Source: Pigmentiphaga kullae (GTDB lineage: Bacteria > Pseudomonadota > Gammaproteobacteria > Burkholderiales > Burkholderiaceae_B). From it: a DNA stretch of 64,000 bases. Positions within the stretch are counted from its first letter, which is position 1. Each line of letters begins with the position of its first letter. Where the stretch lies: NCBI RefSeq assembly GCF_004216695.1, contig NZ_SGXC01000001.1:1798001-1862000 (forward strand), written 5' to 3'. This document shows positions 1-64,000 of the stretch, one piece after another. The position numbers and the translations under genes are program-made. The notes beneath the pieces were generated by a model, which saw only the letters and a list, made by a program, of their open reading frames with translations, was not told the DNA's origin and ran no database searches.

Positions 1-1
1 G

Positions 2-772
2 GACCAGTTCGACGCCAGTTTGCTGACCGACGAGCAGGCGCACACGATCAAGATGAACGCGATCACCGAGTGGTCGGCGCTGCCGGCCACCGAGATGTTC
101 CTGCGGGACAACCGCGAGGACAGCGATTTCAGCGCGTTCATGTCGATCTGGTTCTATGAAGAGCAGAAGCACTCGCTGGTGCTGCAGGAATACCTGAAGC
201 GCTTCCGCCCCGACATGCTGCCGACCGAGGACGAGCTGCACCACGTGCGCTTCGAGTTCGACGCCGCGCCTGCGCTCGAGACCCTGACGCTGCACTTCTG
301 CGGCGAGATCCGGCTCAACCATTGGTATCGCCGTGCCGCGCAATGGCACAGCGAGCCGGTCATCAAGGCCATCTACAAGCTCATCGCGCAGGACGAGGCT
401 CGCCACGCCGGGGCCTACCTGCGCTACATGAGGCGGGCGCTGACTGAACGAGGCAAGGAACTGGCCGACCAGGCGCGCGCCGCCTTCGCCAAGATAGGCG
501 TGCTGATGGCATCGGCCAAGCGCACCTCGCAGGCGCTGCACCCGACCAACCTGCACGTCAACAAAAGCCTGTTCCCCAACGACACCGTGCAGTCCCGGCT
601 GCCCGAGCCGGGCTGGCTCGACCGCTGGCTGGACGACCAGATCCAGTTCGACCGGGAGTGGGAAGGCAAGGTGGCCGATCGCATTCTGCATACCATGTCG
701 ACCCTGCTCGGCCGCAGCTTCGCGACCGTGCAGGATCTGAACCGCTACCGCAAGGAACTGGCCGCGGGCTGA
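2..772 (+). CDS. Diiron ferritin-like protein, 5' end missing
   Basis: The frame is open from base 2, and the first in-window start codon (TTG at 20) has no ribosome binding site, so the real start probably lies outside the window. The visible 256 residues look helical. They carry iron-ligand-type motifs spaced as in ferritin-like diiron enzymes: an E-x2-H-type motif in FYEEQKHS near residue 55, a Glu in FCGEIRLNH, and DEARHAGAYLRYM near residue 130. The family includes acyl-ACP desaturase-like and AurF-like oxygenases, and the substrate cannot be told from the sequence. The gene converges on the protease gene downstream with a 37-bp gap. Confidence 0.75.
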   Translation, partial: DQFDASLLTDEQAHTIKMNAITEWSALPATEMFLRDNREDSDFSAFMSIWFYEEQKHSLVLQEYLKRFRPDMLPTEDELHHVRFEFDAAPALETLTLHFCGEIRLNHWYRRAAQWHSEPVIKAIYKLIAQDEARHAGAYLRYMRRALTERGKELADQARAAFAKIGVLMASAKRTSQALHPTNLHVNKSLFPNDTVQSRLPEPGWLDRWLDDQIQFDREWEGKVADRILHTMSTLLGRSFATVQDLNRYRKELAAG

Positions 773-809
773 GCGGCGGCCAACCCTGGCGCGATCCCGG
801 GCCGGGGGA

Positions 810-2264
810 TCAACCGAGCTGCACCGGCACGAAGATCTTGGCATCGCCGCGCTGCACGAGCAGCGCCACGTTCTTGCCCGACTTCGCGATCAGCGTGCGC
901 ACCTGGTCGACGCTCTGCACCGGGACGCCGTTCAGCGATAGCAGCAAGTCCCCGGGTTCGATGCCGGCCTGTTCGGCCGGGCCGCCCACCTGCTCGACCA
1001 CCAGCCCACCGCTGTCGCCCACGGCCATCCGTTCCTGCGGCGTGAGCGGACGCAGCGCCAGCCCCAGCCGGCCGTGCGCCGCGCCACCGCGCGTATCGGC
1101 GCTGGCGGTGGCTTCGGCCTTGGCGCTGCCCAGCTTGGCGACGATGTCGTGCGGCGAGCCGTTGCGCCAGACTTCCAGCCTGACGTCCTGTCCCGGCGTG
1201 GCCAGGCTGATCACCGCGGGCAGGTCGCCCGAGGCCACCACGGGCTTGCCGTCGATCTTGCGGATGATGTCGCCGGACTTCAGGCCGGCCTTGTCCGCGG
1301 GGCTGCCCTTTTCCACGCTGGCGACCAGCGCGCCGGTGGGCGAGTCCAGCTTGAACGAGTCGGCCAGCGCCTGGTTGACTTCCTGGATGGTGACGCCCAG
1401 GCGGGCATGGTGGACTTCGCCGTGCGCCACGATCTGGTCCTTGACCTTGGCCGCCACGTCGATCGGGATCGCGAATGACAGTCCCTGGTAGCCGCCGGTC
1501 TGGCTGTAGATCTGCGAGTTGATGCCGACCACTTCGCCGCGCGAGTTGAACAGCGGCCCACCCGAGTTGCCCGGGTTGACGGCGACGTCGGTCTGGATGA
1601 ACGGCACCGAGCCGTCATTGGGCAGCGAGCGGCCCTTGGCGCTGACCACGCCCGCCGTCACCGTGTTCTCCAGGCCATAGGGCGAGCCGATGGCCAGCAC
1701 CCATTCGCCCACGTGCAGGTCATGGGGGTTGCCCACGACCACGACCGGCAGGTTGCGCGCATCGATCTTCAGCACGGCAACGTCGGTCTGGGGGTCCGAG
1801 CCCAGCACCTTGGCGCGGAATTCGCGCCGGTCGGTCAGCTTGACGGTGACTTCCTTGGCGTCCTTCACCACGTGGGCGTTGGTCAGGATGATGCCGTCGG
1901 GACTGACGATGAAGCCGGAGCCCTGGCCGCGCATCGGCACGCTGTGCGAACCGCCGCCACCGCCGGGGTAGCCCGGGAAGCCGCGGAAGAACTGCGCGAA
2001 CGGATCGCCGTCGTCGTCCGAGACCTTGGTGGTGCCGGTCACGCTGATGTTGACCACGGCCGGGCCGTAGCGCTGAGTGATCTGCGAGAAATCGGGGGGT
2101 GTCACCGCGCCCACGGGCGCGGCCGCCAGCGTGCTCGCGGCGGAGACCGGTACGGCCTGCGTCGTGGCGGTGCGCTGGAACGCGGCGGCGCCGGCGGCGC
2201 CGAACACTCCGGCGGCAACCAGGGCGACAGCCAGGTGCGAAGCGGAGAATTTGCGGGTGTTCAT
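810..2264 (-). CDS. degP: Periplasmic serine protease, DegP/MucD (HtrA) family
   Basis: The protein has 484 residues: a signal peptide (about 1-29), a trypsin-like protease domain and two PDZ domains. The catalytic triad is visible as His131 (TNAHVV), Asp161 (QTDVAVL) and Ser234 (GNSGGPLF). A glycine- and phenylalanine-rich loop (about 89-106) matches the LA-loop region of HtrA proteases. HtrA proteins degrade misfolded envelope proteins in the periplasm. The ATG at 2264 was chosen over an upstream in-frame start because it has an AGAGGAG Shine-Dalgarno sequence and opens directly into the signal peptide. MucD is an equally good name. Confidence 0.95.
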   Translation of the reverse strand: MNTRKFSASHLAVALVAAGVFGAAGAAAFQRTATTQAVPVSAASTLAAAPVGAVTPPDFSQITQRYGPAVVNISVTGTTKVSDDDGDPFAQFFRGFPGYPGGGGGSHSVPMRGQGSGFIVSPDGIILTNAHVVKDAKEVTVKLTDRREFRAKVLGSDPQTDVAVLKIDARNLPVVVVGNPHDLHVGEWVLAIGSPYGLENTVTAGVVSAKGRSLPNDGSVPFIQTDVAVNPGNSGGPLFNSRGEVVGINSQIYSQTGGYQGLSFAIPIDVAAKVKDQIVAHGEVHHARLGVTIQEVNQALADSFKLDSPTGALVASVEKGSPADKAGLKSGDIIRKIDGKPVVASGDLPAVISLATPGQDVRLEVWRNGSPHDIVAKLGSAKAEATASADTRGGAAHGRLGLALRPLTPQERMAVGDSGGLVVEQVGGPAEQAGIEPGDLLLSLNGVPVQSVDQVRTLIAKSGKNVALLVQRGDAKIFVPVQLG

Positions 2265-2334
2265 GGTGGGCTCCTCTGCCAGGTGATGGAACATGGCGTC
2301 ATGGTGGAGCGGCTGTCTTAAATGGAACTTAAGA

Positions 2335-2415
2335 CCCCCTACGCGCTGACGCACGCCCCCCAGGGGGCGATGCGGGTGGACCGGCGGAGCCGGATCCACC
2401 GCATCCTGGGTCTAG
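2335..2415 (+). repeat. REP-like dispersed element, copy A
   Basis: This is the first of five copies in the window. In order it has a run CCCCCTACGCGCTGACG, a strong dyad around GCCCCCCAGGGGGC, a second dyad around CCGGCGGAGCCGG, then GGATCC and a closing CCTGG. Here it lies in the spacer between degP and the divergent antitoxin gene, upstream of both. Confidence 0.85.
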
Positions 2416-2465
2416 TGGGGGCTGTGTTCTTGCTTGGTCGGGGTTTGCTATCGGGGGATAGACGG

Positions 2466-2506
2466 ATTTTCGTTTGTTTCGTTTTTCGAGTGTTTCGATT
2501 AATATG
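2466..2506 (+). promoter_or_regulatory. Probable promoter/operator region of the toxin-antitoxin pair
   Basis: An AT-rich stretch in very GC-rich surroundings lies 30-70 bp before the antitoxin start. TTTCG recurs four times, and TGTTTCG occurs at 2475 and again at 2491. An AATAT-rich block at 2498-2504 could serve as a -10. Antitoxins of this kind usually repress their own promoter, so the repeats are candidate binding sites. This is inference from position and composition. Confidence 0.35.
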
Positions 2507-2535
2507 GGGGTGTTTTTTCGTTCGGGAGTTTTGCC

Positions 2536-3000
2536 ATGGCCAATGCTTCATCCAAGATGATGCTGCCTGTCGAGCGGGAGGTTCAAGCCGCCGTGCAAGG
2601 CCAGCGTGCGCTGGCGGCCTATCTGGCGACGCGTGTCGAGACGCAGCGAATCCAGATCTTCGATGACAAGAACCAGGCTCATCAGGTAGAGCTGCCTACC
2701 TCCGCGTTGCGCCTGCTGGTGGACATACTGGCCGAACTGGCCGATGGCAATGCGGTGAAGGTCGTGCCTGTTCACGCCGAACTCACCACCCAGGAGGCGG
2801 CGGATATGCTCAATGTTTCGCGTCCGCATCTGGTCAAGCTGTTGGAGGATGGCGTGTTGCCCTTTCACCGGACGGGCAAGCACCGCCGTGTGCGGTTCGC
2901 CGATCTGATGCGGTACAAGGATGCGCGTGACTGTGCCGCCGAGCAGGCCATGGGCGAACTTGCGCGGCAGTCGCAGGAGTTGAAGATGGGGTATGAATGA
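2536..3000 (+). CDS. Helix-turn-helix antitoxin (excisionase-type DNA-binding domain)
   Basis: The protein has 154 residues. The N-terminal half resembles antitoxins that pair with PIN-domain toxins. Residues about 86-136 form an excisionase/MerR-like helix-turn-helix: LTTQEAADMLNVSRPHLVKLL followed by a wing ending in RVRFADLMRYKD. It should bind the operator of its own operon and neutralise the toxin encoded next to it. Its stop overlaps the toxin start (ATGA at 2997-3000), the usual translational coupling in such pairs. It appears complete although the toxin is not. Confidence 0.8.
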   Translation: MANASSKMMLPVEREVQAAVQGQRALAAYLATRVETQRIQIFDDKNQAHQVELPTSALRLLVDILAELADGNAVKVVPVHAELTTQEAADMLNVSRPHLVKLLEDGVLPFHRTGKHRRVRFADLMRYKDARDCAAEQAMGELARQSQELKMGYE

Positions 3001-3185
3001 GGCATTCCCCCTTCACGGTTATCTACGATGCATGTGTGCTTTATCCCGCGCCGTTGAGAGACTTCCTGATGTGGTTGGGGTTATCAGGTCGGTTTCGGGC
3101 GCGATGGAGTCGCGAGATCCACGAGGAATGGAAGCGCAACCTGCTGCTTAATCGGCAAGATTTGACGCGTGCACAATTTGAGTTG
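2997..3185 (+). pseudogene. PIN-domain toxin, truncated after about 60 residues
   Basis: The start overlaps the antitoxin stop. The first 60 or so residues are a clear PIN-domain N-terminus: VIYDACVLYPAPLRDFLMWL with its metal-binding Asp, then ARWSREIHEEWKRNLL. PIN toxins of this type usually run to about 180-190 residues and need further acidic residues downstream. Here the similarity ends at about 3183, where the sequence becomes the 3' end of the opposing histidine kinase gene. The frame stays open to 4370, but that part is only the antisense of the kinase. The toxin should therefore be inactive. A deletion or rearrangement is the simplest explanation. Confidence 0.8.
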
Positions 3186-4508
3186 CTATGGGGCGACGGG
3201 GAACCGCACCCGGGCGCGCAGGCCGCCCAGGGGAGAATCCAGGAGTTCTATCGTGGCATGGTGGCGGTCGGCGATGGCCTTGACGATGGCCAGGCCCAGG
3301 CCGCTGCCGGGGGTGTCGGCGGCCTGGGCGCGGTAGAAGCGGTCGAAGACGCGGCCGCGTTCGACCAGGGGGATGCCGGGGCCGTCGTCGTCCACGTCCA
3401 GCGTGACGCCCTGCGGGCCGGCCGACAGCCGGATGTCCACGCGTCCGGATTCCGGGGCGTACTTGACGGCGTTCTCCAGCAGGTTGCGCACCAGCAGGAC
3501 CAGGGCTTCGTCCTGGCCCGCGACGCGCGCGCTGGTGGCGCCTTCCATGCCGATGTCCACGCCGCGCGCGTGGGCCTGGGGCAGGATGTCGGCCAGCGCG
3601 GTGCGCACCACGTTGGCCAGGTCCAGCGTCGCGAGCGCCGGTTCGTGCGCTTCCTGGCGCGCCAGCGACAGCAGTTGCTCGACCAGTCGGGTGGCGCGGT
3701 CGATGCCGGCCGCCAGCCGGGCCACCGCCACCTGGCGGGTGGCGTCGTCCTCGGCGCGGCGCAGCGATTGGAGCTGCAGCTTGAGCGCCGCCAGCGGCGA
3801 GCGCAGTTCGTGCGCGGCGTCGCCCACGAACTGTTTCTGCGCGTCGAAGGCCTGGCGGACGCGACCGAGCAGCAGGTTGAGTTCGTGGACCAGGGGGCGC
3901 ACTTCGTCGGGCAGGCCGGCTTCGCCGACGGGCGACAGGTCGTCGGCCTGGCGCGAGGCGACCTGGCGGCGCGCGCGGTCCACCGGGCCGAGCGAGACGC
4001 TGATGACCCACCAGACGACCAGCATCAGCAGCGGTGCCATGGCTGCGATGGGCCAGATGGTGCGCAGCGCCAGCGTTCGCGCCGTGCCGGTACGCACCCG
4101 CACGTCCTGCGCGACCTGGATGATCTGCAGCGGCGCCTCCATCGAGTACATGCGGTAGGTGGCGCCGTCGGCCTGGACGGTGGAGAAGCCCAGGACGACG
4201 CGGTCGGGCAGTACGAGCTTGGGGGTGGAGCGGAACAGGCGCACGCCGTCCGGCGTCCAGATCTGGATGATGAGGTCGCGCGCGGCCGGGTCGTCCAGCA
4301 GTCCGCCTTCCGGCCCGGTGCTGAACAGCGGATTGCCGCTGCCGAGCGATTCCGCGGTGCGTTGCAATAGATGATCGAAGATCTCGTCCGTCTGGACCAG
4401 CGCGCCGCGATAGGCGATGGCGCCCTGTACCAGCGCGGCCAGGAAGATGGCGGCCAGCAGGAAGGCCAGCAGGCGGGCGCGCAGGGAATGGCCGGGTACG
4501 AGTTTCAT
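3186..4508 (-). CDS. Sensor histidine kinase, TctE/QseC-like
   Basis: The protein has 440 residues. Two membrane helices (about 12-33 and 152-173) flank a periplasmic sensing segment typical of the two-component sensor kinase N-terminal family. The cytoplasmic part has a H-box with His233 (GDAAHELRSPLAAL), an N-box (RNLLENAVKYAP) and ATP-lid motifs DVDDDGPGIP and GSGLGLAIVKAI. It should autophosphorylate His233 and pass phosphate to the regulator encoded just upstream. The two genes overlap by four bases (TCAT at 4505-4508). The signal is unknown; relatives respond to tricarboxylates, metals or quorum signals. Its last codon lies at the break that truncates the PIN toxin. Confidence 0.9.
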   Translation of the reverse strand: MKLVPGHSLRARLLAFLLAAIFLAALVQGAIAYRGALVQTDEIFDHLLQRTAESLGSGNPLFSTGPEGGLLDDPAARDLIIQIWTPDGVRLFRSTPKLVLPDRVVLGFSTVQADGATYRMYSMEAPLQIIQVAQDVRVRTGTARTLALRTIWPIAAMAPLLMLVVWWVISVSLGPVDRARRQVASRQADDLSPVGEAGLPDEVRPLVHELNLLLGRVRQAFDAQKQFVGDAAHELRSPLAALKLQLQSLRRAEDDATRQVAVARLAAGIDRATRLVEQLLSLARQEAHEPALATLDLANVVRTALADILPQAHARGVDIGMEGATSARVAGQDEALVLLVRNLLENAVKYAPESGRVDIRLSAGPQGVTLDVDDDGPGIPLVERGRVFDRFYRAQAADTPGSGLGLAIVKAIADRHHATIELLDSPLGGLRARVRFPVAP

Positions 4509-5164
4509 GATTTGGGGATGACGTAGCCGACGCCGCGCACGGTCTGGATGAATTGCGTGCCCAGTTTCTTGCGCAGGCCGTGGATGTAGACCTCGACCGC
4601 GTTGCTGCTGATCTCGTCCTTCCAGCTGTAGAGCTTTTCTTCCAGCTGGGCGCGCGACAGGATGAGGCCCGGCCGCGCCAGCAGGGGTTCGAGCACCGCC
4701 CATTCCTTGGCGGTGAGCGTGACGGGCTGGCCATCGACGGTGGCGGTATGCGTGGCGGGATCGAGGACGACGCCGTCGTGTTCGTACAGCGGTTCGGCCC
4801 GGCCCGCGCTGCGGCGGATCAGCGCGCGGATGCGGGCCAGGATCTCGTCCACGTCGTAGGGCTTGACGACGTAGTCGTCGGCGCCGGCGTCCAGGCCGGC
4901 GATGCGCTGGCCGATGGCGTCGCGCGCCGTGGCTATGATGACCGGGATGCGCGCCTTGCGTGCGCGCAGCTCGCGCAGGACCTCCAGGCCGTCGCCGTCG
5001 GGCAGACCCAGGTCGAGCAGCACGAGGTCGTAGGTTTCGGTGCGCAGCGCGGTGTCCGCGCTGCCGGCGTTCTTGACCCAGTCGACCGCATAGTGTTCGG
5101 CGCGCAGCACGTCCAGCACGCTTTCGCCTATCATCGGATCGTCTTCGACCAGCAGCAGTCGCAT
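4505..5164 (-). CDS. Two-component response regulator, OmpR family
   Basis: The protein has 219 residues: a receiver domain with the acidic pocket at VEDD and the phospho-acceptor Asp51 (LVLLDLGLPDGDG), then a winged-helix DNA-binding domain (about 125-219) of OmpR/PhoB type. It belongs to the QseB/PmrA/TctD group and is co-transcribed with the kinase downstream. The start at 5164 gives the standard family N-terminus MRLLLVEDDP; the longer upstream frame has no homology. Target genes are not evident from the window. Confidence 0.92.
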   Translation of the reverse strand: MRLLLVEDDPMIGESVLDVLRAEHYAVDWVKNAGSADTALRTETYDLVLLDLGLPDGDGLEVLRELRARKARIPVIIATARDAIGQRIAGLDAGADDYVVKPYDVDEILARIRALIRRSAGRAEPLYEHDGVVLDPATHTATVDGQPVTLTAKEWAVLEPLLARPGLILSRAQLEEKLYSWKDEISSNAVEVYIHGLRKKLGTQFIQTVRGVGYVIPKS

Positions 5165-5241
5165 CGCATTCCCTCGTCCCGGGGCAGGTCCCGGCCATGG
5201 ACGCGCACAGTGTATCGCCCCATGCGCGCGCCGAAGCCCTC

Positions 5242-5247
5242 TACAAT
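5242..5247 (+). promoter_or_regulatory. Possible -10 element for rfaE2
   Basis: TACAAT lies 33 bp before the GTG start of rfaE2, in the spacer between rfaE2 and the divergent response-regulator gene. No good -35 box is present at the right distance, so this is a weak call. Confidence 0.35.
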
Positions 5248-5279
5248 GGGCCGTTCCGCCATTTCCGCGCCGCCAGACC

Positions 5280-5759
5280 GTGCCAGCCCGCTTCGAATCC
5301 AAGATCCTCAGTCCCGCCGAATGCGTGGCCGCCCGCGCGGCCTGGCCGCGCCCGCTGGTCTTCACCAACGGGGTGTTCGACATCCTGCACCGCGGCCACG
5401 TCACCTACCTGGATGCCGCGGCGCAACTGGGCGCGATGCTGGTGGTGGCGGTCAACACCGACGCCTCGGCGCGCCGCCTGGGCAAGGGCCCCGACCGGCC
5501 GCTGAACGGCCAGGACGACCGCGCGGCGCTGCTGGCGGCGCTGGCCTCGGTGGATGCGGTGACATGGTTCGACCAGGACACGCCGCTGGAGTTGATCGGC
5601 CAGTTGCGGCCCGACCTGATCGTCAAGGGCGGGGACTACGACATGGACACGTTGCCCGAGACCGCGCTGGTGCGCAGTTGGGGCGGCGATGCGGTGGCCA
5701 TCGATTTCGAGCACGACCGCTCCACCACCAAGCTCGTGCAGCGCATCCGGACGCGCTGA
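5280..5759 (+). CDS. rfaE2: D-glycero-beta-D-manno-heptose-1-phosphate adenylyltransferase
   Basis: The protein has 159 residues and is a stand-alone nucleotidyltransferase equal to the C-terminal half of E. coli HldE. The cytidylyltransferase signature is seen as TNGVFDILHRGHVTYL near residue 30, and KGGDYDMDTLPE near residue 118 is typical of RfaE domain II. It transfers AMP from ATP to heptose-1-phosphate, making the ADP-heptose used for the lipopolysaccharide inner core. The start is GTG. It converges on the SPOR-protein gene. A sedoheptulose-phosphate isomerase-like gene (31635-32225) lies elsewhere in the window. Confidence 0.93.
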   Translation: MPARFESKILSPAECVAARAAWPRPLVFTNGVFDILHRGHVTYLDAAAQLGAMLVVAVNTDASARRLGKGPDRPLNGQDDRAALLAALASVDAVTWFDQDTPLELIGQLRPDLIVKGGDYDMDTLPETALVRSWGGDAVAIDFEHDRSTTKLVQRIRTR

Positions 5760-5765
5760 GCGCCG

Positions 5766-6638
5766 TCAGCGGCAGTCTTGCACCGAGGGGCGGTCGAACA
5801 GATTGCGCGCCCCTTCGATGGCGCGGCGGCCGGTGGCGGCGACGCCGTCCAGGCGCAGCCAGCTCTTGCCGCCCTGGGCGCCGCGCGACACCACCTTGGC
5901 GTTGCGTACGCCCTGGCCTTGCAGGGCCGTGGCCTGTTTCTTCGCGGCGGCTTCCGTGCTGAAGACGCCCAGCGAGATGGCGTGCTGGAGCGGGCCGCTT
6001 TCCTGGATCACGAAGTAGTCCTTGACCCCGTTCCTGCCGAGCTGGGCCGCGGCGGCCTGCGCGGCCGAGGCGCTGGGTTGCGGCGGCACGATGACCATCC
6101 ATCCCTGCTTGCCCGGTTCGCGCCGCGTGCCCTGTTTCGCGGCCGGCAGATGTTCGTTCGCCCATTTCCTGGCGATGATGAGATCGGCTTCGCTGAACGT
6201 GCCCCATTCGACGCAGGCGAGCGGTTCGCGCGGCGGGGGCGGGTTGGCCGGGGCAGCGGCAGGTGCAGGGGGAGCGGCAGGGGGAGTTGCCGGTGCCGGC
6301 GCGGCGTCGGACGGCGCGGCCGCGGGGATGATGGCGCCGGCCGGGGGGGGCTCGGCGGTCTCTGCCGCGGAGCCTGGCGCGGCATCGGCGCTGGCCGAAG
6401 GCTCGGTGGCCGGGGCCGCCTGGCCGGATTCCGCCGGTTCGGCGGCGGGCGCGACCGGCGCCTCGTCGGCGGCGTTGATGCCGGGCAGCCGGGGAACCTG
6501 GATCGTGTCGGCGCGCAGTTCCGAGCGCATACGGGCGGGGTCGCGGCCGCGTTCAGAGAAAGGTTGGCCGAACCAGCCGCGATCCAGGGCGAAAAGCGCC
6601 ACGTTGGCCAGGAGCAAGACGACGAACAGGCTGCGCAT
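5766..6638 (-). CDS. SPOR-domain membrane protein
   Basis: The protein has 290 residues: one N-terminal membrane helix (about 3-19), a long low-complexity linker rich in Ala and Pro (about 55-155), and a C-terminal SPOR domain (about 205-285) of the fold that binds denuded glycan strands at the septum. The topology suggests an inner-membrane protein reaching into the periplasm. It lies 21 bp after coaX. A birA-coaX-SPOR-rfaE2 grouping is common in related beta-proteobacteria, although the functional link is unclear. Confidence 0.8.
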   Translation of the reverse strand: MRSLFVVLLLANVALFALDRGWFGQPFSERGRDPARMRSELRADTIQVPRLPGINAADEAPVAPAAEPAESGQAAPATEPSASADAAPGSAAETAEPPPAGAIIPAAAPSDAAPAPATPPAAPPAPAAAPANPPPPREPLACVEWGTFSEADLIIARKWANEHLPAAKQGTRREPGKQGWMVIVPPQPSASAAQAAAAQLGRNGVKDYFVIQESGPLQHAISLGVFSTEAAAKKQATALQGQGVRNAKVVSRGAQGGKSWLRLDGVAATGRRAIEGARNLFDRPSVQDCR

Positions 6639-6659
6639 GGAAAGCCGGGAAAGGAAGGG

Positions 6660-7553
6660 TCAGGGGGAGGGGGCGAGCCCCGATTCGGCCAGGCAGGCCA
6701 GGCCGTCGAGGACGGGATTATCGACGACCAGTACCTGGCGCGTCGAGCCGGCGGCGCGCATCAGGTGGGCGACCTCTCCGGCGATGGCGGCCCACGCGCC
6801 GCCGCTGGCCACCAGCAGCGGTTCCTGCCGGAAGCGTTCGCGCGCGGCCAGCCATTGGCGCGCCACGGCGCCTGCCTGGGCCGCCGCCACGCCGGACATG
6901 ATCGCGTCGCCGGTGTTGTCGGGGAAGGGCGCGACCTGGCCGTTGGCGCGCGGCAGGCCCGCCGTGCCCGCCGCCAGCGATTGCCGCATCAGGTCGCGGC
7001 CGGGCAGGATCAGGCCGCCGACGAAACGGCCCGCGCCATCCAGGGTGTCTACGGTGGTGGCGGTGCCGAAATGGGCCAGCACGTGCACCGGCGCGGGGGT
7101 GCCGGGCGCGGCCTGGCGGCGCCAGCGATTCCAGATCCCCACCAGGCTGAGCCAGCGGTCGGCGCCCAGGCGCTCGGGATGGCGGTAGCCGTTCGTGACG
7201 CCCAGCAGCCGCCGGCCGGCGCGTATCCAGTCCACCGCGCAGCCGTTGCGCGCCAGCAGCGCGGCGATGGTGCGCTCGCTGTCGTCGCCGGCCACGTTCG
7301 AGCCCATCGCGGCGCGGGGTCGCAGGCCCGCCTCGTCCAGCCAGGGCAGCAGGGCCTCGGGGACTTCCTCGTGCCGGAAGGCAACCTGCAGGGGCGTGCG
7401 CGGCACGGCCTGTCCCGAGGCCGCGCCGTCGTCCCGCCAGCCGAATTTCACGCGGGTGTTGCCCGCGTCGATCAGCAGCGTGCCCGCGCGCTGCGCGACA
7501 TTCTCCCCGTGGGAGGTCGCGCGCCCTTCGGGCGGCCGGGAGGGCGCGCTCAT
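6660..7553 (-). CDS. coaX: Type III pantothenate kinase (Baf)
   Basis: The protein has 297 residues of the ASKHA fold. Motifs are LIDAGNTRVKFGW (phosphate loop, near residue 28), GADRWLSLVG, HFGTATTVDTLD and GGLILPGRDLM. It phosphorylates pantothenate in the first step of coenzyme A synthesis. The Bordetella pertussis homologue was first described as Bvg accessory factor (Baf). The first 24 or so residues precede the usual start of the family and are encoded by a repeat shared with the VanZ-like gene; the true start could instead lie nearer the GTLLIDAGN segment. The start overlaps the birA stop by four bases. Confidence 0.93.
   Translation of the reverse strand: MSAPSRPPEGRATSHGENVAQRAGTLLIDAGNTRVKFGWRDDGAASGQAVPRTPLQVAFRHEEVPEALLPWLDEAGLRPRAAMGSNVAGDDSERTIAALLARNGCAVDWIRAGRRLLGVTNGYRHPERLGADRWLSLVGIWNRWRRQAAPGTPAPVHVLAHFGTATTVDTLDGAGRFVGGLILPGRDLMRQSLAAGTAGLPRANGQVAPFPDNTGDAIMSGVAAAQAGAVARQWLAARERFRQEPLLVASGGAWAAIAGEVAHLMRAAGSTRQVLVVDNPVLDGLACLAESGLAPSP
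7489..7536 (-). repeat. 48-bp coding repeat inside the coaX 5' end
   Basis: Read on the minus strand this encodes PPEGRATSHGENVAQR. It matches the 48 bp at 8530-8577 on the plus strand at 41 of 48 positions. The core CGCCCGAAGGGCG also occurs in copy C of the dispersed element. Confidence 0.85.
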
Positions 7554-8389
7554 GTCTCGGCCGTCCGCACGGAGATGTCGCCCACGGTGACGGCGCGCGT
7601 GCCGTCGGCGGTCTGGACCAGCAGCTTGCCGCCTTCGTCCACGCCCCGGGCCGTGCCTTCGAACAGGATGCGGCCGTTGTCCACCACCCGGACCGGCAGG
7701 CCGAACAAGGCGTCCCAGCGGGCGAACCACGCCTGGAACGGGCCGAAGCCCTCGGCGGCATAGCGGGCGATGGCGTCGTGCCAGGACCGCGCCACGGCGG
7801 CGGCCAGGCGCGCGGGGTCGCCGGCCGCGCCGGTCTGGGCCCAATCGGCGACCTCGCGGTCCAGCGCCCGCGACAGCGCAGCCGCGCCGCGAAGGTTGAT
7901 GCCGATACCCAGGATCAGGCCCATGCGCCCCGAAGCCGGCACGGCCACGGTCTCGACCAGGATGCCCGCCAGCTTGGCGGTGTTCCATTGCACGTCGTTG
8001 GGCCACTTCAGGGCCAGCGCGCCCTGGGTACCGCTGCCCAGCAGGCCGCTCAGGGCCTCGCACGCGGCCACGCCGGCCACCAGCGATAGCGGCGGCAGGC
8101 GCGCGGGCGGGATATCGGCCTGCCAGCCGCAGGAGAAAAGCAGCGCGTCGCCCGCGCGGGTGCGCCAGGGCCGGCCGGCTCGCCCACGCCCCGAGGTCTG
8201 CTCGTGGCTGCCCAGCAGCGCCGGCCCGGCGCCGCCGCGGCGCAGGTATTGCTGCAGGTCGGCATTGGTGGATGCCGTGGCGTCCAGCCACGTCACGGTC
8301 CAGTCCGGCAGCAGGCGCCGCAAGCCGGCGGCAAGCTCCGCCGGCGGGGCCAGCCGGGCATCGGAGAGGGCAGAATCTGGTGCAACCAT
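7550..8389 (-). CDS. birA: Biotin--[acetyl-CoA-carboxylase] ligase
   Basis: The protein has 279 residues. It carries the catalytic biotin-protein ligase core, with GRGRAGRPW (ATP/biotin loop, near residue 80) and LKWPNDVQWN, followed by a small C-terminal domain. It joins biotin to the carrier subunit of acetyl-CoA carboxylase through biotinyl-AMP. No N-terminal winged helix is seen, so it should be the single-function form that does not repress biotin genes. The ATG at 8389 was chosen because it begins just before the conserved region; longer frames upstream have no homology. It overlaps coaX. Confidence 0.93.
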   Translation of the reverse strand: MVAPDSALSDARLAPPAELAAGLRRLLPDWTVTWLDATASTNADLQQYLRRGGAGPALLGSHEQTSGRGRAGRPWRTRAGDALLFSCGWQADIPPARLPPLSLVAGVAACEALSGLLGSGTQGALALKWPNDVQWNTAKLAGILVETVAVPASGRMGLILGIGINLRGAAALSRALDREVADWAQTGAAGDPARLAAAVARSWHDAIARYAAEGFGPFQAWFARWDALFGLPVRVVDNGRILFEGTARGVDEGGKLLVQTADGTRAVTVGDISVRTAET

Positions 8390-8521
8390 GGATCTTCGTC
8401 GAGGGCCGCGCGCGGAACGCGGAAAGACGGGATTGTAGGCAGAGCCGGCGGATTTCGCATGCCGGGGCCCGCAAAACGCATAAACTTGAGTCATGTCGTT
8501 TACGTTTTGCTCCCGTCGCCC

Positions 8522-9691
8522 ATGAGCACGCCGCCCGAAGGACGTGCTCCCTCCCACACGGAGGATGTCGCGCAGCGACACGAGGGTACCCCGATTCCCT
8601 CGTCCGCCGTGCCCGCGCCACCGGGCCTGCACGGCGCGCCGCTGGCGCGGCTGGCGCTGTCCATCATCGTCCTGCTGGTCGTCTATGCCAGCCTGTATCC
8701 GTTCTCGGGCTGGGTGGACGTCGGCGTGCCCGCGTTCGCCTACCTGCGGGCGCCGTGGCCGCAATACTGGGTCGGCTCCGAGATCATCGCCAACGTCGCC
8801 GCCTACCTGCCCGTGGGCGCGCTGTTCGTCTGGGCCGTCTATCCGGCCTGCCGCGGCCTGCTGGCCGTGGTCCTGGCCGCGACGTGCTGCGGACTGCTGT
8901 CGGGCGCGCTGGAGGCGTTGCAGACCTACCTGCCCAATCGCATCGCTTCGAACGTGGACCTCGCGGCCAATACCGCCGGCGCCCTGCTGGGGGCGCTGGC
9001 CGGCACCGCCACGGCCTCCTGGCTGATCGGCCACGGCGCGCTGGCGCGGTGGCGCCAGCGGTGGTTCCGGGCCGAGGCCGGTCCCGCGCTGATCCTGGCG
9101 ATGTTGTGGGTGTTCATGCAGATCCCGCGCCAGCCGATGCTGTTCGGCACCGGCGAGCTGTGGCTGCTGCTGGGCGACTGGGCGGCGCTGCCGTCGGACG
9201 TGGTGGGCTTCCTGTGGTCGCCCGAGCCCGCGCAGCGCATCGTGGCCGAACAGGTCTGCACCGCCGCCGCGGTGGTGGGGGCCGCGATGCTGCTCCTGCA
9301 CATGGCGCGCCCGGTGCCGGCGCGCGGTATCCTTCCGCTCGTGCTGGTTGCCTGCGCCGTGCTGGCCAAGGCGGCCTTGCAGCCCCTGGCCGTTCCCGGG
9401 CAGGCGCCCGGCGCGTGGGTCACCACCGGTGCCGCGGTGGGCACGGCGGCCGGACTGCTGCTGGCGACCGGCATGGCCTACCTGAAACCGGCATGGCAGC
9501 GCGGCCTGGGCATCACGGCGCTGTGCGTGCAACTGGCCATCGTCAACCTGTTCCCGTCCGACCAGTATTTCGACATGACGACCGCGATGGCCCGCACGGG
9601 CTGGCTGCACCTGGAGTCGCTCACGCTCGGCCTGTCCGTGATCTGGCCGCTGGCGGCCCTCTTTTTCCTGGCCCGGCGGCGTTCCGCCTGA
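8522..9691 (+). CDS. VanZ-like membrane protein
   Basis: The protein has 389 residues and about nine hydrophobic segments. The N-terminal half has the VanZ-type pattern: YPFSGW, then EIIANVAAYLPVG, EALQTYLPNR and SNVDLAANTAGALLG. VanZ proteins give low-level glycopeptide tolerance in some bacteria, but the role of most homologues is unknown. Residues 3-18 are encoded by a 48-bp repeat also found in coaX. The start at 8522 is the first ATG before the membrane region. It is divergent from birA and is followed 35 bp later by the ferredoxin gene. Confidence 0.8.
   Translation: MSTPPEGRAPSHTEDVAQRHEGTPIPSSAVPAPPGLHGAPLARLALSIIVLLVVYASLYPFSGWVDVGVPAFAYLRAPWPQYWVGSEIIANVAAYLPVGALFVWAVYPACRGLLAVVLAATCCGLLSGALEALQTYLPNRIASNVDLAANTAGALLGALAGTATASWLIGHGALARWRQRWFRAEAGPALILAMLWVFMQIPRQPMLFGTGELWLLLGDWAALPSDVVGFLWSPEPAQRIVAEQVCTAAAVVGAAMLLLHMARPVPARGILPLVLVACAVLAKAALQPLAVPGQAPGAWVTTGAAVGTAAGLLLATGMAYLKPAWQRGLGITALCVQLAIVNLFPSDQYFDMTTAMARTGWLHLESLTLGLSVIWPLAALFFLARRRSA
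8530..8577 (+). repeat. 48-bp coding repeat inside the VanZ-like gene
   Basis: Encodes PPEGRAPSHTEDVAQR, the plus-strand partner of 7489-7536. The two copies stand in inverted orientation on either side of birA. Confidence 0.85.
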
Positions 9692-9726
9692 CCATCTCGA
9701 TAGTCCCCATTCCTTTGCGAGCCGGT

Positions 9727-10044
9727 ATGGAGTCCTACTACAAACACCACGTCTTCTTCTGCCTGAACGAGCGCGGGGCCGATGCCCCCCGGCCCAGCTG
9801 TGCGCGCCAGGGCGCGCAGGCCATGCAGGACTACGCCAAGAAGCGCATCAAGCAACTGGGGCTGGCCGGCAAGGGCGAGATCCGCATCAACAAGGCGGGC
9901 TGCCTGGACCGCTGCGAGGAAGGCCCCGTGCTGGTGGTCTATCCCGAGGGCGTCTGGTACACCTACGTGGACCAGAGCGACATCGACGAGATCATCGACT
10001 CGCACCTGGTGCGGGGCGAGCCGGTCGAACGCCTGAGGATCTGA
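9727..10044 (+). CDS. Thioredoxin-like [2Fe-2S] ferredoxin
   Basis: The protein has 105 residues. Four cysteines in the spacing of thioredoxin-like ferredoxins can bind one [2Fe-2S] cluster: HHVFFC near the N-terminus, RPSC about 15 residues later, and the pair GCLDRCEEGP in the second half. These small electron carriers are cytoplasmic and their partners are often unknown. The gene is followed 7 bp later by an alpha/beta hydrolase, so the two are probably co-transcribed. Confidence 0.88.
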   Translation: MESYYKHHVFFCLNERGADAPRPSCARQGAQAMQDYAKKRIKQLGLAGKGEIRINKAGCLDRCEEGPVLVVYPEGVWYTYVDQSDIDEIIDSHLVRGEPVERLRI

Positions 10045-10051
10045 GGTCCGC

Positions 10052-10711
10052 ATGGCCATCTCCACGGAACATCTGGTTCTTGAAGGCGGCGCCGGCGCCG
10101 TCGATTGCGCGCTCGATATCCCCGAAGGCGGCCTGGAGGCCGCGCGCGGCTGGGCGCTGGTCCTGCATCCGCATCCGCTGTTCGGCGGCACGCGCGACAA
10201 CAAGGTCGTCACCACGATCGCGCGCGCCTGCGTCCAACAGGGGCTGGCGGCGCTGCGGCCCAATTTCCGGGGCGTGGGCGCATCGGCGGGAGAATTCGAC
10301 AACGGCCAGGGCGAAGCCGCCGACATGCTGGGCGTGGTGGACCAGTTCCGCGACCGCTACCCGGCGCTGGCCGGCGGCCGCTTCGTGCTGGGCGGCTTCT
10401 CGTTCGGCAGCGCGGTCGCGAGCCAGGTACACGCCGGTTGCGGACCGCAGAGCGAGCGCGGACTGGACATCGCGGGCCTGGTGCTGCTGGGCACCGCGGC
10501 CAGCCGGTTCTCGGTCGCCAGCGTGCCGGAGGACACCCTGGTCGTCCACGGCGAACAGGACGACACCGTGCCGCTGCAATCGGTCATGGACTGGGCGCGC
10601 CCGCAAGGCCTGCCCGTGACGGTCATCCCCGGCTCGGGCCACTTCTTCCACGGCAACCTCGTGGTCGTCAAACGGCTGGTGCTGGCCTACCTGGCGCGGG
10701 TCCTGGGCTGA
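10052..10711 (+). CDS. Alpha/beta hydrolase, dienelactone-hydrolase-like
   Basis: The protein has 219 residues. The family pattern is LHPHPLFGGTRDNKV near residue 33, a nucleophile-elbow-like GGFSFGSAVA near residue 115 with Ser as the likely nucleophile, an acid region VVHGEQDDTVPL, and a late HFFHGNL that supplies the catalytic His. No signal peptide is present. Homologues are widespread uncharacterised esterases or lipases and the substrate is unknown. It sits directly after the ferredoxin gene. Confidence 0.85.
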   Translation: MAISTEHLVLEGGAGAVDCALDIPEGGLEAARGWALVLHPHPLFGGTRDNKVVTTIARACVQQGLAALRPNFRGVGASAGEFDNGQGEAADMLGVVDQFRDRYPALAGGRFVLGGFSFGSAVASQVHAGCGPQSERGLDIAGLVLLGTAASRFSVASVPEDTLVVHGEQDDTVPLQSVMDWARPQGLPVTVIPGSGHFFHGNLVVVKRLVLAYLARVLG

Positions 10712-10792
10712 ACGCCGGCCTGAAACCCAGCTGTAGCATTCGGTTTCATCAGGTGTCCGGCGCCGCGTCGCCGGCCCGGCGGCCCGGGTGCC

Positions 10793-10798
10793 TATAAT
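10793..10798 (+). promoter_or_regulatory. Possible -10 element for dacC
   Basis: A perfect TATAAT lies 92 bp before the dacC ATG. No convincing -35 box is seen about 17 bp upstream, so the call rests on the -10 alone. Confidence 0.4.
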
Positions 10799-10889
10799 CA
10801 CGTTTTCCACCCCGCATCGCGGGGCGGGCGCCAGGCGGCTCCCAGGCCAGGCCCGGCGGCACGCCCCTCTTGCACGACCATCCTCCCAC

Positions 10890-12140
10890 ATGAAACTGCG
10901 CTTTTTCTCGTTTGGTCCGGGACGTCGGTTCGCGCTGGCCACCGTGGCTTCCGCTTGCTTCCTCGCGTTCCCGGCCGCCGTGCCTTCCTCCGCCCTGGCC
11001 GCCGCCGCGCCTCCCGCCACCACTTCCGCCGCGACGCCGACCGCACCGCCGATGTCGACCGTCGGCCTGCTGTCCTCCGTGCCGGCGCCGGCGATCGCGG
11101 CGCGCGCCTGGGTGACCATCGACGTCACCAGCGACCAGATCCTGGCCGAGGAACGTTCGGGTGAACGCATCGAGCCCGCCTCGCTCACCAAGGTCATGTC
11201 GGCTTACCTGGTGTTCAACGCGCTCAAGGAAAAACGCCTGACGCTGGCCCAGACGGTCAACGTGTCGCAGAAGGCGTGGCGCACCGGCGGCTCGCGCATG
11301 TTCATCGAGCCGCGCAAGCCCGTCACGGTCGAAGAACTGATACGCGGCATGATCACGCAGTCCGGCAACGACGCCACCGTGGCGCTGGCCGAGGCCGTGG
11401 CCGGCAGCGAGGACGCGTTCGTCGCGCTGATGAACCAGGAAGCCACGCGCCTGGGCCTGAAGGAGACGCACTTCACCAACTCCACGGGCCTGCCCGATCC
11501 GCAGCACGTGACCACCGTGCGCGACCTGGCCCTGCTGGCCAAGCGGCTGATCCAGGACCATCCCGACTACTACGGCTATTACAAGGAACGCCAGTTCACC
11601 TACAACAAGATCACCCAGCCCAATCGCAACCGGCTGCTGTGGGTCGATCCGTCGGTGGACGGCATGAAGACCGGCCATACGGACGCCGCGGGCTATTGCC
11701 TGATCGCCTCGGCGATGCGGGGCGACCGCCGCGTGCTGACGGTGCTGGTGGGCGCAGCGAGCGAGAACGCCCGCGCGCAGGAAAGCCTGAAACTGCTGAA
11801 CTGGGGCTTCCAGAACTTCGATACCGTCAAGGTCTACGACGCCAAACAGGCGGTGGTGGAACCCAAGGTCTGGAAGGGCAGCGTGGGCAAGGCCAAGCTG
11901 GGTTCGCCGTCGGCGATCTGGGTGACCGTGCCGCGCGGCCAGGCCGGCAACGTCAAGTCCACCATCGAACGCACCGATCCGCTGGTCGCGCCGCTGCAGG
12001 CCGGCCAGCAGGTGGGCACGGTCAAGCTGACCCTGAACGACAAGCCGGTGCGCGAAGTGCCGCTGACCGTGCTCGAACCGGTGGACGTGGCCGGCATCTT
12101 CGGCCGGGCGTTCGACGCGGTCCGCCTCTGGTTCAATTGA
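10890..12140 (+). CDS. dacC: D-alanyl-D-alanine carboxypeptidase (PBP5/6 family)
   Basis: The protein has 416 residues: a signal peptide (about 1-33), an S11 peptidase domain and a C-terminal PBP5 beta domain. The penicillin-binding motifs are visible: SLTK (PASLTKVMSAYL, near residue 97), SGN (TQSGNDATVALAEAV) and KTG (GMKTGHTDAAG). It trims the terminal D-Ala from peptidoglycan pentapeptides in the periplasm, and the end of the protein probably anchors it to the inner membrane. The ATG at 10890 begins the signal peptide; the longer frame upstream lacks one. Confidence 0.95.
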   Translation: MKLRFFSFGPGRRFALATVASACFLAFPAAVPSSALAAAAPPATTSAATPTAPPMSTVGLLSSVPAPAIAARAWVTIDVTSDQILAEERSGERIEPASLTKVMSAYLVFNALKEKRLTLAQTVNVSQKAWRTGGSRMFIEPRKPVTVEELIRGMITQSGNDATVALAEAVAGSEDAFVALMNQEATRLGLKETHFTNSTGLPDPQHVTTVRDLALLAKRLIQDHPDYYGYYKERQFTYNKITQPNRNRLLWVDPSVDGMKTGHTDAAGYCLIASAMRGDRRVLTVLVGAASENARAQESLKLLNWGFQNFDTVKVYDAKQAVVEPKVWKGSVGKAKLGSPSAIWVTVPRGQAGNVKSTIERTDPLVAPLQAGQQVGTVKLTLNDKPVREVPLTVLEPVDVAGIFGRAFDAVRLWFN

Positions 12141-12144
12141 AGCA

Positions 12145-12221
12145 CCCCCCTACGCGCTGATGCGCGCCCCCCAGGGGGCGATGCGGGTGGACCGGCAAAG
12201 CCGGATCCACCGCATCCTGGG
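12145..12221 (+). repeat. REP-like dispersed element, copy B
   Basis: It begins within 5 bp of the dacC stop codon, in the same orientation as copy A. The GCCCCCCAGGGGGC dyad and CCGGCAAAGCCGG dyad are both present. In this place it may act as a 3' mRNA structure or terminator for dacC. Confidence 0.85.
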
Positions 12222-12296
12222 TAACACCGGGGTGATGGCGGGTGTAGGATGGTTGTCGTGCGGTATGTTTGTCCGGGCTCTCATCGTGGAGTGGAA

Positions 12297-13160
12297 ATGA
12301 TTCCTGGTATCGAGGGTGATCCTCGGGTCTATCTGAACGGCGAGTTCACGCCGTTGTCGCAGGCCAAGATATCCGTGTTGGACCGGGGGTTCATCTTCGG
12401 CGACGGGATCTACGAGGTCGTGCCCGTGTACGGGCGCAAGCCGTTCCGGATGGCGCAGCACCTGGCCCGGCTGGAACGCAGCCTGGCGGCGATCCGGATT
12501 CCGAATCCGCATACGGTCCAGCAGTGGCAGGACCTGGTGGGCAAGCTGATCGAGACCTCGGATGCGCAGGACCAGATCGTCTACCTGCAGCTGACCCGGG
12601 GCGTGGCCAAGCGCGACCATGCCTTCCCGGCGCAGGTCGTGCCCACGGTGTTCGGCATGAGCAGTCCCTTCGCGCGGCCCTCGGCGCAGGCGCGCCGGGA
12701 CGGCGTGAAGACGGTCAGCATGCCGGACGAGCGCTGGCTGCATTGCGAGATCAAGTCCACTTCGCTGCTGGGCAACGTGCTGGCGCGGCAGTTCGCGGCT
12801 GATCGCGATGTGCCCGAGGTGGTGATGTTCCGCGACGGCTATCTTTCCGAGGGTTCGTCCAGCAACGTCTGGGTCGTCAAGGAGGGCCGGCTGCTGGCGC
12901 CCGTGAAGGACAACCTCATCCTGGAAGGCATCCGCTACGGCTTCATCGAGGACATGGCCGCGGCCCGCGGCATCGCGCTCGAGATGCGGCCGATTTCCCG
13001 GGCCGAGGTCGACGCGGCCGACGAGCTGATGCTGTCGTCGGCCACCAAGGAAATCCTGCCCGTCGTGTCCCTGGACGGCAAGCCCGTCGGCGATGGCCGG
13101 CCCGGGCCGGTCTATGCGCGGCTGCGCGAGGGATACGACGAGGCGATCGCAAGGCTTTGA
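12297..13160 (+). CDS. D-amino acid aminotransferase, fold-type IV PLP enzyme
   Basis: The protein has 287 residues. Family motifs are VLDRGFIFGDGIYE near residue 28, YLQLTRGVAKRDHAFP, the PLP lysine in EIKSTSLLGNVLARQ near residue 146, EGSSSNVWVV, and LSSATKEILPV. It transfers amino groups between D-amino acids and 2-oxo acids, possibly supplying D-glutamate or D-alanine. Branched-chain transaminase and aminodeoxychorismate lyase share the fold. Residues such as RGVAKRDHAFP favour the D-amino acid enzyme. It starts an apparent operon with ybeD, lipB and lipA. Confidence 0.87.
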   Translation: MIPGIEGDPRVYLNGEFTPLSQAKISVLDRGFIFGDGIYEVVPVYGRKPFRMAQHLARLERSLAAIRIPNPHTVQQWQDLVGKLIETSDAQDQIVYLQLTRGVAKRDHAFPAQVVPTVFGMSSPFARPSAQARRDGVKTVSMPDERWLHCEIKSTSLLGNVLARQFAADRDVPEVVMFRDGYLSEGSSSNVWVVKEGRLLAPVKDNLILEGIRYGFIEDMAAARGIALEMRPISRAEVDAADELMLSSATKEILPVVSLDGKPVGDGRPGPVYARLREGYDEAIARL

Positions 13161-13166
13161 TCCATC

Positions 13167-13445
13167 ATGGCAGACTTACCTGAAATTCCCGATTCGCTGA
13201 TCGAATATCCGTCGGACTTCCCGATCAAGGTCATGGGTGCCCATCACCCCGATTTCGTCGCGGTGCTGACCGAGGTCGTGCTGCGCCACGATCCCGGGTT
13301 CGACCCCGGATCGGTGGAAAAGCGGCCCAGCTCGGGCGGCAACTACGTGGGCCTGACCTTCATCGTGCGCGCCACCTCGCGCGAGCAGTTGGACGCCCTG
13401 TACCGCGAGCTGACCTCGCACCCCATGGTCAAGTACGTGCTGTAA
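13167..13445 (+). CDS. ybeD: DUF493 / YbeD family protein
   Basis: The protein has 92 residues of the small ACT-like YbeD fold, with IEYPSDFPIKVMGA near the start, then SSGGNYVGLTFIVRATSREQLDALYREL. YbeD genes commonly stand just before lipB, as here (6-bp gap). The biochemical role is unknown. Confidence 0.9.
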   Translation: MADLPEIPDSLIEYPSDFPIKVMGAHHPDFVAVLTEVVLRHDPGFDPGSVEKRPSSGGNYVGLTFIVRATSREQLDALYRELTSHPMVKYVL

Positions 13446-13451
13446 CGCCGC

Positions 13452-14138
13452 ATGTTGATCCGCTGGCTGCCGTCACCCGCTGACTACCACGAGACCTGGG
13501 AGGCCATGAGGGCCTTCACGGCCGCGCGCGGGCCCGAGACGCCGGACGAGATCTGGCTGGTGGAGCATCCGCCGGTTTTCACGCTGGGCCTGGCCGGCAA
13601 GCCCGAGCACGTGCTGACGCCGCGCGACGTGCCGGTGGTCAAGAGCGACCGGGGCGGGCAGGTGACCTACCATGGCCCGGGGCAGGTGGTGGCCTATGTG
13701 CTGCTGGACCTGAAGCGGGCGGGCTACTTCGTGAAGGAATACGTGGCGCGGGTGGAGCAGGCGGTGATCGACCTGCTGGCCGGGCTGGGCCTGCCCGACG
13801 CGCGCCGCAAGCCGGATGCGCCCGGCGTCTACGTCGACTGGCCCCGCCCCCCCGAGACGGCGCTGGAACTGGCCAAGATTTCCGCGCTGGGCATCAAGGT
13901 CCACCGTGGTTGTACTTATCACGGCGTCGCCCTGAACGTGGCGATGGACCTGTCGCCCTTCACCTGGATCAACCCTTGCGGCTATGCGGGATTGCGCACC
14001 GTGGACCTGGCGTCCTGCGGCGTCCGGATCGGCCTGGAAGAGGCCGGTGACCTCCTGGCGCGGCACCTGGAGCGGTCCCTGGCGGCCCGGCCGGCGGCAG
14101 GGGCTTTGGCCGCCCCGACCCCGGCGGCGGTAGAATAA
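13452..14138 (+). CDS. lipB: Octanoyl-[acyl-carrier-protein]:protein N-octanoyltransferase
   Basis: The protein has 228 residues. The active-site segments are [18 protein letters not shown] near residue 66, [14 protein letters not shown] with the catalytic Lys, and INPCGYAGL with the catalytic Cys. It moves octanoyl groups from acyl carrier protein to lipoyl domains of 2-oxoacid dehydrogenases and the glycine cleavage system. It precedes lipA, which inserts the sulfurs. The last 25 or so residues are Ala- and Pro-rich and extend past the conserved core. Confidence 0.95.
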
Positions 14139-14198
14139 GGGTCTTTACTAATCCCGGCCCCCGGTTCTACCCCGGTCACGCCGAACAGGAAACAGTCG

Positions 14199-15203
14199 AT
14201 GAGCTCTGTGCCCGAAACGTCCGCCCTGGGCGCCAATGCCGACGCACCCGTGGCGGCGCCGGCCTACGATCCGCTGCGCAAGCAGAAATCCGAATCCAAG
14301 GTCTCGCGCATTCCCGTCAAGGTCGTGCAGGTGGAACGGCTCAAGAAGCCGGAGTGGATACGCGTGAAGGCGGCGTCCCCGGGTTCGCGTTTCTACGACA
14401 TCAAGCGCATCCTGCGCGAGCACAACCTGCACACGGTGTGCGAGGAAGCCTCGTGTCCGAACATCGGCGAGTGCTTCGGCAAGGGCACGGCCACGTTCAT
14501 GATCATGGGCGACAAGTGCACCCGCCGCTGCCCGTTCTGTGATGTGGGCCACGGCCGTCCCGATCCGCTGGACACCGACGAGCCCCTGAACCTGGCCCGC
14601 ACCATCGCCGCGCTGAAGCTCAACTACGTCGTGATCACCTCGGTGGACCGCGACGACCTGCGCGACGGCGGCGCCGCCCATTTCGTGGAATGCATCGCCA
14701 AGACGCGCGAGCTGTCGCCCGCGACCCGCATCGAGATCCTGGTGCCCGATTTCCGCGGCCGCCTGGACCGCGCGCTGGCCATCCTGAACGCCGGCCCGCC
14801 CGACGTGATGAACCACAACCTGGAAACCGTGCCCCGCCTGTACAAGCAGGCGCGCCCGGGCTCGAACTACGAGCATTCGCTCAAGCTGCTGGCCGAGTTC
14901 AAGGCGCTGCATCCCGACGTGCCGACCAAGTCCGGCCTGATGCTGGGCCTGGGCGAGACCGACGAGGAGATCCTGCAGGTGATGCGCGACATGCGCGCGC
15001 ACAACGTCGACATGATCACCATCGGCCAGTACCTGCAGCCTTCCGAGCACCACCTGCCGGTGCTGCGCTACGTGCACCCCGATACCTTCGCGATGTTCGA
15101 GCGCGAGGCCTATGCCATGGGTTTCACCCATGCCGCGGTGGGCGCGATGGTGCGTTCGTCCTACCACGCCGACCAGCAGGCGCACGCGGCGGGCGTGGCC
15201 TGA
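14199..15203 (+). CDS. lipA: Lipoyl synthase (radical SAM)
   Basis: The protein has 334 residues. The auxiliary cluster ligands are in [12 protein letters not shown] and the radical-SAM cluster ligands in [27 protein letters not shown] and [10 protein letters not shown] are also typical. It adds two sulfur atoms to protein-bound octanoyl groups to make lipoyl cofactors. The first 70 residues form a variable N-terminal extension seen in beta-proteobacterial homologues. It follows lipB by 60 bp and is closed by a clear terminator. Confidence 0.97.
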
Positions 15204-15226
15204 CGCGTCCCGGTTCCGCCGCCGAG

Positions 15227-15254
15227 AACGAGGCCTTCGGGCCTCGTTTTTTTT
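15227..15254 (+). terminator. Rho-independent terminator after lipA
   Basis: A nine-base stem AACGAGGCC/GGCCTCGTT with a three-base loop is followed by a run of eight T. It lies 24 bp after the lipA stop. Confidence 0.92.
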
Positions 15255-15276
15255 CGCCCATCGCTCGCGCGGGCGC

Positions 15277-15305
15277 TTGACACCCCTGGCCCGGCTCTTT
15301 ACCAT
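15277..15305 (+). promoter_or_regulatory. Sigma-70 promoter of the IclR-linked catabolic cluster
   Basis: A perfect -35 box TTGACA (15277-15282) is followed after exactly 17 bp by TACCAT (15300-15305), a four-of-six match to TATAAT. It lies just after the lipA terminator and about 160 bp before the first gene of the cluster. Confidence 0.7.
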
Positions 15306-15306
15306 G

Positions 15307-15338
15307 TTTCTTACAAAGAAATTATTTTCTTTTTAGAA
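15307..15338 (+). promoter_or_regulatory. Dyad next to the promoter, candidate IclR operator
   Basis: A perfect inverted repeat TTTCTT-ACA-AAGAAA (15307-15321) begins two bases after the -10 box. A second, imperfect dyad TTCT-TTTT-AGAA follows at 15327-15338. A protein bound here would cover the transcription start. The IclR regulator encoded fifth in this cluster is the natural candidate, but this is inference. Confidence 0.5.
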
Positions 15339-15462
15339 GAACAAAAGAGAGGCAAAAGCGGGCCCAGGGTCCGCCATCTCCCCGCCTTTCCCTCGTTCCC
15401 GGAATCTCGCGTCCATGCCGTGCAGGCAGGAGGACGCTCACGCTCGAACAAGGAGACGCATC

Positions 15463-16455
15463 ATGTCATTCCCGCGGCTTTTCCCCGCCACCGCCTGGCG
15501 CGGCGGCGCCATTTTCCTGGCCTGCATGGCCGCCTGTGGCGTGTCGGTGGCCGAGACCTATCCCGCCAAGCCCATCCGGCTCATCGTGCCGTTCGCGCCG
15601 GGCGGCGCGGTCGACATCGTCGGCCGCCTGATGGCGCAGTCGCTGAACGAAAGCCTGGGCCAGGCCGTGATCGTGGAAAACCGCCCCGGCGCGGGCGGCC
15701 TGCTGGTCATGGAGGAAGTGGCGAAAGCCGCTCCCGATGGCTATACCCTCGCGGTCGGCGCCGCCGGACCGCTCACGGTCAGCCCGGCCTTGTTCAAGGA
15801 GCGCAGGTTCGATCCGCTGGAGCGGCTCGACCCGGTGATCTGGTACGCCAGCACGCCGGGCATCCTGGTGGTGAATCCCGCGCTCAAGGCCGACAACGTG
15901 GCCGAGCTGATCGCCTTGTCCAAGTCCAGCCCGCGCCCGCTGGCCATGGGGTCGGCCGGCAGCGGCAGCATCAATCACCTGATGGGGGAGTACTTCCAGC
16001 AGGTGGCCGGCGTCAGCTGGATGCACGTGCCCTATAAGGGCAGTTCGCCCGCGCTGACCGATCTGGTCGGCGGCAACGTTCAAGTGATGATGGACATCGT
16101 GCCGACCGCCACGCCGCTGGTGAAGTCGGGCAAGCTGCGCGCCCTGGCGGTGACCACGCCCAAGCGCTCCAACATGCTGCCGTCGGTGCCCACCGTGGCC
16201 GAGCTGGGCTATCCCGGCTTCGACGCCAGCTCCTGGCTTTCATTGAACGCTCCGCACGGCACGCCGGCGGCCATCATCCAGAAGCTGAATCGCGCTCTGA
16301 ACGAAGGGTTGGCCAAGGAGGACGTCCGTCGCCGCATCACCGACATCGGCGCCGAGCCGGAAGGGGGCGCGCCGGACCGCGTCACGGCGCGCCTGAAGCT
16401 GGACATCCCGCGCTGGAGCAAGTTGCTGGAAACCGCGGGCGTCACGGTGCAATGA
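15463..16455 (+). CDS. Bug-family (TctC-type) periplasmic binding protein
   Basis: The protein has 330 residues: a signal peptide (about 1-27), then the Bug pattern YPAKPIRLIVPFAPGG, an LPSVPTVAELGYPGF segment, and HVPYKGSSPALTDLVGGNV. Bug proteins bind carboxylates, amino acids or similar small anions in the periplasm and sometimes pass them to a TctAB transporter; none is encoded here. It is the first gene of a probable operon with a cupin, aldolase, hydrolase, IclR regulator and dehydrogenase. The start has an AAGGAGAC Shine-Dalgarno sequence 6-7 bases upstream. It may bind the substrate of this pathway. Confidence 0.88.
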   Translation: MSFPRLFPATAWRGGAIFLACMAACGVSVAETYPAKPIRLIVPFAPGGAVDIVGRLMAQSLNESLGQAVIVENRPGAGGLLVMEEVAKAAPDGYTLAVGAAGPLTVSPALFKERRFDPLERLDPVIWYASTPGILVVNPALKADNVAELIALSKSSPRPLAMGSAGSGSINHLMGEYFQQVAGVSWMHVPYKGSSPALTDLVGGNVQVMMDIVPTATPLVKSGKLRALAVTTPKRSNMLPSVPTVAELGYPGFDASSWLSLNAPHGTPAAIIQKLNRALNEGLAKEDVRRRITDIGAEPEGGAPDRVTARLKLDIPRWSKLLETAGVTVQ

Positions 16456-16475
16456 AGCGAACTCAAGGAGGCGGT

Positions 16476-16844
16476 ATGGCATTGGCGAATCTGCATAACT
16501 GGAACGATCTGTCCAGGGAGACCGTTCGCAAGGGCGTGGAGCGGGTCGGTTTTCGCGGCGACGACGTGATGTGCGTCATGAACTGGCTCACGCCGGGCAT
16601 GGATACCAATCCGCACAGCCACACGTTCGAACAACTGGTGATCATCGTGCAGGGGCGGGTGCGCTTCCATCTGGGCGACGAAGTGGTCGAGGGCGGCCCG
16701 GGCAGCATGATTCGCATTCCGCCGCACGTGGTGCACTACGCCGAGCCCGTGGGCGACGAGGTGGTCCTGAACCTGGATGTGTTCGCGCCGCTGCGGGAAG
16801 ACTACAAGCATCTGGTCGAGTACCAGCGCGCCGAGTTCGAATGA
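16476..16844 (+). CDS. Small cupin-domain protein
   Basis: The protein has 122 residues and a single cupin barrel. The metal-site pattern is DTNPHSHTFEQLVII (His, His, Glu) near residue 47 and IRIPPHVVHYAEPVGDEV (His) near residue 85. Such proteins may be isomerases, dioxygenases or ligand-binding regulators; the activity here is unknown. An AAGGAGG sequence sets the start at 16476 rather than the upstream ATG. Its stop overlaps the aldolase start, so translation is probably coupled. Confidence 0.82.
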   Translation: MALANLHNWNDLSRETVRKGVERVGFRGDDVMCVMNWLTPGMDTNPHSHTFEQLVIIVQGRVRFHLGDEVVEGGPGSMIRIPPHVVHYAEPVGDEVVLNLDVFAPLREDYKHLVEYQRAEFE

Positions 16845-17641
16845 CCATGGCCGCCGCGAACCAGGCGTTCCGCACCCGCCTGCGCGAGCGCGCGCCGCTG
16901 GGCGGGACGTTCGTCAAGACGCCCGCGTACCAGCACGTCGAGATCGCCGGCGGCGCCGGCCTGGACTTCGTCGTGCTCGATGCCGAGCATGCCGTGTTCG
17001 ATCCGGCCCAGCTGGACCAGTGTGTGCTGGCCGCCCGTGCCGCAAGCACGGCGGCGGTCGTGCGCCTGCCCGATCCCGGCGCCTCCAGCGTGCTGCGCGT
17101 GCTGGACATGGGAGCCGCGGGCGTGCTGGTGCCGCACGTGGTCGACGCCGCGTGCGCCCGCGAGATCGTCGCGCGGACGCGTTACGCCAGCGGTGTCCGC
17201 GGCTACAGCAATTCGCCGCGCTCGGGCGGATACGGCGCGCTGCCCATGGCCCGCCACATGCGGGAGGCCGATGCCGGCGCCAGCGTGCTGTGCCAGATCG
17301 AGGACCGCGCGGGCGTGGACAACATCGACGAGATCGCCGCCGTGCCCGGGGTCGATTGCCTGTTCATCGGACGCGCGGACCTGGCCGTTTCTTATGGCGT
17401 GGCGGAGCTCGATCACCCGCTGGTCGCGCAGGCGGTCGACAAGGTGATCCAGGCCGGAGCGGCCGCCGGGGTCGCCGTGGGCATTTTCCTGCCCGACGCC
17501 GGCGCGCTGGCCGCCTACGCCGCCCGCGGCGTCAGTCTGTTCGTGATCGGCTCCGACCAGAGCTGGCTGCGTACCGCCGCGCTGGGCCTGAACGGGCATA
17601 TGACCGCGGCCTTTCTTCAAACATCGGAGTGCAAACCATGA
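16841..17641 (+). CDS. HpcH/HpaI-family aldolase
   Basis: The protein has 266 residues in a TIM barrel. Family motifs are VVLDAEHAVFDPAQ near residue 45, VRLPDPGASSVLRVLDMGA, GVLVPHVVDA, CQIEDRAGVDNIDEI with the metal-binding Glu, and LFIGRADLAVSYG with the metal-binding Asp. The family cleaves 4-hydroxy-2-oxo acids to pyruvate plus an aldehyde. It could act on the last ring-opened or chain intermediate of this pathway. It overlaps both the cupin stop and the next gene's start, placing it firmly in one operon. Confidence 0.87.
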   Translation: MTMAAANQAFRTRLRERAPLGGTFVKTPAYQHVEIAGGAGLDFVVLDAEHAVFDPAQLDQCVLAARAASTAAVVRLPDPGASSVLRVLDMGAAGVLVPHVVDAACAREIVARTRYASGVRGYSNSPRSGGYGALPMARHMREADAGASVLCQIEDRAGVDNIDEIAAVPGVDCLFIGRADLAVSYGVAELDHPLVAQAVDKVIQAGAAAGVAVGIFLPDAGALAAYAARGVSLFVIGSDQSWLRTAALGLNGHMTAAFLQTSECKP

Positions 17642-18570
17642 ATACTTCCGCCGTCGCAACACCGGCCGCCGAGCTGGATCCCCGCGTCGAAAACCTCGTG
17701 CGGGGCGCCATCGACCTGCATTGCCACAGCGGCCCGTCGGTGATGGCTCGCTACCTGGACCACCTGGAGGCCATGCGGGAAGCTTCCGAGGCCGGTCTGA
17801 AGGCCGTGCTGCTGAAAGACCACTATTATTCGGCCACCCCGGTCACCTATCTGCTGAACAAGCACTTCAGCAACCTGGGCGTGCTCATGCTGTCGGGCGT
17901 GCCGCTGAACAACGCGGTGGGCGGCCTGAACGTGCACGCGGTCGAGCACGGCATCAAGCTGGGCGCGCGCCTGGTGTGGATGCCGACGTTCTCGTCGGCC
18001 AACCACATCGACCATCACAAGCAGGATCACAAGTTCACCGAGAAATTCCCGCAGACCAAGAAGAAGATGATCGATCCGGTGCCGCTCACGGTGCTGGATG
18101 CCAACGGCAAGCTCAAGGAAGAGGTCAAGGACATCCTCGACCTGATCGCCGAGGCCGACGTGGTGCTGTCGGCGGGGCACCTGCATATCTCGGAGATCTG
18201 GCCGCTGTTCGACGAGGCCCGCAAGCGGGGCGTCAAGCGCCTGCTGGTCAATCATCCCACCTACGTGGTGGATGCCACGCTCGACGACATGAAGGTGCTG
18301 GCGCGCGATGGCGTCTACATGGAGCATTCGATGTGCATGTGGGTGCCCGGCTCCAAGTTCAAGTTCTACGAGCCGGAGTTCCTGCGCCAGATCATCGAGG
18401 CCGGCACGGTGGACCGGACCATACTCGGGTCGGATCTGGGCCAGCAGGGCAATCCGCGGATCGTGGACGGTTTCCGCCACGTGATCCGCACCTGCCTGGA
18501 CCTGGGCTACGGCGAGGCGGAAGTTCGTAAAATGACTTCCACGAACGCATCCGCCCTGATGGGTATCTAA
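17638..18570 (+). CDS. DUF6282-type metal-dependent hydrolase
   Basis: The protein has 310 residues with an amidohydrolase-like pattern: IDLHCHSGPSVMARYLDH with the His-x-His metal pair near residue 24, LLKDHYYSATPVTYL, SAGHLHISE, VNHPTYVVDATLDD and LGSDLGQQGNP with a late Asp. It has no signal peptide. The family is uncharacterised and often sits in catabolic clusters with cupins or IclR regulators. A hydrolase acting on an amide, lactone or similar bond is plausible. The start overlaps the aldolase stop by four bases. Confidence 0.8.
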   Translation: MNTSAVATPAAELDPRVENLVRGAIDLHCHSGPSVMARYLDHLEAMREASEAGLKAVLLKDHYYSATPVTYLLNKHFSNLGVLMLSGVPLNNAVGGLNVHAVEHGIKLGARLVWMPTFSSANHIDHHKQDHKFTEKFPQTKKKMIDPVPLTVLDANGKLKEEVKDILDLIAEADVVLSAGHLHISEIWPLFDEARKRGVKRLLVNHPTYVVDATLDDMKVLARDGVYMEHSMCMWVPGSKFKFYEPEFLRQIIEAGTVDRTILGSDLGQQGNPRIVDGFRHVIRTCLDLGYGEAEVRKMTSTNASALMGI

Positions 18571-18578
18571 GGAGAGGT

Positions 18579-19445
18579 ATGAGGACCAGCGCCGCAAAGA
18601 AGACGGAACCGGAAGCACCCGCGACCTCGGCCAAGGGGGCGGGACCCGCGCTGCTGGAGTCGGTGGCCATCGTCTTCACGATACTCGATCAACTGGCCGC
18701 GGCGCGACGTCCGCTGGGCGTGACCGAGCTGGCGCTGGCCATCGACGAGCCCAAGCCGCGCGTCTACCGGCACCTGGCTTCCCTGCGGCAGCTCGGCGTC
18801 GTCGAACAGGACCTGGTCAGCGAGAAATACCGGCTGGGCGCCAAGCTGGTGTCCTACGGAACGGCCGCGGGCGAGCAGTTCGACCTGCGGCTGATCGCCG
18901 ATCCCTACCTGACGCAGCTGCGCGACCAGACCAGCCAGACGGCGCTGCTGTCCGCGGTCACCGAGGATTCGGCGCTGGTGATCTCGTCGGTGGAGTCGAC
19001 CAACCAGGTCTGCATCACCGTCAAGCCCGGCAACCGCGTGCCGCACCATTGCTCGGCCCAGGGTCGGATCGTGCTGGCCTACTGCGACCCCGCCACGCAG
19101 CGCAAGATCCTCCGGCGCGAGCTGCAAGCCTATACCGACCGCTCCATGGTCGAACCGGCGCGCATCCTGGAACGGCTGGCGCTGATACGCGAGCGGCTGT
19201 TCGAAGAAGCCAACGGCGAAGTGCTCGAAGGCATCAACGTGCTGGCCGCGCCCATTTTCCGCGGCGCCGAGAAGGGCGACGAGCTGATGGGCATCATAGG
19301 CGTGATCGGCGCGAGCAAGGACGTGCCTTCGCCGCCGCCCCCCGGAATGGTCAAGCTGGTGCAGCAGGCCGCGGCGGCGCTGACCGAGCGCCTGAACGGG
19401 GTTTCCTACGAGCGCCTGGGGTTGGCCCGCGCCGGGAAGAACTGA
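18579..19445 (+). CDS. IclR-family transcriptional regulator
   Basis: The protein has 288 residues. An N-terminal winged helix (about 25-85, with PLGVTELALAIDEPKPRVYRHL) is followed by the IclR ligand domain (about 100-275). It is encoded in line with the catabolic genes, 8 bp after the DUF6282 gene, and so is likely to control its own operon in response to a pathway metabolite. The dyad at 15307-15338, next to the cluster promoter, is the obvious candidate target. Confidence 0.92.
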   Translation: MRTSAAKKTEPEAPATSAKGAGPALLESVAIVFTILDQLAAARRPLGVTELALAIDEPKPRVYRHLASLRQLGVVEQDLVSEKYRLGAKLVSYGTAAGEQFDLRLIADPYLTQLRDQTSQTALLSAVTEDSALVISSVESTNQVCITVKPGNRVPHHCSAQGRIVLAYCDPATQRKILRRELQAYTDRSMVEPARILERLALIRERLFEEANGEVLEGINVLAAPIFRGAEKGDELMGIIGVIGASKDVPSPPPPGMVKLVQQAAAALTERLNGVSYERLGLARAGKN

Positions 19446-19485
19446 AGCGATCCGGGCGTGCCCGTCGCAATCCGAAGAGAATTCC

Positions 19486-20538
19486 ATGTCCAGACTCGAA
19501 GTGGCAGTGGGGGCACTGCCCTTGAAGAATCCCGTGATCTGCGGATCGGGGGAACACACCATGACGGCCGACGGTATCCGCGCCGCCCTGCGGGCGGGCG
19601 TGGGGGCCGTGGTCGCCAAGTCCGTCAATGAATCGGCCGCGGCCAAGCAGCAGTTGGACCGCACCGACTACGCGCTGCTGGGCAGCGACTGGCGCCGGCT
19701 GCCTTGGAACTTCGCGCCGCCGGCGGACGCGCAGCTGCTGTGCCGCTCGGGCCTGATCCAACTGGAGTTCGAGCCCTGGATGGAGCAACTGGTCGCGCTG
19801 GATCGCGAAGCCGCGGCGCAGGGCGCCTACGTCATCCCCAGCCTGATCCTGAGCGATCTCGACCAGTGCGCGCGCTATGCGCGGGCCATCGAGCAGATGG
19901 GCCTGCGGGTACTGGAAGTGAACATCGGCGCGCCCCATGGCGAGGAAGCGGCGCGCGGCGCCATCGTGCTGGAACGCAGCAGCGAACGCATCACGGCCAT
20001 CGTCCGCACGCTGCGTGCCGCGACCCGGCTGCCGCTGTGGATCAAGCTGACCGGGCAGAGCGAGGACGTCGCGGCCCTGGCCGACGCGGCCAGACAGGCG
20101 GGCGCGGACGCGGTCGTGATGATGGGACGCTTCATGGGCTTCCTGCCCGACCTGGACACCGAAGCGCCCGTGCTGGGCACTTCCGCCGCGCTGGGCGGCG
20201 GCTGGGCGCTGCCGCTGACGGCGCGCTGGCTGGCGCTGAGCCGCAGGCGGCTCGGGCCGGACTATCCGCTGCTGGCCACCAACGGCGCGCGCAGCGGCCA
20301 TGACGTGGCCCGGTTCCTGCTGGCCGGCGCCTGTGCCACCGAGATGACCTCGGCCGTGTTCACCGGCGGCTACGAGGTGCTGGCGCGCAGCGTGCGCGAA
20401 CTGGACGAGTACGTGCAGAGCCGGGGCAAGCGCGCCGCCGACCTGCTGGGCGTGGCGGCCGACCGGCTGGCGTCCTACGCCGACCAGGACTCGCGCCCCG
20501 GGTACTGGCAGACCTTCGTGCCGCCCGCGGCGGCCTGA
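19486..20538 (+). CDS. Dihydroorotate/dihydropyrimidine dehydrogenase-like flavoprotein
   Basis: The protein has 350 residues with an FMN-binding barrel of the PyrD/PreA type. LPLKNPVICGSGEHTMTADG near the N-terminus, VGAVVAKSVN, a VNIGAPHGEE segment, LWIKLTGQSEDV and LLATNGARSGHDVARFLLAGA match family positions. It lacks the iron-sulfur region of PreA and the membrane helix of PyrD, and probably reduces or oxidises a small ring or unsaturated acid. The substrate is unknown. It is the last gene of the IclR-linked cluster, followed by a hairpin. Confidence 0.8.
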   Translation: MSRLEVAVGALPLKNPVICGSGEHTMTADGIRAALRAGVGAVVAKSVNESAAAKQQLDRTDYALLGSDWRRLPWNFAPPADAQLLCRSGLIQLEFEPWMEQLVALDREAAAQGAYVIPSLILSDLDQCARYARAIEQMGLRVLEVNIGAPHGEEAARGAIVLERSSERITAIVRTLRAATRLPLWIKLTGQSEDVAALADAARQAGADAVVMMGRFMGFLPDLDTEAPVLGTSAALGGGWALPLTARWLALSRRRLGPDYPLLATNGARSGHDVARFLLAGACATEMTSAVFTGGYEVLARSVRELDEYVQSRGKRAADLLGVAADRLASYADQDSRPGYWQTFVPPAAA

Positions 20539-20545
20539 GCCGTCG

Positions 20546-20572
20546 CAACAGGCAGCCCTGGGGCTGCCTTGT
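20546..20572. terminator. Hairpin between convergent genes, probable two-way terminator
   Basis: GGCAGCCC/GGGCTGCC forms a strong stem with short flanking AACA/TTGTT sequences. It lies between the stops of the dehydrogenase-like gene and metY. The T tract is weak. Confidence 0.5.
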
Positions 20573-20579
20573 TCCCGGA

Positions 20580-21854
20580 TCAGGCCGCGGCCAGCGCCTG
20601 GTCCAGGTCGGCGATCAGGTCGTCCAGGTGCTCGATGCCGATGGACAGTCGCAGCATGTCCTCGCTCACGCCGGCCTTCTTCAGCTCGTCGGCGTCGAGT
20701 TGGCGGTGGGTGGTGGAAGCGGGATGCGTGGCCAGCGAGCGCGCGTCGCCGATATTGACCAGCCGTGTGAAGAGCTTGAGCGCGTCCAGCACCCGGGCGC
20801 CGGCTTCGCGGCCGCCGGTCTTCAATCCGAACGACAGGATGCCCGAGGCGCGCCCGCCCATGTAGCGCCGGGCCAGACGGTGGTCGGGGTGGCCCGGCAG
20901 CCCGGCGTAGTTGACCCAGCCCACCTTGGGGTGGTCCTGCAGGTACTGGGCGATGGCCTGGCTGTTGTCGCAGATGCGGTCCATGCGCAGGGGCAGGGTC
21001 TCGATGCCTTGCAGCACCAGGAAGGCGTTGAAGGGCGACAGCGCGGCGCCGGTATTGCGCAGCGGCACGACGCGCGCCCGGCCGATGAAGGCCGCTTCGC
21101 CCAGGGCTTCGGTGTAGACCACGCCGTGGTACGAGACGTCGGGCTCGTTCAGCCGGCGGAAGCGGTCCTTGTGCTTCGCCCAGGGGAATTTTCCGCTGTC
21201 CACGATGGCGCCCGCCATGCTGTTGCCGTGGCCGCCCATGTACTTGGTCAGCGCGTGCACCACGATGTCGGCGCCGTGCTCGAACGGCCGGCACAGATAG
21301 GGGCTGGGCACGGTGTTGTCCACGATCAGGGGGATGCCGTGGGCGTGCGCGATGTCCGCCAGGGCGGCGATGTCGGTGACGTTGCCCAGCGGGTTGCCCA
21401 CCGATTCGCAGAAAATGGCCTTGGTCCGCGCATCGATCAGCGGGGCGAACGAGGCGGGGTCGGACGGATCGGCGAAGCGCGTCTCCAGTCCCTGCTGCGG
21501 GAAGGTATGGGCGAACAGGTTGTAGGTGCCGCCGTACAGGGTACTGGCCGCGACGATGTTGTCGCCGGCTTCGGCGATGGTCTGTATGGCATAGGTGATG
21601 GCCGCCATGCCCGAGGCCAGCGCCAGCGCGCCCACGCCGCCTTCGAGCGCGGCCACGCGCTTCTCCAGCACGTCGGTCGTGGGGTTCATGATGCGGGTGT
21701 AGATGTTGCCCGGCACCTTCAGGTCGAACAGGTCGGCGCCGTGCTGCGCGCTGTCGAAGGAATAGGCGACCGTCTGGTAGATGGGCACGGCCACCGCGTG
21801 GGTCGTGGGTTCGGGGCTGTAGCCGGCGTGTACCGCCAGGGTTTCTATTTTCAT
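20580..21854 (-). CDS. metY: O-acetylhomoserine aminocarboxypropyltransferase
   Basis: The protein has 424 residues of the Cys/Met metabolism PLP family. Motifs include [16 protein letters not shown], the [21 protein letters not shown] region, and the PLP Lys in [16 protein letters not shown] near residue 208. It makes homocysteine from O-acetylhomoserine and sulfide, or methionine from methanethiol. The ATG at 21854 gives the family start [16 protein letters not shown]. It is transcribed on its own, against the preceding catabolic cluster. Confidence 0.93.
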
Positions 21855-21948
21855 GGGCTGTCTCCGCAGGTTGCGCTTCGATGAACGGCGCATTATGCGC
21901 GAGGATGCGCATCGGAAACAGCCCTTGGGAGCAGGGCCCGCCTGCGCC

Positions 21949-22926
21949 TTACTCCATCCTGATCCCGCGCGACTCGATCAGCTCGCGCCCGCTCTTGATC
22001 TCCGATGCAAGGTAGTCGCGCAGCTCGGCGGGCGATCCGCCTATGGGTTCGGCGCCGATCGAGGCCAGCGTGCCCTGCACCTTGGGTGTCTTGAGCGCGT
22101 CGCGCATGGCCCGGTTCAGCTTGTCGATGACGGCGGGCGGCGTGCCGGCCGGGGCGAAGGCAGCGAACCACGGCGTCAGTTCATAGCCGGGCAGGCCGGC
22201 CTCGGCCACCGTCGGCACGTTGGGCAGCGCGGCCGACCGCTTCCTGGTGGTGACCGCGATGGGGACGAGCTTGCCGGCGTCGATGTGCGGCTTGGACGAG
22301 GTGATGCTGTCGAACATGTAGTCGACCTGCCCGCCCAGCATGTCGGCGATCGCCGGGCCGCTGCCCTTGTAGGGCACGTGCAGCATCTGCACGCCGGCCA
22401 TCTTGGCGAACAGCTCGCCCGCCAGGTGGATGGAGGTGCCCACGCCGGCCGAGGCATAGGTGTACTTGCCGGGATGCGCCTTGGCCAGCGCGATGACTTC
22501 CGGCACGGTCCTGGCCTGGATGCGCTGCGGATTGACCACCAGCACGTTGGGAACGACGGCCAGCAGCGAGATGGGCGTGAAGTCCTTGACCGGATCGTAG
22601 GCCATGTCCGGATACAGCGCGGGATTCACCGCCATGCCGTTGGCCACGATCATGATGGTGTAGCCGTCCGGCCTGGCGCGCGCCACCGCGGTGGCGCCGA
22701 TGTTGCCGCCAGCGCCCGCGCGGTTCTCGATCACGAAGGACTGGCCCAGGCTCTTGCCCATGGCTTCGCCCAGCGTGCGGGCGATGTTGTCCATGGCGCC
22801 GCCCGGCGGGAAGGGAACGATCCAGCGAACGGGACGGTCCGGATAATTGTCGCCTGCGGCCGCGGCGAGCGGCAGGGCAGACAGGGCGGCAAGGGCCAGG
22901 GCGGTCGTCTTGTGCAAGGGTTTCAT
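21949..22926 (-). CDS. Bug-family binding protein in the cat operon
   Basis: The protein has 325 residues: a signal peptide (about 1-24), YPDRPVRWIVPFPPGGAMDN, an INVENRAGAGGN-type segment and HVPYKGSGPAIADMLGGQVD. It lies 48 bp after catC on the same strand, so it is probably co-transcribed with catB and catC. That position suggests a ligand such as muconate, benzoate or a lactone, but no ligand residue proves it. No TctA or TctB partner is nearby. Confidence 0.88.
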   Translation of the reverse strand: MKPLHKTTALALAALSALPLAAAAGDNYPDRPVRWIVPFPPGGAMDNIARTLGEAMGKSLGQSFVIENRAGAGGNIGATAVARARPDGYTIMIVANGMAVNPALYPDMAYDPVKDFTPISLLAVVPNVLVVNPQRIQARTVPEVIALAKAHPGKYTYASAGVGTSIHLAGELFAKMAGVQMLHVPYKGSGPAIADMLGGQVDYMFDSITSSKPHIDAGKLVPIAVTTRKRSAALPNVPTVAEAGLPGYELTPWFAAFAPAGTPPAVIDKLNRAMRDALKTPKVQGTLASIGAEPIGGSPAELRDYLASEIKSGRELIESRGIRME

Positions 22927-22974
22927 CGTTGTCTCCGATATGAATAGTAGATACGGATGGGCCGCCGGGGGCGT

Positions 22975-23253
22975 TCAGTGGATGGACGAGGGGTGGCGGG
23001 CCAGCGGCGTGACGTGGATCTGCATGTACGGAAACAGCGGCAGCGACGACAGCAGGGTATGCAGCTCGTCGTTGTCGGCCACGTCGAAGATGCTGTAGTT
23101 GGCGTATTCGCCCACCACGCGGTAGAGCTGCGGCCATTTGCCCTGCCGTTGCAGGCCCTGGGAATAGGCCTTCTCGGTGGCCTTCAGCGCATCGGCTTCT
23201 TCCTTGGGCATGGACGGCGGCAGGCGGACATCCATGCGGACGAGGAACAACAT
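22975..23253 (-). CDS. catC: Muconolactone delta-isomerase
   Basis: The protein has 92 residues matching the whole family length. LFLVRMDVRLPPSMP opens it, with a conserved QGKWPQLYRVVGEYANYSIFD-type centre (residues about 36-56) and LPLFPYMQIHVTPLARHPSS near the end. It converts muconolactone to 3-oxoadipate enol-lactone in the catechol branch of the beta-ketoadipate pathway. It follows catB by 25 bp. Confidence 0.93.
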   Translation of the reverse strand: MLFLVRMDVRLPPSMPKEEADALKATEKAYSQGLQRQGKWPQLYRVVGEYANYSIFDVADNDELHTLLSSLPLFPYMQIHVTPLARHPSSIH

Positions 23254-23278
23254 GTGATTCTCCTGGTGATGCGGCGCT

Positions 23279-24403
23279 TCAGCGATCGCGGCGATAGCGC
23301 CTGAGTTTTTCTTCGTCCAGCGCCAATCCCAGACCTGGTCCGGTGGGCAGCGCCATCGAAAATTCCTGATAGGCGGGGCGCTGCCGGACGACGTCGTCGA
23401 CCAGCAGCAAGGGGCCGAACAGTTCGGTGCCCCATTCCAGCCGGGGCAGCGTGGCGAAGGCGTGCGCGGCAGCCACAGTGCCTATGCTGCCTTCCAGCAT
23501 GGTGCCGCCGTACAGCGCCATGCCCGCGGCGTCGCCGACCGCGGCGGTGCGCAGCACTTCGTAGAGGCCGCCCGACTTGGAAATCTTCAAGGCCAGGACG
23601 TCGGCCGCGCCCTGGCGGGCGAGATCCATGGCGTCTTCGGGGCTGTGCACGGCCTCGTCGGCCATGATGGGCACGACGAAGCGCGCCGCCAGCCTGGCCA
23701 TGCCGGCGCGATGGGCGCGTGGCAGCGGCTGTTCGATCAGGTCGACCCCGGCCGCTTCCAGCCGGGCAATGCCGGTGGCCGCCTGCGATTCGCTCCAGGC
23801 CTGGTTCACGTCCACGGTCACGCGCGCCCGCGCGCCCAGCGCCTCCTTGATGGCGCAGACGTGGGCCACGTCCTCGGCCACGGAGCGGCGGCCGATCTTC
23901 AGCTTGAAGGTGTCGTGCCGCCGCGCGGCCAGCAGGGACTCGGCCTCTTCGATGTCGCGCCGGGTATCGCCGCTGGCCAGCGTCCAGAGCACGGGCACGG
24001 CATCGCGCACGGCGCCGCCCAGCAACGTCGAGACCGGCACGCCCAGGCGCTTGCCCTGCGCATCGAGCAGCGCCGTCTCCAGCGCCGACTTGGCGAAAGT
24101 GTTGCCGCGCGCCACCCGGTTCATGCGCTGCGCCGCGGCCAGCACGTTCGAGGCATCCAGCCCCAGCAGCGCCGGGGCCAGGTAGGTGTCGATGGCGAGC
24201 TTGATGCCCTCGGGGCTTTCCTCGCCATAGCTCAGCCCACCGATGGTGGTGGCTTCTCCCAGCCCTTCCATGCCGTCGGAACACCGCAGGCGCACGATGA
24301 CGAGCGTCTGCACGTTCATGACCGTCATCGCCAGTTGGTGGGCACGGATGGTGGGCAGGTCGACCAGGATGGCCTCGATCGACTCGATGCAGGGGGAAAC
24401 CAT
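23279..24403 (-). CDS. catB: Muconate cycloisomerase
   Basis: The protein has 374 residues of the enolase superfamily. Visible active-site elements are the KLKIGRR lysine pair near residue 165, the metal ligands in VTVDVNQAW, LIEQPLP and MADEAV, and the LKISKSGG lysine. It turns cis,cis-muconate into muconolactone. The divergent catR gene and the catC gene after it make up a standard cat module. The catechol 1,2-dioxygenase gene catA is absent from the window. Confidence 0.93.
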   Translation of the reverse strand: MVSPCIESIEAILVDLPTIRAHQLAMTVMNVQTLVIVRLRCSDGMEGLGEATTIGGLSYGEESPEGIKLAIDTYLAPALLGLDASNVLAAAQRMNRVARGNTFAKSALETALLDAQGKRLGVPVSTLLGGAVRDAVPVLWTLASGDTRRDIEEAESLLAARRHDTFKLKIGRRSVAEDVAHVCAIKEALGARARVTVDVNQAWSESQAATGIARLEAAGVDLIEQPLPRAHRAGMARLAARFVVPIMADEAVHSPEDAMDLARQGAADVLALKISKSGGLYEVLRTAAVGDAAGMALYGGTMLEGSIGTVAAAHAFATLPRLEWGTELFGPLLLVDDVVRQRPAYQEFSMALPTGPGLGLALDEEKLRRYRRDR

Positions 24404-24484
24404 ACTTTTCCGGTTCGTTTTGATTCGGGAAGTCAGTATGGGATTCGATTTTTCGTGCGTCCAAGACTATATTCGGCGTTTTCA

Positions 24485-24499
24485 ATACCAAAAAAGTAT
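24485..24499. promoter_or_regulatory. LysR-type binding box in the catB-catR spacer
   Basis: A 15-bp inverted repeat ATAC-N7-GTAT ends two bases before the catR start codon. It fits the LysR pattern and resembles known CatR/BenM recognition half-sites. Its position over the catR ribosome binding region suggests autorepression of catR. Activation of catB would need a second site nearer 24404-24440. Confidence 0.6.
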
Positions 24500-24501
24500 C
24501 G

Positions 24502-25413
24502 ATGGACGTCAAGCAGCTCCGATACTTCCAGGCCGTGGCGCAGGAAATGAACGTCACGCGCGCGGCCGAGAAACTACACATGGCCCAGCCGCCGCTCAGC
24601 CGTCAGATCCGTGCGCTCGAAGACGAACTCGGGGTGCTCCTGTTCGAGCGCACGGGGCGATCGCTGCGATTGACGGAGGCCGGCCGCTTCCTGCTCGAGC
24701 ATTCGCTGCAATTGACGGCGCGCTTCCAGGAAATCGCCGAGGCCACGCGCCGCATCGGCCAGCAAGGGCGGCGCTGGTTCGGCGTGGGCTTCGTGCCGTC
24801 CACGCTGTACGGCTTCGTGCCGGAGCTGATACGCCGCCTGCGGGGCGCGGACCGGCACGTCGAAGTGGGCCTGTCCGAGTTGACGACCCTGCAGCAGATG
24901 GAGGCGCTCAAGGCGGGGCGCATCGACATCGGGTTCGGGCGCATCCTGTTCGACGATCCGGATATCGAACGCAAGGTGCTGATGGCCGAGCCGCTGGTAG
25001 CGGTGGTGGCGCGCTCGCACCCGCTGGCCAGGCGCGCGCGGCACGGGGTGCGCGCGGCCGAACTGGCGGTGCAGCCCTTCATCCTGTATCCGGCGCGCCC
25101 CCGGCCCAGCTATGCCGATCATGTGCTGGGCTTGTTCCGCGCGGCCGGCCATGGGCTGGACGTGGTCCAGGAAGCCAACGAACTGCAGACCGCCATCGGG
25201 CTGGTCGCGGCCGGACTGGGCGTGACCGTGGTGCCCGCGTCGGTGCAGCGCCTGCAGCGCGAAGACATTGCCTATGTGCCGCTGGACAGCCCGGGCTTCA
25301 CCTCGCCGGTGATCGTGAGCCGCCGCCGGGACGACCGTTCACCGTTCCTGCTGCAGGCCAGCGCGCTGGCCGACGAACTGGCGGCCCAGGAGTCGCGCGC
25401 GCATGCGCGCTAG
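24502..25413 (+). CDS. catR: LysR-family regulator of the cat operon
   Basis: The protein has 303 residues. The N-terminal winged helix reads MDVKQLRYFQAVAQEMNVTR and continues with AAEKLHMAQPPLSRQI, very close to CatR/BenM. A periplasmic-binding-protein-like effector domain spans about 95-295. In this subgroup cis,cis-muconate is the usual inducer. It is divergent from catB and its stop is two bases from the end of the convergent dioxygenase gene. Confidence 0.92.
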   Translation: MDVKQLRYFQAVAQEMNVTRAAEKLHMAQPPLSRQIRALEDELGVLLFERTGRSLRLTEAGRFLLEHSLQLTARFQEIAEATRRIGQQGRRWFGVGFVPSTLYGFVPELIRRLRGADRHVEVGLSELTTLQQMEALKAGRIDIGFGRILFDDPDIERKVLMAEPLVAVVARSHPLARRARHGVRAAELAVQPFILYPARPRPSYADHVLGLFRAAGHGLDVVQEANELQTAIGLVAAGLGVTVVPASVQRLQREDIAYVPLDSPGFTSPVIVSRRRDDRSPFLLQASALADELAAQESRAHAR

Positions 25414-25415
25414 GC

Positions 25416-26186
25416 TCAGCCGCCTTCCAGGCTGATGCTGCCCTTGGCCGCCGACCGGGTGCCGGGCAGGGGACGGTTGCTGGCGGCGTGATAGGTGAAC
25501 ACCGCCGAGAACTTCACCTCGTCCGTGGCGTTGCGATCGGCCGCGTGCAGGGTATTGCAGTGGAAAAACATCACATCGCCGGCATGCAGTTCCGGCACGA
25601 TGGCGCGCTCGATGATCGCGCGGTTGGCGGGCAGGTCGTCGCGGAAGAACTTGCGCTCGTCGAAGCGCGAGGCATCGAAGCTTTCCCGGTGCGATCCCGG
25701 CACCAGGTGCAGCGCGCCGTTGCGGTCCGCTTCGTCGCCCAGGGCCAGCCAGATCGAGACCATGTCGTCGCGCTGGAACGACCAGTAGCGAAAGTCGCGG
25801 TGCCAGCCCGTGAGCGTGCCGTAGCGCGGGTGCTTGGTCATGACGCAGTTGTGATGGGCCAGCGACAGCCTGGCCGGCTCGCCGAAATACGCCGCCATCC
25901 AGTCGCGGATGGGCGCACAGGTCGCGTACTGCCGATAGGCCTCGTCGCGCGACCATGCATCCAGCAGCCGTCGCACCGTCCGCCCACCGTCGGCCTCGCG
26001 CGAGGTCGGGGCGCCGGGATAACCCAGGTCCGCCTCGTACTCGATGGGCTCGATATGGGCATTGAGCTGCGCGCGCGCAATCTGCAGCAGCGCCGCGCAG
26101 GCATCGTCATCCAGGAAATTGCGCACCACCACCAGACCATCCCGGCGCAGTGCCGCGATCTGTTCATCGCGTGACAGGCTAGCCAT
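25416..26186 (-). CDS. Phytanoyl-CoA dioxygenase-family protein
   Basis: The protein has 256 residues of the Fe(II)/2-oxoglutarate oxygenase fold. The iron ligands are seen as TGWHRDFRYW (His-x-Asp, near residue 129) and a distal His in FFHCNTLHAADRN near residue 212. GSHRESFDASRF is typical of PhyH. The family hydroxylates varied lipids and secondary metabolites, and the substrate here is unknown. It may belong with the Bug gene upstream on the same strand (90-bp gap). Confidence 0.85.
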   Translation of the reverse strand: MASLSRDEQIAALRRDGLVVVRNFLDDDACAALLQIARAQLNAHIEPIEYEADLGYPGAPTSREADGGRTVRRLLDAWSRDEAYRQYATCAPIRDWMAAYFGEPARLSLAHHNCVMTKHPRYGTLTGWHRDFRYWSFQRDDMVSIWLALGDEADRNGALHLVPGSHRESFDASRFDERKFFRDDLPANRAIIERAIVPELHAGDVMFFHCNTLHAADRNATDEVKFSAVFTYHAASNRPLPGTRSAAKGSISLEGG

Positions 26187-26275
26187 GCTGCTCTAACACA
26201 GGAGAAGAAAAATCAGCTGACTAGGATACGCCTAATTTGACCGAGTCCCATCCCGCATCGCGCCCTGGAGGGCTT

Positions 26276-27250
26276 CTACTCCACCGTGATCTTGTTCGCC
26301 GTCGCCAGATCCTTCCAGCGGCGGGTCTCCCCCTGGATGAAGCTGGCGAACTCGGCCGGCGTGCTGCCCACGGTGTCCAGTCCTAGCTTGTTCAGCTTGG
26401 CGCGCGTGTCCGGATCCTGGACCGCCGCCTTGACCTCCTTCGCCAGGCGGTCGACCACCGCCGCCGGCGTGCCCTTGGGCAGGAAGAAGCCGTTCCATTC
26501 CAGCACTTCGAAGTTCTTGAAGCCGTTTTCCGCGATGGTGGGCGTATCGGGCAGCGCGGCCATGCGCTTGGCGGAGGTGACGGCCAGCGCTTTCAGGCGG
26601 CCGGACTGGACGTAGGACAGGCCCGACGCGGCGTTGGCGAAGTAGGCGTTCACCTGTCCGCCCATGACGTCCGCCAGGGCCGGGGCGCCGCCCTTGTAGG
26701 GCACGTGCAGCATGTCGATGCCGGCCTGGTTCTTCAGCAGTTCGCCCACCAGATGGGCGGGGCTGCCGGCGCCGTACGAGGCGTAGCTGACCTTGCCCGG
26801 ATGCTGGCGGGCGTAGTCCACGAATTCCTTGAAGCTTTTGTAGGGGGCGTCGGGGTGGACGACCAGGATGTTCGGCACCGTGATCGCCAGCGACACGGGC
26901 ACGAGGTCCTTGTCCGGATCGAAGGGCATCTTGCGCAGCGCGGGGTTCACCGCGTAGGTCGAGGCGTCGTACAGCACGGTATAGCCGTCCGGCGCGGCCT
27001 GGGCCACCGCCTGCGCGCCTATCATGCCGCTGGCGCCCGGCCGGTTGTCGATCACGACTTGTGTGCGCAGCGCGGTGCCCAGCCGCTGAGCGATCACCCG
27101 CGCCGCATTGTCCGCGCCGCCGCCGGCCGAGTAGGGAACGATGACGCGGATGGGGCGGCTGGGATAGTCCTGGGCGTGGCTGGGCGATGCGCCAGCCAGC
27201 GCAAGCGTGGCAACGATGCCGGTGGCGGCCAGACGGGTGAATACGGGCAT
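26276..27250 (-). CDS. Bug-family periplasmic binding protein
   Basis: The protein has 324 residues: a signal peptide (about 1-26), YPSRPIRVIVPYSAGGGADN, IDNRPGASGMIG and HVPYKGGAPALADVMGGQV. It is the second of three Bug genes within 6.4 kb and stands 81 bp after another on the same strand. No transporter subunits are nearby, so it may work with a distant TctAB or act as a sensor. The ligand is unknown. Confidence 0.88.
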   Translation of the reverse strand: MPVFTRLAATGIVATLALAGASPSHAQDYPSRPIRVIVPYSAGGGADNAARVIAQRLGTALRTQVVIDNRPGASGMIGAQAVAQAAPDGYTVLYDASTYAVNPALRKMPFDPDKDLVPVSLAITVPNILVVHPDAPYKSFKEFVDYARQHPGKVSYASYGAGSPAHLVGELLKNQAGIDMLHVPYKGGAPALADVMGGQVNAYFANAASGLSYVQSGRLKALAVTSAKRMAALPDTPTIAENGFKNFEVLEWNGFFLPKGTPAAVVDRLAKEVKAAVQDPDTRAKLNKLGLDTVGSTPAEFASFIQGETRRWKDLATANKITVE

Positions 27251-27331
27251 GGGGGGTCTCCGAAGGCGGATGTCTTGTCGGCGCGGCCGCTGCGTGGCGG
27301 CCTGCCCCCGTAGTGTAGTAGCCGGGAAGGC

Positions 27332-28294
27332 CTATTCCCTTATATCGATGCGTTTTACCACCTCGGCCCATTTCGCTGTGTCGCGCTTGAGCGTTTCCGC
27401 GGCCTGCGCGCCCACCTGGCCCACCGGCGTCAGGTCGAGCGAAGTCAGGCGCTGGCGCACGGGCGCTTCCTGCAAGGCCGCCGCCACGGCTTCCTGCAGC
27501 GCCTTCACCACGGCGGCCGGCGTATCCTTGGGCGCCATCAGGTACTGGTTGAACGAGGCGTCGATGTTGGGCAGGCCGACCTGCGGCAAGGTCGGCACGG
27601 TGGGCGCCATGGGCGAGGGCCGGGCCGAGGATACGGCCAGCGCGGTCAGCCGTCCGCCCTGGACGTTGGGCAGCACGGTGGGCGTCGCCAGGAAGCCGCA
27701 GTCGACCTGGCCGCCCATGACGTCGGTCATCGCCGGGCTGGGGCCCTTGTAGGGAACGTGGGTCATGGCGACGCCGGCCTTGCTCAGGACCAGTTCGGCC
27801 GCGAGGTGGCCGGGCGAGCCCTGGCCGCCGGACGCATAGGTCATCGGCGTCTGCCGGGCGCGCGCGATCAGTTGCTCCATGGACGTGAGCTTGAGCGCGG
27901 CGTTGCACACCATCATCTGGTTGAAGTTGGCCACCAGCGAAACCGGCACGAGGTCGGTGCGCGGGTCGAAGTCCATCTTCTTGTAGACGAAGGGGTTGAC
28001 CGTGACCACGGTGTCGGGCGTGACCAGCAGCGTGTAGCCGTCGGGCGCGGCCTTGGCCACCTGCTGCGCGGCCAGGCCGTTGTTGGCGCCGGCGCGGTTC
28101 TCGACCACGAAGGTCTGCTTGAAGCGGCTGCCCAGGCGCTCGGCCAGGACGCGGGCGACCATGTCCGAGGGCGCCCCCGGCGGCGAGCCGACCAGGACGC
28201 GTACCGGCTTGGCCGGGTAGTCGGATTGCGCGTGCGCGAAGGGAGAGATGGCAAGAATGGCGGCGGCCAGCAGGGCTGGTCGAAGGACGGGCAT
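27332..28294 (-). CDS. Bug-family periplasmic binding protein
   Basis: The protein has 320 residues: a signal peptide (about 1-22, ending SPFAHA), YPAKPVRVLVGSPPGAPSDM, VENRAGANNGLAA and HVPYKGPSPAMTDVMGGQVD. The glycine-rich N-terminal loop (GSPPGAPSD) differs from the more usual PFPPGG, which may change ligand choice. It is divergent from a PcaQ-type LysR gene, with a direct repeat in the shared spacer, so that regulator probably controls it. Confidence 0.88.
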   Translation of the reverse strand: MPVLRPALLAAAILAISPFAHAQSDYPAKPVRVLVGSPPGAPSDMVARVLAERLGSRFKQTFVVENRAGANNGLAAQQVAKAAPDGYTLLVTPDTVVTVNPFVYKKMDFDPRTDLVPVSLVANFNQMMVCNAALKLTSMEQLIARARQTPMTYASGGQGSPGHLAAELVLSKAGVAMTHVPYKGPSPAMTDVMGGQVDCGFLATPTVLPNVQGGRLTALAVSSARPSPMAPTVPTLPQVGLPNIDASFNQYLMAPKDTPAAVVKALQEAVAAALQEAPVRQRLTSLDLTPVGQVGAQAAETLKRDTAKWAEVVKRIDIRE

Positions 28295-28339
28295 GGTCTC
28301 GCTCCTGATGCTGATGTTTTGCCGCAGTGTATTTAGTTA

Positions 28340-28392
28340 TTTTGGTTATGAAAAATGAAAAATAAGAAGCGATGATTTCCTTTTGGTTATGA
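28340..28392. promoter_or_regulatory. Twelve-base direct repeat in the Bug-LysR spacer
   Basis: TTTTGGTTATGA occurs at 28340-28351 and again at 28381-28392, 41 bp start to start, close to four turns of the helix. The region is markedly AT-rich. Each copy holds GGTTAT, the reverse complement of ATAAC-type half-sites described for PcaQ. These are good candidates for the binding sites of the neighbouring regulator. Confidence 0.6.
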
Positions 28393-28416
28393 TTCGGGCT
28401 GACCAGGAGAGGATGC

Positions 28417-29376
28417 ATGCAGGAACACGGCATAACCATGGGGCTGGGCCGCATCAAGCTGCGGCACCTCCAATGCCTGGTCGCCATCGCCGCGTACCGC
28501 CACATGGGTCAGGCGGCCGATGCGCTGGGCATCTCGCAGCCGGCCATCTCCAAGACCCTGGCGGAGCTCGAGGACGTGGTGCAGGCGCAGCTCGTGGTCC
28601 GCAGCAAGCGCGGCGCGTCGCTGACGGACAAGGGGCGCGTGCTGCTGGGCTACGCCGGCAGCAGCCTGCGCACGCTGCGCGAGGGCCTGGACCACGTGTC
28701 GTCGGCCGTGCGGGACGACGTGGCCGTCATCGCGATCGGCACGCTGCCCACCGTCGCCCCCACCATCGGACCGCAGGCGGCCAGCCTGTTCAAGCGCCAG
28801 TGGCCGTCGGTGCGGCTCAGCGTGCACACGGGCGTGAACGCCGGGCTGCTGGCGCTGCTCAAGCAGGGCGAACTGGACCTGGTGCTGGGGCGCGTGGCCG
28901 AGCCCTCGGAAATGCTGGGCCTGTCGTACGAGCACCTGTACGAGGAGCCGGTCGTGGTGGTGGCGCGGCCGGGGCATCCGCTGGCGCGGGCCCGCCGGGT
29001 GGAGCCCGAAGAGATCGCTGCCTGCGGCATGGTGGTGCCGCTGCCGGGCACGGCCATCCGCCACACCATCGATTCGTACATGGTCAGGCACGGCGTGGGC
29101 GTGGGGCGCGAGGCGATCGAGACCCTGTCCGATGCCTTCGCCCGGTCCTACGTGGCCCATACCGACGCGGTCTGGATGATCGCGCTGGGCGTGGTCGAGC
29201 ACGACCTGCGCGCCGGCAGCCTGGTGCGGCTGGCCTGCGACACGCAGCACACCTCGGCCTCGGTCGGGTTGACGCTGCGCAGCGACGCGGTGCCTTCGCA
29301 TGCGGTGCGGGCGTTGATCGAATGCATACGCGCCGCGGCCGCGCAGCGGCGCGAGCGGGCCGAAGGAAATCTCTGA
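28417..29376 (+). CDS. LysR-family regulator, PcaQ-like
   Basis: The protein has 319 residues. The winged helix includes IKLRHLQCLVAIAAYRHMGQ and then AADALGISQPAISKTLAEL, the pattern seen in PcaQ and GbpR proteins. The ligand domain spans about 100-305. PcaQ regulators usually control protocatechuate genes, but no pca genes are in the window; here the only divergent partner is a Bug gene. The effector is therefore probably that protein's ligand. The long opposing open frame across this gene is a continuation of the frameshifted Kdo hydroxylase and is not real. Confidence 0.87.
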   Translation: MQEHGITMGLGRIKLRHLQCLVAIAAYRHMGQAADALGISQPAISKTLAELEDVVQAQLVVRSKRGASLTDKGRVLLGYAGSSLRTLREGLDHVSSAVRDDVAVIAIGTLPTVAPTIGPQAASLFKRQWPSVRLSVHTGVNAGLLALLKQGELDLVLGRVAEPSEMLGLSYEHLYEEPVVVVARPGHPLARARRVEPEEIAACGMVVPLPGTAIRHTIDSYMVRHGVGVGREAIETLSDAFARSYVAHTDAVWMIALGVVEHDLRAGSLVRLACDTQHTSASVGLTLRSDAVPSHAVRALIECIRAAAAQRRERAEGNL

Positions 29377-29417
29377 AGCGGCCGCGCGGGCGAGGCTCTT
29401 TTTAGGGTGAACAGGCC

Positions 29418-30303
29418 CTAGTGTGCGGCGGCCACCTGCCGCTCCAGCACCCGCTGGGGCGACAGCATCCGGATGCGCCATGGCCGATACCGGCAGCAGA
29501 TATGTCTGCTCCAGCATGAACTGCCCCGTCATGGCCGCATGCGGAGTCTGGTCCGAGAAGCAGATCCAGGTGCTGCCCGGCGGGAACTCGATGCTTTCCT
29601 GGAGCCCGTCGCGCTGGTAGCCGGCATCGGCCTTCATGCGGTCGTGCAACTGCAGCATGAAGTGGTCGTAGGCGCTGCGGCGGCTCTTGGTGATGTGCAG
29701 CTTGTGCAGCAGCCAGGCCACGCCGGGGCGGTAGGCCGGCATCTGCGGCAGGTAGCGCGCCGACAGCGTGTCGAAGGCTTCGCCCACCCGCCACAGGCGG
29801 GTGTCGCCGTGCGGGTTGATGTTGTTGAAGACGCGCAGGATGCGTTGTTCGCCCACCGGCCGCGAAGGGAAGGCGTCGACGTGCAGGCGGGTGTCGTCCT
29901 TGCGCCAGGACATCTTCCAGGTGCCGATGCGATGCAGGCGCAGGCTGGTGGTGGGCGCGTGCAGGTGCGAGGCGTACTCGGGCAGCAGGCGGTCCAGGAA
30001 ACGGCGCGTGGTCTCGTAGTAGCGGCGCACCAGCGCGCCGATGGCGGCCTGGCGCTCGTCTTCCACGGCCACGCCGGTCAGCTTGCCGGTCGTGGCGTTC
30101 AGGCTGATGTTCTTGCGCTTGGGGTCGACCAGCGCGGGGTCGAGCAGGCCGGTCTCGGCCTGGCTCAATTCGAACCGCAATTCGGGGAAGTACAGGACCT
30201 TGCCTTGTTCCAGTTCGGCCACGGGCGTGGACGCGCCGGCCTGGCCGGGCGCGTCGTTCCAGGAGCGGTGATCGATGCGGACGATGCGGGAGGGCGCGCT
30301 CAT
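29418..30303 (-). CDS. kdoO: Kdo 3-hydroxylase with a frameshift near its 3' end
   Basis: The main frame gives about 280 residues of the Kdo hydroxylase family, an Fe(II)/2-oxoglutarate enzyme that modifies Kdo in lipopolysaccharide. Iron ligands are seen in RLHVDAFPSRP and SDQTPHAAMTGQF. After SAMAHPDA, near 29465-29480, the expected C-terminus appears in the +1 frame as LSPQRVLERQVAAAH and a stop at 29418. The unshifted frame runs on to 28387 across the LysR gene as antisense. The change equals one extra base or two missing bases, and could be real or a sequencing error. The catalytic core is intact. Confidence 0.8.
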
Positions 30304-30307
30304 GGCG

Positions 30308-30847
30308 TCAGCTGGCCAGCGCCTTCTCGATCGTGGCGTGGAACTCGGCCACGTTGGGCTCGCCCAGGTAGCGCTTGATGATGCGGCCCTGCTTGTCGAT
30401 CAGGAACGAGGTGGGCGTGAGCTTGACGTCCTCGAAGCTGCGCGCGATCTCGCCCATCGGGTCGAGCGCGACCTTGAAGGGCAGCTCGCGCGACTGCGCG
30501 AAATTGAGCACGTAGTTGGCCGGGTCGTAGCTCATGGCCACCGCGACCATTTCATAGCCCTGCGGCGCGTATTTTTTGTAGGTCTCGACCATCATCGGCA
30601 TTTCCTTCACGCAGGTCACGCAGCTGGTGGCCCAGAAGTTGACCAGTACCACCTTGCCGCGCAGGCTTTCGGTGGTGAACGTGTCGCCGTGGATGGAGGT
30701 GAAGGTGGTGTCGGGCGCCTTGGCGGCGGGGGCCAGCGCGAACCAGGCGCCGGCGGCGGCCAGCAGCGCGACCACGAGGATGGCGGCCAGCTTGGCGGCA
30801 CCGCGCTGGGCGCGGGCGGTTCCGTTGAAGGGGGCAGAAATCGGCAT
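30308..30847 (-). CDS. TlpA-like membrane-anchored thiol-disulfide protein
   Basis: The protein has 179 residues: an N-terminal membrane anchor (about 19-38) then a periplasmic thioredoxin fold with NFWATSCVTCVKEMPMM; CVTC is the redox pair. A cis-Pro loop is at LTPTSFLIDKQGRI. It is of the TlpA/ResA type, which keeps periplasmic cysteines reduced, for example in cytochrome maturation. Tight spacing puts it in one transcript with the Kdo hydroxylase (4-bp gap). The CVTC dipeptide differs from the WCxPC of many relatives. Confidence 0.88.
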   Translation of the reverse strand: MPISAPFNGTARAQRGAAKLAAILVVALLAAAGAWFALAPAAKAPDTTFTSIHGDTFTTESLRGKVVLVNFWATSCVTCVKEMPMMVETYKKYAPQGYEMVAVAMSYDPANYVLNFAQSRELPFKVALDPMGEIARSFEDVKLTPTSFLIDKQGRIIKRYLGEPNVAEFHATIEKALAS

Positions 30848-30960
30848 AGGGGGCGATCCGTTGCGTGGCGGGCAGGGCGGCGCGTGTCCGCGCCCGCGAT
30901 GCGGCCCATTATAGGCCGGGATGCGCGGCCCGCCCGCGTCGCGGCGGGCGGGGGCGGCGG

Positions 30961-31635
30961 TCAGCGGCTGCCGGACGCGCCGCTGGCGGCCTGCGACTGG
31001 TCCTGCTCGGCCTTCACCTTGGACAGGTCCTGCAGTTCTTCTTCGGTGATGTAGTCGAATACCTTGACCACCTTCTTGACGCCGCTCACGCCGGCGGCGA
31101 TCTCAGCGCCGCGCTTGCCTTCGCGTTCGGTGACGCGGCCCATCAGGTAGGCCACGCCGTTCTCGACCGTGATGCGGAAGGAGTTGGCGAAGAGGTCCTT
31201 GGCGTCCACCAGCGAGGCCTTGATCTTGCCTTCGATGAAGACGTCGTTCGAGCGGGTGGCCAGCGAGGTGGGGATGCCGACCTGGAGCTCGTTCACGATG
31301 GCGCGGACGTTCTCGACGCCGCGCGCCTGTTCCTCGGCGTCGCGCTTGGCGGCCTCGTCGGGGACTTCGCCGGTCAGCAGCAGCTTGCGGTTGTAGGCGT
31401 TGGCGTTGATGTGGCCCTTGTCGCCATAGCGGCCCGACAGGCGGCTGGATGTCTTGAGCTCGATGTTCTTGTCCTCGACCTGGATGCCCACGGTGCGGCG
31501 GTCGGTGGCGGCCATCGTGCCGACGTAGGCGCTGCCCAGGACGATGGGGGCGCAGGCGGACACCGCCCACGCCGAGCTTGCGACCACGAGGGCCAGGACC
31601 AGGGGGCGTACCGAAGCGGCCGGTTTGCGAAACAT
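30961..31635 (-). CDS. dolP: BON-domain outer-membrane lipoprotein, DolP-like
   Basis: The protein has 224 residues. The signal peptide ends in a lipobox, AVSAC, with the lipidated Cys near residue 28. Two BON domains follow (about 55-120 and 130-195). E. coli DolP (YraP) helps keep the outer membrane intact and supports the BAM complex. The start overlaps the stop of the SIS-domain gene (TGATG), as in the diaA-dolP order of enterobacteria. A Gln- and Ser-rich tail ends the protein. Confidence 0.88.
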   Translation of the reverse strand: MFRKPAASVRPLVLALVVASSAWAVSACAPIVLGSAYVGTMAATDRRTVGIQVEDKNIELKTSSRLSGRYGDKGHINANAYNRKLLLTGEVPDEAAKRDAEEQARGVENVRAIVNELQVGIPTSLATRSNDVFIEGKIKASLVDAKDLFANSFRITVENGVAYLMGRVTEREGKRGAEIAAGVSGVKKVVKVFDYITEEELQDLSKVKAEQDQSQAASGASGSR

Positions 31636-32225
31636 CAGAGATCTCCCAGCAGTTGAGCGTCGATGCCGTCGCACATGGCGTGCAGCAGCAGGATGTGGAC
31701 TTCCTGGATGCGCAGGGTGCGGTCGTGCGGCACGCACAGGTGCACGTCGTCTTCCGTCAGCATCTGGCCGATGCGGCCGCCGCCCTTGCCGGTCAGCGCG
31801 ATGACGCGCAGTTCGCGGGAATGGGCGGCTTCGATGGCCTCGATCACGTTGGCCGAGTTGCCGCTGGTGGAGATGGCCACCAGCACGTCGCCCGGCTGGC
31901 CGAGCGCGTTGACCTGCTGGGAGAACACCCGGTCGTAGCCGAAGTCGTTGCCGACCGCGGTCAGGATGGAGGTGTCGGTATTGAGCGCGATGGCGCCCAG
32001 CGGCAGCCGTTCGCGTTCGAAGCGGCCGACCAGTTCGGCGGCGAAGTGCTGGGCGTCGGCGGCCGACCCGCCATTGCCGCAGGCCAGGATCTTGCCGTTG
32101 TTGGACAGGCTGAACACCAGCGCGTCCACGGCGGCCGCGGTGGGCGCCGACAGGGTGTCCTGGCAGTGTTCGAACAGCGCGACGGCGTCGCGGAAATGGG
32201 CGGATATGCGGGCGATAAGGTCCAT
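31635..32225 (-). CDS. gmhA: SIS-domain phosphoheptose isomerase (GmhA/DiaA family)
   Basis: The protein has 196 residues. GNGGSAADAQHFAAELVGRF near residue 50 is the family signature, with ISTSGNSANVIEA near residue 118 for phosphate binding. GmhA isomerises sedoheptulose-7-phosphate, the first step to ADP-heptose, whereas the near-identical DiaA promotes DnaA assembly. The position before dolP and after yraN is that of diaA, while the catalytic-looking sequence and the presence of rfaE2 favour an isomerase role. Either name is possible. Confidence 0.8.
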   Translation of the reverse strand: MDLIARISAHFRDAVALFEHCQDTLSAPTAAAVDALVFSLSNNGKILACGNGGSAADAQHFAAELVGRFERERLPLGAIALNTDTSILTAVGNDFGYDRVFSQQVNALGQPGDVLVAISTSGNSANVIEAIEAAHSRELRVIALTGKGGGRIGQMLTEDDVHLCVPHDRTLRIQEVHILLLHAMCDGIDAQLLGDL

Positions 32226-32387
32226 GCCGGGATTATCTCATGCAGGGGAAACGGCCGGCTTGCCGGCCGCGCCGGCAAGTGTGTCCGCTGTAACCGGCCG
32301 TGACGCCCCGGTTGCGGGCGGCGGCCATGGCGTTGGAGCGGTTTGGGCAATGATAGTTTCCCTGGCCGGCCGATGGGAGTCCGTTCG

Positions 32388-32885
32388 CTATCGGAAGCCG
32401 GGCAGCGCTTCGAGCGAAAAGGCGTGCCGTATCCAGCGCGGCGGGGCATCGGCCTCGAAGGCCAGGACGTCGAAGCGGCAGGCGGGCAGCGGCCCCTTCC
32501 AGCAGGTGCGCAGGAAATAGGCGGCCGTGCGCGCCAGGCGCAGCCGCTTGGCCGGGCCCACGCTGGCCGCCGCGCCGCCGTAGCGGCCACGGGCACGCGC
32601 GCGGACCTCGACGAAGACCAGGACGGCGCCCTCGCGCATGACCAGATCGATTTCGCCGGCGCGGCAGGCCACGTTGCGGGCCACCAGGACCAGCCCGGCG
32701 GCGCGCAGGTGCGCCAGCGCCTCGCTCTCGGCCCGGTCGCCGGCCTGCTGCGCGGGCGAGCGGCGGGGCGGCGGGGCCGTTTCCCGCCGGCGATCCGGAC
32801 GGGGGCGGCGGCGTGCCGCCCGCCGCTGCGCCGCATGGGCCAGGGCGTAGGCCTGGACGTCGGCCTGGGTGTCCGCCGCCGTCAT
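32388..32885 (-). CDS. yraN: YraN family protein (UPF0102)
   Basis: The protein has 165 residues. The C-terminal 115 form a restriction-endonuclease-like fold with [41 protein letters not shown] and [10 protein letters not shown]. The Glu/Asp/Glu-x-Arg pattern resembles a nuclease active site, but function is not established. The first 45 residues are Arg- and Ala-rich and less certain. It is divergent from rsmI with a 26-bp spacer, a pairing common in many proteobacteria. Confidence 0.88.
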
Positions 32886-32911
32886 GGGCGCCCGCGCGGT
32901 ATCCTCGCGCC

Positions 32912-33841
32912 ATGGACAACGAAATCGAATCCTCCCGGCCCGCCGCGGGCGCCTGGGAACGGCTGGCGGACAAGGTGGCGGCGCAACATTGGCCCGCCCC
33001 GGCGCTGTATGTGGTGGCCACGCCCATCGGCAACCTGGGCGACCTGAGCCTGCGCGCCCAGGCCTGCCTGCAGCGGGCCGACGTGATCGCCGCCGAAGAC
33101 ACGCGCATGACTCGCCCCCTGCTGGATGCCTGGGGCATTTCCACCCCGCTGATGGCCGCCCACCGGCACAACGAGGCGCAGGCGGCCCAGGCCATCGTCG
33201 GCAGGCTGGCCGCGGGCGAACGGGTAGCCCTGGTCTCGGATGCGGGCGCACCCGGCGTCAGCGATCCCGGTTCGCGTATCGTGCGCGAGGTGCGCGCGGC
33301 CGGCCACCCGGTGGTGCCGGTGCCCGGCGCAAGCGCCGTGATCGCCGCGCTGATGGCCAGCGGCGCGACCTCGGACGAGAACCCGGCGTTCGTCTTCGCC
33401 GGCTTTCCGCCACCCAAGGCGGCCGCCCGGCAGCGCTGGCTGGCCCAGTGGTGCGCGTTGCCGGCGCCGGTGGTCATGTACGAATCGCCGCATCGGATGG
33501 CCGCGACCATGGCCGACCTGCTGGCGGTCTGCGGCGCCGCGCGGCAACTGACCGTGGCGCGGGAGCTGACCAAGCGCTTCGAGGAAATCGCCACCGTGCC
33601 GCTGGCCGGGGCCCAGGCCTGGCTGGCCGCGCATCCGCAGCGCGCGCAGGGGGAGTTCGTGCTGATCGTGGAGGCCGCGCCCGAGGAAGCGGCGGGCGCG
33701 CTGGATGCCCGGGCCGACGAGGTGTTGCGGGCGCTGCTGGAGGTATTGAGCGTGCGGGACAGCGCGAAGGTGGCGGCCCGTATCACCGGCGCGCCGCGGG
33801 ACGCCTTGTATGCCCGCGCGCTGGCGCTGAAGGACGCGTAG
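32912..33841 (+). CDS. rsmI: 16S rRNA 2'-O-ribose C1402 methyltransferase
   Basis: The protein has 309 residues in the tetrapyrrole-methylase fold. [18 protein letters not shown] opens the core near residue 32, with [28 protein letters not shown] and VMYESPHRM following; the RsmI C-terminal domain ends the protein. It methylates the ribose of C1402 in 16S rRNA near the P site. The ATG at 32912 is the first sensible start and leaves a 30-residue lead before the conserved core. Confidence 0.95.
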
Positions 33842-33970
33842 CGGAAAGGACGCCAGGCCGGCGCGGGCAGGAGCGGGAAGGAGCATGGCGTGGCGACCGG
33901 AACGCGGGTCGTCCAGCATGCCTCAATCGGACGGGCGCCGGCGCGCGGGTAGGACAGGCGTGTCCCGGTT

Positions 33971-34846
33971 TCAGCGCGCGGCCGTGCCCGCCTGACCCGC
34001 GCCCAGGACGGCGGAAATCGCGGCGGCCGCCTGCATCAGCTCGCTCACGGTGTCGGGATGGGCCCGCGCCGGCAGGTAGTGGATCGAGGCGACGATGGCC
34101 AGGGCGCCGAACAGCGAGCCGTCGGCCTGGAAGATCGGCGCCGCCAGGGCGTTGATGCCGGTGAAGATTTCCTCGGGCGCCTCGGCCCAGCCGCGCTGGT
34201 GGACGAGTTGGATCTCGGCCCGCAGGCGGTCGGGATCGGTGATGGTCTTGGGTGTGCTGGCCGCCAGGGGCTGGGACAGTACCGCGTCGCGCAGCGACGG
34301 CGGGCCGAAGGCCAGCACGACCTTGCCCTGGGCCACGGTGTGGAAGCCGGGGAACTGGGTGCCGGGGCTGAGCAGGATCTCCAGCGCGCTGCGGCCCCGT
34401 ACGACGTCCAGCACGACGACCTTGTTGGGGTCGAAGGTGGTGATGACGATAGTCTGCCCGACGCGGTTGCGCAGGTCTTCCATGATGGGCTTGGCCAGCG
34501 ATACGACGTCGAACTGCTGCACCAGCTTGCGTCCCAGCAGGAACAGGCGCCAGCCCACGCGGTAGCGGCTGGTGCGCTTGTTCTGGGTGACATAGCCCTG
34601 CTGGCGCAGGGCGGTCAGGTGACGATGCACCCGCGCCTTCGGCATCCCGAGCAGTTCGGCCAGTTCCGTGACCCCGCATTCGGTGCCCTGGGCCGCCATC
34701 AATTCCAGGATGCGCAGGGAGATGACCGAGGTCGACGAGATCGCCGCCTCGTCGCCCGAGGTCGGCAGCGCATGGCCGGTCTGGGCGTCGTCCGCGGCGG
34801 GAGCGGTGGCGTCGGGGGGCAGGAGGTCCGGGGCGGGGGGATGCAT
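33971..34846 (-). CDS. IclR-family transcriptional regulator
   Basis: The protein has 291 residues. A variable lead of about 45 residues precedes a winged helix (TECGVTELAELLGMPKARVH) and the IclR effector domain (about 120-285). It is followed upstream on the same strand by the cupin gene. The paired operator at 35658-35757, between the cupin and MFS genes, is its likely target. A start 48 bases earlier (34894) is possible; neither has a strong ribosome binding site. Confidence 0.88.
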   Translation of the reverse strand: MHPPAPDLLPPDATAPAADDAQTGHALPTSGDEAAISSTSVISLRILELMAAQGTECGVTELAELLGMPKARVHRHLTALRQQGYVTQNKRTSRYRVGWRLFLLGRKLVQQFDVVSLAKPIMEDLRNRVGQTIVITTFDPNKVVVLDVVRGRSALEILLSPGTQFPGFHTVAQGKVVLAFGPPSLRDAVLSQPLAASTPKTITDPDRLRAEIQLVHQRGWAEAPEEIFTGINALAAPIFQADGSLFGALAIVASIHYLPARAHPDTVSELMQAAAAISAVLGAGQAGTAAR

Positions 34847-34927
34847 GGATCGAAGCGTGTCTTGGCAAGGCCGGTGGGTTCTCGATGGACGCATGTCCGC
34901 CCCGGCCGGGGGCCGGGAAGATGCCCG

Positions 34928-35596
34928 TCAGGGCAGGGTCAGCATGCGCTCGCCGTACACATGATAATGCTGACGCTTGGGCTTGCCGGCGTCTTCCGGC
35001 AGAACGTAGCGCAGGGAGCTGCGCTGGCGGCATCCCTGGGGCAGGATGAAACACCGGATGAAGCTGGTATCCGTGGCCTCGGTGGTGGGAGCCAGGACCG
35101 GGGCGTGGCCCAGTTCGAACCAGGCCGAGCCCGCCGGGTGGACGGTGGTCTTGCCCTGGGTCTCGATGGTGATCTCGCCCTTCAGGCAGCAGCGGATGCC
35201 GGGGCCCTGGTGCACGTGCGTCAGCGCCACGCCGCCGGGCGGGAAGTCGACGCGGTCGCAGCGCATCAGCCAGTCGAACTGGCTGTCCAGTTCGATCTCC
35301 TGTTGCAGCTTGAGGGTGGACGTGGCGCCGGGGGCGCTGCGCAGCGTGCCCGCGGGGGCATCGGGCGCCACCAGTTCCCAGCGCCACAGCACGGCGTCTT
35401 CCTCGCCGGCCACCAGCGCGATCGGGTCCTGGCCCACCCAGGCCGATTCCTGGCGCTGGTGCTGGGTGCCGTCCGGGAATTCCACCGTGACCCCGCCCTG
35501 CACGACGTAGACCGACCGCGGCATGCGCGGCAGATAGACCGGCGCATGGCCGGCGGGAATGCTGTCTTCGTAAAGCCTGATGATGAAACTGCGCAT
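34928..35596 (-). CDS. Two-domain cupin protein
   Basis: The protein has 222 residues with two cupin-like halves. The second carries the clearer metal site: GVALTHVHQGPGIRCCLKGEI near residue 130 and HPAGSAWFELG near 155. The first (MPRSVYVVQGGVTVEFPDGT) lacks most ligands. Bicupins include dioxygenases and carbohydrate isomerases, and the reaction here is unknown. It is divergent from an MFS transporter gene with shared operator sequences, suggesting it handles the imported compound. Confidence 0.75.
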   Translation of the reverse strand: MRSFIIRLYEDSIPAGHAPVYLPRMPRSVYVVQGGVTVEFPDGTQHQRQESAWVGQDPIALVAGEEDAVLWRWELVAPDAPAGTLRSAPGATSTLKLQQEIELDSQFDWLMRCDRVDFPPGGVALTHVHQGPGIRCCLKGEITIETQGKTTVHPAGSAWFELGHAPVLAPTTEATDTSFIRCFILPQGCRQRSSLRYVLPEDAGKPKRQHYHVYGERMLTLP

Positions 35597-35644
35597 GGAT
35601 GACTCCTGAGGCTATGGCCGGCCCCATGCCGGGCAACGGACCAG

Positions 35645-35757
35645 TTTGTATCGATAAACAATACGTTCGTATCATTTATCGTAAACCATGAATGCATGGC
35701 TTGTGAATATTCGGATAGAATATTTATCGATACGTTTGTATCGTTAATCGATACATC
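35645..35757. promoter_or_regulatory. Paired operator between cupin and MFS genes
   Basis: Two similar 20-mers, TACGTTCGTATCATTTATCG (35662-35681) and TACGTTTGTATCGTTAATCG (35731-35750), agree at 17 of 20 positions. Both contain ATACGTTYGTAT, an inverted repeat, and the second extends to CGATAC-GTTT-GTATCG. Extra copies of TATCGAT flank each site. The adjacent IclR-type regulator is the likely ligand-responsive binder; the downstream site would block MFS transcription. Confidence 0.65.
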
Positions 35758-35770
35758 AAGGAGACGAAGT

Positions 35771-37027
35771 ATGGCATCCTCCGCGACCTCGCTATCCGGC
35801 GTGGCCCAGGAAAAATGGTACGTAGGGCGTACCAAGGAACAATGGCGCGCGTTCGGTTCGGCCTACATAGGCTGGATGCTGGACATCATGGATCTGATGC
35901 TGTTCGCCATGGTGATCACGCAGATGCGGGCCGAATTGAACTTCGACAGCGGCGCGGCCGGCGTCATCGCCTCGATGACGCTGCTGGCCACGGCCTTCGG
36001 CGGCCTGATTTTCGGCTTCCTGGCCGACCGGCTGGGCCGCACGCGATCGCTGGTGCTCAGCATCGCGTGCTATTCCATCGGCACGGCCCTGTGCGGGTTC
36101 TCGCAGAACGTCACGCAGTTGCTGATCTTCCGCTTCCTGCTGGGACTGGGGGTGGGCGGGGAATGGTCGGCCGGCGCGGCCCTGGTTACCGAGACATGGC
36201 CGGCCAAGCACCGCGGCAAGGTCATGGCCTGGGTGCAGAGCGCCTTCGCCGCCGGCTACGCGCTGGCGGCCATCGTCGCGGCGCTGGTGCTGCCCACGCT
36301 GGGCTGGCGCTGGGTGTTCGCGGTCGGCCTGGTGCCGGCGCTGTTTGCGTTCTGGGTGCGCCGCCATGCGTCCGAGCCGGAGATCTGGGCGGGCCAGAAA
36401 GAGCGCCTGGGCGTCGGCGCCACCCTGAAGCTGCTGTTCGGCCAGCACCTGCGCAGCACGGTGGTCGGCCTGGCCTTCACCGCCGCGGCCATGTGCGGCT
36501 ACTGGGGCCTGTTCACCTGGATCCCGACCTATCTGGCCACGCCCGTCAGCGCGGGTGGCGCCGGCCTGGACCTGACCAAGTCCACGACCTGGATCGTCAT
36601 CATGCAGGTGGGCGCGGCGCTGGGCTTCATCTGCTTCGGCTACATCGCCGACCGGATCGGCCGCCGCATGGCTTTCATCCTGTTCTTCCTGCTCTCGGCC
36701 GTGTGCGTGCCGCTGTACGTGCAGATCGAATCCAGCCTGGTGCTGCTGGCGTTCGGGCCGCTGGTCGCCTTCGTCGGCACCGGCTTCTACAGCGGTTTCG
36801 CGCCCACCTTCGCCGAGCTGTTCCCGACCAGCATCCGCGCGACCGCGCAGGGCTTCATCTACAACACCGGCCGGGCCACCAGCGCGCTGGCGCCGGCCGC
36901 GGTGGGCTTTTTCTCGGCCACCCACGGCGTCGCCAGCGCCCTGGGAGCCACTGCAGGGTTCTTTGCGCTGGCCGCGGTCATCGTGTATTTCTTCCTGCCC
37001 GAGACCAAGGGCGGCGAGCTGGAATAG
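35771..37027 (+). CDS. MFS transporter, aromatic-acid/metabolite symporter type
   Basis: The protein has 418 residues and twelve membrane helices. The family loop motif after helix 2 is FLADRLGRTRSL, and RFLLGLGVGGEWSAGAALV matches the sugar/acid porter group that includes benzoate and shikimate carriers. It should import a small organic acid by proton symport. An AAGGAGAC ribosome binding site supports the start at 35771. The shared operator region links it to the bicupin and IclR genes. Confidence 0.88.
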   Translation: MASSATSLSGVAQEKWYVGRTKEQWRAFGSAYIGWMLDIMDLMLFAMVITQMRAELNFDSGAAGVIASMTLLATAFGGLIFGFLADRLGRTRSLVLSIACYSIGTALCGFSQNVTQLLIFRFLLGLGVGGEWSAGAALVTETWPAKHRGKVMAWVQSAFAAGYALAAIVAALVLPTLGWRWVFAVGLVPALFAFWVRRHASEPEIWAGQKERLGVGATLKLLFGQHLRSTVVGLAFTAAAMCGYWGLFTWIPTYLATPVSAGGAGLDLTKSTTWIVIMQVGAALGFICFGYIADRIGRRMAFILFFLLSAVCVPLYVQIESSLVLLAFGPLVAFVGTGFYSGFAPTFAELFPTSIRATAQGFIYNTGRATSALAPAAVGFFSATHGVASALGATAGFFALAAVIVYFFLPETKGGELE

Positions 37028-37040
37028 CGGCGGCGCCCGG

Positions 37041-38123
37041 TCAGCGCACGACGATGACCGGGGCGATGTCCAGCCGCGCCTGCACGCGCTGCGCGGCCGC
37101 CAGCGCGCTCTCGCGCGAGGGGTAGGGGCCCAGGTGCACGCGGTGCAGGCTGTCGGAGTTCACGATGCGCAGCGGTTCGGTCTGGTCCCCCAGCTGGGTC
37201 CGGATCCGGGCCGCCAGGTCCTCGGCGTTGCGCTGGCCGCTGAAGGCGCCCACTTGCAGGAAAATGCCCGATTGCGGCGACGACACCACCGGCGTTGCGG
37301 CCGCCAGTGGGACCTGGACGCCGCCCGCCATGGGAGCGGGGCTTGCCGGCGGGGCGGAAGCCAGCGGCGGCAGTTCCCGTACCTGGCCGGCCGGCGCCTG
37401 CGTGGCCACCGGTATGGCGACCACCTCGGCCTCGGCCACCGGGGCGGGGGCCGAGGCCAGCATGGGGGCGCTGCCGCGTTCGTTGCGGATCCTGGCGATT
37501 TCCTCCGGACCCAGCCACTCGACCTCGACCTCGCCGCTGCCCTGCGACAGCAGGCCCAGCTTGTAGGCGGCGGTGTAGGAAAGATCGATGATGCGGTCGC
37601 TGTGGAAGGGGCCGCGGTCGTTCACGCGCACGATCACCGATTTGCCCGTCCCGACCCGCGTGACGCGGGCGTAGCTGGGGATGGGCAGCGTGGTGTGGGC
37701 CGCGGTCATCGCGTACATGTCGTAGATTTCGCCGTTCGACGTGCGCGCGCCATGGAACTTGCGCCCGTACCACGATGCGATCCCGCGTACCTTGTAGGGC
37801 TGCATGGAGGTGTCGGGCACGTAGCGCTTGCCGAAGATCACATAGGGCTTGTTGGCGCCGCTGGCCAGGGGTTCCACGGCCGGTAGCGGATCGGGCACCA
37901 GGTCCAGGTTGGCGGGCGGGTTGGACGGCGGACCATCGTCCTTGTAGTAGCCGCCGCCGCGCGAACCCGAGCCCGACGGCCCCTTGGGCGTGGTGCCGCA
38001 GGCGGCCAGGAGCACCGTGGCGCAGACCGCCGCCCAGAGCAGGGGGCCATCGATCCTCCCGCGCGGGGGGCGGCTGGTGGTGGGGCGCGCGCCAGGCAGG
38101 GGAGGCCGGTCGGTCTGCTTCAT
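37041..38123 (-). CDS. rlpA: RlpA-family septal lytic transglycosylase
   Basis: The protein has 360 residues. A signal peptide ends in lipobox LLAAC near residue 42. A double-psi beta-barrel (about 110-200) contains IASWYGRKFHGARTSNGE, TAAHTTLPIPSYARV and VRVNDRGPF, matching catalytic RlpA. A Pro/Ala-rich linker leads to a C-terminal SPOR domain (about 285-360) that targets denuded glycan at division sites. The SPOR domain and that of the 5766-6638 protein are separate genes of the same theme. Confidence 0.9.
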   Translation of the reverse strand: MKQTDRPPLPGARPTTSRPPRGRIDGPLLWAAVCATVLLAACGTTPKGPSGSGSRGGGYYKDDGPPSNPPANLDLVPDPLPAVEPLASGANKPYVIFGKRYVPDTSMQPYKVRGIASWYGRKFHGARTSNGEIYDMYAMTAAHTTLPIPSYARVTRVGTGKSVIVRVNDRGPFHSDRIIDLSYTAAYKLGLLSQGSGEVEVEWLGPEEIARIRNERGSAPMLASAPAPVAEAEVVAIPVATQAPAGQVRELPPLASAPPASPAPMAGGVQVPLAAATPVVSSPQSGIFLQVGAFSGQRNAEDLAARIRTQLGDQTEPLRIVNSDSLHRVHLGPYPSRESALAAAQRVQARLDIAPVIVVR

Positions 38124-38141
38124 CGTCTGGGGTCCTGGATG

Positions 38142-39059
38142 CTAAGGTCTGGCAGGCGGCGGCGCCTCGGCGGGGCCACCGCCCGGATCATAAAGGTCGA
38201 ACTGCTTTTGAGCACGGTGGCGCACCAGTACCTGCCCCTGGCCCGCGAACATCGCGGCCAGTTGTTCGACCACGTAGACCGACCGGTGCGTGCCGCCCGT
38301 ACAGCCTATGGCCACCGTCAGGTAGCTGCGCGTGTCCTGCATGTACTCCGGCAGCCAGGTGCGGATGAAGGCGGCGATGTCGTCGATCATGCGCCCCACG
38401 CTGGGGATGGCCGCCAGGAAGTTCGCCACGGGGGCGTCCCGCCCCGTCAATGGCCGCAGGACCGGATCGTAGTGGGGGTTGGGCAGGCAGCGCACGTCGA
38501 ACATCAGGTCCGCGTCCAGCGGCACGCTTTCCTTGAACGCGAACGACTCGAAGGTCAGCACCAGCGGCACGGTATCGGCCTGCACCACGTTGCGCACCCA
38601 GGACCGCAGTTGCGAGGGCGTCAGCCCCGTGGTGTCGATGACGTGGCCCAGCTCGCGCAGCGGCCCCAGCAATTCGCGTTCGTGCGCGATGCAGGCTTCG
38701 ACCGAGGGGGCCACGCCTTCGTGGAAAAGCTTGTCGGTCAGCGGATGGCGGCGGCGCGATTCCGAATAGCGCTGTACCAGCGTGCCGGTGTCGGCGTCCA
38801 GGAATACCACCCGGATCTCGGTGCCCAGCGCGCGCAGCGCATTGATGGTGCCGGGCAGGCTGGCGATCGCCCCGCTGGAACGCGCGTCGATGGACACCCC
38901 GACACGCTGCAGCCCTTCATCGTGCGCGGCCGCGATGAAATCGTGAAGAAAGCGGACAGGAAGATTATCGACGCAGTTGTAGCCGGCATCCTCCAGGGTA
39001 CGAAGAGCCACGGACTTGCCCGAGCCCGAGATACCGGTGATGAAAACGACACGTAACAC
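38142..39059 (-). CDS. rapZ: RNase adapter protein RapZ
   Basis: The protein has 305 residues. A P-loop GISGSGKSVALRTLEDAGY begins it, and the C-terminal domain has CTGGTHRSVYVVEQLA. RapZ is an RNA- and glucosamine-6-phosphate-binding protein that in enterobacteria steers RNase E to a small RNA controlling GlmS. The GTG at 39059 gives the family start VLRVVFITGISGS; longer frames lack homology. It sits in the usual rpoN-hpf-ptsN-hprK-rapZ order. Confidence 0.93.
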   Translation of the reverse strand: MLRVVFITGISGSGKSVALRTLEDAGYNCVDNLPVRFLHDFIAAAHDEGLQRVGVSIDARSSGAIASLPGTINALRALGTEIRVVFLDADTGTLVQRYSESRRRHPLTDKLFHEGVAPSVEACIAHERELLGPLRELGHVIDTTGLTPSQLRSWVRNVVQADTVPLVLTFESFAFKESVPLDADLMFDVRCLPNPHYDPVLRPLTGRDAPVANFLAAIPSVGRMIDDIAAFIRTWLPEYMQDTRSYLTVAIGCTGGTHRSVYVVEQLAAMFAGQGQVLVRHRAQKQFDLYDPGGGPAEAPPPARP

Positions 39060-39163
39060 AGCAGGCTTTGCCTCGTAAAAGAGGTTCGTTCGAAGCCTGA
39101 ACAATAACGCACACTCCTGGACCTGTCCCTCTTTCCCCCTTGCCACGCCAGCCTATTGGTTGC

Positions 39164-39240
39164 CAGGGCGCCGCGGATCCGGCTCCGCCGGTCCGCCAGC
39201 GCCGCCCCCTGGGGGGCGCCCGAAGGGCGTAGGGGGGGCC
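39164..39240 (-). repeat. REP-like dispersed element, copy C
   Basis: Minus-strand orientation. It starts two bases after the hprK stop codon and carries the GCCCCCTGGGGGGC dyad, the CCGGCTCCGCCGG dyad and a CGCCCGAAGGGCG block. Confidence 0.85.
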
Positions 39241-39241
39241 T

Positions 39242-40174
39242 CTACGGCTCGCCGTTCTGGATCGCGTCCATCTGCCGTTCCATGAACTCGGTCATGGTGT
39301 CGATGCCGCGCAGTTGCAGGATGGCGTTGCGTACCGCCGCCTCGACCAGCACGGCCAGGTTGCGGCCGGCGGCCACCGGCAGGACGACCTTGCGTATGGG
39401 CAGGGCCAGCACGTCCTGGGTCATGGCCTGGAGGGGAAGGCGCTCGAAATTGGCTTCGGGCGAAGTGGTGCGGACCAGGTGGACGATGATCTTGAGCTTC
39501 ATCTTCCGGCGCACCGAGGTCTCGCCGAAGATCGCGCGGATGTCCAGCAGGCCCAGGCCGCGCACTTCCAGCATGTTCTGCAGCAGCGGCGGGCAGCGGC
39601 CCTCGATCAGGTTGGGGGCGATGCGCGAGAACTCCACGGCGTCGTCGGCCACCAGGCCGTGGCCGCGCGAGATCAGCTCCAGCGCCAGCTCGCTCTTGCC
39701 CAGGCCGGATTCGCCGGAGATCAGCACCCCCATGCCGAGCACGTCCATGAACACGCCGTGCACGGTGGTGACGGGGGCGAGCTTCTTGGCCAGGTAGATG
39801 CGCAGCAGGTCGATGACCTGCGCCGCCGAGCGGGGCGAGGCCAGCAGCGGCACGTTGCGCTGCTCGCAGTGTTCCAGCAGGTCGGCGGGGGCGGCCAGGC
39901 CGTCGGCCATGATGATGGCCGGCACGCCGCTGGCCAGCAGTTCATCCAGGTGATGGGCGCGCCGGCGGGCTTCCAGGCGGGCGTAGAACGCCAGTTCCTC
40001 GTGGCCGAAGACCTGGATGCGGGACGGGTGGATGAGGTTCAGGTGGCCGACCAGGTCGGCGGCGGCCAGGCAGGTATCGGGCAGCGGCGAACGATTCGCG
40101 TTCGAGCGCCCCGCCAGCCAGCTCAAGGAAATCTTGTCGGTGTTCTCGTCGACCAGTTTTTCGATAGTAAGCAT
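39242..40174 (-). CDS. hprK: HPr kinase/phosphorylase
   Basis: The protein has 310 residues. The C-terminal kinase domain has the Walker A loop [15 protein letters not shown] near residue 150, and the family signature [17 protein letters not shown] near residue 203. It phosphorylates and dephosphorylates Ser46-type sites of HPr. In Burkholderiales it works with the incomplete nitrogen-type phosphotransferase system that includes ptsN upstream. The ATG at 40174 gives [11 protein letters not shown]; one three codons earlier is possible. The stop is followed directly by repeat copy C. Confidence 0.94.
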
Positions 40175-40213
40175 GGGGCACACGGAAAAGGCGGCCGACC
40201 GGGGCCGGCCGGG

Positions 40214-40690
40214 TCAGACCGCGGCGTCGGACTGGGCCGGTTCCCAGTGGGTCAGCAGCGAGTGGATCGCGCTGGCCGAAGGTTCGGTGGCCAGGGCCTC
40301 GCGCAGCGCGCGGTTGGACAGCATCTGCGCCAGCTCGGACAGGATTTCCAGGTGCACCTGGGTGGCCTGCTCGGGCACGAGCAGGAACACCAGCATCTGC
40401 ACGGGCTTGCCATCGGGAGCGTCGAAATTGATGGGCTGGGCCAGGCGCACGAAGGCGGCCACGGCATCGGTCAGCCCCTTGATGCGGCCGTGGGGGACGG
40501 CAACGCCTTGCCCCAGGCCGGTCGAGCCGAGCCGTTCGCGCGCGAACAGGCTGTCGAACACCACCGAGCGGGCGATGCCGTGATTGTTCTCGAACAATAG
40601 GCCGACTTGTTCGAAAACGCGCTTCTTGCTGGTGACTTCCAGATCAAGCAGCACGTTCGAAGGGGGGAGTATCCGCGAGATCAGATTCAT
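40214..40690 (-). CDS. ptsN: Nitrogen-type phosphotransferase EIIA (PtsN)
   Basis: The protein has 158 residues. The phosphorylated His is in GQGVAVPHGRIKGL near residue 65. MNLISRILPPSNVLLDLEV at the start and LVPEQATQVHLEILSELAQ later are typical. Phosphorylated through PtsP and NPr/HPr, it adjusts potassium and nitrogen responses rather than transporting sugar. The start at 40690 fits the family length better than an upstream ATG. A promoter is visible at 40766-40793. Confidence 0.94.
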   Translation of the reverse strand: MNLISRILPPSNVLLDLEVTSKKRVFEQVGLLFENNHGIARSVVFDSLFARERLGSTGLGQGVAVPHGRIKGLTDAVAAFVRLAQPINFDAPDGKPVQMLVFLLVPEQATQVHLEILSELAQMLSNRALREALATEPSASAIHSLLTHWEPAQSDAAV

Positions 40691-41083
40691 AACGTATGCG
40701 CCGGTCGGGCGATACAAATTCGCACAATGGATGGACCGGGCGACATCTTTTGGAGATGGACGTCGATTATAGCCAGCGTCCCGGTTCTGTCACGAAAAGC
40801 GGCACTTTTGTGCCCCGCAAACAACCCGTCCGTACCTCCGCGTACCGCCGCATGCCCTCGTTCCCCGAAGGAAGCGCCCACCTGAGGCAAGACGACCTTC
40901 CCCGAAAACCATGGCGCAGCGCGACATTTCTCGATCCCGGTCACGGATACTGGACGCGAACCCATCCTTTAAACGTAACAACGGCGGGAAAAGCCTCCTT
41001 TCCCCGCCAGCCGATGTTTTATCCAGGGCACCGCGGATCCGGCTCCGCCGGTCCGCCAGTGCCGCCCCCCGGGGGGGCGCCCG
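40691..41083. other. Intergenic region between hpf and ptsN
   Basis: This 393-bp stretch holds no convincing gene; short frames on both strands lack homology, start sites and codon bias. It contains the ptsN promoter (40766-40793) and most of repeat copy D (41024-41100). Nothing else was recognised between about 40800 and 41020. Confidence 0.7.
40766..40793 (-). promoter_or_regulatory. Sigma-70 promoter of ptsN
   Basis: On the minus strand GTGACA (five of six bases of the -35 box) is followed after 16 bp by a perfect TATAAT. It lies about 75 bp before the ptsN start, so ptsN-hprK-rapZ can be transcribed apart from rpoN-hpf. Confidence 0.7.
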
Positions 41084-41100
41084 TCAGGGCGTAGGGGGGG
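41024..41100 (-). repeat. REP-like dispersed element, copy D, overlapping the hpf stop
   Basis: Minus-strand copy. The CCCCCCTACGCCCTGACG start of the element encodes the last residues of Hpf (PPPTP) and supplies its TGA stop at 41084-41086. The element has therefore replaced or extended the natural 3' end of the gene. Confidence 0.85.
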
Positions 41101-41413
41101 GAATTCTTTTCATTGCTTCCTCGACCCGAGGTCGCTGGACCTTGTCCTTGTACTTGATGACCTGCCGGTCGACTTTATCGACAAGGGCGTCGATGGCCGC
41201 GTATAGATTTTCTTCTTGGGCCTCGCAATGGACGTCCTTGCCTCGGAGATGCATGGTGATTTCCGCGCTGTGGCGCAGTTTTTCCACGGAAAGCAGCACC
41301 TGGATATCGATGACGTGATCGAAATGCCTCAGCACCCGCGTGAGCTTGTTCAGGACGTACTCACGTATGGCAGGGGTCACGATGAGGTGATGTCCGCTGA
41401 TGCTCAGATTCAT
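41084..41413 (-). CDS. hpf: Ribosome hibernation-promoting factor, short form
   Basis: The protein has 109 residues of the RaiA/Hpf fold: [39 protein letters not shown] and [22 protein letters not shown]. It binds the 30S decoding region and helps ribosomes dimerise in stationary phase. It lies in the usual place after rpoN. A strong AAGGAGGG ribosome binding site precedes the ATG. The final five or so residues come from repeat copy D. A structured leader lies just upstream. Confidence 0.93.
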
Positions 41414-41438
41414 GTAAAGCCCTCCTTGAAGCAATGTA

Positions 41439-41506
41439 CCGGGAGATCTCCCGGAGCCCGCGCCCATGTCCGCAGGGCATGGGCGCTTGTGGCACGAGCG
41501 TGCCAC
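41439..41506 (-). promoter_or_regulatory. Structured leader of hpf
   Basis: Three strong stems lie in a row upstream of the hpf ribosome binding site. They are a perfect 16-base palindrome CCGGGAGATCTCCCGG (41439-41454), a nine-base-pair stem GCGCCCATG/CATGGGCGC (41460-41486), and GTGGCAC/GTGCCAC with a four-base loop (41489-41506). Together they could control translation or transcript stability. Confidence 0.55.
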
Positions 41507-41654
41507 TTTGCTTGCGTCGCTCCGACGTTCCGGATGTCGCCACGCAATCGAAGTGGCTGGCACATGCGTTTTCAGCGGTTGCTATAAAGATGAGCCTTTA
41601 TCCGGGGCTTTCAAGTACGGTCTAACCCTAGCATCGCGATTGGGTGATGGATAC

Positions 41655-41671
41655 GCGGCATGCGATGCCGC
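41655..41671 (-). terminator. Hairpin after rpoN
   Basis: GCGGCAT-GCG-ATGCCGC, a perfect seven-base-pair stem 17 bases after the rpoN stop. No T tract follows, so it may be a processing or pause site rather than a full terminator. Confidence 0.4.
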
Positions 41672-41687
41672 GCGGGCGCGATCCGTA

Positions 41688-43172
41688 CTAGATGCTCTTA
41701 CGCAGGGAAACCGGCGGAATCTTGAGCGCTTCGCGGTATTTGGCCACCGTGCGGCGGGCCACGACGATACCCTGCTCCCCCAGCGTCTGCGCAAGTTGGC
41801 TGTCGGATAGTGGCTGGGTAGGATCCTCCGCACCAATGAGTTGCTTGATCAGCGCACGGATCGCCGTGGACGATGCCGCTCCTCCGGTCTCCGTGGCGAC
41901 GTGGCTGCCGAAGAAATACTTCAGCTCGAAAGTCCCCAGCGGGGTGAGCATGTATTTCTGCGTGGTGACGCGTGAGATCGTCGACTCATGCAAGCCTAGT
42001 GTATCTGCTATTTCGCGTAATACAAGAGGCCGCATGGCGACCTCGCCATGGTTGAGGAAACCCTGCTGCCGGTCGACGATGGCCTGGGCCACGCGCAGGA
42101 TGGTATCGAAGCGTTGCTGGACATTGCGTATCAGCCAGCGCGCCTCCTGCAACTGCGAGGACAGCCCGGGATGGGCCGAGCTGCGTTCCGATTTCAGGAT
42201 CTGCGCGTACATCTGGTTGATGCGCAGCCGCGGCATGGCTTCGCCGTTGAGCATGGCGCGCCACTGGCTGCCGGCCTTGCGCACGATCACGTCGGGCACG
42301 ACATAGTCCGCGGCGGGCGACGAATAGCGTGAACCGGGGCGCGGGTCGAGCCGGCGGATCAGGCTCTGGGCCGCGCGCAACTGGTCGTCGTTGCAGCCCA
42401 GCGCCTTGCGCAGCTTGGCGTAGTCCCGCGCGCCCAGCAGCGGCAGGTGCTGCGCGGCGATCTGGCGGGCCAGCGCCAGCACTTCGGCATCGCGGGCCTC
42501 GGGCAGGCAATCGAGGTCCGGCACGCGCAATTGCAGGCACAGGCACTCGGAAATGTTGCGGGCGCCCACGCCGGCCGGGTCGAAGGACTGGAGCAGTCCC
42601 AGCGCGGAACGCAGCTCGTCGGCATCGATCTCCAGCTCGGCCGGGAACAGCGCGGCCAGTTCTTCCAGCGACACGTCCAGGTAGCCGTTGTCGTCCAGTT
42701 CGTCGACCAGCGCCGTCACCAGCGCCGCATCGCGCGGCGTGGCCTGCGTGAGCGCGAGCTGGCCCAGCAGGTGCTCGCGCAGCGAGGCATCGGGCGCCGC
42801 CAGCTGCGGCGCGGTGTCGTCGTCGTGCTCGCCGCCGGGGCGGTGCAGCTCCGGCATGTCGGGCAGGTCGGGCGGGTCCGCCGCATCGCCGGCATCGGCC
42901 GGCGACGGGGCCTCGGTGGCGTCGCCGGCCGGTTCGCCGTCGGCGTCCGGCGAGGCGGGCGTGGTCGTGTGCATGCTGCCGTCGGCGTCGACCCGCAGCG
43001 TGGCCGCCACGGGATCGTCTTCGCGTTCGAGCAGCGGGTTCTCCTGCAGGATCTGCTCGATCTCGTGTTCGAGTTCGAGCGTCGACAATTGCAACAGCTT
43101 GATCGACTGCTGCAGCGCCGGCGTCAGCGCCAGGTGCTGGGAGGTGCGAAGTTGGAGTCCGGGTTTGAGCAT
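41688..43172 (-). CDS. rpoN: RNA polymerase sigma-54 factor
   Basis: The protein has 494 residues. The Gln-rich activator-binding region I ([20 protein letters not shown] and on to about residue 50) is followed by an acidic region II (about 50-125), the core-binding domain, and the DNA-binding part. The RpoN box [10 protein letters not shown] near the C-terminus is a perfect match to the consensus. It directs transcription of nitrogen, motility and carbon genes with enhancer-binding activators. It lies after lptB, as in most proteobacteria. Confidence 0.97.
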
Positions 43173-43181
43173 GGGCACCGC

Positions 43182-43991
43182 TTACATGCGGAAGTGTTCG
43201 CCGAGGTAGACCCGCCGCACGGCGGGATCGCCGACGATTTCCTCGGGGTGCCCGCTGGCCAGGACCGTGCCGTCGCTGATGATGTAGGCGCGGTCGCAGA
43301 TGCCCAGGGTCTCGCGCACGTTGTGGTCGGTGATGAGCACGCCTATGCCGCGCCCCTTCAGGAAGCGCACGATGCGCTGGATCTCGATGACGGCGATCGG
43401 GTCTACGCCGGCGAACGGTTCGTCCAGCAGGATGAAGCGCGGATTGGTGGCGAGCGCGCGGGCGATCTCGACGCGGCGGCGTTCGCCGCCGGACAGCGAG
43501 ATCGCGGCGTTGCTGCGGATGTGTCCGATCTGTAATTCGTCCAGCAGCGACTCCAGGCTTTCGTTCACCTGTTTCGTGCCGAGCGGCGCACCCTGTTCGT
43601 CGCGCTGCAGTTCCAGCACCGCGCGGATGTTCTGTTCGACGTTGAGCCGGCGAAAGACGGAGGCATCCTGGGGCAGGTAGGAAAGGCCCAGCCGCGCGCG
43701 CTTGTGGATGGGCAGGCTGGTGACCGAGACGCGATCGATGTCGATGCTGCCGGCGTCGGCCGGCACCAGTCCGACGATCATGTAGAAGCACGTGGTCTTG
43801 CCGGCGCCGTTGGGGCCCAGCAGTCCGACCACCTCGCCGCCGTCCACGTGCAGCGACACGTTCTTGACCACCGTGCGCCCCTGGTAGGACTTGCGCAGGC
43901 CTTCGGCCCGCAGGCGGCCTTCGCCCTGGGCGGATTCCTCGGCGCGCGGCGCCCCGGCCGGCTTTCCGGCCTCGACGATCGGCGCGTTCAT
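43182..43991 (-). CDS. lptB: LPS export ABC transporter ATPase
   Basis: The protein has 269 residues. Walker A is GPNGAGKTT near residue 58, the signature [15 protein letters not shown] near 165, Walker [14 protein letters not shown], and the switch His in [10 protein letters not shown]. It powers extraction of lipopolysaccharide from the inner membrane with LptF, LptG and LptC. About 27 extra residues precede the usual start of the family. It overlaps lptA by four bases. Confidence 0.95.
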
Positions 43992-44596
43992 TGCGCGGCC
44001 TTGCCCGAAGCCGGGGCGCCACAGCCCGCCGCCGGCGTGCCGGCGGCCGTCTGGCCGCGCGGCTGGATGATGGTGCGCACGCGCTGGTTCGGCGTGGGGG
44101 CCTGCGGCCCGCCGGTCGCGGTATAGGTGTCGGTGCGCTGGTTGTAGGTCACGCGCTGGCCGCGCACTTCGTCGACCATCTGTTCGCAGGCCAGCCGCTT
44201 GACCACCGCTTTCGAGATGAAATGGATCAGCTCCCCGCGGCCGTCGTACTCGACGCGCTCGGCCACGCCCTCGACGTATTCGTCGGTGCCCTCGCGCCGC
44301 TGGCGCACGTTGACCAGCTTGCCGCCGTTGGCGGTGGCGACGCCGAATTGATAGCCCTCGGCGTCCTCGCGCAGTTCGAGCCGGTCGGCGCGCAGGATCA
44401 GCGAGCCCTTGGTCAGCACGACGTTGCCGGTGAAGATGCTGGTCTGTTTCAGATCGTCGTAGCGCAGCGAATCGGCATCCACCGTGGTCGGCTGGTTGCG
44501 GTCGGCGGCGGCCGCGAGCGCCTGGGCGCCGCAGGCGAGGGCCGCCAGGGCGAGCATGGCCTGGGCGGCGTATCGGGAGAATCGGTGATGTGGCAC
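43988..44596 (-). CDS. lptA: Periplasmic LPS-transport protein LptA
   Basis: The protein has 202 residues: a signal peptide (about 1-30), then the OstA beta-jellyroll with [39 protein letters not shown] and [12 protein letters not shown]. LptA forms the bridge that carries lipopolysaccharide across the periplasm from LptC to LptD. It is followed by an Ala/Gly-rich C-terminal tail. It sits between lptC (7-bp gap) and lptB (overlap). Confidence 0.93.
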
Positions 44597-44603
44597 GGTG
44601 TTT

Positions 44604-45221
44604 CTATCCTTTGGATGGCTGTCGGGCCGGGGGCGCGGCCGGCCGCGTGCTGCCCGGCACGATCTGCACCCGTGTCTGCTCGTTGACCTTCAGTTCGCGC
44701 GAGACGTTGTCATAGCGCATGCCGCGTCCCTGTACGCGTGTGGTGCCGTTGACCACGGTGGCGGGCAGGTCCGTGTAGGCGACATCCTCGTCGGGCAGCA
44801 GGGTGACTTCCTCGCTGCGTATGTTCAGCTCGGGACGCCCCTGCCCGGGCAGCCGCCGCAACTGGACGTCGCCGCGCATGACCACGCGCGCGCCGTCCTG
44901 GTCCATCCTGGCGTGCTGCGAGGTGGCCGTCATGGTCGGCCGCTCGGTGCGCTGGCTGACCGCGCGGAACTGCGTGACTTCCGACGAGTCGTCGTCCGGG
45001 TAGTGTTCCAGCCGGTCGCCTTCCATCCGCGTCATGGGCATGCCGTGCTCGTCGCTGCGGACCATGACGAACTGCTCGACGAAGGAGTCGATCTCGTGGG
45101 TCAGCCGGCGCGGGGGATCTTCCCGTACCGCCCGCTTGGCGTAGTCGGCCGCCCACCACGTGCCGGCCACCAGGGCGGCCAGCAGCGCGATCGATACCCC
45201 GGAGGCGAATCGGTCTTTCAT
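44604..45221 (-). CDS. lptC: LPS export protein LptC
   Basis: The protein has 205 residues: one N-terminal membrane helix (about 8-24) then an LptA-like jellyroll. It takes lipopolysaccharide from the LptBFG complex and hands it to LptA. Sequence conservation is low, as is usual for LptC, but size, topology and gene order all fit. The start at 45221 overlaps the kdsC stop by four bases, so translation is coupled. Confidence 0.9.
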   Translation of the reverse strand: MKDRFASGVSIALLAALVAGTWWAADYAKRAVREDPPRRLTHEIDSFVEQFVMVRSDEHGMPMTRMEGDRLEHYPDDDSSEVTQFRAVSQRTERPTMTATSQHARMDQDGARVVMRGDVQLRRLPGQGRPELNIRSEEVTLLPDEDVAYTDLPATVVNGTTRVQGRGMRYDNVSRELKVNEQTRVQIVPGSTRPAAPPARQPSKG

Positions 45222-45826
45222 TGGGGAGAGGATCCGGCGGTGATGGTCGTGCGGGTGCGGCTGGTGATGTAGCCGCCCAGCCGGCCCTGCGCGGCCAGGA
45301 TCAGGTCGCAGCATTCGCGCGCCGCGCCGTCGCCGGCGGGGCGGGTGGCCACCCAGTGGGCGGCCTGGGCGACGTAGACCGGCGCCTCGGAAACGCTGGC
45401 GGCGAAGCCCACGCGCTGCATCGCGGCCAGGTCGATGATGTCGTCGCCCATGAATCCGACGTCGTCCAGCTCGACGTTGCAGCGCTGCGCCAGCGCGGTG
45501 ACGGCCGCGCTCTTGTCGCGCACGCCCTGCTGGACCTCGGAGATGCCCAGCTCGGCGGCGCGCCGCGACACGGTAGGCGAGTCGCGTCCGGTCATGAACA
45601 CGACCTCGATCCCGCTTTCATGCAGCATGCGCAGCCCGAAGCCGTCCAGCGCATGGAAGCGCTTCACGGTTTCGCCGTGCTCGCCGTAGTACAGGCGGCC
45701 GTCGGTCAGGACGCCGTCGACGTCGAAAATCATCATCCGCAGGCGGGCGACGCGTTCGCGCACGTCTTGCGGCACGCGGGCCAGGATCAGGGCTTCGGCC
45801 GGATGGGGAGGGAGAGGAATCGCCAT
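45218..45826 (-). CDS. kdsC: 3-deoxy-D-manno-octulosonate 8-phosphate phosphatase
   Basis: The protein has 202 residues of the HAD fold. IFDVDGVLTDGRLYY near residue 33 contains the nucleophilic Asp, VFMTGRDS is motif II, and MGDDIIDLAAM holds the late acidic residues. It releases free Kdo from Kdo-8-phosphate. The first 25 residues precede the usual start. It lies between kdsD (5-bp gap) and lptC (overlap), giving a Kdo synthesis and LPS export operon. Confidence 0.94.
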   Translation of the reverse strand: MAIPLPPHPAEALILARVPQDVRERVARLRMMIFDVDGVLTDGRLYYGEHGETVKRFHALDGFGLRMLHESGIEVVFMTGRDSPTVSRRAAELGISEVQQGVRDKSAAVTALAQRCNVELDDVGFMGDDIIDLAAMQRVGFAASVSEAPVYVAQAAHWVATRPAGDGAARECCDLILAAQGRLGGYITSRTRTTITAGSSPQ

Positions 45827-45831
45827 GGAAC

Positions 45832-46848
45832 TCAGAGCACCTTTGCTGCCATCAGGTCGTGGGTATGGAGGGCGCCGACCAGCCGGCCGGTGGCGTCGAG
45901 CACCAGCAACTGGTTCTTGCGGTTGTCGTCCATCAGCGCGGCCGCCTCGGTGGCAAGGGCGTCCGGGCCGATGTAGAGGGGGTTGCGCGTCATGCCGGCA
46001 ACCACGGTCAGATTGCGGATGTCGCCTTCGCGCTCGATCAGGCGGCGCAGGTCGCCGTCGGTGAAGATGCCGACCACGCGGTCGCCGTCGACCACGGCGG
46101 TCATGCCCATGCTCTTGCGGGTGATCTCGACCAGGGCTTCGGTGACCGATGCCGTGATCGGTACGATGGGCACGTCCTTCCCGGTGCGCATGACGTCGCT
46201 GACGTGGGTCAGCAGGCGGCGGCCCAGGGCGCCGCCCGGGTGCGAGCGGGCGAAGTCCTCGGGGCCGAAGCCGCGCGCTTCCAGGCAGGCCACCGCCAGC
46301 GCGTCGCCCAGCGCCAGCGCGGTGGTGGTGCTGGCCGTGGGCGCGAGGTTCAGCGGGCAGGCTTCCTGCGGCACGCTGGCATCCAGGTGCACGTCGGCCA
46401 GCTGCGCGAGTTCGGAGTCCGGGTTGCCGGTGATGGCGATGAGCGGCGATCCCAGGCGCTTGACGACGGGCACGATGGTGAGCAGTTCCGCCGTGGTGCC
46501 CGAATACGAGATCGTGACCAGCACGTCGTTGGCGGTGATCATGCCCAGGTCGCCGTGCACGGCCTCGGCGGCATGGACGAAGAAGGCGGGCGTGCCGGTC
46601 GAGGCGAAGGTGGCGGCGACCTTGCGGGCGATGTGGCCGGACTTGCCGATGCCGCTGACCACCACGCGTCCGGGGCAGGCCAGCAGGATGTCGACCGCGC
46701 GCACGAAAGTGCGGTCCAGGCGGCTGGACAGGGCCTTGAGCGCCTCGATTTCCACCGCCAGGGTGCTGCGGGCCGAGTCGATGACGTCGACGGGGCCGGA
46801 AGCGCCGGGAACGTATACGTTGGACGTGCCGTTGTCTGAGGTGTTCAT
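45832..46848 (-). CDS. kdsD: D-arabinose-5-phosphate isomerase
   Basis: The protein has 338 residues: an SIS domain (about 40-185, with GRVVVSGIGKSGHIARK and TISYSGTTAELL) and two CBS domains (about 215-335). It converts ribulose-5-phosphate to arabinose-5-phosphate, the first committed step of Kdo synthesis. The ATG at 46848 gives the family-length protein. It is the first gene of the kdsD-kdsC-lptC-lptA-lptB-rpoN run and is divergent from apt. Confidence 0.94.
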   Translation of the reverse strand: MNTSDNGTSNVYVPGASGPVDVIDSARSTLAVEIEALKALSSRLDRTFVRAVDILLACPGRVVVSGIGKSGHIARKVAATFASTGTPAFFVHAAEAVHGDLGMITANDVLVTISYSGTTAELLTIVPVVKRLGSPLIAITGNPDSELAQLADVHLDASVPQEACPLNLAPTASTTTALALGDALAVACLEARGFGPEDFARSHPGGALGRRLLTHVSDVMRTGKDVPIVPITASVTEALVEITRKSMGMTAVVDGDRVVGIFTDGDLRRLIEREGDIRNLTVVAGMTRNPLYIGPDALATEAAALMDDNRKNQLLVLDATGRLVGALHTHDLMAAKVL

Positions 46849-47060
46849 GATGGGTCCGGGCCGGTGCCGCGGGAGGGCGGGCGGCGAAAAAACGCGCCTC
46901 GCGTCGCCTCGCGTGGCAACGGTCATTCAATTGCGACGATCTACCAGTATAGTAGCAAGGGCACGATCCTTGCTTCACGCTCTTTGCGTTACAGTGGCGT
47001 CCTGTGCCGCCGGGGCGCCGCCCTCTGGTTGCCCCCCGATTCCTTCCTGTCGAGCCCGCC

Positions 47061-47600
47061 ATGTTCCTGGACCCGAACTACATCCGAGACCGCATACGCA
47101 CGGTGCCCGACTGGCCCGAGCCCGGCGTGCAGTTCCGGGACATCACGCCGCTGCTGCAGGACCCCCGCAGCTTCCGCGTGCTGATCGAGCTGTTCGTCTA
47201 CCGCTACATGAACCAGCGCCTGGACCTGGTGGCCGGCATCGATGCGCGGGGATTCATCGTCGGCAGCGTGATCGCGCACGAACTGAACCTCGGCTTCGTG
47301 CCCGTGCGCAAGAAAGGCAAGCTGCCCTACGACACCATCGCCGAGCACTATGCCCTGGAATACGGCAGCTCGACGGTGGAGATGCACGCCGACGCCGTGC
47401 GCCCGGGGCAGCGGGTGGTGCTGGTGGACGACCTGGTCGCCACCGGCGGCACCATGCTGGCCGGCATGAAGCTGCTGCAGCGGCTGGGCGCCAACGTGGT
47501 CGAGGCGGCCGCCGTCATCGACCTGCCCCAACTGGGCGGATCGAAGGCGATACGCGATTCGGGGCTGAATCTCTACACCGTCTGCGAATTCGACGAGTGA
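47061..47600 (+). CDS. apt: Adenine phosphoribosyltransferase
   Basis: The protein has 179 residues. The PRPP-binding motif [17 protein letters not shown] is near residue 116, with [17 protein letters not shown] near 60 and [10 protein letters not shown] between. It salvages adenine to AMP. It converges on uvrA with only 13 bp between stops. A GCAAGG-N7-CCTTGC inverted repeat lies about 90 bp upstream of the start; its role is unknown. Confidence 0.95.
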
Positions 47601-47613
47601 TCGGCCGGCCGCG

Positions 47614-50511
<2,898 letters not shown>

Positions 50512-50561
50512 CAAGCAAACCTTTTACGCGAGCGGTGGCGAAAGCCAACTTGGTAATATAA

Positions 50562-50645
50562 CCCCCCCGTACGCGCTGACGCGCGCCCCCCAGGGGGCGG
50601 GCGGCGGGGGACCGGCGGAGCCGGATCCCCCGTGCCCTGGTCTAG
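50562..50645 (+). repeat. REP-like dispersed element, copy E
   Basis: Plus-strand copy in the 245-bp spacer between divergent uvrA and the MFS gene. It opens CCCCCCCGTACGCGCTGACG, contains both dyads and ends CCCTGGTCTAG as copy A does. It is slightly longer than the others through an inserted GC-rich GGCGGGCGGC block. Confidence 0.8.
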
Positions 50646-50756
50646 TTCGGCTTTCTTGGTGCGGGGCATCTGTGCTTCGCTGGCTGGCAGGGGGAGCTGC
50701 GGTGCCGCGTGTCGGCGCGTGGGGGGGCGGTCCCCTTTAATTTTGCTTTTTGACGA

Positions 50757-51977
50757 ATGGCTAACCCTTCATTTCGGATGACTCCTTTCGAGCGTCGCGC
50801 GAGCTTGTCGCTGGCGGCGCTGTTCATGTGCCGGATGCTGGGGTTGTTCCTGCTGCTGCCGGTGTTCGCGGTGGCGGCGAAGGCCTTGCCGGGGGGGAAC
50901 GATCCGGCGCGGGTGGGGTTGGCGCTGGGCATGTACGGGCTGACCCAGGCGTTCATGCAGATTCCGTTCGGGCTGGTCTCGGACCGCTGGGGCCGGCGGC
51001 CGGTGGTGGTGATGGGGCTGGTGCTGTTCGTCGCCGGCAGCGTGGTCTGCGCGACCACCGACGACCTGTTCTGGATCACGATCGGCCGGGCCATCCAGGG
51101 TTCGGGCGCAATTTCGGCGGCGGTGACGGCCTGGCTGGCCGATGCCACGCGCGACGAGGTGCGGACCAAGGCCATGGCCATGATAGGCGCCTCGATCGGG
51201 CTGACCTTCGCGGTATCGCTGGTGCTGGCCCCCGTGGTGGTGGGCTGGGGCGGGCTGACCGGCCTGTTCTGGACCATTGCCGCGCTGGGCGTGGCCGCGC
51301 TGGGCGTGGCCGCCTGGGTGGTCCCGGCCGCGCCGCCGGCGCCGCGGGGCGAGCCGGCATCCATGTCCAGCGTGCTGTCGCACCCCGACCTGCTGCGGCT
51401 GAACCTGGGCGTCTTCACCCTGCACCTGATCCAGGTCGCGCTGTTCGTGGTGGTGCCCGCCGCGCTGGTGCACACCGGCGGCCTGGACGCCTCCACGCTG
51501 TGGAAGGTCTACCTGCCGGTGGTGCTGGCCTCGTTCGTCGTCATGGTGCCGGTGATCGGCGTCACCGAACGCTACGCCACCCACCGCAAGACCCTGCTGG
51601 GCGCCGTTGCCGGGCTCGTGCTGGTATGCATGTTCCTGCCGTGGGCGCAGGACCACTACGGCTGGCTGGTCGGCGCCATGATCGCCTTCTTCTCGGTCTT
51701 CAACATCCTGGAGGCCATGCAGCCTTCGCTGGTGTCCCGCGTGGCGCCGCCGTCGCTCAAGGGACTGGCCCTGGGTTTCTATAATACGAGCCAGGCCATC
51801 GGGCTTTTCGCCGGCGGGGCGCTGGGGGGCTGGCTGGTTTCCCACCTGGGGGCCGCGGCGGTATTCCAGGTGGCGGCGGGGCTGGCGGTAATATGGCTGC
51901 TGGCGGCCTGGGGGATGAAACCCCTGCCCGCCAGGCGGGCCGCGCAGCCGGAGCGGGTATCCCACCCCGCCATCTGA
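50757..51977 (+). CDS. MFS transporter, YajR-like
   Basis: The protein has 406 residues and twelve membrane helices. GLTQAFMQIPFGLVSDRWGRRPVVV (motif A of the family near residue 62) and GRAIQGSGAISAAVTAWLAD resemble E. coli YajR. The C-terminal YAM domain of YajR is missing, since the protein ends soon after helix 12. Substrate unknown; relatives are drug/proton antiporters. A uvrA-MFS-ssb order is common in related bacteria. Confidence 0.88.
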   Translation: MANPSFRMTPFERRASLSLAALFMCRMLGLFLLLPVFAVAAKALPGGNDPARVGLALGMYGLTQAFMQIPFGLVSDRWGRRPVVVMGLVLFVAGSVVCATTDDLFWITIGRAIQGSGAISAAVTAWLADATRDEVRTKAMAMIGASIGLTFAVSLVLAPVVVGWGGLTGLFWTIAALGVAALGVAAWVVPAAPPAPRGEPASMSSVLSHPDLLRLNLGVFTLHLIQVALFVVVPAALVHTGGLDASTLWKVYLPVVLASFVVMVPVIGVTERYATHRKTLLGAVAGLVLVCMFLPWAQDHYGWLVGAMIAFFSVFNILEAMQPSLVSRVAPPSLKGLALGFYNTSQAIGLFAGGALGGWLVSHLGAAAVFQVAAGLAVIWLLAAWGMKPLPARRAAQPERVSHPAI

Positions 51978-52081
51978 GCCCTTCCTGTCCCATTTACGCA
52001 CGAGACCGTATTGCGGTCGGCGCATTTTCAACCAATGATGTTTTTTTCTTGTGGCCCGTGGCCGCGCCGGGCGGGGGTGGC

Positions 52082-52087
52082 TACAAT
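52082..52087 (+). promoter_or_regulatory. Possible -10 element for ssb
   Basis: TACAAT lies 49 bp before the ssb ATG, after an AT-rich T tract. No good -35 box is present at the usual spacing. Confidence 0.35.
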
Positions 52088-52135
52088 CCCTCCGCTTCGC
52101 CGCGGGCCGGTGAATAAGTCAATAGGAGTGTGGTA

Positions 52136-52630
52136 ATGGCATCCGTCAACAAAGTCATCCTGGTCGGCAACCTGGGCCGCGACCCTGAAGTTCGCTACAC
52201 GCCCGATGGCGCCGCGATCTGCAACGTGTCCATCGCCACCACGTCCCAATGGAAGGACAAGAACTCGGGCGAACGCCGCGAGGAAACCGAGTGGCACCGC
52301 GTGGTGTTCTACAACCGCCTGGCCGAGATCGCCGGCGAATACCTGAAGAAGGGCCGTTCGGTGTACGTGGAAGGCCGCCTGAAGACACGCAAGTGGCAGG
52401 ACAAGGACACCGGCGCCGATAAGTACACGACCGAGATCGTCGCCGACCAGATGCAGATGCTGGGCGGCCGCGAAGGCGGCGGTGGTGGTGGCGAAGGCGG
52501 CTATGGCGATTCCGCGCCGGCCCAGCGCCCGTCCAACCGTCCGGCCAGCGGTGGCGGCGGCCAGCGTCCGGCTTCGCAGTCCAGCTCGGCGCCGAACTTC
52601 GCCGACATGGACGACGACATCCCGTTCTGA
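52136..52630 (+). CDS. ssb: Single-stranded DNA-binding protein
   Basis: The protein has 164 residues. The OB fold opens [21 protein letters not shown] Gly-rich flexible linker (about 113-150) leads to the acidic tip DMDDDIPF, which recruits repair and replication partners. It protects single-stranded DNA in replication, recombination and repair. A GTG two codons upstream is in frame, but the ATG at 52136 matches the family. Confidence 0.97.
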
Positions 52631-52650
52631 CGGGCACGGCTGGCTCCTCG

Positions 52651-53049
52651 ATGCTCCATCACGTTTCTTTCGGCGTGGCCGACCTGCGCCGGGCCGCCGG
52701 TTTCTACGACGCGGTGCTCGGGGCGCTGGGATACGCGCGCGTCTGGACGGATTTCGACGGCGAGCCCGATACGCAAGCCATCGGCTACGGCATTCCCGGA
52801 GGGGGCGACAAGCTCGCACTCAAGCAATGCACGAAAGGGGTTGCCGTGCCGGGGCCAGGCTTCCATCTCGCCTTTTCCGCGCCAAGCCGTGATGCCGTCG
52901 ACCGCTTCCATGAAGCGGCCCTGCGCCACGGCGGCCTCGACAACGGGGCGGCAGGGCTGCGGCCCCGCTATGGCCCGACCTACTACGCGGCATTCGTGGT
53001 CGACCCGGAAGGCAACCGCATCGAGGCCGTCATCAACACGGCGGCCTGA
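52651..53049 (+). CDS. Glyoxalase-fold (VOC) protein
   Basis: The protein has 132 residues with one VOC module pair: MLHHVSFGVADLRRAAGFYD at the start, FHLAFSAPSRDAVDRFHEAA in the middle, and YYAAFVVDPEGNRIEAV at the end. Metal ligands His and Glu are seen at the expected ends. The family includes lyases, dioxygenases and resistance proteins, and the function here is unknown. It lies 20 bp after ssb but is probably unrelated to it. A terminator follows it. Confidence 0.87.
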   Translation: MLHHVSFGVADLRRAAGFYDAVLGALGYARVWTDFDGEPDTQAIGYGIPGGGDKLALKQCTKGVAVPGPGFHLAFSAPSRDAVDRFHEAALRHGGLDNGAAGLRPRYGPTYYAAFVVDPEGNRIEAVINTAA

Positions 53050-53063
53050 CCGGCCGAATCCCG

Positions 53064-53085
53064 CTCCGCCTTGGCGGAGTTTTTT
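53064..53085 (+). terminator. Rho-independent terminator
   Basis: CTCCGC/GCGGAG with a four-base loop followed by six T, 15 bp after the glyoxalase-like gene and before the arsenic operon. Confidence 0.9.
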
Positions 53086-53094
53086 CATGGCCGA

Positions 53095-53124
53095 TAATTC
53101 AATAATCGTTGTATCATTGAATTA
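53095..53124. promoter_or_regulatory. ArsR operator
   Basis: A perfect inverted repeat with nine-base arms (TAATTCAAT and ATTGAATTA) and a 12-base spacer. The downstream arm touches the arsR start codon, so a bound repressor would block the promoter and the start of translation. Arsenite would release it. Confidence 0.75.
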
Positions 53125-53444
53125 TGAAAGAAGACCAAGCCATCGCCGCCCTGGGAGCCCTGGCCCACCCCCAGCGCCTGCGCGTGTTCCGCGCCCTGGT
53201 CGTGGCCGGGCCGCAGGGGCTCACCCCCAGCGTCCTGGCCGGGCAACTGGAGGTTGCGCGCAATGCCTTGTCCTTCCACCTGAAGGAACTGGCTCATGCC
53301 GGACTCGTCAGCGTCGAGCAACAGGGGCGCAACCTGATCTACCGGGCCGAGTATGGCGAGATGAACGGTTTGATCGGATACCTGACCGAACACTGCTGCC
53401 AGGGGGCCGTCTGCGACGTGTCCGCCTCCCGATGCGAGTGTTGA
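53124..53444 (+). CDS. arsR: ArsR/SmtB-family arsenic-responsive repressor
   Basis: The protein has 106 residues with a winged helix (about 8-90) including AHPQRLRVFRALVVAG, VLAGQLEVARNALSFHLKEL and an aromatic wing. The C-terminal tail is rich in Cys (TEHCCQGAVCDVSASRCEC) and is the likely arsenite-binding site, differing in place from the classic helix-3 site. It should repress the arsR-acr3-arsC operon until arsenite binds. Confidence 0.92.
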   Translation: MKEDQAIAALGALAHPQRLRVFRALVVAGPQGLTPSVLAGQLEVARNALSFHLKELAHAGLVSVEQQGRNLIYRAEYGEMNGLIGYLTEHCCQGAVCDVSASRCEC

Positions 53445-53448
53445 CCCC

Positions 53449-54513
53449 ATGAACGTCTTCGAACGATTCCTTACCCTGTGGGTGGCGCTGTGCATCGTCG
53501 CCGGCATCGCGCTGGGCCAGGCCGCGCCAGGCGTCTTCCAGGCCATCGGCAGGCTGGAAATCGCGCGGGTCAACCTGCCGGTGGGGGGGCTGATCTGGGT
53601 CATGATCGTGCCCATGCTGCTGAAGGTGGACTTCGCCGCGCTGGGCCAGGTCCGGCGGCACTGGCGCGGCATCGGCGTCACGCTGTTCATCAACTGGGCC
53701 GTCAAGCCGTTCTCGATGGCGCTGCTGGCCTGGCTGTTCATCCGGCACGTCTTCGCCGCGTGGCTGCCGGCCGACCAGCTCGACGGCTACGTCGCCGGCC
53801 TGATCCTGCTGGCCGCGGCGCCATGTACCGCCATGGTGTTCGTCTGGAGCCGGTTGACCGGCGGCGATCCGGTGTTCACGTTGTCCCAGGTCGCGCTGAA
53901 CGACACCATCATGGTGTTCGCCTTCGCGCCCCTCGTGGGGCTGCTGCTGGGCCTGTCGGCGATCACCGTGCCATGGGCGACCTTGCTGGTGTCGGTCGGT
54001 CTGTACATCGTGGTTCCCGTCCTGCTCGCCCAACTCTGGCGCCGAGCGCTGCTGCGCCGTGGGCAGCCCGCCTTCGACCGCGCCCTGGCCCGCCTCGGGC
54101 CGCTTTCCATCGCCGCGCTGCTGCTGACCCTGGTGCTGCTGTTCGCGTTCCAGGGCGAGGCCATCCTGCGCCAGCCGCTGGTGATCGCCATGCTGGCGGT
54201 GCCCATCCTGATCCAGGTGTTCTTCAATTCCGGCCTGGCTTACTGGCTCAATCGCCGGGTGGGCGAGCAGCACAGCATCGCCTGTCCGTCGGCGCTGATC
54301 GGCGCCAGCAACTTCTTCGAACTGGCGGTGGCCGCGGCCATCAGTCTGTTCGGCTTCCATTCCGGGGCGGCGCTGGCGACCGTGGTGGGCGTGCTGATCG
54401 AGGTGCCGGTGATGCTGCTGGTGGTGCGCATCGTCAACCGCTCCCGGGGCTGGTATGACGCCGGCACCGCGAATGCAGCCGCTTCATCGTCCAACCCAGG
54501 GGTGTCCCCATGA
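53449..54513 (+). CDS. arsB: Arsenite efflux permease, ACR3 family
   Basis: The protein has 354 residues and ten membrane helices. The essential Cys is in LLAAAPCTAMVFVWSRL near residue 124, and LIGASNFFELAVAAAISLFG near residue 283 is typical of Acr3. It pumps arsenite out of the cell by proton exchange. It follows arsR by 4 bp and overlaps arsC by four bases. It is often named arsB although it is not of the true ArsB family. Confidence 0.93.
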   Translation: MNVFERFLTLWVALCIVAGIALGQAAPGVFQAIGRLEIARVNLPVGGLIWVMIVPMLLKVDFAALGQVRRHWRGIGVTLFINWAVKPFSMALLAWLFIRHVFAAWLPADQLDGYVAGLILLAAAPCTAMVFVWSRLTGGDPVFTLSQVALNDTIMVFAFAPLVGLLLGLSAITVPWATLLVSVGLYIVVPVLLAQLWRRALLRRGQPAFDRALARLGPLSIAALLLTLVLLFAFQGEAILRQPLVIAMLAVPILIQVFFNSGLAYWLNRRVGEQHSIACPSALIGASNFFELAVAAAISLFGFHSGAALATVVGVLIEVPVMLLVVRIVNRSRGWYDAGTANAAASSSNPGVSP

Positions 54514-54932
54514 GCGCAGTCACGATCTACCACAACCCCGCCTGCGGCACGTCGCGCAACGTGCTGGGCCTGATTCGCAATAGCGGTGAAGAGCCGGTCG
54601 TCATCGAATACCTGAAGACGCCGCCGGACCGGGATACGCTGAAGCGGCTGATCGCCGCGATGGGCGTGCCGGTGCGGGATGTCCTGCGCATCAAGGGAAC
54701 GCCTTATCAGGAACTGGGCCTGGACGATCCTAAGTGGGACGACGAGGCGCTGATCGATTGCATGCTCCAGCACCCCATCCTGATCAATCGGCCCATCGTC
54801 GTCACGCCGCTGGGCACTCGCCTGTGCCGGCCGTCGGAAACCGTGCTGGACATCCTGCCGTCGCCGCAACGCGGGGCCTACGCCAAGGAGGACGGCGCAC
54901 CCGTGGTCGATGCGCAGGGGCGGCGCGTCTGA
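54510..54932 (+). CDS. arsC: Arsenate reductase, glutaredoxin-dependent
   Basis: The protein has 140 residues. The active Cys is in IYHNPACGTSRNVLGLI near residue 12. TPPDRDTLKRLI and a late PILINRPIVVTPLGTRLCRP with the phosphate-binding Arg complete the ArsC pattern. It reduces arsenate to arsenite for export by the permease encoded upstream. It ends the operon. Confidence 0.94.
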   Translation: MSAVTIYHNPACGTSRNVLGLIRNSGEEPVVIEYLKTPPDRDTLKRLIAAMGVPVRDVLRIKGTPYQELGLDDPKWDDEALIDCMLQHPILINRPIVVTPLGTRLCRPSETVLDILPSPQRGAYAKEDGAPVVDAQGRRV

Positions 54933-54947
54933 GCGCGCCGCCGGTCT

Positions 54948-55280
54948 TCAGCCTTTCGTCGGCGCCTGGGCACCCACCCGCCCGAACTCCACCGCTTGCT
55001 TGACGTAGAACAGGTCGATCGGTTCCTGCGCCAGGGCGGCCAGCAGCCGGTCGCTGGTTGGCGCGTCGACGGCGATGGCGACTTCGACCGGCTGGTCCGC
55101 CAGCTCGAAGAAGCGCGCCGAATGGAAGCGGCCGGTGTGTCCGAAGCTTTCGCCGGCGGGCACCAGGGTGCCGCCCAGTGCGCCTTGCGTCTTGGCGAAG
55201 GCCAGCAGCCAGTGGGCCAGGGGCTGGCCGTCGTGGCGCCGGTCCTGCTGGGTGAAGAAGGTCAGTTGGAAGCCGTTCAC
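54948..55280 (-). CDS. DUF190 family protein
   Basis: The protein has 110 residues of a small alpha/beta fold. FQLTFFTQQDRRHDGQPLAHWL begins the conserved region, followed by ALGGTLVPAGESFG and HSARFFELADQPVEVAIAVD. DUF190 genes very often stand beside crcB, as here (19-bp gap), and may regulate or assist fluoride export. No catalytic residues are evident. Confidence 0.85.
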   Translation of the reverse strand: MNGFQLTFFTQQDRRHDGQPLAHWLLAFAKTQGALGGTLVPAGESFGHTGRFHSARFFELADQPVEVAIAVDAPTSDRLLAALAQEPIDLFYVKQAVEFGRVGAQAPTKG

Positions 55281-55299
55281 GATGTGTCTCCTTGCGGGG

Positions 55300-55683
55300 T
55301 CAGGACTGCCGCAGTCCGGCGTAGGTGGCGATGCCGAGCAGGGTCATCGCGACGGATCCGCCCACGTGGACCAGGATGGTCGCGGCCACCCAGCCCAGCC
55401 GCTGTTGCTGGATCAGGGCGACCAGTTCGGCCGAGAAGGTGGAGAAGGTGGTCAGCCCGCCGCAGAAGCCGGTGATGATCAACAGCCGCCAATGCGGCGG
55501 CAGGGCGGGATTGCTGGCGAAATAAGCCACGGCCAGGCCGATGATGTAGGCGCCGATGAGGTTGGCCGCCAGGGTGCCCGGCGGCATGGCCGGCAGCAGG
55601 GCGTTCAGGCCCAGCCCCAGGACCCAGCGCAGCAGCGCCCCGACGGCGGCGCCGATGGCGATCGCGATTACCGCGAGCAGCAT
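55300..55683 (-). CDS. crcB: Fluoride exporter, CrcB/Fluc
   Basis: The protein has 127 residues and four membrane helices. The pore signature [16 protein letters not shown] near residue 72 contains the paired Phe and Thr/Ser residues, and the helix-2 Asn is present in [12 protein letters not shown]. It forms a dual-topology dimer that passes fluoride out of the cell. It is transcribed with the DUF190 gene. No fluoride riboswitch was recognised upstream. Confidence 0.93.
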
Positions 55684-55782
55684 GAGGGACTCCTTGCGAA
55701 GGCGGGGTAGTGTAGTACGAGGCCGCGGGACCGGCCAAGCCGCGTTCGGCTAAGCTATGTCAAGCCCTTCTCAAAGCCGATC

Positions 55783-57270
55783 ATGACTCCGCCCGCCAGT
55801 GTCCTCCTTCGCCATCCCGCTCCCTGGCCCGCCGAATCCTTCCGCGATCCCGACGCGGCCGTCCAGCGCCTGATCGACATCTACACGCGCAATACCGCCT
55901 TCCTGTGCGACAGTTTCCGGGAAGTGGTCGCCACGCAGGCGTCCTCGCCCGGCCGGTTCCGCGCCTGCTATCCGTTCATCCGGATCAGCGTGAACACCTA
56001 CGACGAGGTGGATTCGCGCCTGTCCTATGGGCACGTGGCCGAACCCGGCGTCTACCAGACCACCGTCACCAAGCCCAAGTTGTTCCGCTCCTACCTGACC
56101 GAGCAACTGCGGCAGTTGATGGCCAACCATGGCGTCGCGGTGGAGATCGGCGAATCCGACGTGCCCATCGCGCTGCATTTCGCCTTTCCCGATGGCATCT
56201 ACGTCGAGGGCGAGGACATCGAGGCGCTCAAGCGCCCCTTGCGGGACCTGTTCGATACGCCCGATCTCGCGGTCACGGACGATGCCATCGTCAACGGCTC
56301 CCATCGCCACCCGCCGGACGGGCCGCAGCCGCTGGCGCCGTTCACCGCGCCGCGCATCGACTACTCGCTGCACCGCCTGCAGCACTACACCGCCACCGCG
56401 CCCTCGCATTTCCAGAATTTCGTGTTGTTCACCAACTACCAGTTCTACGTGGACGAATTCTGCCTGCGCGCCCGCACGCTGGTGGCGCAGGGGCAGTACG
56501 ACGCGCTGGTCGAGCCGGGCAACCGCGTCACCCGCGCGGGCGACCCGCTGCCCGATCCGGCGGCACCGATGTCGCGGCTGCCGCAGATGCCGGCCTATCA
56601 CCTGGTGCGCGAAGGGCATTCGGGCATCACTCTGGTCAACATCGGCGTGGGGCCGTCCAACGCCAAGACCATCACCGACCATATCGCGGTGCTGCGTCCG
56701 CATGCCTGGCTGATGCTGGGGCATTGCGCCGGGCTGCGGGCCTCGCAGCGGCTGGGCGACTATGTGCTGGCGCATGGCTATGTGCGCGACGACCACGTGC
56801 TGGACGCGGACCTGCCGACCTGGGTGCCGATACCGCCGCTGGCCGAGGTGCAGGTGGCGCTGGAGCAGGCGGTGGAAGAAGTGGCCGGGTTGTCGGGCTG
56901 GGAACTCAAGCGCATCATGCGCACCGGCACGGTGGCGACCATAGACAATCGCAACTGGGAACTGCGCGAGCACCTGGAGCCGGTGCAACGGTTCTCGCAG
57001 TCGCGCGCCATCGCCCTGGACATGGAATCGGCCACCATCGCGGCCAATGGCTTTCGCTTCCGCGTGCCCTACGGCACCCTGCTGTGCGTGTCGGACAAGC
57101 CCCTGCATGGCGAGCTGAAGCTGCCGGGGATGGCCAGCGCGTTCTATCGCCGGCAGGTGGGCCAGCACCTGGACATCGGGCTGCGGGCGCTGGAGATCCT
57201 GAGCAAGATGCCGCCCGAGCGGCTGCATTCGCGCAAGCTGCGCAGTTTCCTGGAGACCGCGTTCCAGTAG
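55783..57270 (+). CDS. amn: AMP nucleosidase
   Basis: The protein has 495 residues. An N-terminal AMP nucleosidase domain (about 1-175) precedes a nucleoside-phosphorylase-like catalytic domain (about 260-490), with VNIGVGPSNAKTITDHIAVL, MLGHCAGLRASQRLGDYVL, and LDMESATIAANGFRFRVPYG near residue 410. It splits AMP into adenine and ribose-5-phosphate to balance adenylates. The adenine can be reused by Apt, encoded elsewhere in the window. Confidence 0.94.
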   Translation: MTPPASVLLRHPAPWPAESFRDPDAAVQRLIDIYTRNTAFLCDSFREVVATQASSPGRFRACYPFIRISVNTYDEVDSRLSYGHVAEPGVYQTTVTKPKLFRSYLTEQLRQLMANHGVAVEIGESDVPIALHFAFPDGIYVEGEDIEALKRPLRDLFDTPDLAVTDDAIVNGSHRHPPDGPQPLAPFTAPRIDYSLHRLQHYTATAPSHFQNFVLFTNYQFYVDEFCLRARTLVAQGQYDALVEPGNRVTRAGDPLPDPAAPMSRLPQMPAYHLVREGHSGITLVNIGVGPSNAKTITDHIAVLRPHAWLMLGHCAGLRASQRLGDYVLAHGYVRDDHVLDADLPTWVPIPPLAEVQVALEQAVEEVAGLSGWELKRIMRTGTVATIDNRNWELREHLEPVQRFSQSRAIALDMESATIAANGFRFRVPYGTLLCVSDKPLHGELKLPGMASAFYRRQVGQHLDIGLRALEILSKMPPERLHSRKLRSFLETAFQ

Positions 57271-57330
57271 CGGGGCGTGCTACTCGCACGGTAGGATGCG
57301 ATCCATGATCCGTGCGTGAAAGGGGGCGGC

Positions 57331-58890
57331 GTGGCGACCGGGGGACGGCACGACAAGCGTTGGTGGCTGAGGTGGCTGCTGGTGGCGGCCGCCGCCGCAT
57401 TGCCGCTGGTGGTGGCGGTGCCCTTCGTCTACATGCAGGCCGGCCTGCTGGCGCGCCACGACGCGCGCGGCGCCGCCGAAGTGGTGATGCGCCAGGCCGA
57501 TGCCATGTTCGCCGAGGCCGACAGGCTGGCCGCCGAGATGGCGCCGCAGGCCGGCAAGTCCTGTGCCGAAGCCGACGCCACGCTGCGCGAGGCGGCCTTC
57601 CAGCCGTATTTCCGCGCCATCGTCCTGGTTCGGCACCGCGTGCTCTATTGTTCCTCGATCACGGAAGCGTTTTCGCTGCCGCTGGCGCGGCTGCTGCCGG
57701 ACGGCGAGGTGCCGCCGGGGCGATCCTTTCATTTCGTCCCCGGCACTCCCATGGTCCCGGACCGGCCCGCGGTGATGGCGATCCGCCTGGACGAGGCCGG
57801 CGACGGCGTCATCGTCACGGTGGATGGCCGCTACCTGCGGGATCTGCTGGACTCGGTCGGCGGCACCGGCCGCTACCGGATCGGCATCGAGGCGCTGGAT
57901 GGCCGGCACGGGCTGGCGGGGCGGCGGGTAGGGGTTCCGCCCCCGGGCGCCCATTTCGTGCAGGACGTGGTATCGACGATCTATCCGTTCCGGGTACGGT
58001 CCCTGGCGGATGCGGCATTGCTGGCCGAATATCGGAAGCGGCTGGCGGGCAGCTACGCACCCTTCGTCGTCCTGCTTGCCCTGCTGCTGGGCTATCTGTG
58101 CCACCACTTCCTGAAGTACCGGTTCTCGCTGGTGGCCGCCATCCGGCGCGGCATGCGGCGCGGCGAGTTCGAAGTCCACTATCAGCCCGTCATCGATCTG
58201 CGCGACGGATCGTGCGCGGGCGCCGAGGCGCTGATGCGCTGGTTTCGCCCCGGCCAGGGCGCGGTGCGGCCGGACCTGTTCTTCGCCGTGGCCGAGACCA
58301 GCGGCCTGGCGATTCCGCTGACCCGGCATCTGTTCAAGCTGGTGGGGCGGGACCTGCGCCGCTGTCCGATGGGCCCGCGATTCCGTGTCGGCCTGAACGT
58401 CACCGCCAGCCATCTGGTGGAGCCGGGCATCGTCGAGGACGTTGCCCGCCTGCGCAAGGTGGTCGGTTCGGGTGCGGCGGATTTCGTGCTGGAGATCACC
58501 GAGCGCGAGCCCCTGCCTCCCATCGAGCAGGTCTACGAGAACATGGGGGTGCTCAGCGCCAGCGGCGTGAAGCTGGCCATCGACGACTTCGGCACGGGCC
58601 ACAGTTCGCTGGCCTATCTGGAAAGGTTTCCGGTCGATTACCTGAAGATAGACCGAGGTTTCGTGTCGGCCATCGGCACGGACGCGGTCAATGCCTCGGT
58701 GCTGGAGATGATCATCGGGCTGGCGTCGCGGCTGGGGGTGGAGCTGACCGCCGAAGGCGTGGAGACGCGCGAACAGCTCGACTATCTTGCCGCCCAGGGG
58801 GTGTACTACGCGCAGGGCTTCCTGTATGCCCGGCCCATGCCCATCGAGGCCCTGCGGGCCTGGGTGGACGAGTTCGACGGCACGGCGTGA
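57331..58890 (+). CDS. CSS-domain EAL phosphodiesterase
   Basis: The protein has 519 residues. A membrane helix (about 12-35) and a second near 235-255 enclose a periplasmic CSS domain with the redox motif CSS (LYCSSITEAF near residue 108) and an earlier Cys (GKSCAEAD). The cytoplasmic EAL domain has GAEALMRW, GLNVTASHLV, IDDFGTGHSSLAYLERF and EGVETREQLDYLA, so it should hydrolyse cyclic di-GMP. In such enzymes reduced periplasmic cysteines favour degradation. The GTG at 57331 was chosen for its AGGGGG site; another GTG is at 57316. Confidence 0.88.
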   Translation: MATGGRHDKRWWLRWLLVAAAAALPLVVAVPFVYMQAGLLARHDARGAAEVVMRQADAMFAEADRLAAEMAPQAGKSCAEADATLREAAFQPYFRAIVLVRHRVLYCSSITEAFSLPLARLLPDGEVPPGRSFHFVPGTPMVPDRPAVMAIRLDEAGDGVIVTVDGRYLRDLLDSVGGTGRYRIGIEALDGRHGLAGRRVGVPPPGAHFVQDVVSTIYPFRVRSLADAALLAEYRKRLAGSYAPFVVLLALLLGYLCHHFLKYRFSLVAAIRRGMRRGEFEVHYQPVIDLRDGSCAGAEALMRWFRPGQGAVRPDLFFAVAETSGLAIPLTRHLFKLVGRDLRRCPMGPRFRVGLNVTASHLVEPGIVEDVARLRKVVGSGAADFVLEITEREPLPPIEQVYENMGVLSASGVKLAIDDFGTGHSSLAYLERFPVDYLKIDRGFVSAIGTDAVNASVLEMIIGLASRLGVELTAEGVETREQLDYLAAQGVYYAQGFLYARPMPIEALRAWVDEFDGTA

Positions 58891-58934
58891 GCTAACATCC
58901 AGGGTCGTCCCGCCCACTTACGCCGCCCCGTCCC

Positions 58935-60140
58935 ATGCTGCAGCTCGAACGCGTATTCCCCGCATTGTCCGAACCCACGATGCGGCGCTACCTGATGGGG
59001 CAGGGGGTATCGGTGCTGGGGAGCTGGACGCAGAACGTCACGCTCAACCTGGTCGTCTACCATCTGTCGGGATCGGCCGCCGTGCTGGCCCTGCTCAACT
59101 TCCTGCTGTACGGGCCGCAGTTGGTGGTCGCGCCGCTGGCGGGGGCGCGGGTCAACGCGGCCAACGCGCGCCGCTCGACGCTCGGCGTGCTCTATTCCTC
59201 GATGACCGTGGCCTGCATCCTGGCGGCGCTGTCGCTGCTGCACTGGCTGACGCTGCCCATCATCCTGGCGCTGGCGCTGTGCGCGGGCGTGCTGAACGCG
59301 ATCGAGACGCCGTCCCGCCAGGTCCTGCTGCTGACCGGCCTGGAAGACCCGGCGCTGCTGCCCAACGCCATCGCCATGAACACCATGGTCTACAACGTGG
59401 GGCGCATGGTGGGGCCGAGCATGGCCGCCATCATCTATCCCATGTTCGGCCAGGCCGCGGCCTTCCTGACCTATGCCGCCGCGCTGGTGTTCATGGCCTG
59501 GTGCGTGCGGTCGATGCCCCGCCGCGCGGCGGCAGCCTCGTCGCCTTCGCATGATCGCGGGGGCCTGCGCAACGCGCTGGTCTACGTGCTGGACGACCGT
59601 TTCACCGCCAAGTACCTTTCCATCCTGGCCTGCATGGGCCTGCTGGCGGGCAGCTACCAGACGCTGGTGCCGCTGCTGGCGGACCGGGTCTTCCACGACG
59701 CCGCCCGATATACCGGCGTCTTCTTCGCCTGCGCAGGCATGGGCGCGCTGGCCGCCGCGGTGGTCCTGTCGTCCTCCATCGCATCGCGCACCGCCAGCCT
59801 GCTGCGGTTCGCGCCCTGGATCGCCTGCGTGGCGCTGGCGCTGCTGTCCATCAGCTGGAGCAGCGCCGTCAGCGGCCTGGCCTTCGTGCTGCTGGGCTTC
59901 TGCCTGAGCTTCTCGGCCACCTCGACCAACGCCACCATCCAGCGCCGCTGCCCGGAGTCCGTGCGCGGCGCGCTGGTCGGCCTCTATGGCATGGCCTACA
60001 ACGGCACCATGCCTTTCGGCTATCTGCTGGTCGGTTCGTTTTCGGAGGCATTCACGGTAACCGGCGCGTTCGGCACCATGGCCGCGGTGCTGGCCACGTG
60101 CATAGGCCTGTTGACACTGCTGTACTGGCGCAAGACCTGA
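58935..60140 (+). CDS. MFS transporter, EntS-like
   Basis: The protein has 401 residues and about eleven or twelve membrane helices. MGQGVSVLGSWTQNVTLNLVVY, NAIETPSRQVLLLTGLED and AIAMNTMVYNVGRMVGPSMAAI match the EntS/MFS_3 group, which exports siderophores and drugs. The substrate cannot be inferred; no siderophore genes are nearby. It begins 44 bp after the EAL gene. Confidence 0.86.
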   Translation: MLQLERVFPALSEPTMRRYLMGQGVSVLGSWTQNVTLNLVVYHLSGSAAVLALLNFLLYGPQLVVAPLAGARVNAANARRSTLGVLYSSMTVACILAALSLLHWLTLPIILALALCAGVLNAIETPSRQVLLLTGLEDPALLPNAIAMNTMVYNVGRMVGPSMAAIIYPMFGQAAAFLTYAAALVFMAWCVRSMPRRAAAASSPSHDRGGLRNALVYVLDDRFTAKYLSILACMGLLAGSYQTLVPLLADRVFHDAARYTGVFFACAGMGALAAAVVLSSSIASRTASLLRFAPWIACVALALLSISWSSAVSGLAFVLLGFCLSFSATSTNATIQRRCPESVRGALVGLYGMAYNGTMPFGYLLVGSFSEAFTVTGAFGTMAAVLATCIGLLTLLYWRKT

Positions 60141-60245
60141 AGCGGAAAACGCCGATCAGAGGGAGGATTCGCGCGCTGGCGCATCGACTCCCGCCCAGCA
60201 TGGCCGGTAGAATGGACCGGGCTTCGAGCAAGGTCTGTTTTCTCC

Positions 60246-61757
60246 ATGCGCGTGCTCCATATTTGCAGAGTCTATTTTCCTGACGGATGTGGCGTGACCG
60301 AACGTGCCGTCCACAGCATCGCTTCCAAGGGCGGCGCCCACGGGATCGACAGCCGCGTGCTGACGGTGTCGCCGCGCGGCGGCTGCGACGAGGCCGATCT
60401 GTCCGGATATCGCATCAAGCGCTATGCCGCATGGCGCAGCGGCGGTTCTCCCGCCTTCATCGCCAGGTTCCGCCGCGAGGCTGCCTGGGCCGATCTTCTG
60501 CACTTCCACTTTCCGTGGCCCTGCGCCCAATGGGCCTATCTGCTCGGCCGCGTCGCGGTGCCGGCCATGGCAACGGTGCATGCCGACGCGGCCGGTGGCG
60601 GACTCCTGGCTCGCCGCGGGCGGGACGGGTTCCTGGCGCGCATGCGCCGCATCATCGTGACGTCGCCCAACTACCTGGAAGGAAGCGCGATCCTGCGCGG
60701 CCTGCACGGCAAGGTCGAGGTGGTGCCCGCGGGCATCGAGGACCTTCCCGCACGCGATCCCGAGGCCGTGTGGCGCTGGCGGCAACGCATCGGCCAGCGT
60801 TTCTTCGTGTTCCTGGGCGGCCTGCGCGACTACAAGGGCCTGCACTATCTGCTGGATGCGATGCAGGGGCGCGACTACCCCCTCGCCGTCGCCGGGGACG
60901 GGCCCGAGCGGCCTGCGCTCGAGGCGCACGCCCGGGCAGCGGGCCTGCGCAGCGTCCGCTTCCTGGGCCCGCTGGGCGAAGACGACAAGCACGATCTGCT
61001 GGCCGCGGCATACGGTTTCGTCCTGCCTTCGTGCCGCCGCGACGAAGTCTTCGGCCTGCCCCTGGTCGAGGCATCGGTGCATGGCTTGCCCATGATTTCC
61101 TGCGAGGTGGGAACCGGTACGAGCTTCGTCAACCTGCACCAGGAAACCGGCCTGGTGGTTCCGCCCTGCGATGCCCGGGCCCTGGGGGCCGCCCTGGACC
61201 GTTTCTGGCTGGAGCCGGCCCAGGCCACGGCCTGGGGGGAAGCGGCCCGCCGGCGCTATGTCGACCACTTTACCGAACAAGCGATGGTCGCGCGCCATGC
61301 CGCGTGCTACGGAGCGATACTGGGAAGGGCACCTGAGGCGGGCGGCCGCGCGCACGGCGGGCACGCGTATTGCTGGCGCTTGCCAGACACGAAGGAGGCC
61401 ACCATGCCCATCGACCCCAGGCGCGGCAGACCCGCATCGCCCGCTTCCCGCCCATCCCATCCGTCCACGCCCTCGAATCTGCCGGAAGCCGCGGTGGACG
61501 AGACCGGCAACGAAGATCCCGGCGCCGAGCTGACCGAGCTGCCCGAGCACGAAAAGCAGGAGCAGGCCGGCATTCCGCCCGACGAACGGGGTGGGCGGTC
61601 CGGCCGCGCCAAGCACGAGCGCACCGTGGGCAACCATCCGGTGGATCCCAACAGCATGCCGTCTCGCATCGGGCTGCCAGTTGGGGTCGACCGTGAAGCC
61701 GCCGCCGATCCGGGCCGGCAGACGCCCGAGGCTCCGGAGACGGACAACCGGAGCTGA
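60246..61757 (+). CDS. Glycosyltransferase family 4 with a long disordered tail
   Basis: The protein has 503 residues. The GT-B fold fills about 1-365: LHICRVYFPDGCGVTERAVH at the start, FVFLGGLRDYKGLHYLLDAM for the nucleotide-sugar domain, and DEVFGLPLVEASVHGLPMIS with the E-x7-E motif. It probably adds a sugar to a lipid-linked or surface glycan. The last 120 or so residues are Pro-, Asp- and Glu-rich and disordered. An ATG at 61404 inside this tail has a strong AAGGAGG site, so the tail may also be made as a separate 117-residue protein. Confidence 0.83.
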   Translation: MRVLHICRVYFPDGCGVTERAVHSIASKGGAHGIDSRVLTVSPRGGCDEADLSGYRIKRYAAWRSGGSPAFIARFRREAAWADLLHFHFPWPCAQWAYLLGRVAVPAMATVHADAAGGGLLARRGRDGFLARMRRIIVTSPNYLEGSAILRGLHGKVEVVPAGIEDLPARDPEAVWRWRQRIGQRFFVFLGGLRDYKGLHYLLDAMQGRDYPLAVAGDGPERPALEAHARAAGLRSVRFLGPLGEDDKHDLLAAAYGFVLPSCRRDEVFGLPLVEASVHGLPMISCEVGTGTSFVNLHQETGLVVPPCDARALGAALDRFWLEPAQATAWGEAARRRYVDHFTEQAMVARHAACYGAILGRAPEAGGRAHGGHAYCWRLPDTKEATMPIDPRRGRPASPASRPSHPSTPSNLPEAAVDETGNEDPGAELTELPEHEKQEQAGIPPDERGGRSGRAKHERTVGNHPVDPNSMPSRIGLPVGVDREAAADPGRQTPEAPETDNRS

Positions 61758-61773
61758 GCGCGGCCGGCGCCGG

Positions 61774-62883
61774 TCAGTCGGGGGACGGATCGTCGGGCAG
61801 CCACAAGGTGAAGGTGGTGCCCGATTCCGAGGACGCGACGGTCAGGGTGCCCTGGTGGGCCACCGCGATCTGCCGGGCGATGTAGAGACCGAGCCCCAGG
61901 CCGGTGCGGCGCCGCTCGATGCCGTGGCGCGGACCCCGCATCAGCGGATCGAATATCTGGTGCCGCATGTGGGGCGGGATGGGCGTTCCCTGGTTGTGGA
62001 CTTCGGCGATCACGCCGTCCTCGGCGCGGCGCACCCGCAGCGCGACCGGGCGGTCGGTGTCGCCGTGCTGGACCGCGTTGGCCAGCAGGTTGGCCAGCAA
62101 CTGCGCGAGGCGGTTGGCGTCCCAGCGGCCGGCAAGCCGCCCCTGGCATTCCAGTAAGAAGTCCCGTTCCGGATGTACGGCCCGGATCTCGTCCAGCGCG
62201 CGCGCGCAGACGTCCTTCAGGTCGCTGTTCGAGAGCGCCAGCGGAAGCGGGCTGCCCAGGCGGGTGCGGGTGAAGTCCAGCAGGTCGTCGATCATGCGCT
62301 GCATGCGCGAGCCGCTGTGCCCGATGCGCGTGGCGGCTTCCCTGCACCGGTCGGGAAGCTCGTCGGTCAGCATGAGGGCCTGCGCCGACATGGCGATGGC
62401 GCCCAGGGGCGTCCGCAGGTCATGGGCGAGGATGCCGACGAACAGGTCGCGGGCTCGTTCGAGGCCCGCCGAGTAGCGGGAAATCGATTCCTTCAGCGCC
62501 AGGTCCAGCGCTTGGTTGAAGCGCACCAGGTCTTCGCGCGCATCGGTTCCCATCTCGTCGGTTTCGCGCCCCCAGCGCTCCAGGATGTTGGCGCGCAGCG
62601 CGCAGAACTCGGCCACCATCTCGGTCAGGGTGAAGCCGGCTCGCAGCCGGTTGCGGGCGTGGACGTGCGCCTGGCGGGTGACGCCATGCGCGGCTTCCCC
62701 GTTGTCGGTCCCCTGGGGGCCGGCCCGCAGCTCGGCCGCGAGTTGGCGCAGCAGGGACCGGGCCGAGGTCTGCAGGGCATGCTCGGACACGGCCGAGCGC
62801 CGCAGGTCCAGTTGCCGGGCGAAATTGCGCCAGTCGCTAAGTAGCAGGTCCAGGTTCGCGTCGATGAAGTCGGCCAGTCTCAT
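61774..62883 (-). CDS. Orphan sensor histidine kinase
   Basis: The protein has 369 residues and no membrane helices. Residues about 1-125 form a helical domain like the RsbR/RsbU-type N-terminus. The kinase part has GILAHDLRTPLGAIAMSAQAL near residue 158, ANLLANAVQHG and a G-box RRTGLGLGLYIARQI; the usual D-x-G-x-G is HNQGTP, with Asn for Asp. No response regulator is adjacent. The ATG at 62883 has a GGGAGGGG site. It should sense a cytoplasmic signal. Confidence 0.86.
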   Translation of the reverse strand: MRLADFIDANLDLLLSDWRNFARQLDLRRSAVSEHALQTSARSLLRQLAAELRAGPQGTDNGEAAHGVTRQAHVHARNRLRAGFTLTEMVAEFCALRANILERWGRETDEMGTDAREDLVRFNQALDLALKESISRYSAGLERARDLFVGILAHDLRTPLGAIAMSAQALMLTDELPDRCREAATRIGHSGSRMQRMIDDLLDFTRTRLGSPLPLALSNSDLKDVCARALDEIRAVHPERDFLLECQGRLAGRWDANRLAQLLANLLANAVQHGDTDRPVALRVRRAEDGVIAEVHNQGTPIPPHMRHQIFDPLMRGPRHGIERRRTGLGLGLYIARQIAVAHQGTLTVASSESGTTFTLWLPDDPSPD

Positions 62884-62965
62884 AGCCCCTCCCGGCATAT
62901 ATGGCCACGCGTGGGATAGCGCTGCACGACGGGGTGCCGGCATGCTTGCCGGCGGATTGTAGATC

Positions 62966-63982
62966 CTAGAGAGGGCTGGCGGATGCATGAGCAAGGCTGG
63001 TTACAAGCTTGGCGGCGGGCGCCGGCCCCGACTGGAAGAAGCGCTGCCGGAAATAGGCCAGGGTGCGCCGCAGGCCTTCTTCCAGCGGCGTGCCGGGCTC
63101 CCAACCCAGCATGCGGCGGGCGAGATCGATGTCGGGACAGCGCCGTACCGGGTCGTCCTGGGGCAATGGCCGCAGCTCGATGTCCGACGCCGAACCGGCC
63201 AGTCCGCGGATGGTCCGCGCTATTTCCAGCACCGTGGTTTCGTGGGTGTTGCCCAGGTTCACCGGGCCGTGGAAGCCGTCGGGACTGTTCATCAGGCGCA
63301 CCAGGCCGTCGATCAGATCGTCCACGTAGCAGAACGACCGGGTCTGGCCGCCGTCGCCATAGACCGTCATGGATTCTCCGGCCAGCGCCTGCATCATCAG
63401 GTTGGATACGACGCGCCCGTCGTCGGGCCGCATGCGGGGGCCGTAGGTGTTGAAGATGCGGGCGATCTTGACCTGCAGTCCATACTGGCGCTGGTAATCG
63501 GCGAACAGCGTTTCCGCGCAGCGCTTGCCTTCGTCGTAGCAGGCCCGTATGCCGTTGGGATTGACGTGGCCCCAGTAGTCCTCGCGCTGGGGGTGGCGGT
63601 CCGGATCGCCGTAGACCTCGCTGGTCGAGGCCTGCAGGATGCGCGCGTTCAGGCGCTTGGCCAGGCCTAGCATGTTGATGGAGCCGTGCACGCAGGTCTT
63701 GGTGGTCTGCACCGGGTCGTGCTGGTAGTGCACCGGCGAGGCGGGGCAGGCGAGGTTGTAGATCTCGTCGGCCTCGATGTAGAGCGGGAAGGTGATGTCG
63801 TGGCGCAGCAGCTCGAAGGCAGGATGGCCGATCAGGTGGGCGATGTTGGCCTTGGTGCCGGTATAGAAGTTGTCGACGCACAGGACCTCGTGTCCGGCTT
63901 CGATCAGCCGCGTGCACAGGTGCGACCCCAGGAAGCCGGCACCGCCGGTGACGACGATGCGGCGTGGCAGGCGTGGGTTCAT
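62966..63982 (-). CDS. UDP-glucuronate decarboxylase-type SDR
   Basis: The protein has 338 residues of the extended short-chain dehydrogenase fold. The Rossmann motif is [19 protein letters not shown] near residue 13, the catalytic pattern is STSEVYGDP with [12 protein letters not shown] (Tyr-x3-Lys), and [18 protein letters not shown] follows. It closely fits UDP-xylose synthase, which makes UDP-xylose from UDP-glucuronate; other UDP-sugar epimerases are possible. The last 20 residues are a variable tail. Its start is close to the window end, so upstream partners are unseen. Confidence 0.88.
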
Positions 63983-64000
63983 GATTGCATCTCCTCGGAG

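Follow-up and report, generated by a model that had tools for sequence, protein, structure and literature searches.

Four described catabolic systems resemble parts of the operon analysed here, a set of six genes in a 64,000-nucleotide stretch of Pigmentiphaga kullae DNA (the window; for coordinates see Table 1). Reductive pyrimidine degradation, by PreTA/dihydropyrimidine dehydrogenase (DPD) and dihydropyrimidinase, likewise brings a DPD-fold flavoprotein and an amidohydrolase-fold hydrolase together in one operon; the operon in the window, however, lacks the acid-base Cys and the Fe-S domain, has a KdgF-like cupin and ends in a pyruvate-forming aldolase. In the 2-pyrone-4,6-dicarboxylate steps of protocatechuate 4,5-cleavage (LigI-LigJ-LigK), ring hydrolysis by LigI, an enzyme of amidohydrolase fold, precedes pyruvate-forming aldol cleavage; here the DUF6282 protein does not look like LigI in sequence, the aldolase belongs to the HpaI and not the RraA type, and the operon has a flavoprotein and a cupin in addition. 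KdgF, an opener of oxygen rings that linearises 4,5-unsaturated uronates in pectin and alginate catabolism, has the same cupin metal-site pattern and D-x-F-x3-R group, but no lyase, uronate reductase or KDG kinase is found among the widely shared neighbours of our operon (a list built from clustering-script gene calls, shadow frames included). Finally, the homoprotocatechuate (hpa) pathway shares the HpaI-type aldolase and, in relatives of our locus, a galactonate/HpaX-type MFS carrier and an SSADH/HpaE-like aldehyde dehydrogenase, while HpaD, HpaF, HpaG and HpaH were not seen in the shared set and the equivalog cut-offs for HpaI and HpaE were missed. The open-licence part of the literature yielded no described pathway with this gene set, in keeping with what a preliminary description of the locus had stated; the same papers gave no matches for DUF6282 and nothing relevant on kojic or comenic acid degradation or on pyrone acids.

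Table 1. Features of the operon, whose six genes occupy positions 15463-20538 of the window
Feature	Position	Strand	Basis
Sigma-70-like promoter	15277-15305	+	-35 TTGACA 15277-15282, 17-base spacer, -10 TACCAT 15300-15305
Operator: dyad TTTCTTACAAAGAAA plus third half-site	15307-15321, third half-site to 15332	+	Proposed IclR-binding site
Bug/TctC periplasmic binding protein	15463-16455	+	PF03401, E 1.4e-71
Single-domain cupin with KdgF metal site and D-x-F-x3-R group	16476-16844	+	Profile, invariant residues
HpcH/HpaI class II aldolase	16841-17641	+	PF03328 over cut-off
DUF6282 protein, amidohydrolase-superfamily fold, invariant His/Asp/Lys site	17638-18570	+	Profile, fold
IclR-family regulator	18579-19445	+	HTH_IclR and IclR_C over cut-off
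DHO_dh-fold (DHOD/DPD-fold) flavoprotein, A149 in place of Cys671	19486-20538	+	PF01180

All six genes of the families named in the preliminary description are present on the same strand with profile matches, the Bug protein exceeding the cut-off of the TctC profile. The tight spacing is also as described: the four junctions shorter than 25 bp (in gene order, a 20 bp gap, two 4 bp overlaps and an 8 bp gap) link five genes, and 40 bp separates the flavoprotein gene from the IclR gene. Rfam gave no matches at gathering cut-offs in the whole window. As to the promoter said to open the operon, the -35 box and the spacing are there, but the -10 element deviates and a scan returned one promoter-like site as compared to 0.5 in shuffled sequences, so that the promoter by itself says little. 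The dyad does lie directly after the -10 element, beginning one base past it, and is the sole match with at most two arm mismatches in the 64 kb. With at most one mismatch allowed, 10 of 37 other loci have the operator ahead of their cupin gene, as against one copy in 637,752 bases elsewhere; in 17 of the 37 the closest match in front of that gene has at least three mismatches. By its sequence, then, the dyad is a conserved operator, placed before these genes in other genera too. Its association with the IclR type is significant at two mismatches (p 0.0009) and not at one (p 0.15), and further copies in the organism's own genome stay at chance level (one match at three mismatches versus three control matches). 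An IclR gene is linked to the cassette in many loci, which together with the conserved dyad speaks for IclR control, with binding by the IclR protein itself as our proposal.

A conserved, co-inherited unit is supported by comparison across genomes. In the co-occurrence search that had been suggested earlier, 44 of 90 compared loci combine the cupin and the aldolase with DUF6282 and the flavoprotein, and these loci span Beta-, Gamma- and Alphaproteobacteria; the set is not confined to this strain. Within 3 kb of DUF6282, aldolase is encoded in 78 of the 90 loci, a single cupin in 53, the cupin-like protein c9 in 22 and the flavoprotein in 46; counted over the loci as a whole, 39 of the 90 lack the flavoprotein (counts are from tblastn; the clustering-script gene calls contain shadow frames in GC-rich loci). 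When plasmids were searched in reverse with the flavoprotein alone, all nine matches adjoined DUF6282; the cupin adds weak support, with at least four of nine plasmid matches adjoining DUF6282 (checked against 30 of the 47 records with a DUF6282 match), this type of cupin not being confined to the cassette. Correlated distances (r 0.78-0.87) likewise support co-inheritance. Protein c9 matched nothing in Pfam or NCBIfam, and its motifs HHHDDFEQ and D-x-F-x-P-x-R, identified by eye and by regular expression, suggest that it is cupin-like. In relatives, acid carriers (TRAP, Bug) adjoin the cassette, and in some of them a GMC oxidoreductase and an aldehyde dehydrogenase join it; the best matches to these two in the window's genome are 51% and 56% identical and lie outside the window, the aldehyde dehydrogenase in a crowded family, so that we see no clear ortholog.

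In the cupin, residues H47, H49, E52, Q53, H87, D101, F103 and R107 are invariant in 29 sequences, some of them presumably binding the metal, and both the metal site and the Asp/Phe/Arg group are in register with KdgF (5fq0). The corresponding Asp102, Phe104 and Arg108 of KdgF have a catalytic role (PMC11381880). By metal site and Asp/Phe/Arg group the protein classifies as KdgF-type, which would speak for a substrate with an oxygen ring over a cyclic amide. These residues had not been foreseen in the preliminary description. The best profile match was BacB (E 3e-16), with KdgF at 4e-12; a role as acireductone dioxygenase was discounted, its structure 4qgl reaching just E 5e-4. The DUF6282 protein has the TIM-barrel fold of the amidohydrolase superfamily with an HxH...K/H...H...D site invariant in 43 sequences. 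By fold it is nearest to dipeptidases and dihydroorotases, which makes an amide substrate conceivable and is a point against the oxygen-ring reading; against the PDB by sequence, the single protein had no match and the profile mainly retrieved, by repetition, designed repeat proteins, with no useful relative. In the aldolase, E49, H50, R75 and E154 are invariant and D180 nearly so (28 sequences), in register with GarL, as befits catalytic residues; the HpaI equivalog cut-off was not reached (146.6 vs 368.8 bits). The folds and invariant residues agree with the hydrolase and aldolase roles that had been suggested for the two proteins.

The gene set, its conservation and co-inheritance, the conserved operator, the folds and the catalytic residues are direct observations. 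The reading that we favour, to which we would give an even chance of being right, is IclR-controlled catabolism of an organic acid that either is a carboxylated oxygen heterocycle from the start, of the pyranone, dihydropyran or lactone type, or is converted to one. The acid would be bound by the Bug protein and passed to a TctAB-type carrier encoded elsewhere. The flavoprotein would then alter the ring by oxidation, reduction or isomerisation, a reaction left broad because the usual acid-base Cys is missing (see below), and DUF6282 would hydrolyse the ring. The KdgF-like cupin may finish opening the ring and, by enol-keto tautomerisation, yield a 4-hydroxy-2-oxo acid, which the HpaI-type aldolase would split into pyruvate and an aldehyde, while IclR would bind the operator at 15307-15332 (26 bases). 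What we infer is how the steps follow one another, that the ring contains oxygen, what the flavin does, which carrier takes part and which protein binds the operator. Besides the fold relatives of DUF6282, points against this reading are the loci without the flavoprotein, the occurrence of the cupin type outside the cassette and the operator's uneven match and association with the IclR type.

Alternatively, the operon could be the lower part of an aromatic ring-cleavage pathway, in which LigAB or HpaBC-LigAB encoded elsewhere supply a recyclising muconate-type product and DUF6282, cupin and aldolase act like LigI, a tautomerase and LigK. LigB and LigA do adjoin the cassette in three loci (L010, L012 and L052), with HpaB in L052; a Thermus DUF6282 protein (35% identical) sits with a CHA aldolase and a catechol 2,3-dioxygenase, both over cut-off, and a PIG-L protein; and the window's genome encodes a DUF6282 paralog in the vicinity of a LigB-type gene. 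However, LigB is found in just 3 of the 90 loci and HpaB in one, and in the window's genome LigB is matched at best by proteins 49-51% identical to the L012 protein, none of them in the window. We consider this route unlikely.

The flavoprotein bears on the analogy drawn in the preliminary description, a reductive nitrogen-ring route in which it reduces a ring C=C bond, DUF6282 hydrolyses a cyclic amide in the manner of dihydropyrimidinase or enamidase and the opened chain is then cut by the aldolase. The 350-residue protein exceeds the PF01180 cut-off, and its structure model (pLDDT 90.2) resembles DPD in Foldseek (E 3.9e-23). At the column of pig DPD Cys671, located in the alignment by means of its C671A and C671S chains and corresponding to A149 here, the 29 members carry Ala (25) or Thr (4), never Cys or Ser; no C-terminal 4Fe-4S ferredoxin domain was found, the profiles giving DHO_dh, Dus and FMN_dh only. 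PreA-like ring reduction, as it had been stated, therefore cannot be assumed. These features, the KdgF type of the cupin and the lack of a ureido-acid amidohydrolase among the conserved neighbours listed make the nitrogen-ring route about as unlikely as the aromatic one. Of the broader proposal of a reductive route for a cyclic amide, lactone or unsaturated acid, the conserved unit and the hydrolase and aldolase roles stand, whereas PreA-like reduction lacks support in the form proposed and a cyclic amide is less favoured by the KdgF residues. Very unlikely, in our view, is a sugar-acid route, with the cupin linearising an unsaturated uronate-like acid as KdgF does, a GarL-like aldolase cleaving a 2-oxo-3-deoxy acid and DUF6282 as a sugar lactonase: it accords with the KdgF signature, with GarL as the aldolase's best NCBIfam match (E 3e-45, far under cut-off at 154.7 vs 406.75 bits) and with galactonate/HpaX-type MFS carriers in relatives (below cut-offs), but no sugar-acid dehydratase, kinase or lyase is among the widely shared neighbours, and we know of no place for a DPD-fold flavoprotein in such routes.

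A more specific reading, whose chemistry we infer throughout and which we regard as a long shot, has the cassette degrade 4-pyranone acids such as comenic acid by a route not described before, with an extended form starting from kojic acid. GMC oxidoreductase and aldehyde dehydrogenase would convert kojic to comenic acid by oxidising its hydroxymethyl group; the enoate bond of the pyranone would be reduced by the flavoprotein, in spite of its missing DPD Cys, and DUF6282 and the KdgF-like cupin would open the dihydropyranone. Loss of the last carbon as formate would leave 4-hydroxy-2-oxoglutarate, to be split by the HpaI-type aldolase into pyruvate and glyoxylate. The version in the window, with a Bug protein and no GMC gene nearby, would import the acid. 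The comenic scheme would give a step to each conserved enzyme.

DUF6282, the flavoprotein and the cupin belong to one cassette common to environmental Beta-, Gamma- and Alphaproteobacteria. The oxygen-heterocycle reading, with the acid-base Cys of DPD in mind, would offer a concrete frame for DUF6282, listed by Pfam as of unknown function, and also for a DPD-fold flavoprotein in which this Cys is naturally absent and a KdgF-type cupin that does not belong to an evident uronate pathway. Given the shared operator and the adjoining acid carriers, the substrate should be findable by induction screening, and a single such experiment could hint at what several enzyme families do.

A six-gene set on the plus strand, encoding a Bug/TctC binding protein, a cupin, an HpcH/HpaI aldolase, a DUF6282 protein, an IclR regulator and a DHO_dh-fold flavoprotein, is present as the preliminary description had it, with junctions comprising two 4 bp overlaps, gaps of 8 and 20 bp, and 40 bp before the last gene. 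The GC content of the operon equals that of the window (0.683 versus 0.685; host genome 6.22 Mb). While the proposed promoter does have a perfect -35 box and a spacer of 17, it is not distinctive, as our scan found one such site with 0.5 expected by chance. The nearest named loci are those of an Alcaligenaceae bacterium, a Burkholderiales MAG and two Pigmentiphaga (DUF6282 identity 95–99%). In the window and, by gene calls, in the compared locus L011, metY directly follows the flavoprotein gene; in two close relatives, L010 and L012, a LigB-LigA-Bug block sits between the two.

Features of the window and of compared DUF6282 loci (L numbers)
Locus	Coordinates	Strand	Feature
Window	15270-15460		AT-rich promoter stretch, GC 0.560
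Window	15307-15321		Dyad TTTCTT-ACA-AAGAAA upstream of the operon; sole match at ≤2 mismatches in 64 kb
Window	15463-20538	+	Six-gene operon
Window	21949-24403	-	Next to the operon: Bug gene, muconolactone isomerase, muconate cycloisomerase (catechol ortho-cleavage block)
L010, L012	11927-13186	-	LigB and LigA (protocatechuate 4,5-dioxygenase type), then another Bug gene
L087	8042-8950		c9, 300-aa family with cupin-like and KdgF-like motifs (also in 30 other loci)
L042	3054-5686		One MAG, near the cassette: RuBisCO-like protein (best model OiaX, below cut-off); 3-oxo-isoapionate kinase OiaK (above its cut-off)
L006	5716-11996		Thermus oshimai plasmid: DUF6282 (35% identity) with catechol 2,3-dioxygenase, CHA aldolase, PIG-L protein, DUF1932 dehydrogenase
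L112	9141-10106		DUF6282 paralog of the window's own genome (G000:C1 near 655 kb)
L015	14196-18751		Class I fumarase genes near DUF6282; ketopantoate-reductase-like gene, second amidohydrolase
L110	9716-13655		Class I fumarase genes near DUF6282; flavin reductase

To follow the co-occurrence proposed earlier, we scanned genome contigs with DUF6282, kept the best 80 of 92 relatives and added ten plasmid loci, so that all 90 loci (11 of them shorter than 12 kb) are relatives picked via DUF6282. By tblastn (E 1e-8) the aldolase is found in 82 of the 90, the single-domain cupin in 54, the flavoprotein in 51, IclR in 49, c9 in 31 and Bug in 23, eight of these at ≥45% identity. Limited to 3 kb around DUF6282 and to ≥30% identity, the counts are 78/90 for the aldolase, 53/90 for the single cupin, 46/90 for the flavoprotein and 22/90 for c9. 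Cupin, aldolase, DUF6282 and flavoprotein occur jointly in 44 loci, which include Pigmentiphaga, Caballeronia, Paraburkholderia, Pseudomonas, Stenotrophomonas, Luteimonas, Polaromonas, Ottowia, Woeseiaceae, Kordiimonadaceae, Agrobacterium and Gemmobacter. The c9 family, which matches neither Pfam nor NCBIfam, seems to take the place of the single cupin. Matches to the two do not overlap, and three additional loci combine the flavoprotein with c9 in place of the single cupin.

Starting from the flavoprotein, and thus independently of DUF6282, a plasmid search returned nine records, with a DUF6282 match directly adjoining in all nine; the cupin query gave a weaker result (4/9, among the matches listed). 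The flavoprotein is rare: a survey of 369 genomes in the class turned up a close copy in the window's own genome alone, plus one match at 31% (E 3e-21) in another. Of 399 genomes in the order, 2 (the own one among them) carry DUF6282 at >70% identity, and 16 have some match to it at E 0.001. Across the 44 loci that have all four enzymes, the pairwise distance sets of these proteins are correlated with one another (r 0.78–0.87, to which shared species history contributes), as against a maximum of 0.33 for any pair over 500 shuffles.

The dyad is a conserved putative operator, judged by its recurrence upstream of related cupin genes. Scanning with the 12 arm positions of the window only, in 37 loci with a cupin ≥60% identical to the window's and with the near-identical L010–L012 excluded, we found that 10/37 loci have a site at ≤1 mismatch in the 300 bp preceding the cupin gene, versus one site in the remaining 637,752 bp. 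At ≤2 mismatches, 20/37 loci have sites (26 in 11,100 bp upstream, versus 20 elsewhere in those loci). Locus L034, from Pseudomonas, repeats the arms exactly; its IclR shares 56% identity with the window's. A more relaxed pattern, TTTC-N7-GAAA, picked after the sites had been seen, gives 19 sites in 12,000 bp upstream versus 7 in 693,642 bp (19/40 loci, near relatives included). Many sites run on into a third half-site (GAAAY-nnn-RTTCTTT type). At 2 mismatches the operator is commoner with an IclR ≥54% identical (17/22 versus 3/15, p 0.0009), but significance is lost at 1 mismatch (8/22 versus 2/15, p 0.15); the latter two loci, L027 and L033, have no IclR in the stretch covered. In the window's own genome the 26-base pattern is exact in one copy, at the operon, and a search there for further operators gave one match at 3 mismatches versus three control matches.

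Several Pseudomonas and Paraburkholderia loci have a divergent arm with IclR, a galactonate/HpaX-type MFS carrier, a GMC oxidoreductase and an aldehyde dehydrogenase; MFS is found in 25/90 loci and GMC in 17/90 (15/44 four-enzyme loci). The Gemmobacter order starts with a divergent IclR gene and a TRAP carrier and runs on through flavoprotein, DUF6282, aldolase, cupin and SSADH-like dehydrogenase to GMC. The smallest version, in Paracoccus versutus, shares this order up to the aldolase and then has a c9 protein, which shows 47% identity with the L087 one. Since TRAP and Bug/TctC systems typically import organic acids, the small versions probably start from an acid, which GMC and the aldehyde dehydrogenase would produce from an alcohol. 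TctA has seven matches in the own genome and none in the window.

The CHA aldolase, PIG-L and catechol 2,3-dioxygenase neighbours of DUF6282 in Thermus, and the LigB adjoining it in three loci, are consistent with DUF6282 hydrolysing or hydrating a ring in carboxylate pathways; the Thermus protein might stand in for the pyrone or lactone hydrolase of a meta-cleavage pathway. Around the L112 paralog, frames read by eye resemble Bug genes, SDRs, an amidohydrolase and an aldehyde dehydrogenase, and a LigB-type dioxygenase is also present; a third DUF6282 of this genome lies near 264 kb.

A cyclic amide, one substrate suggested in the preliminary description, is less likely than an oxygen heterocycle. 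The cassette does resemble reductive pyrimidine breakdown, but the DPD Cys and Fe-S domain of that system were tested for and are absent, and the cupin, being KdgF-type, argues for an oxygen ring. The cassette is also similar to the LigI-LigJ-LigK steps and to uronate linearisation, yet we do not file it there. Because DPD Cys and Fe-S domain are absent and the aldolase scores below both the GarL and HpaI cut-offs, we assign it to none of these three; in keeping with the earlier statement, our searches of open-licence papers found no pathway with this gene set. The earlier observation is confirmed and its interpretation supported in part. From the established parts, namely gene set, conservation, operator, folds and residues, we infer a route in which Bug and a TctAB carrier would take up an acid, the flavoprotein would alter its ring, DUF6282 would hydrolyse it, the cupin would complete ring opening and tautomerisation, and the aldolase would produce pyruvate. 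The cassette is real, conserved and operator-linked, and probably catabolic.
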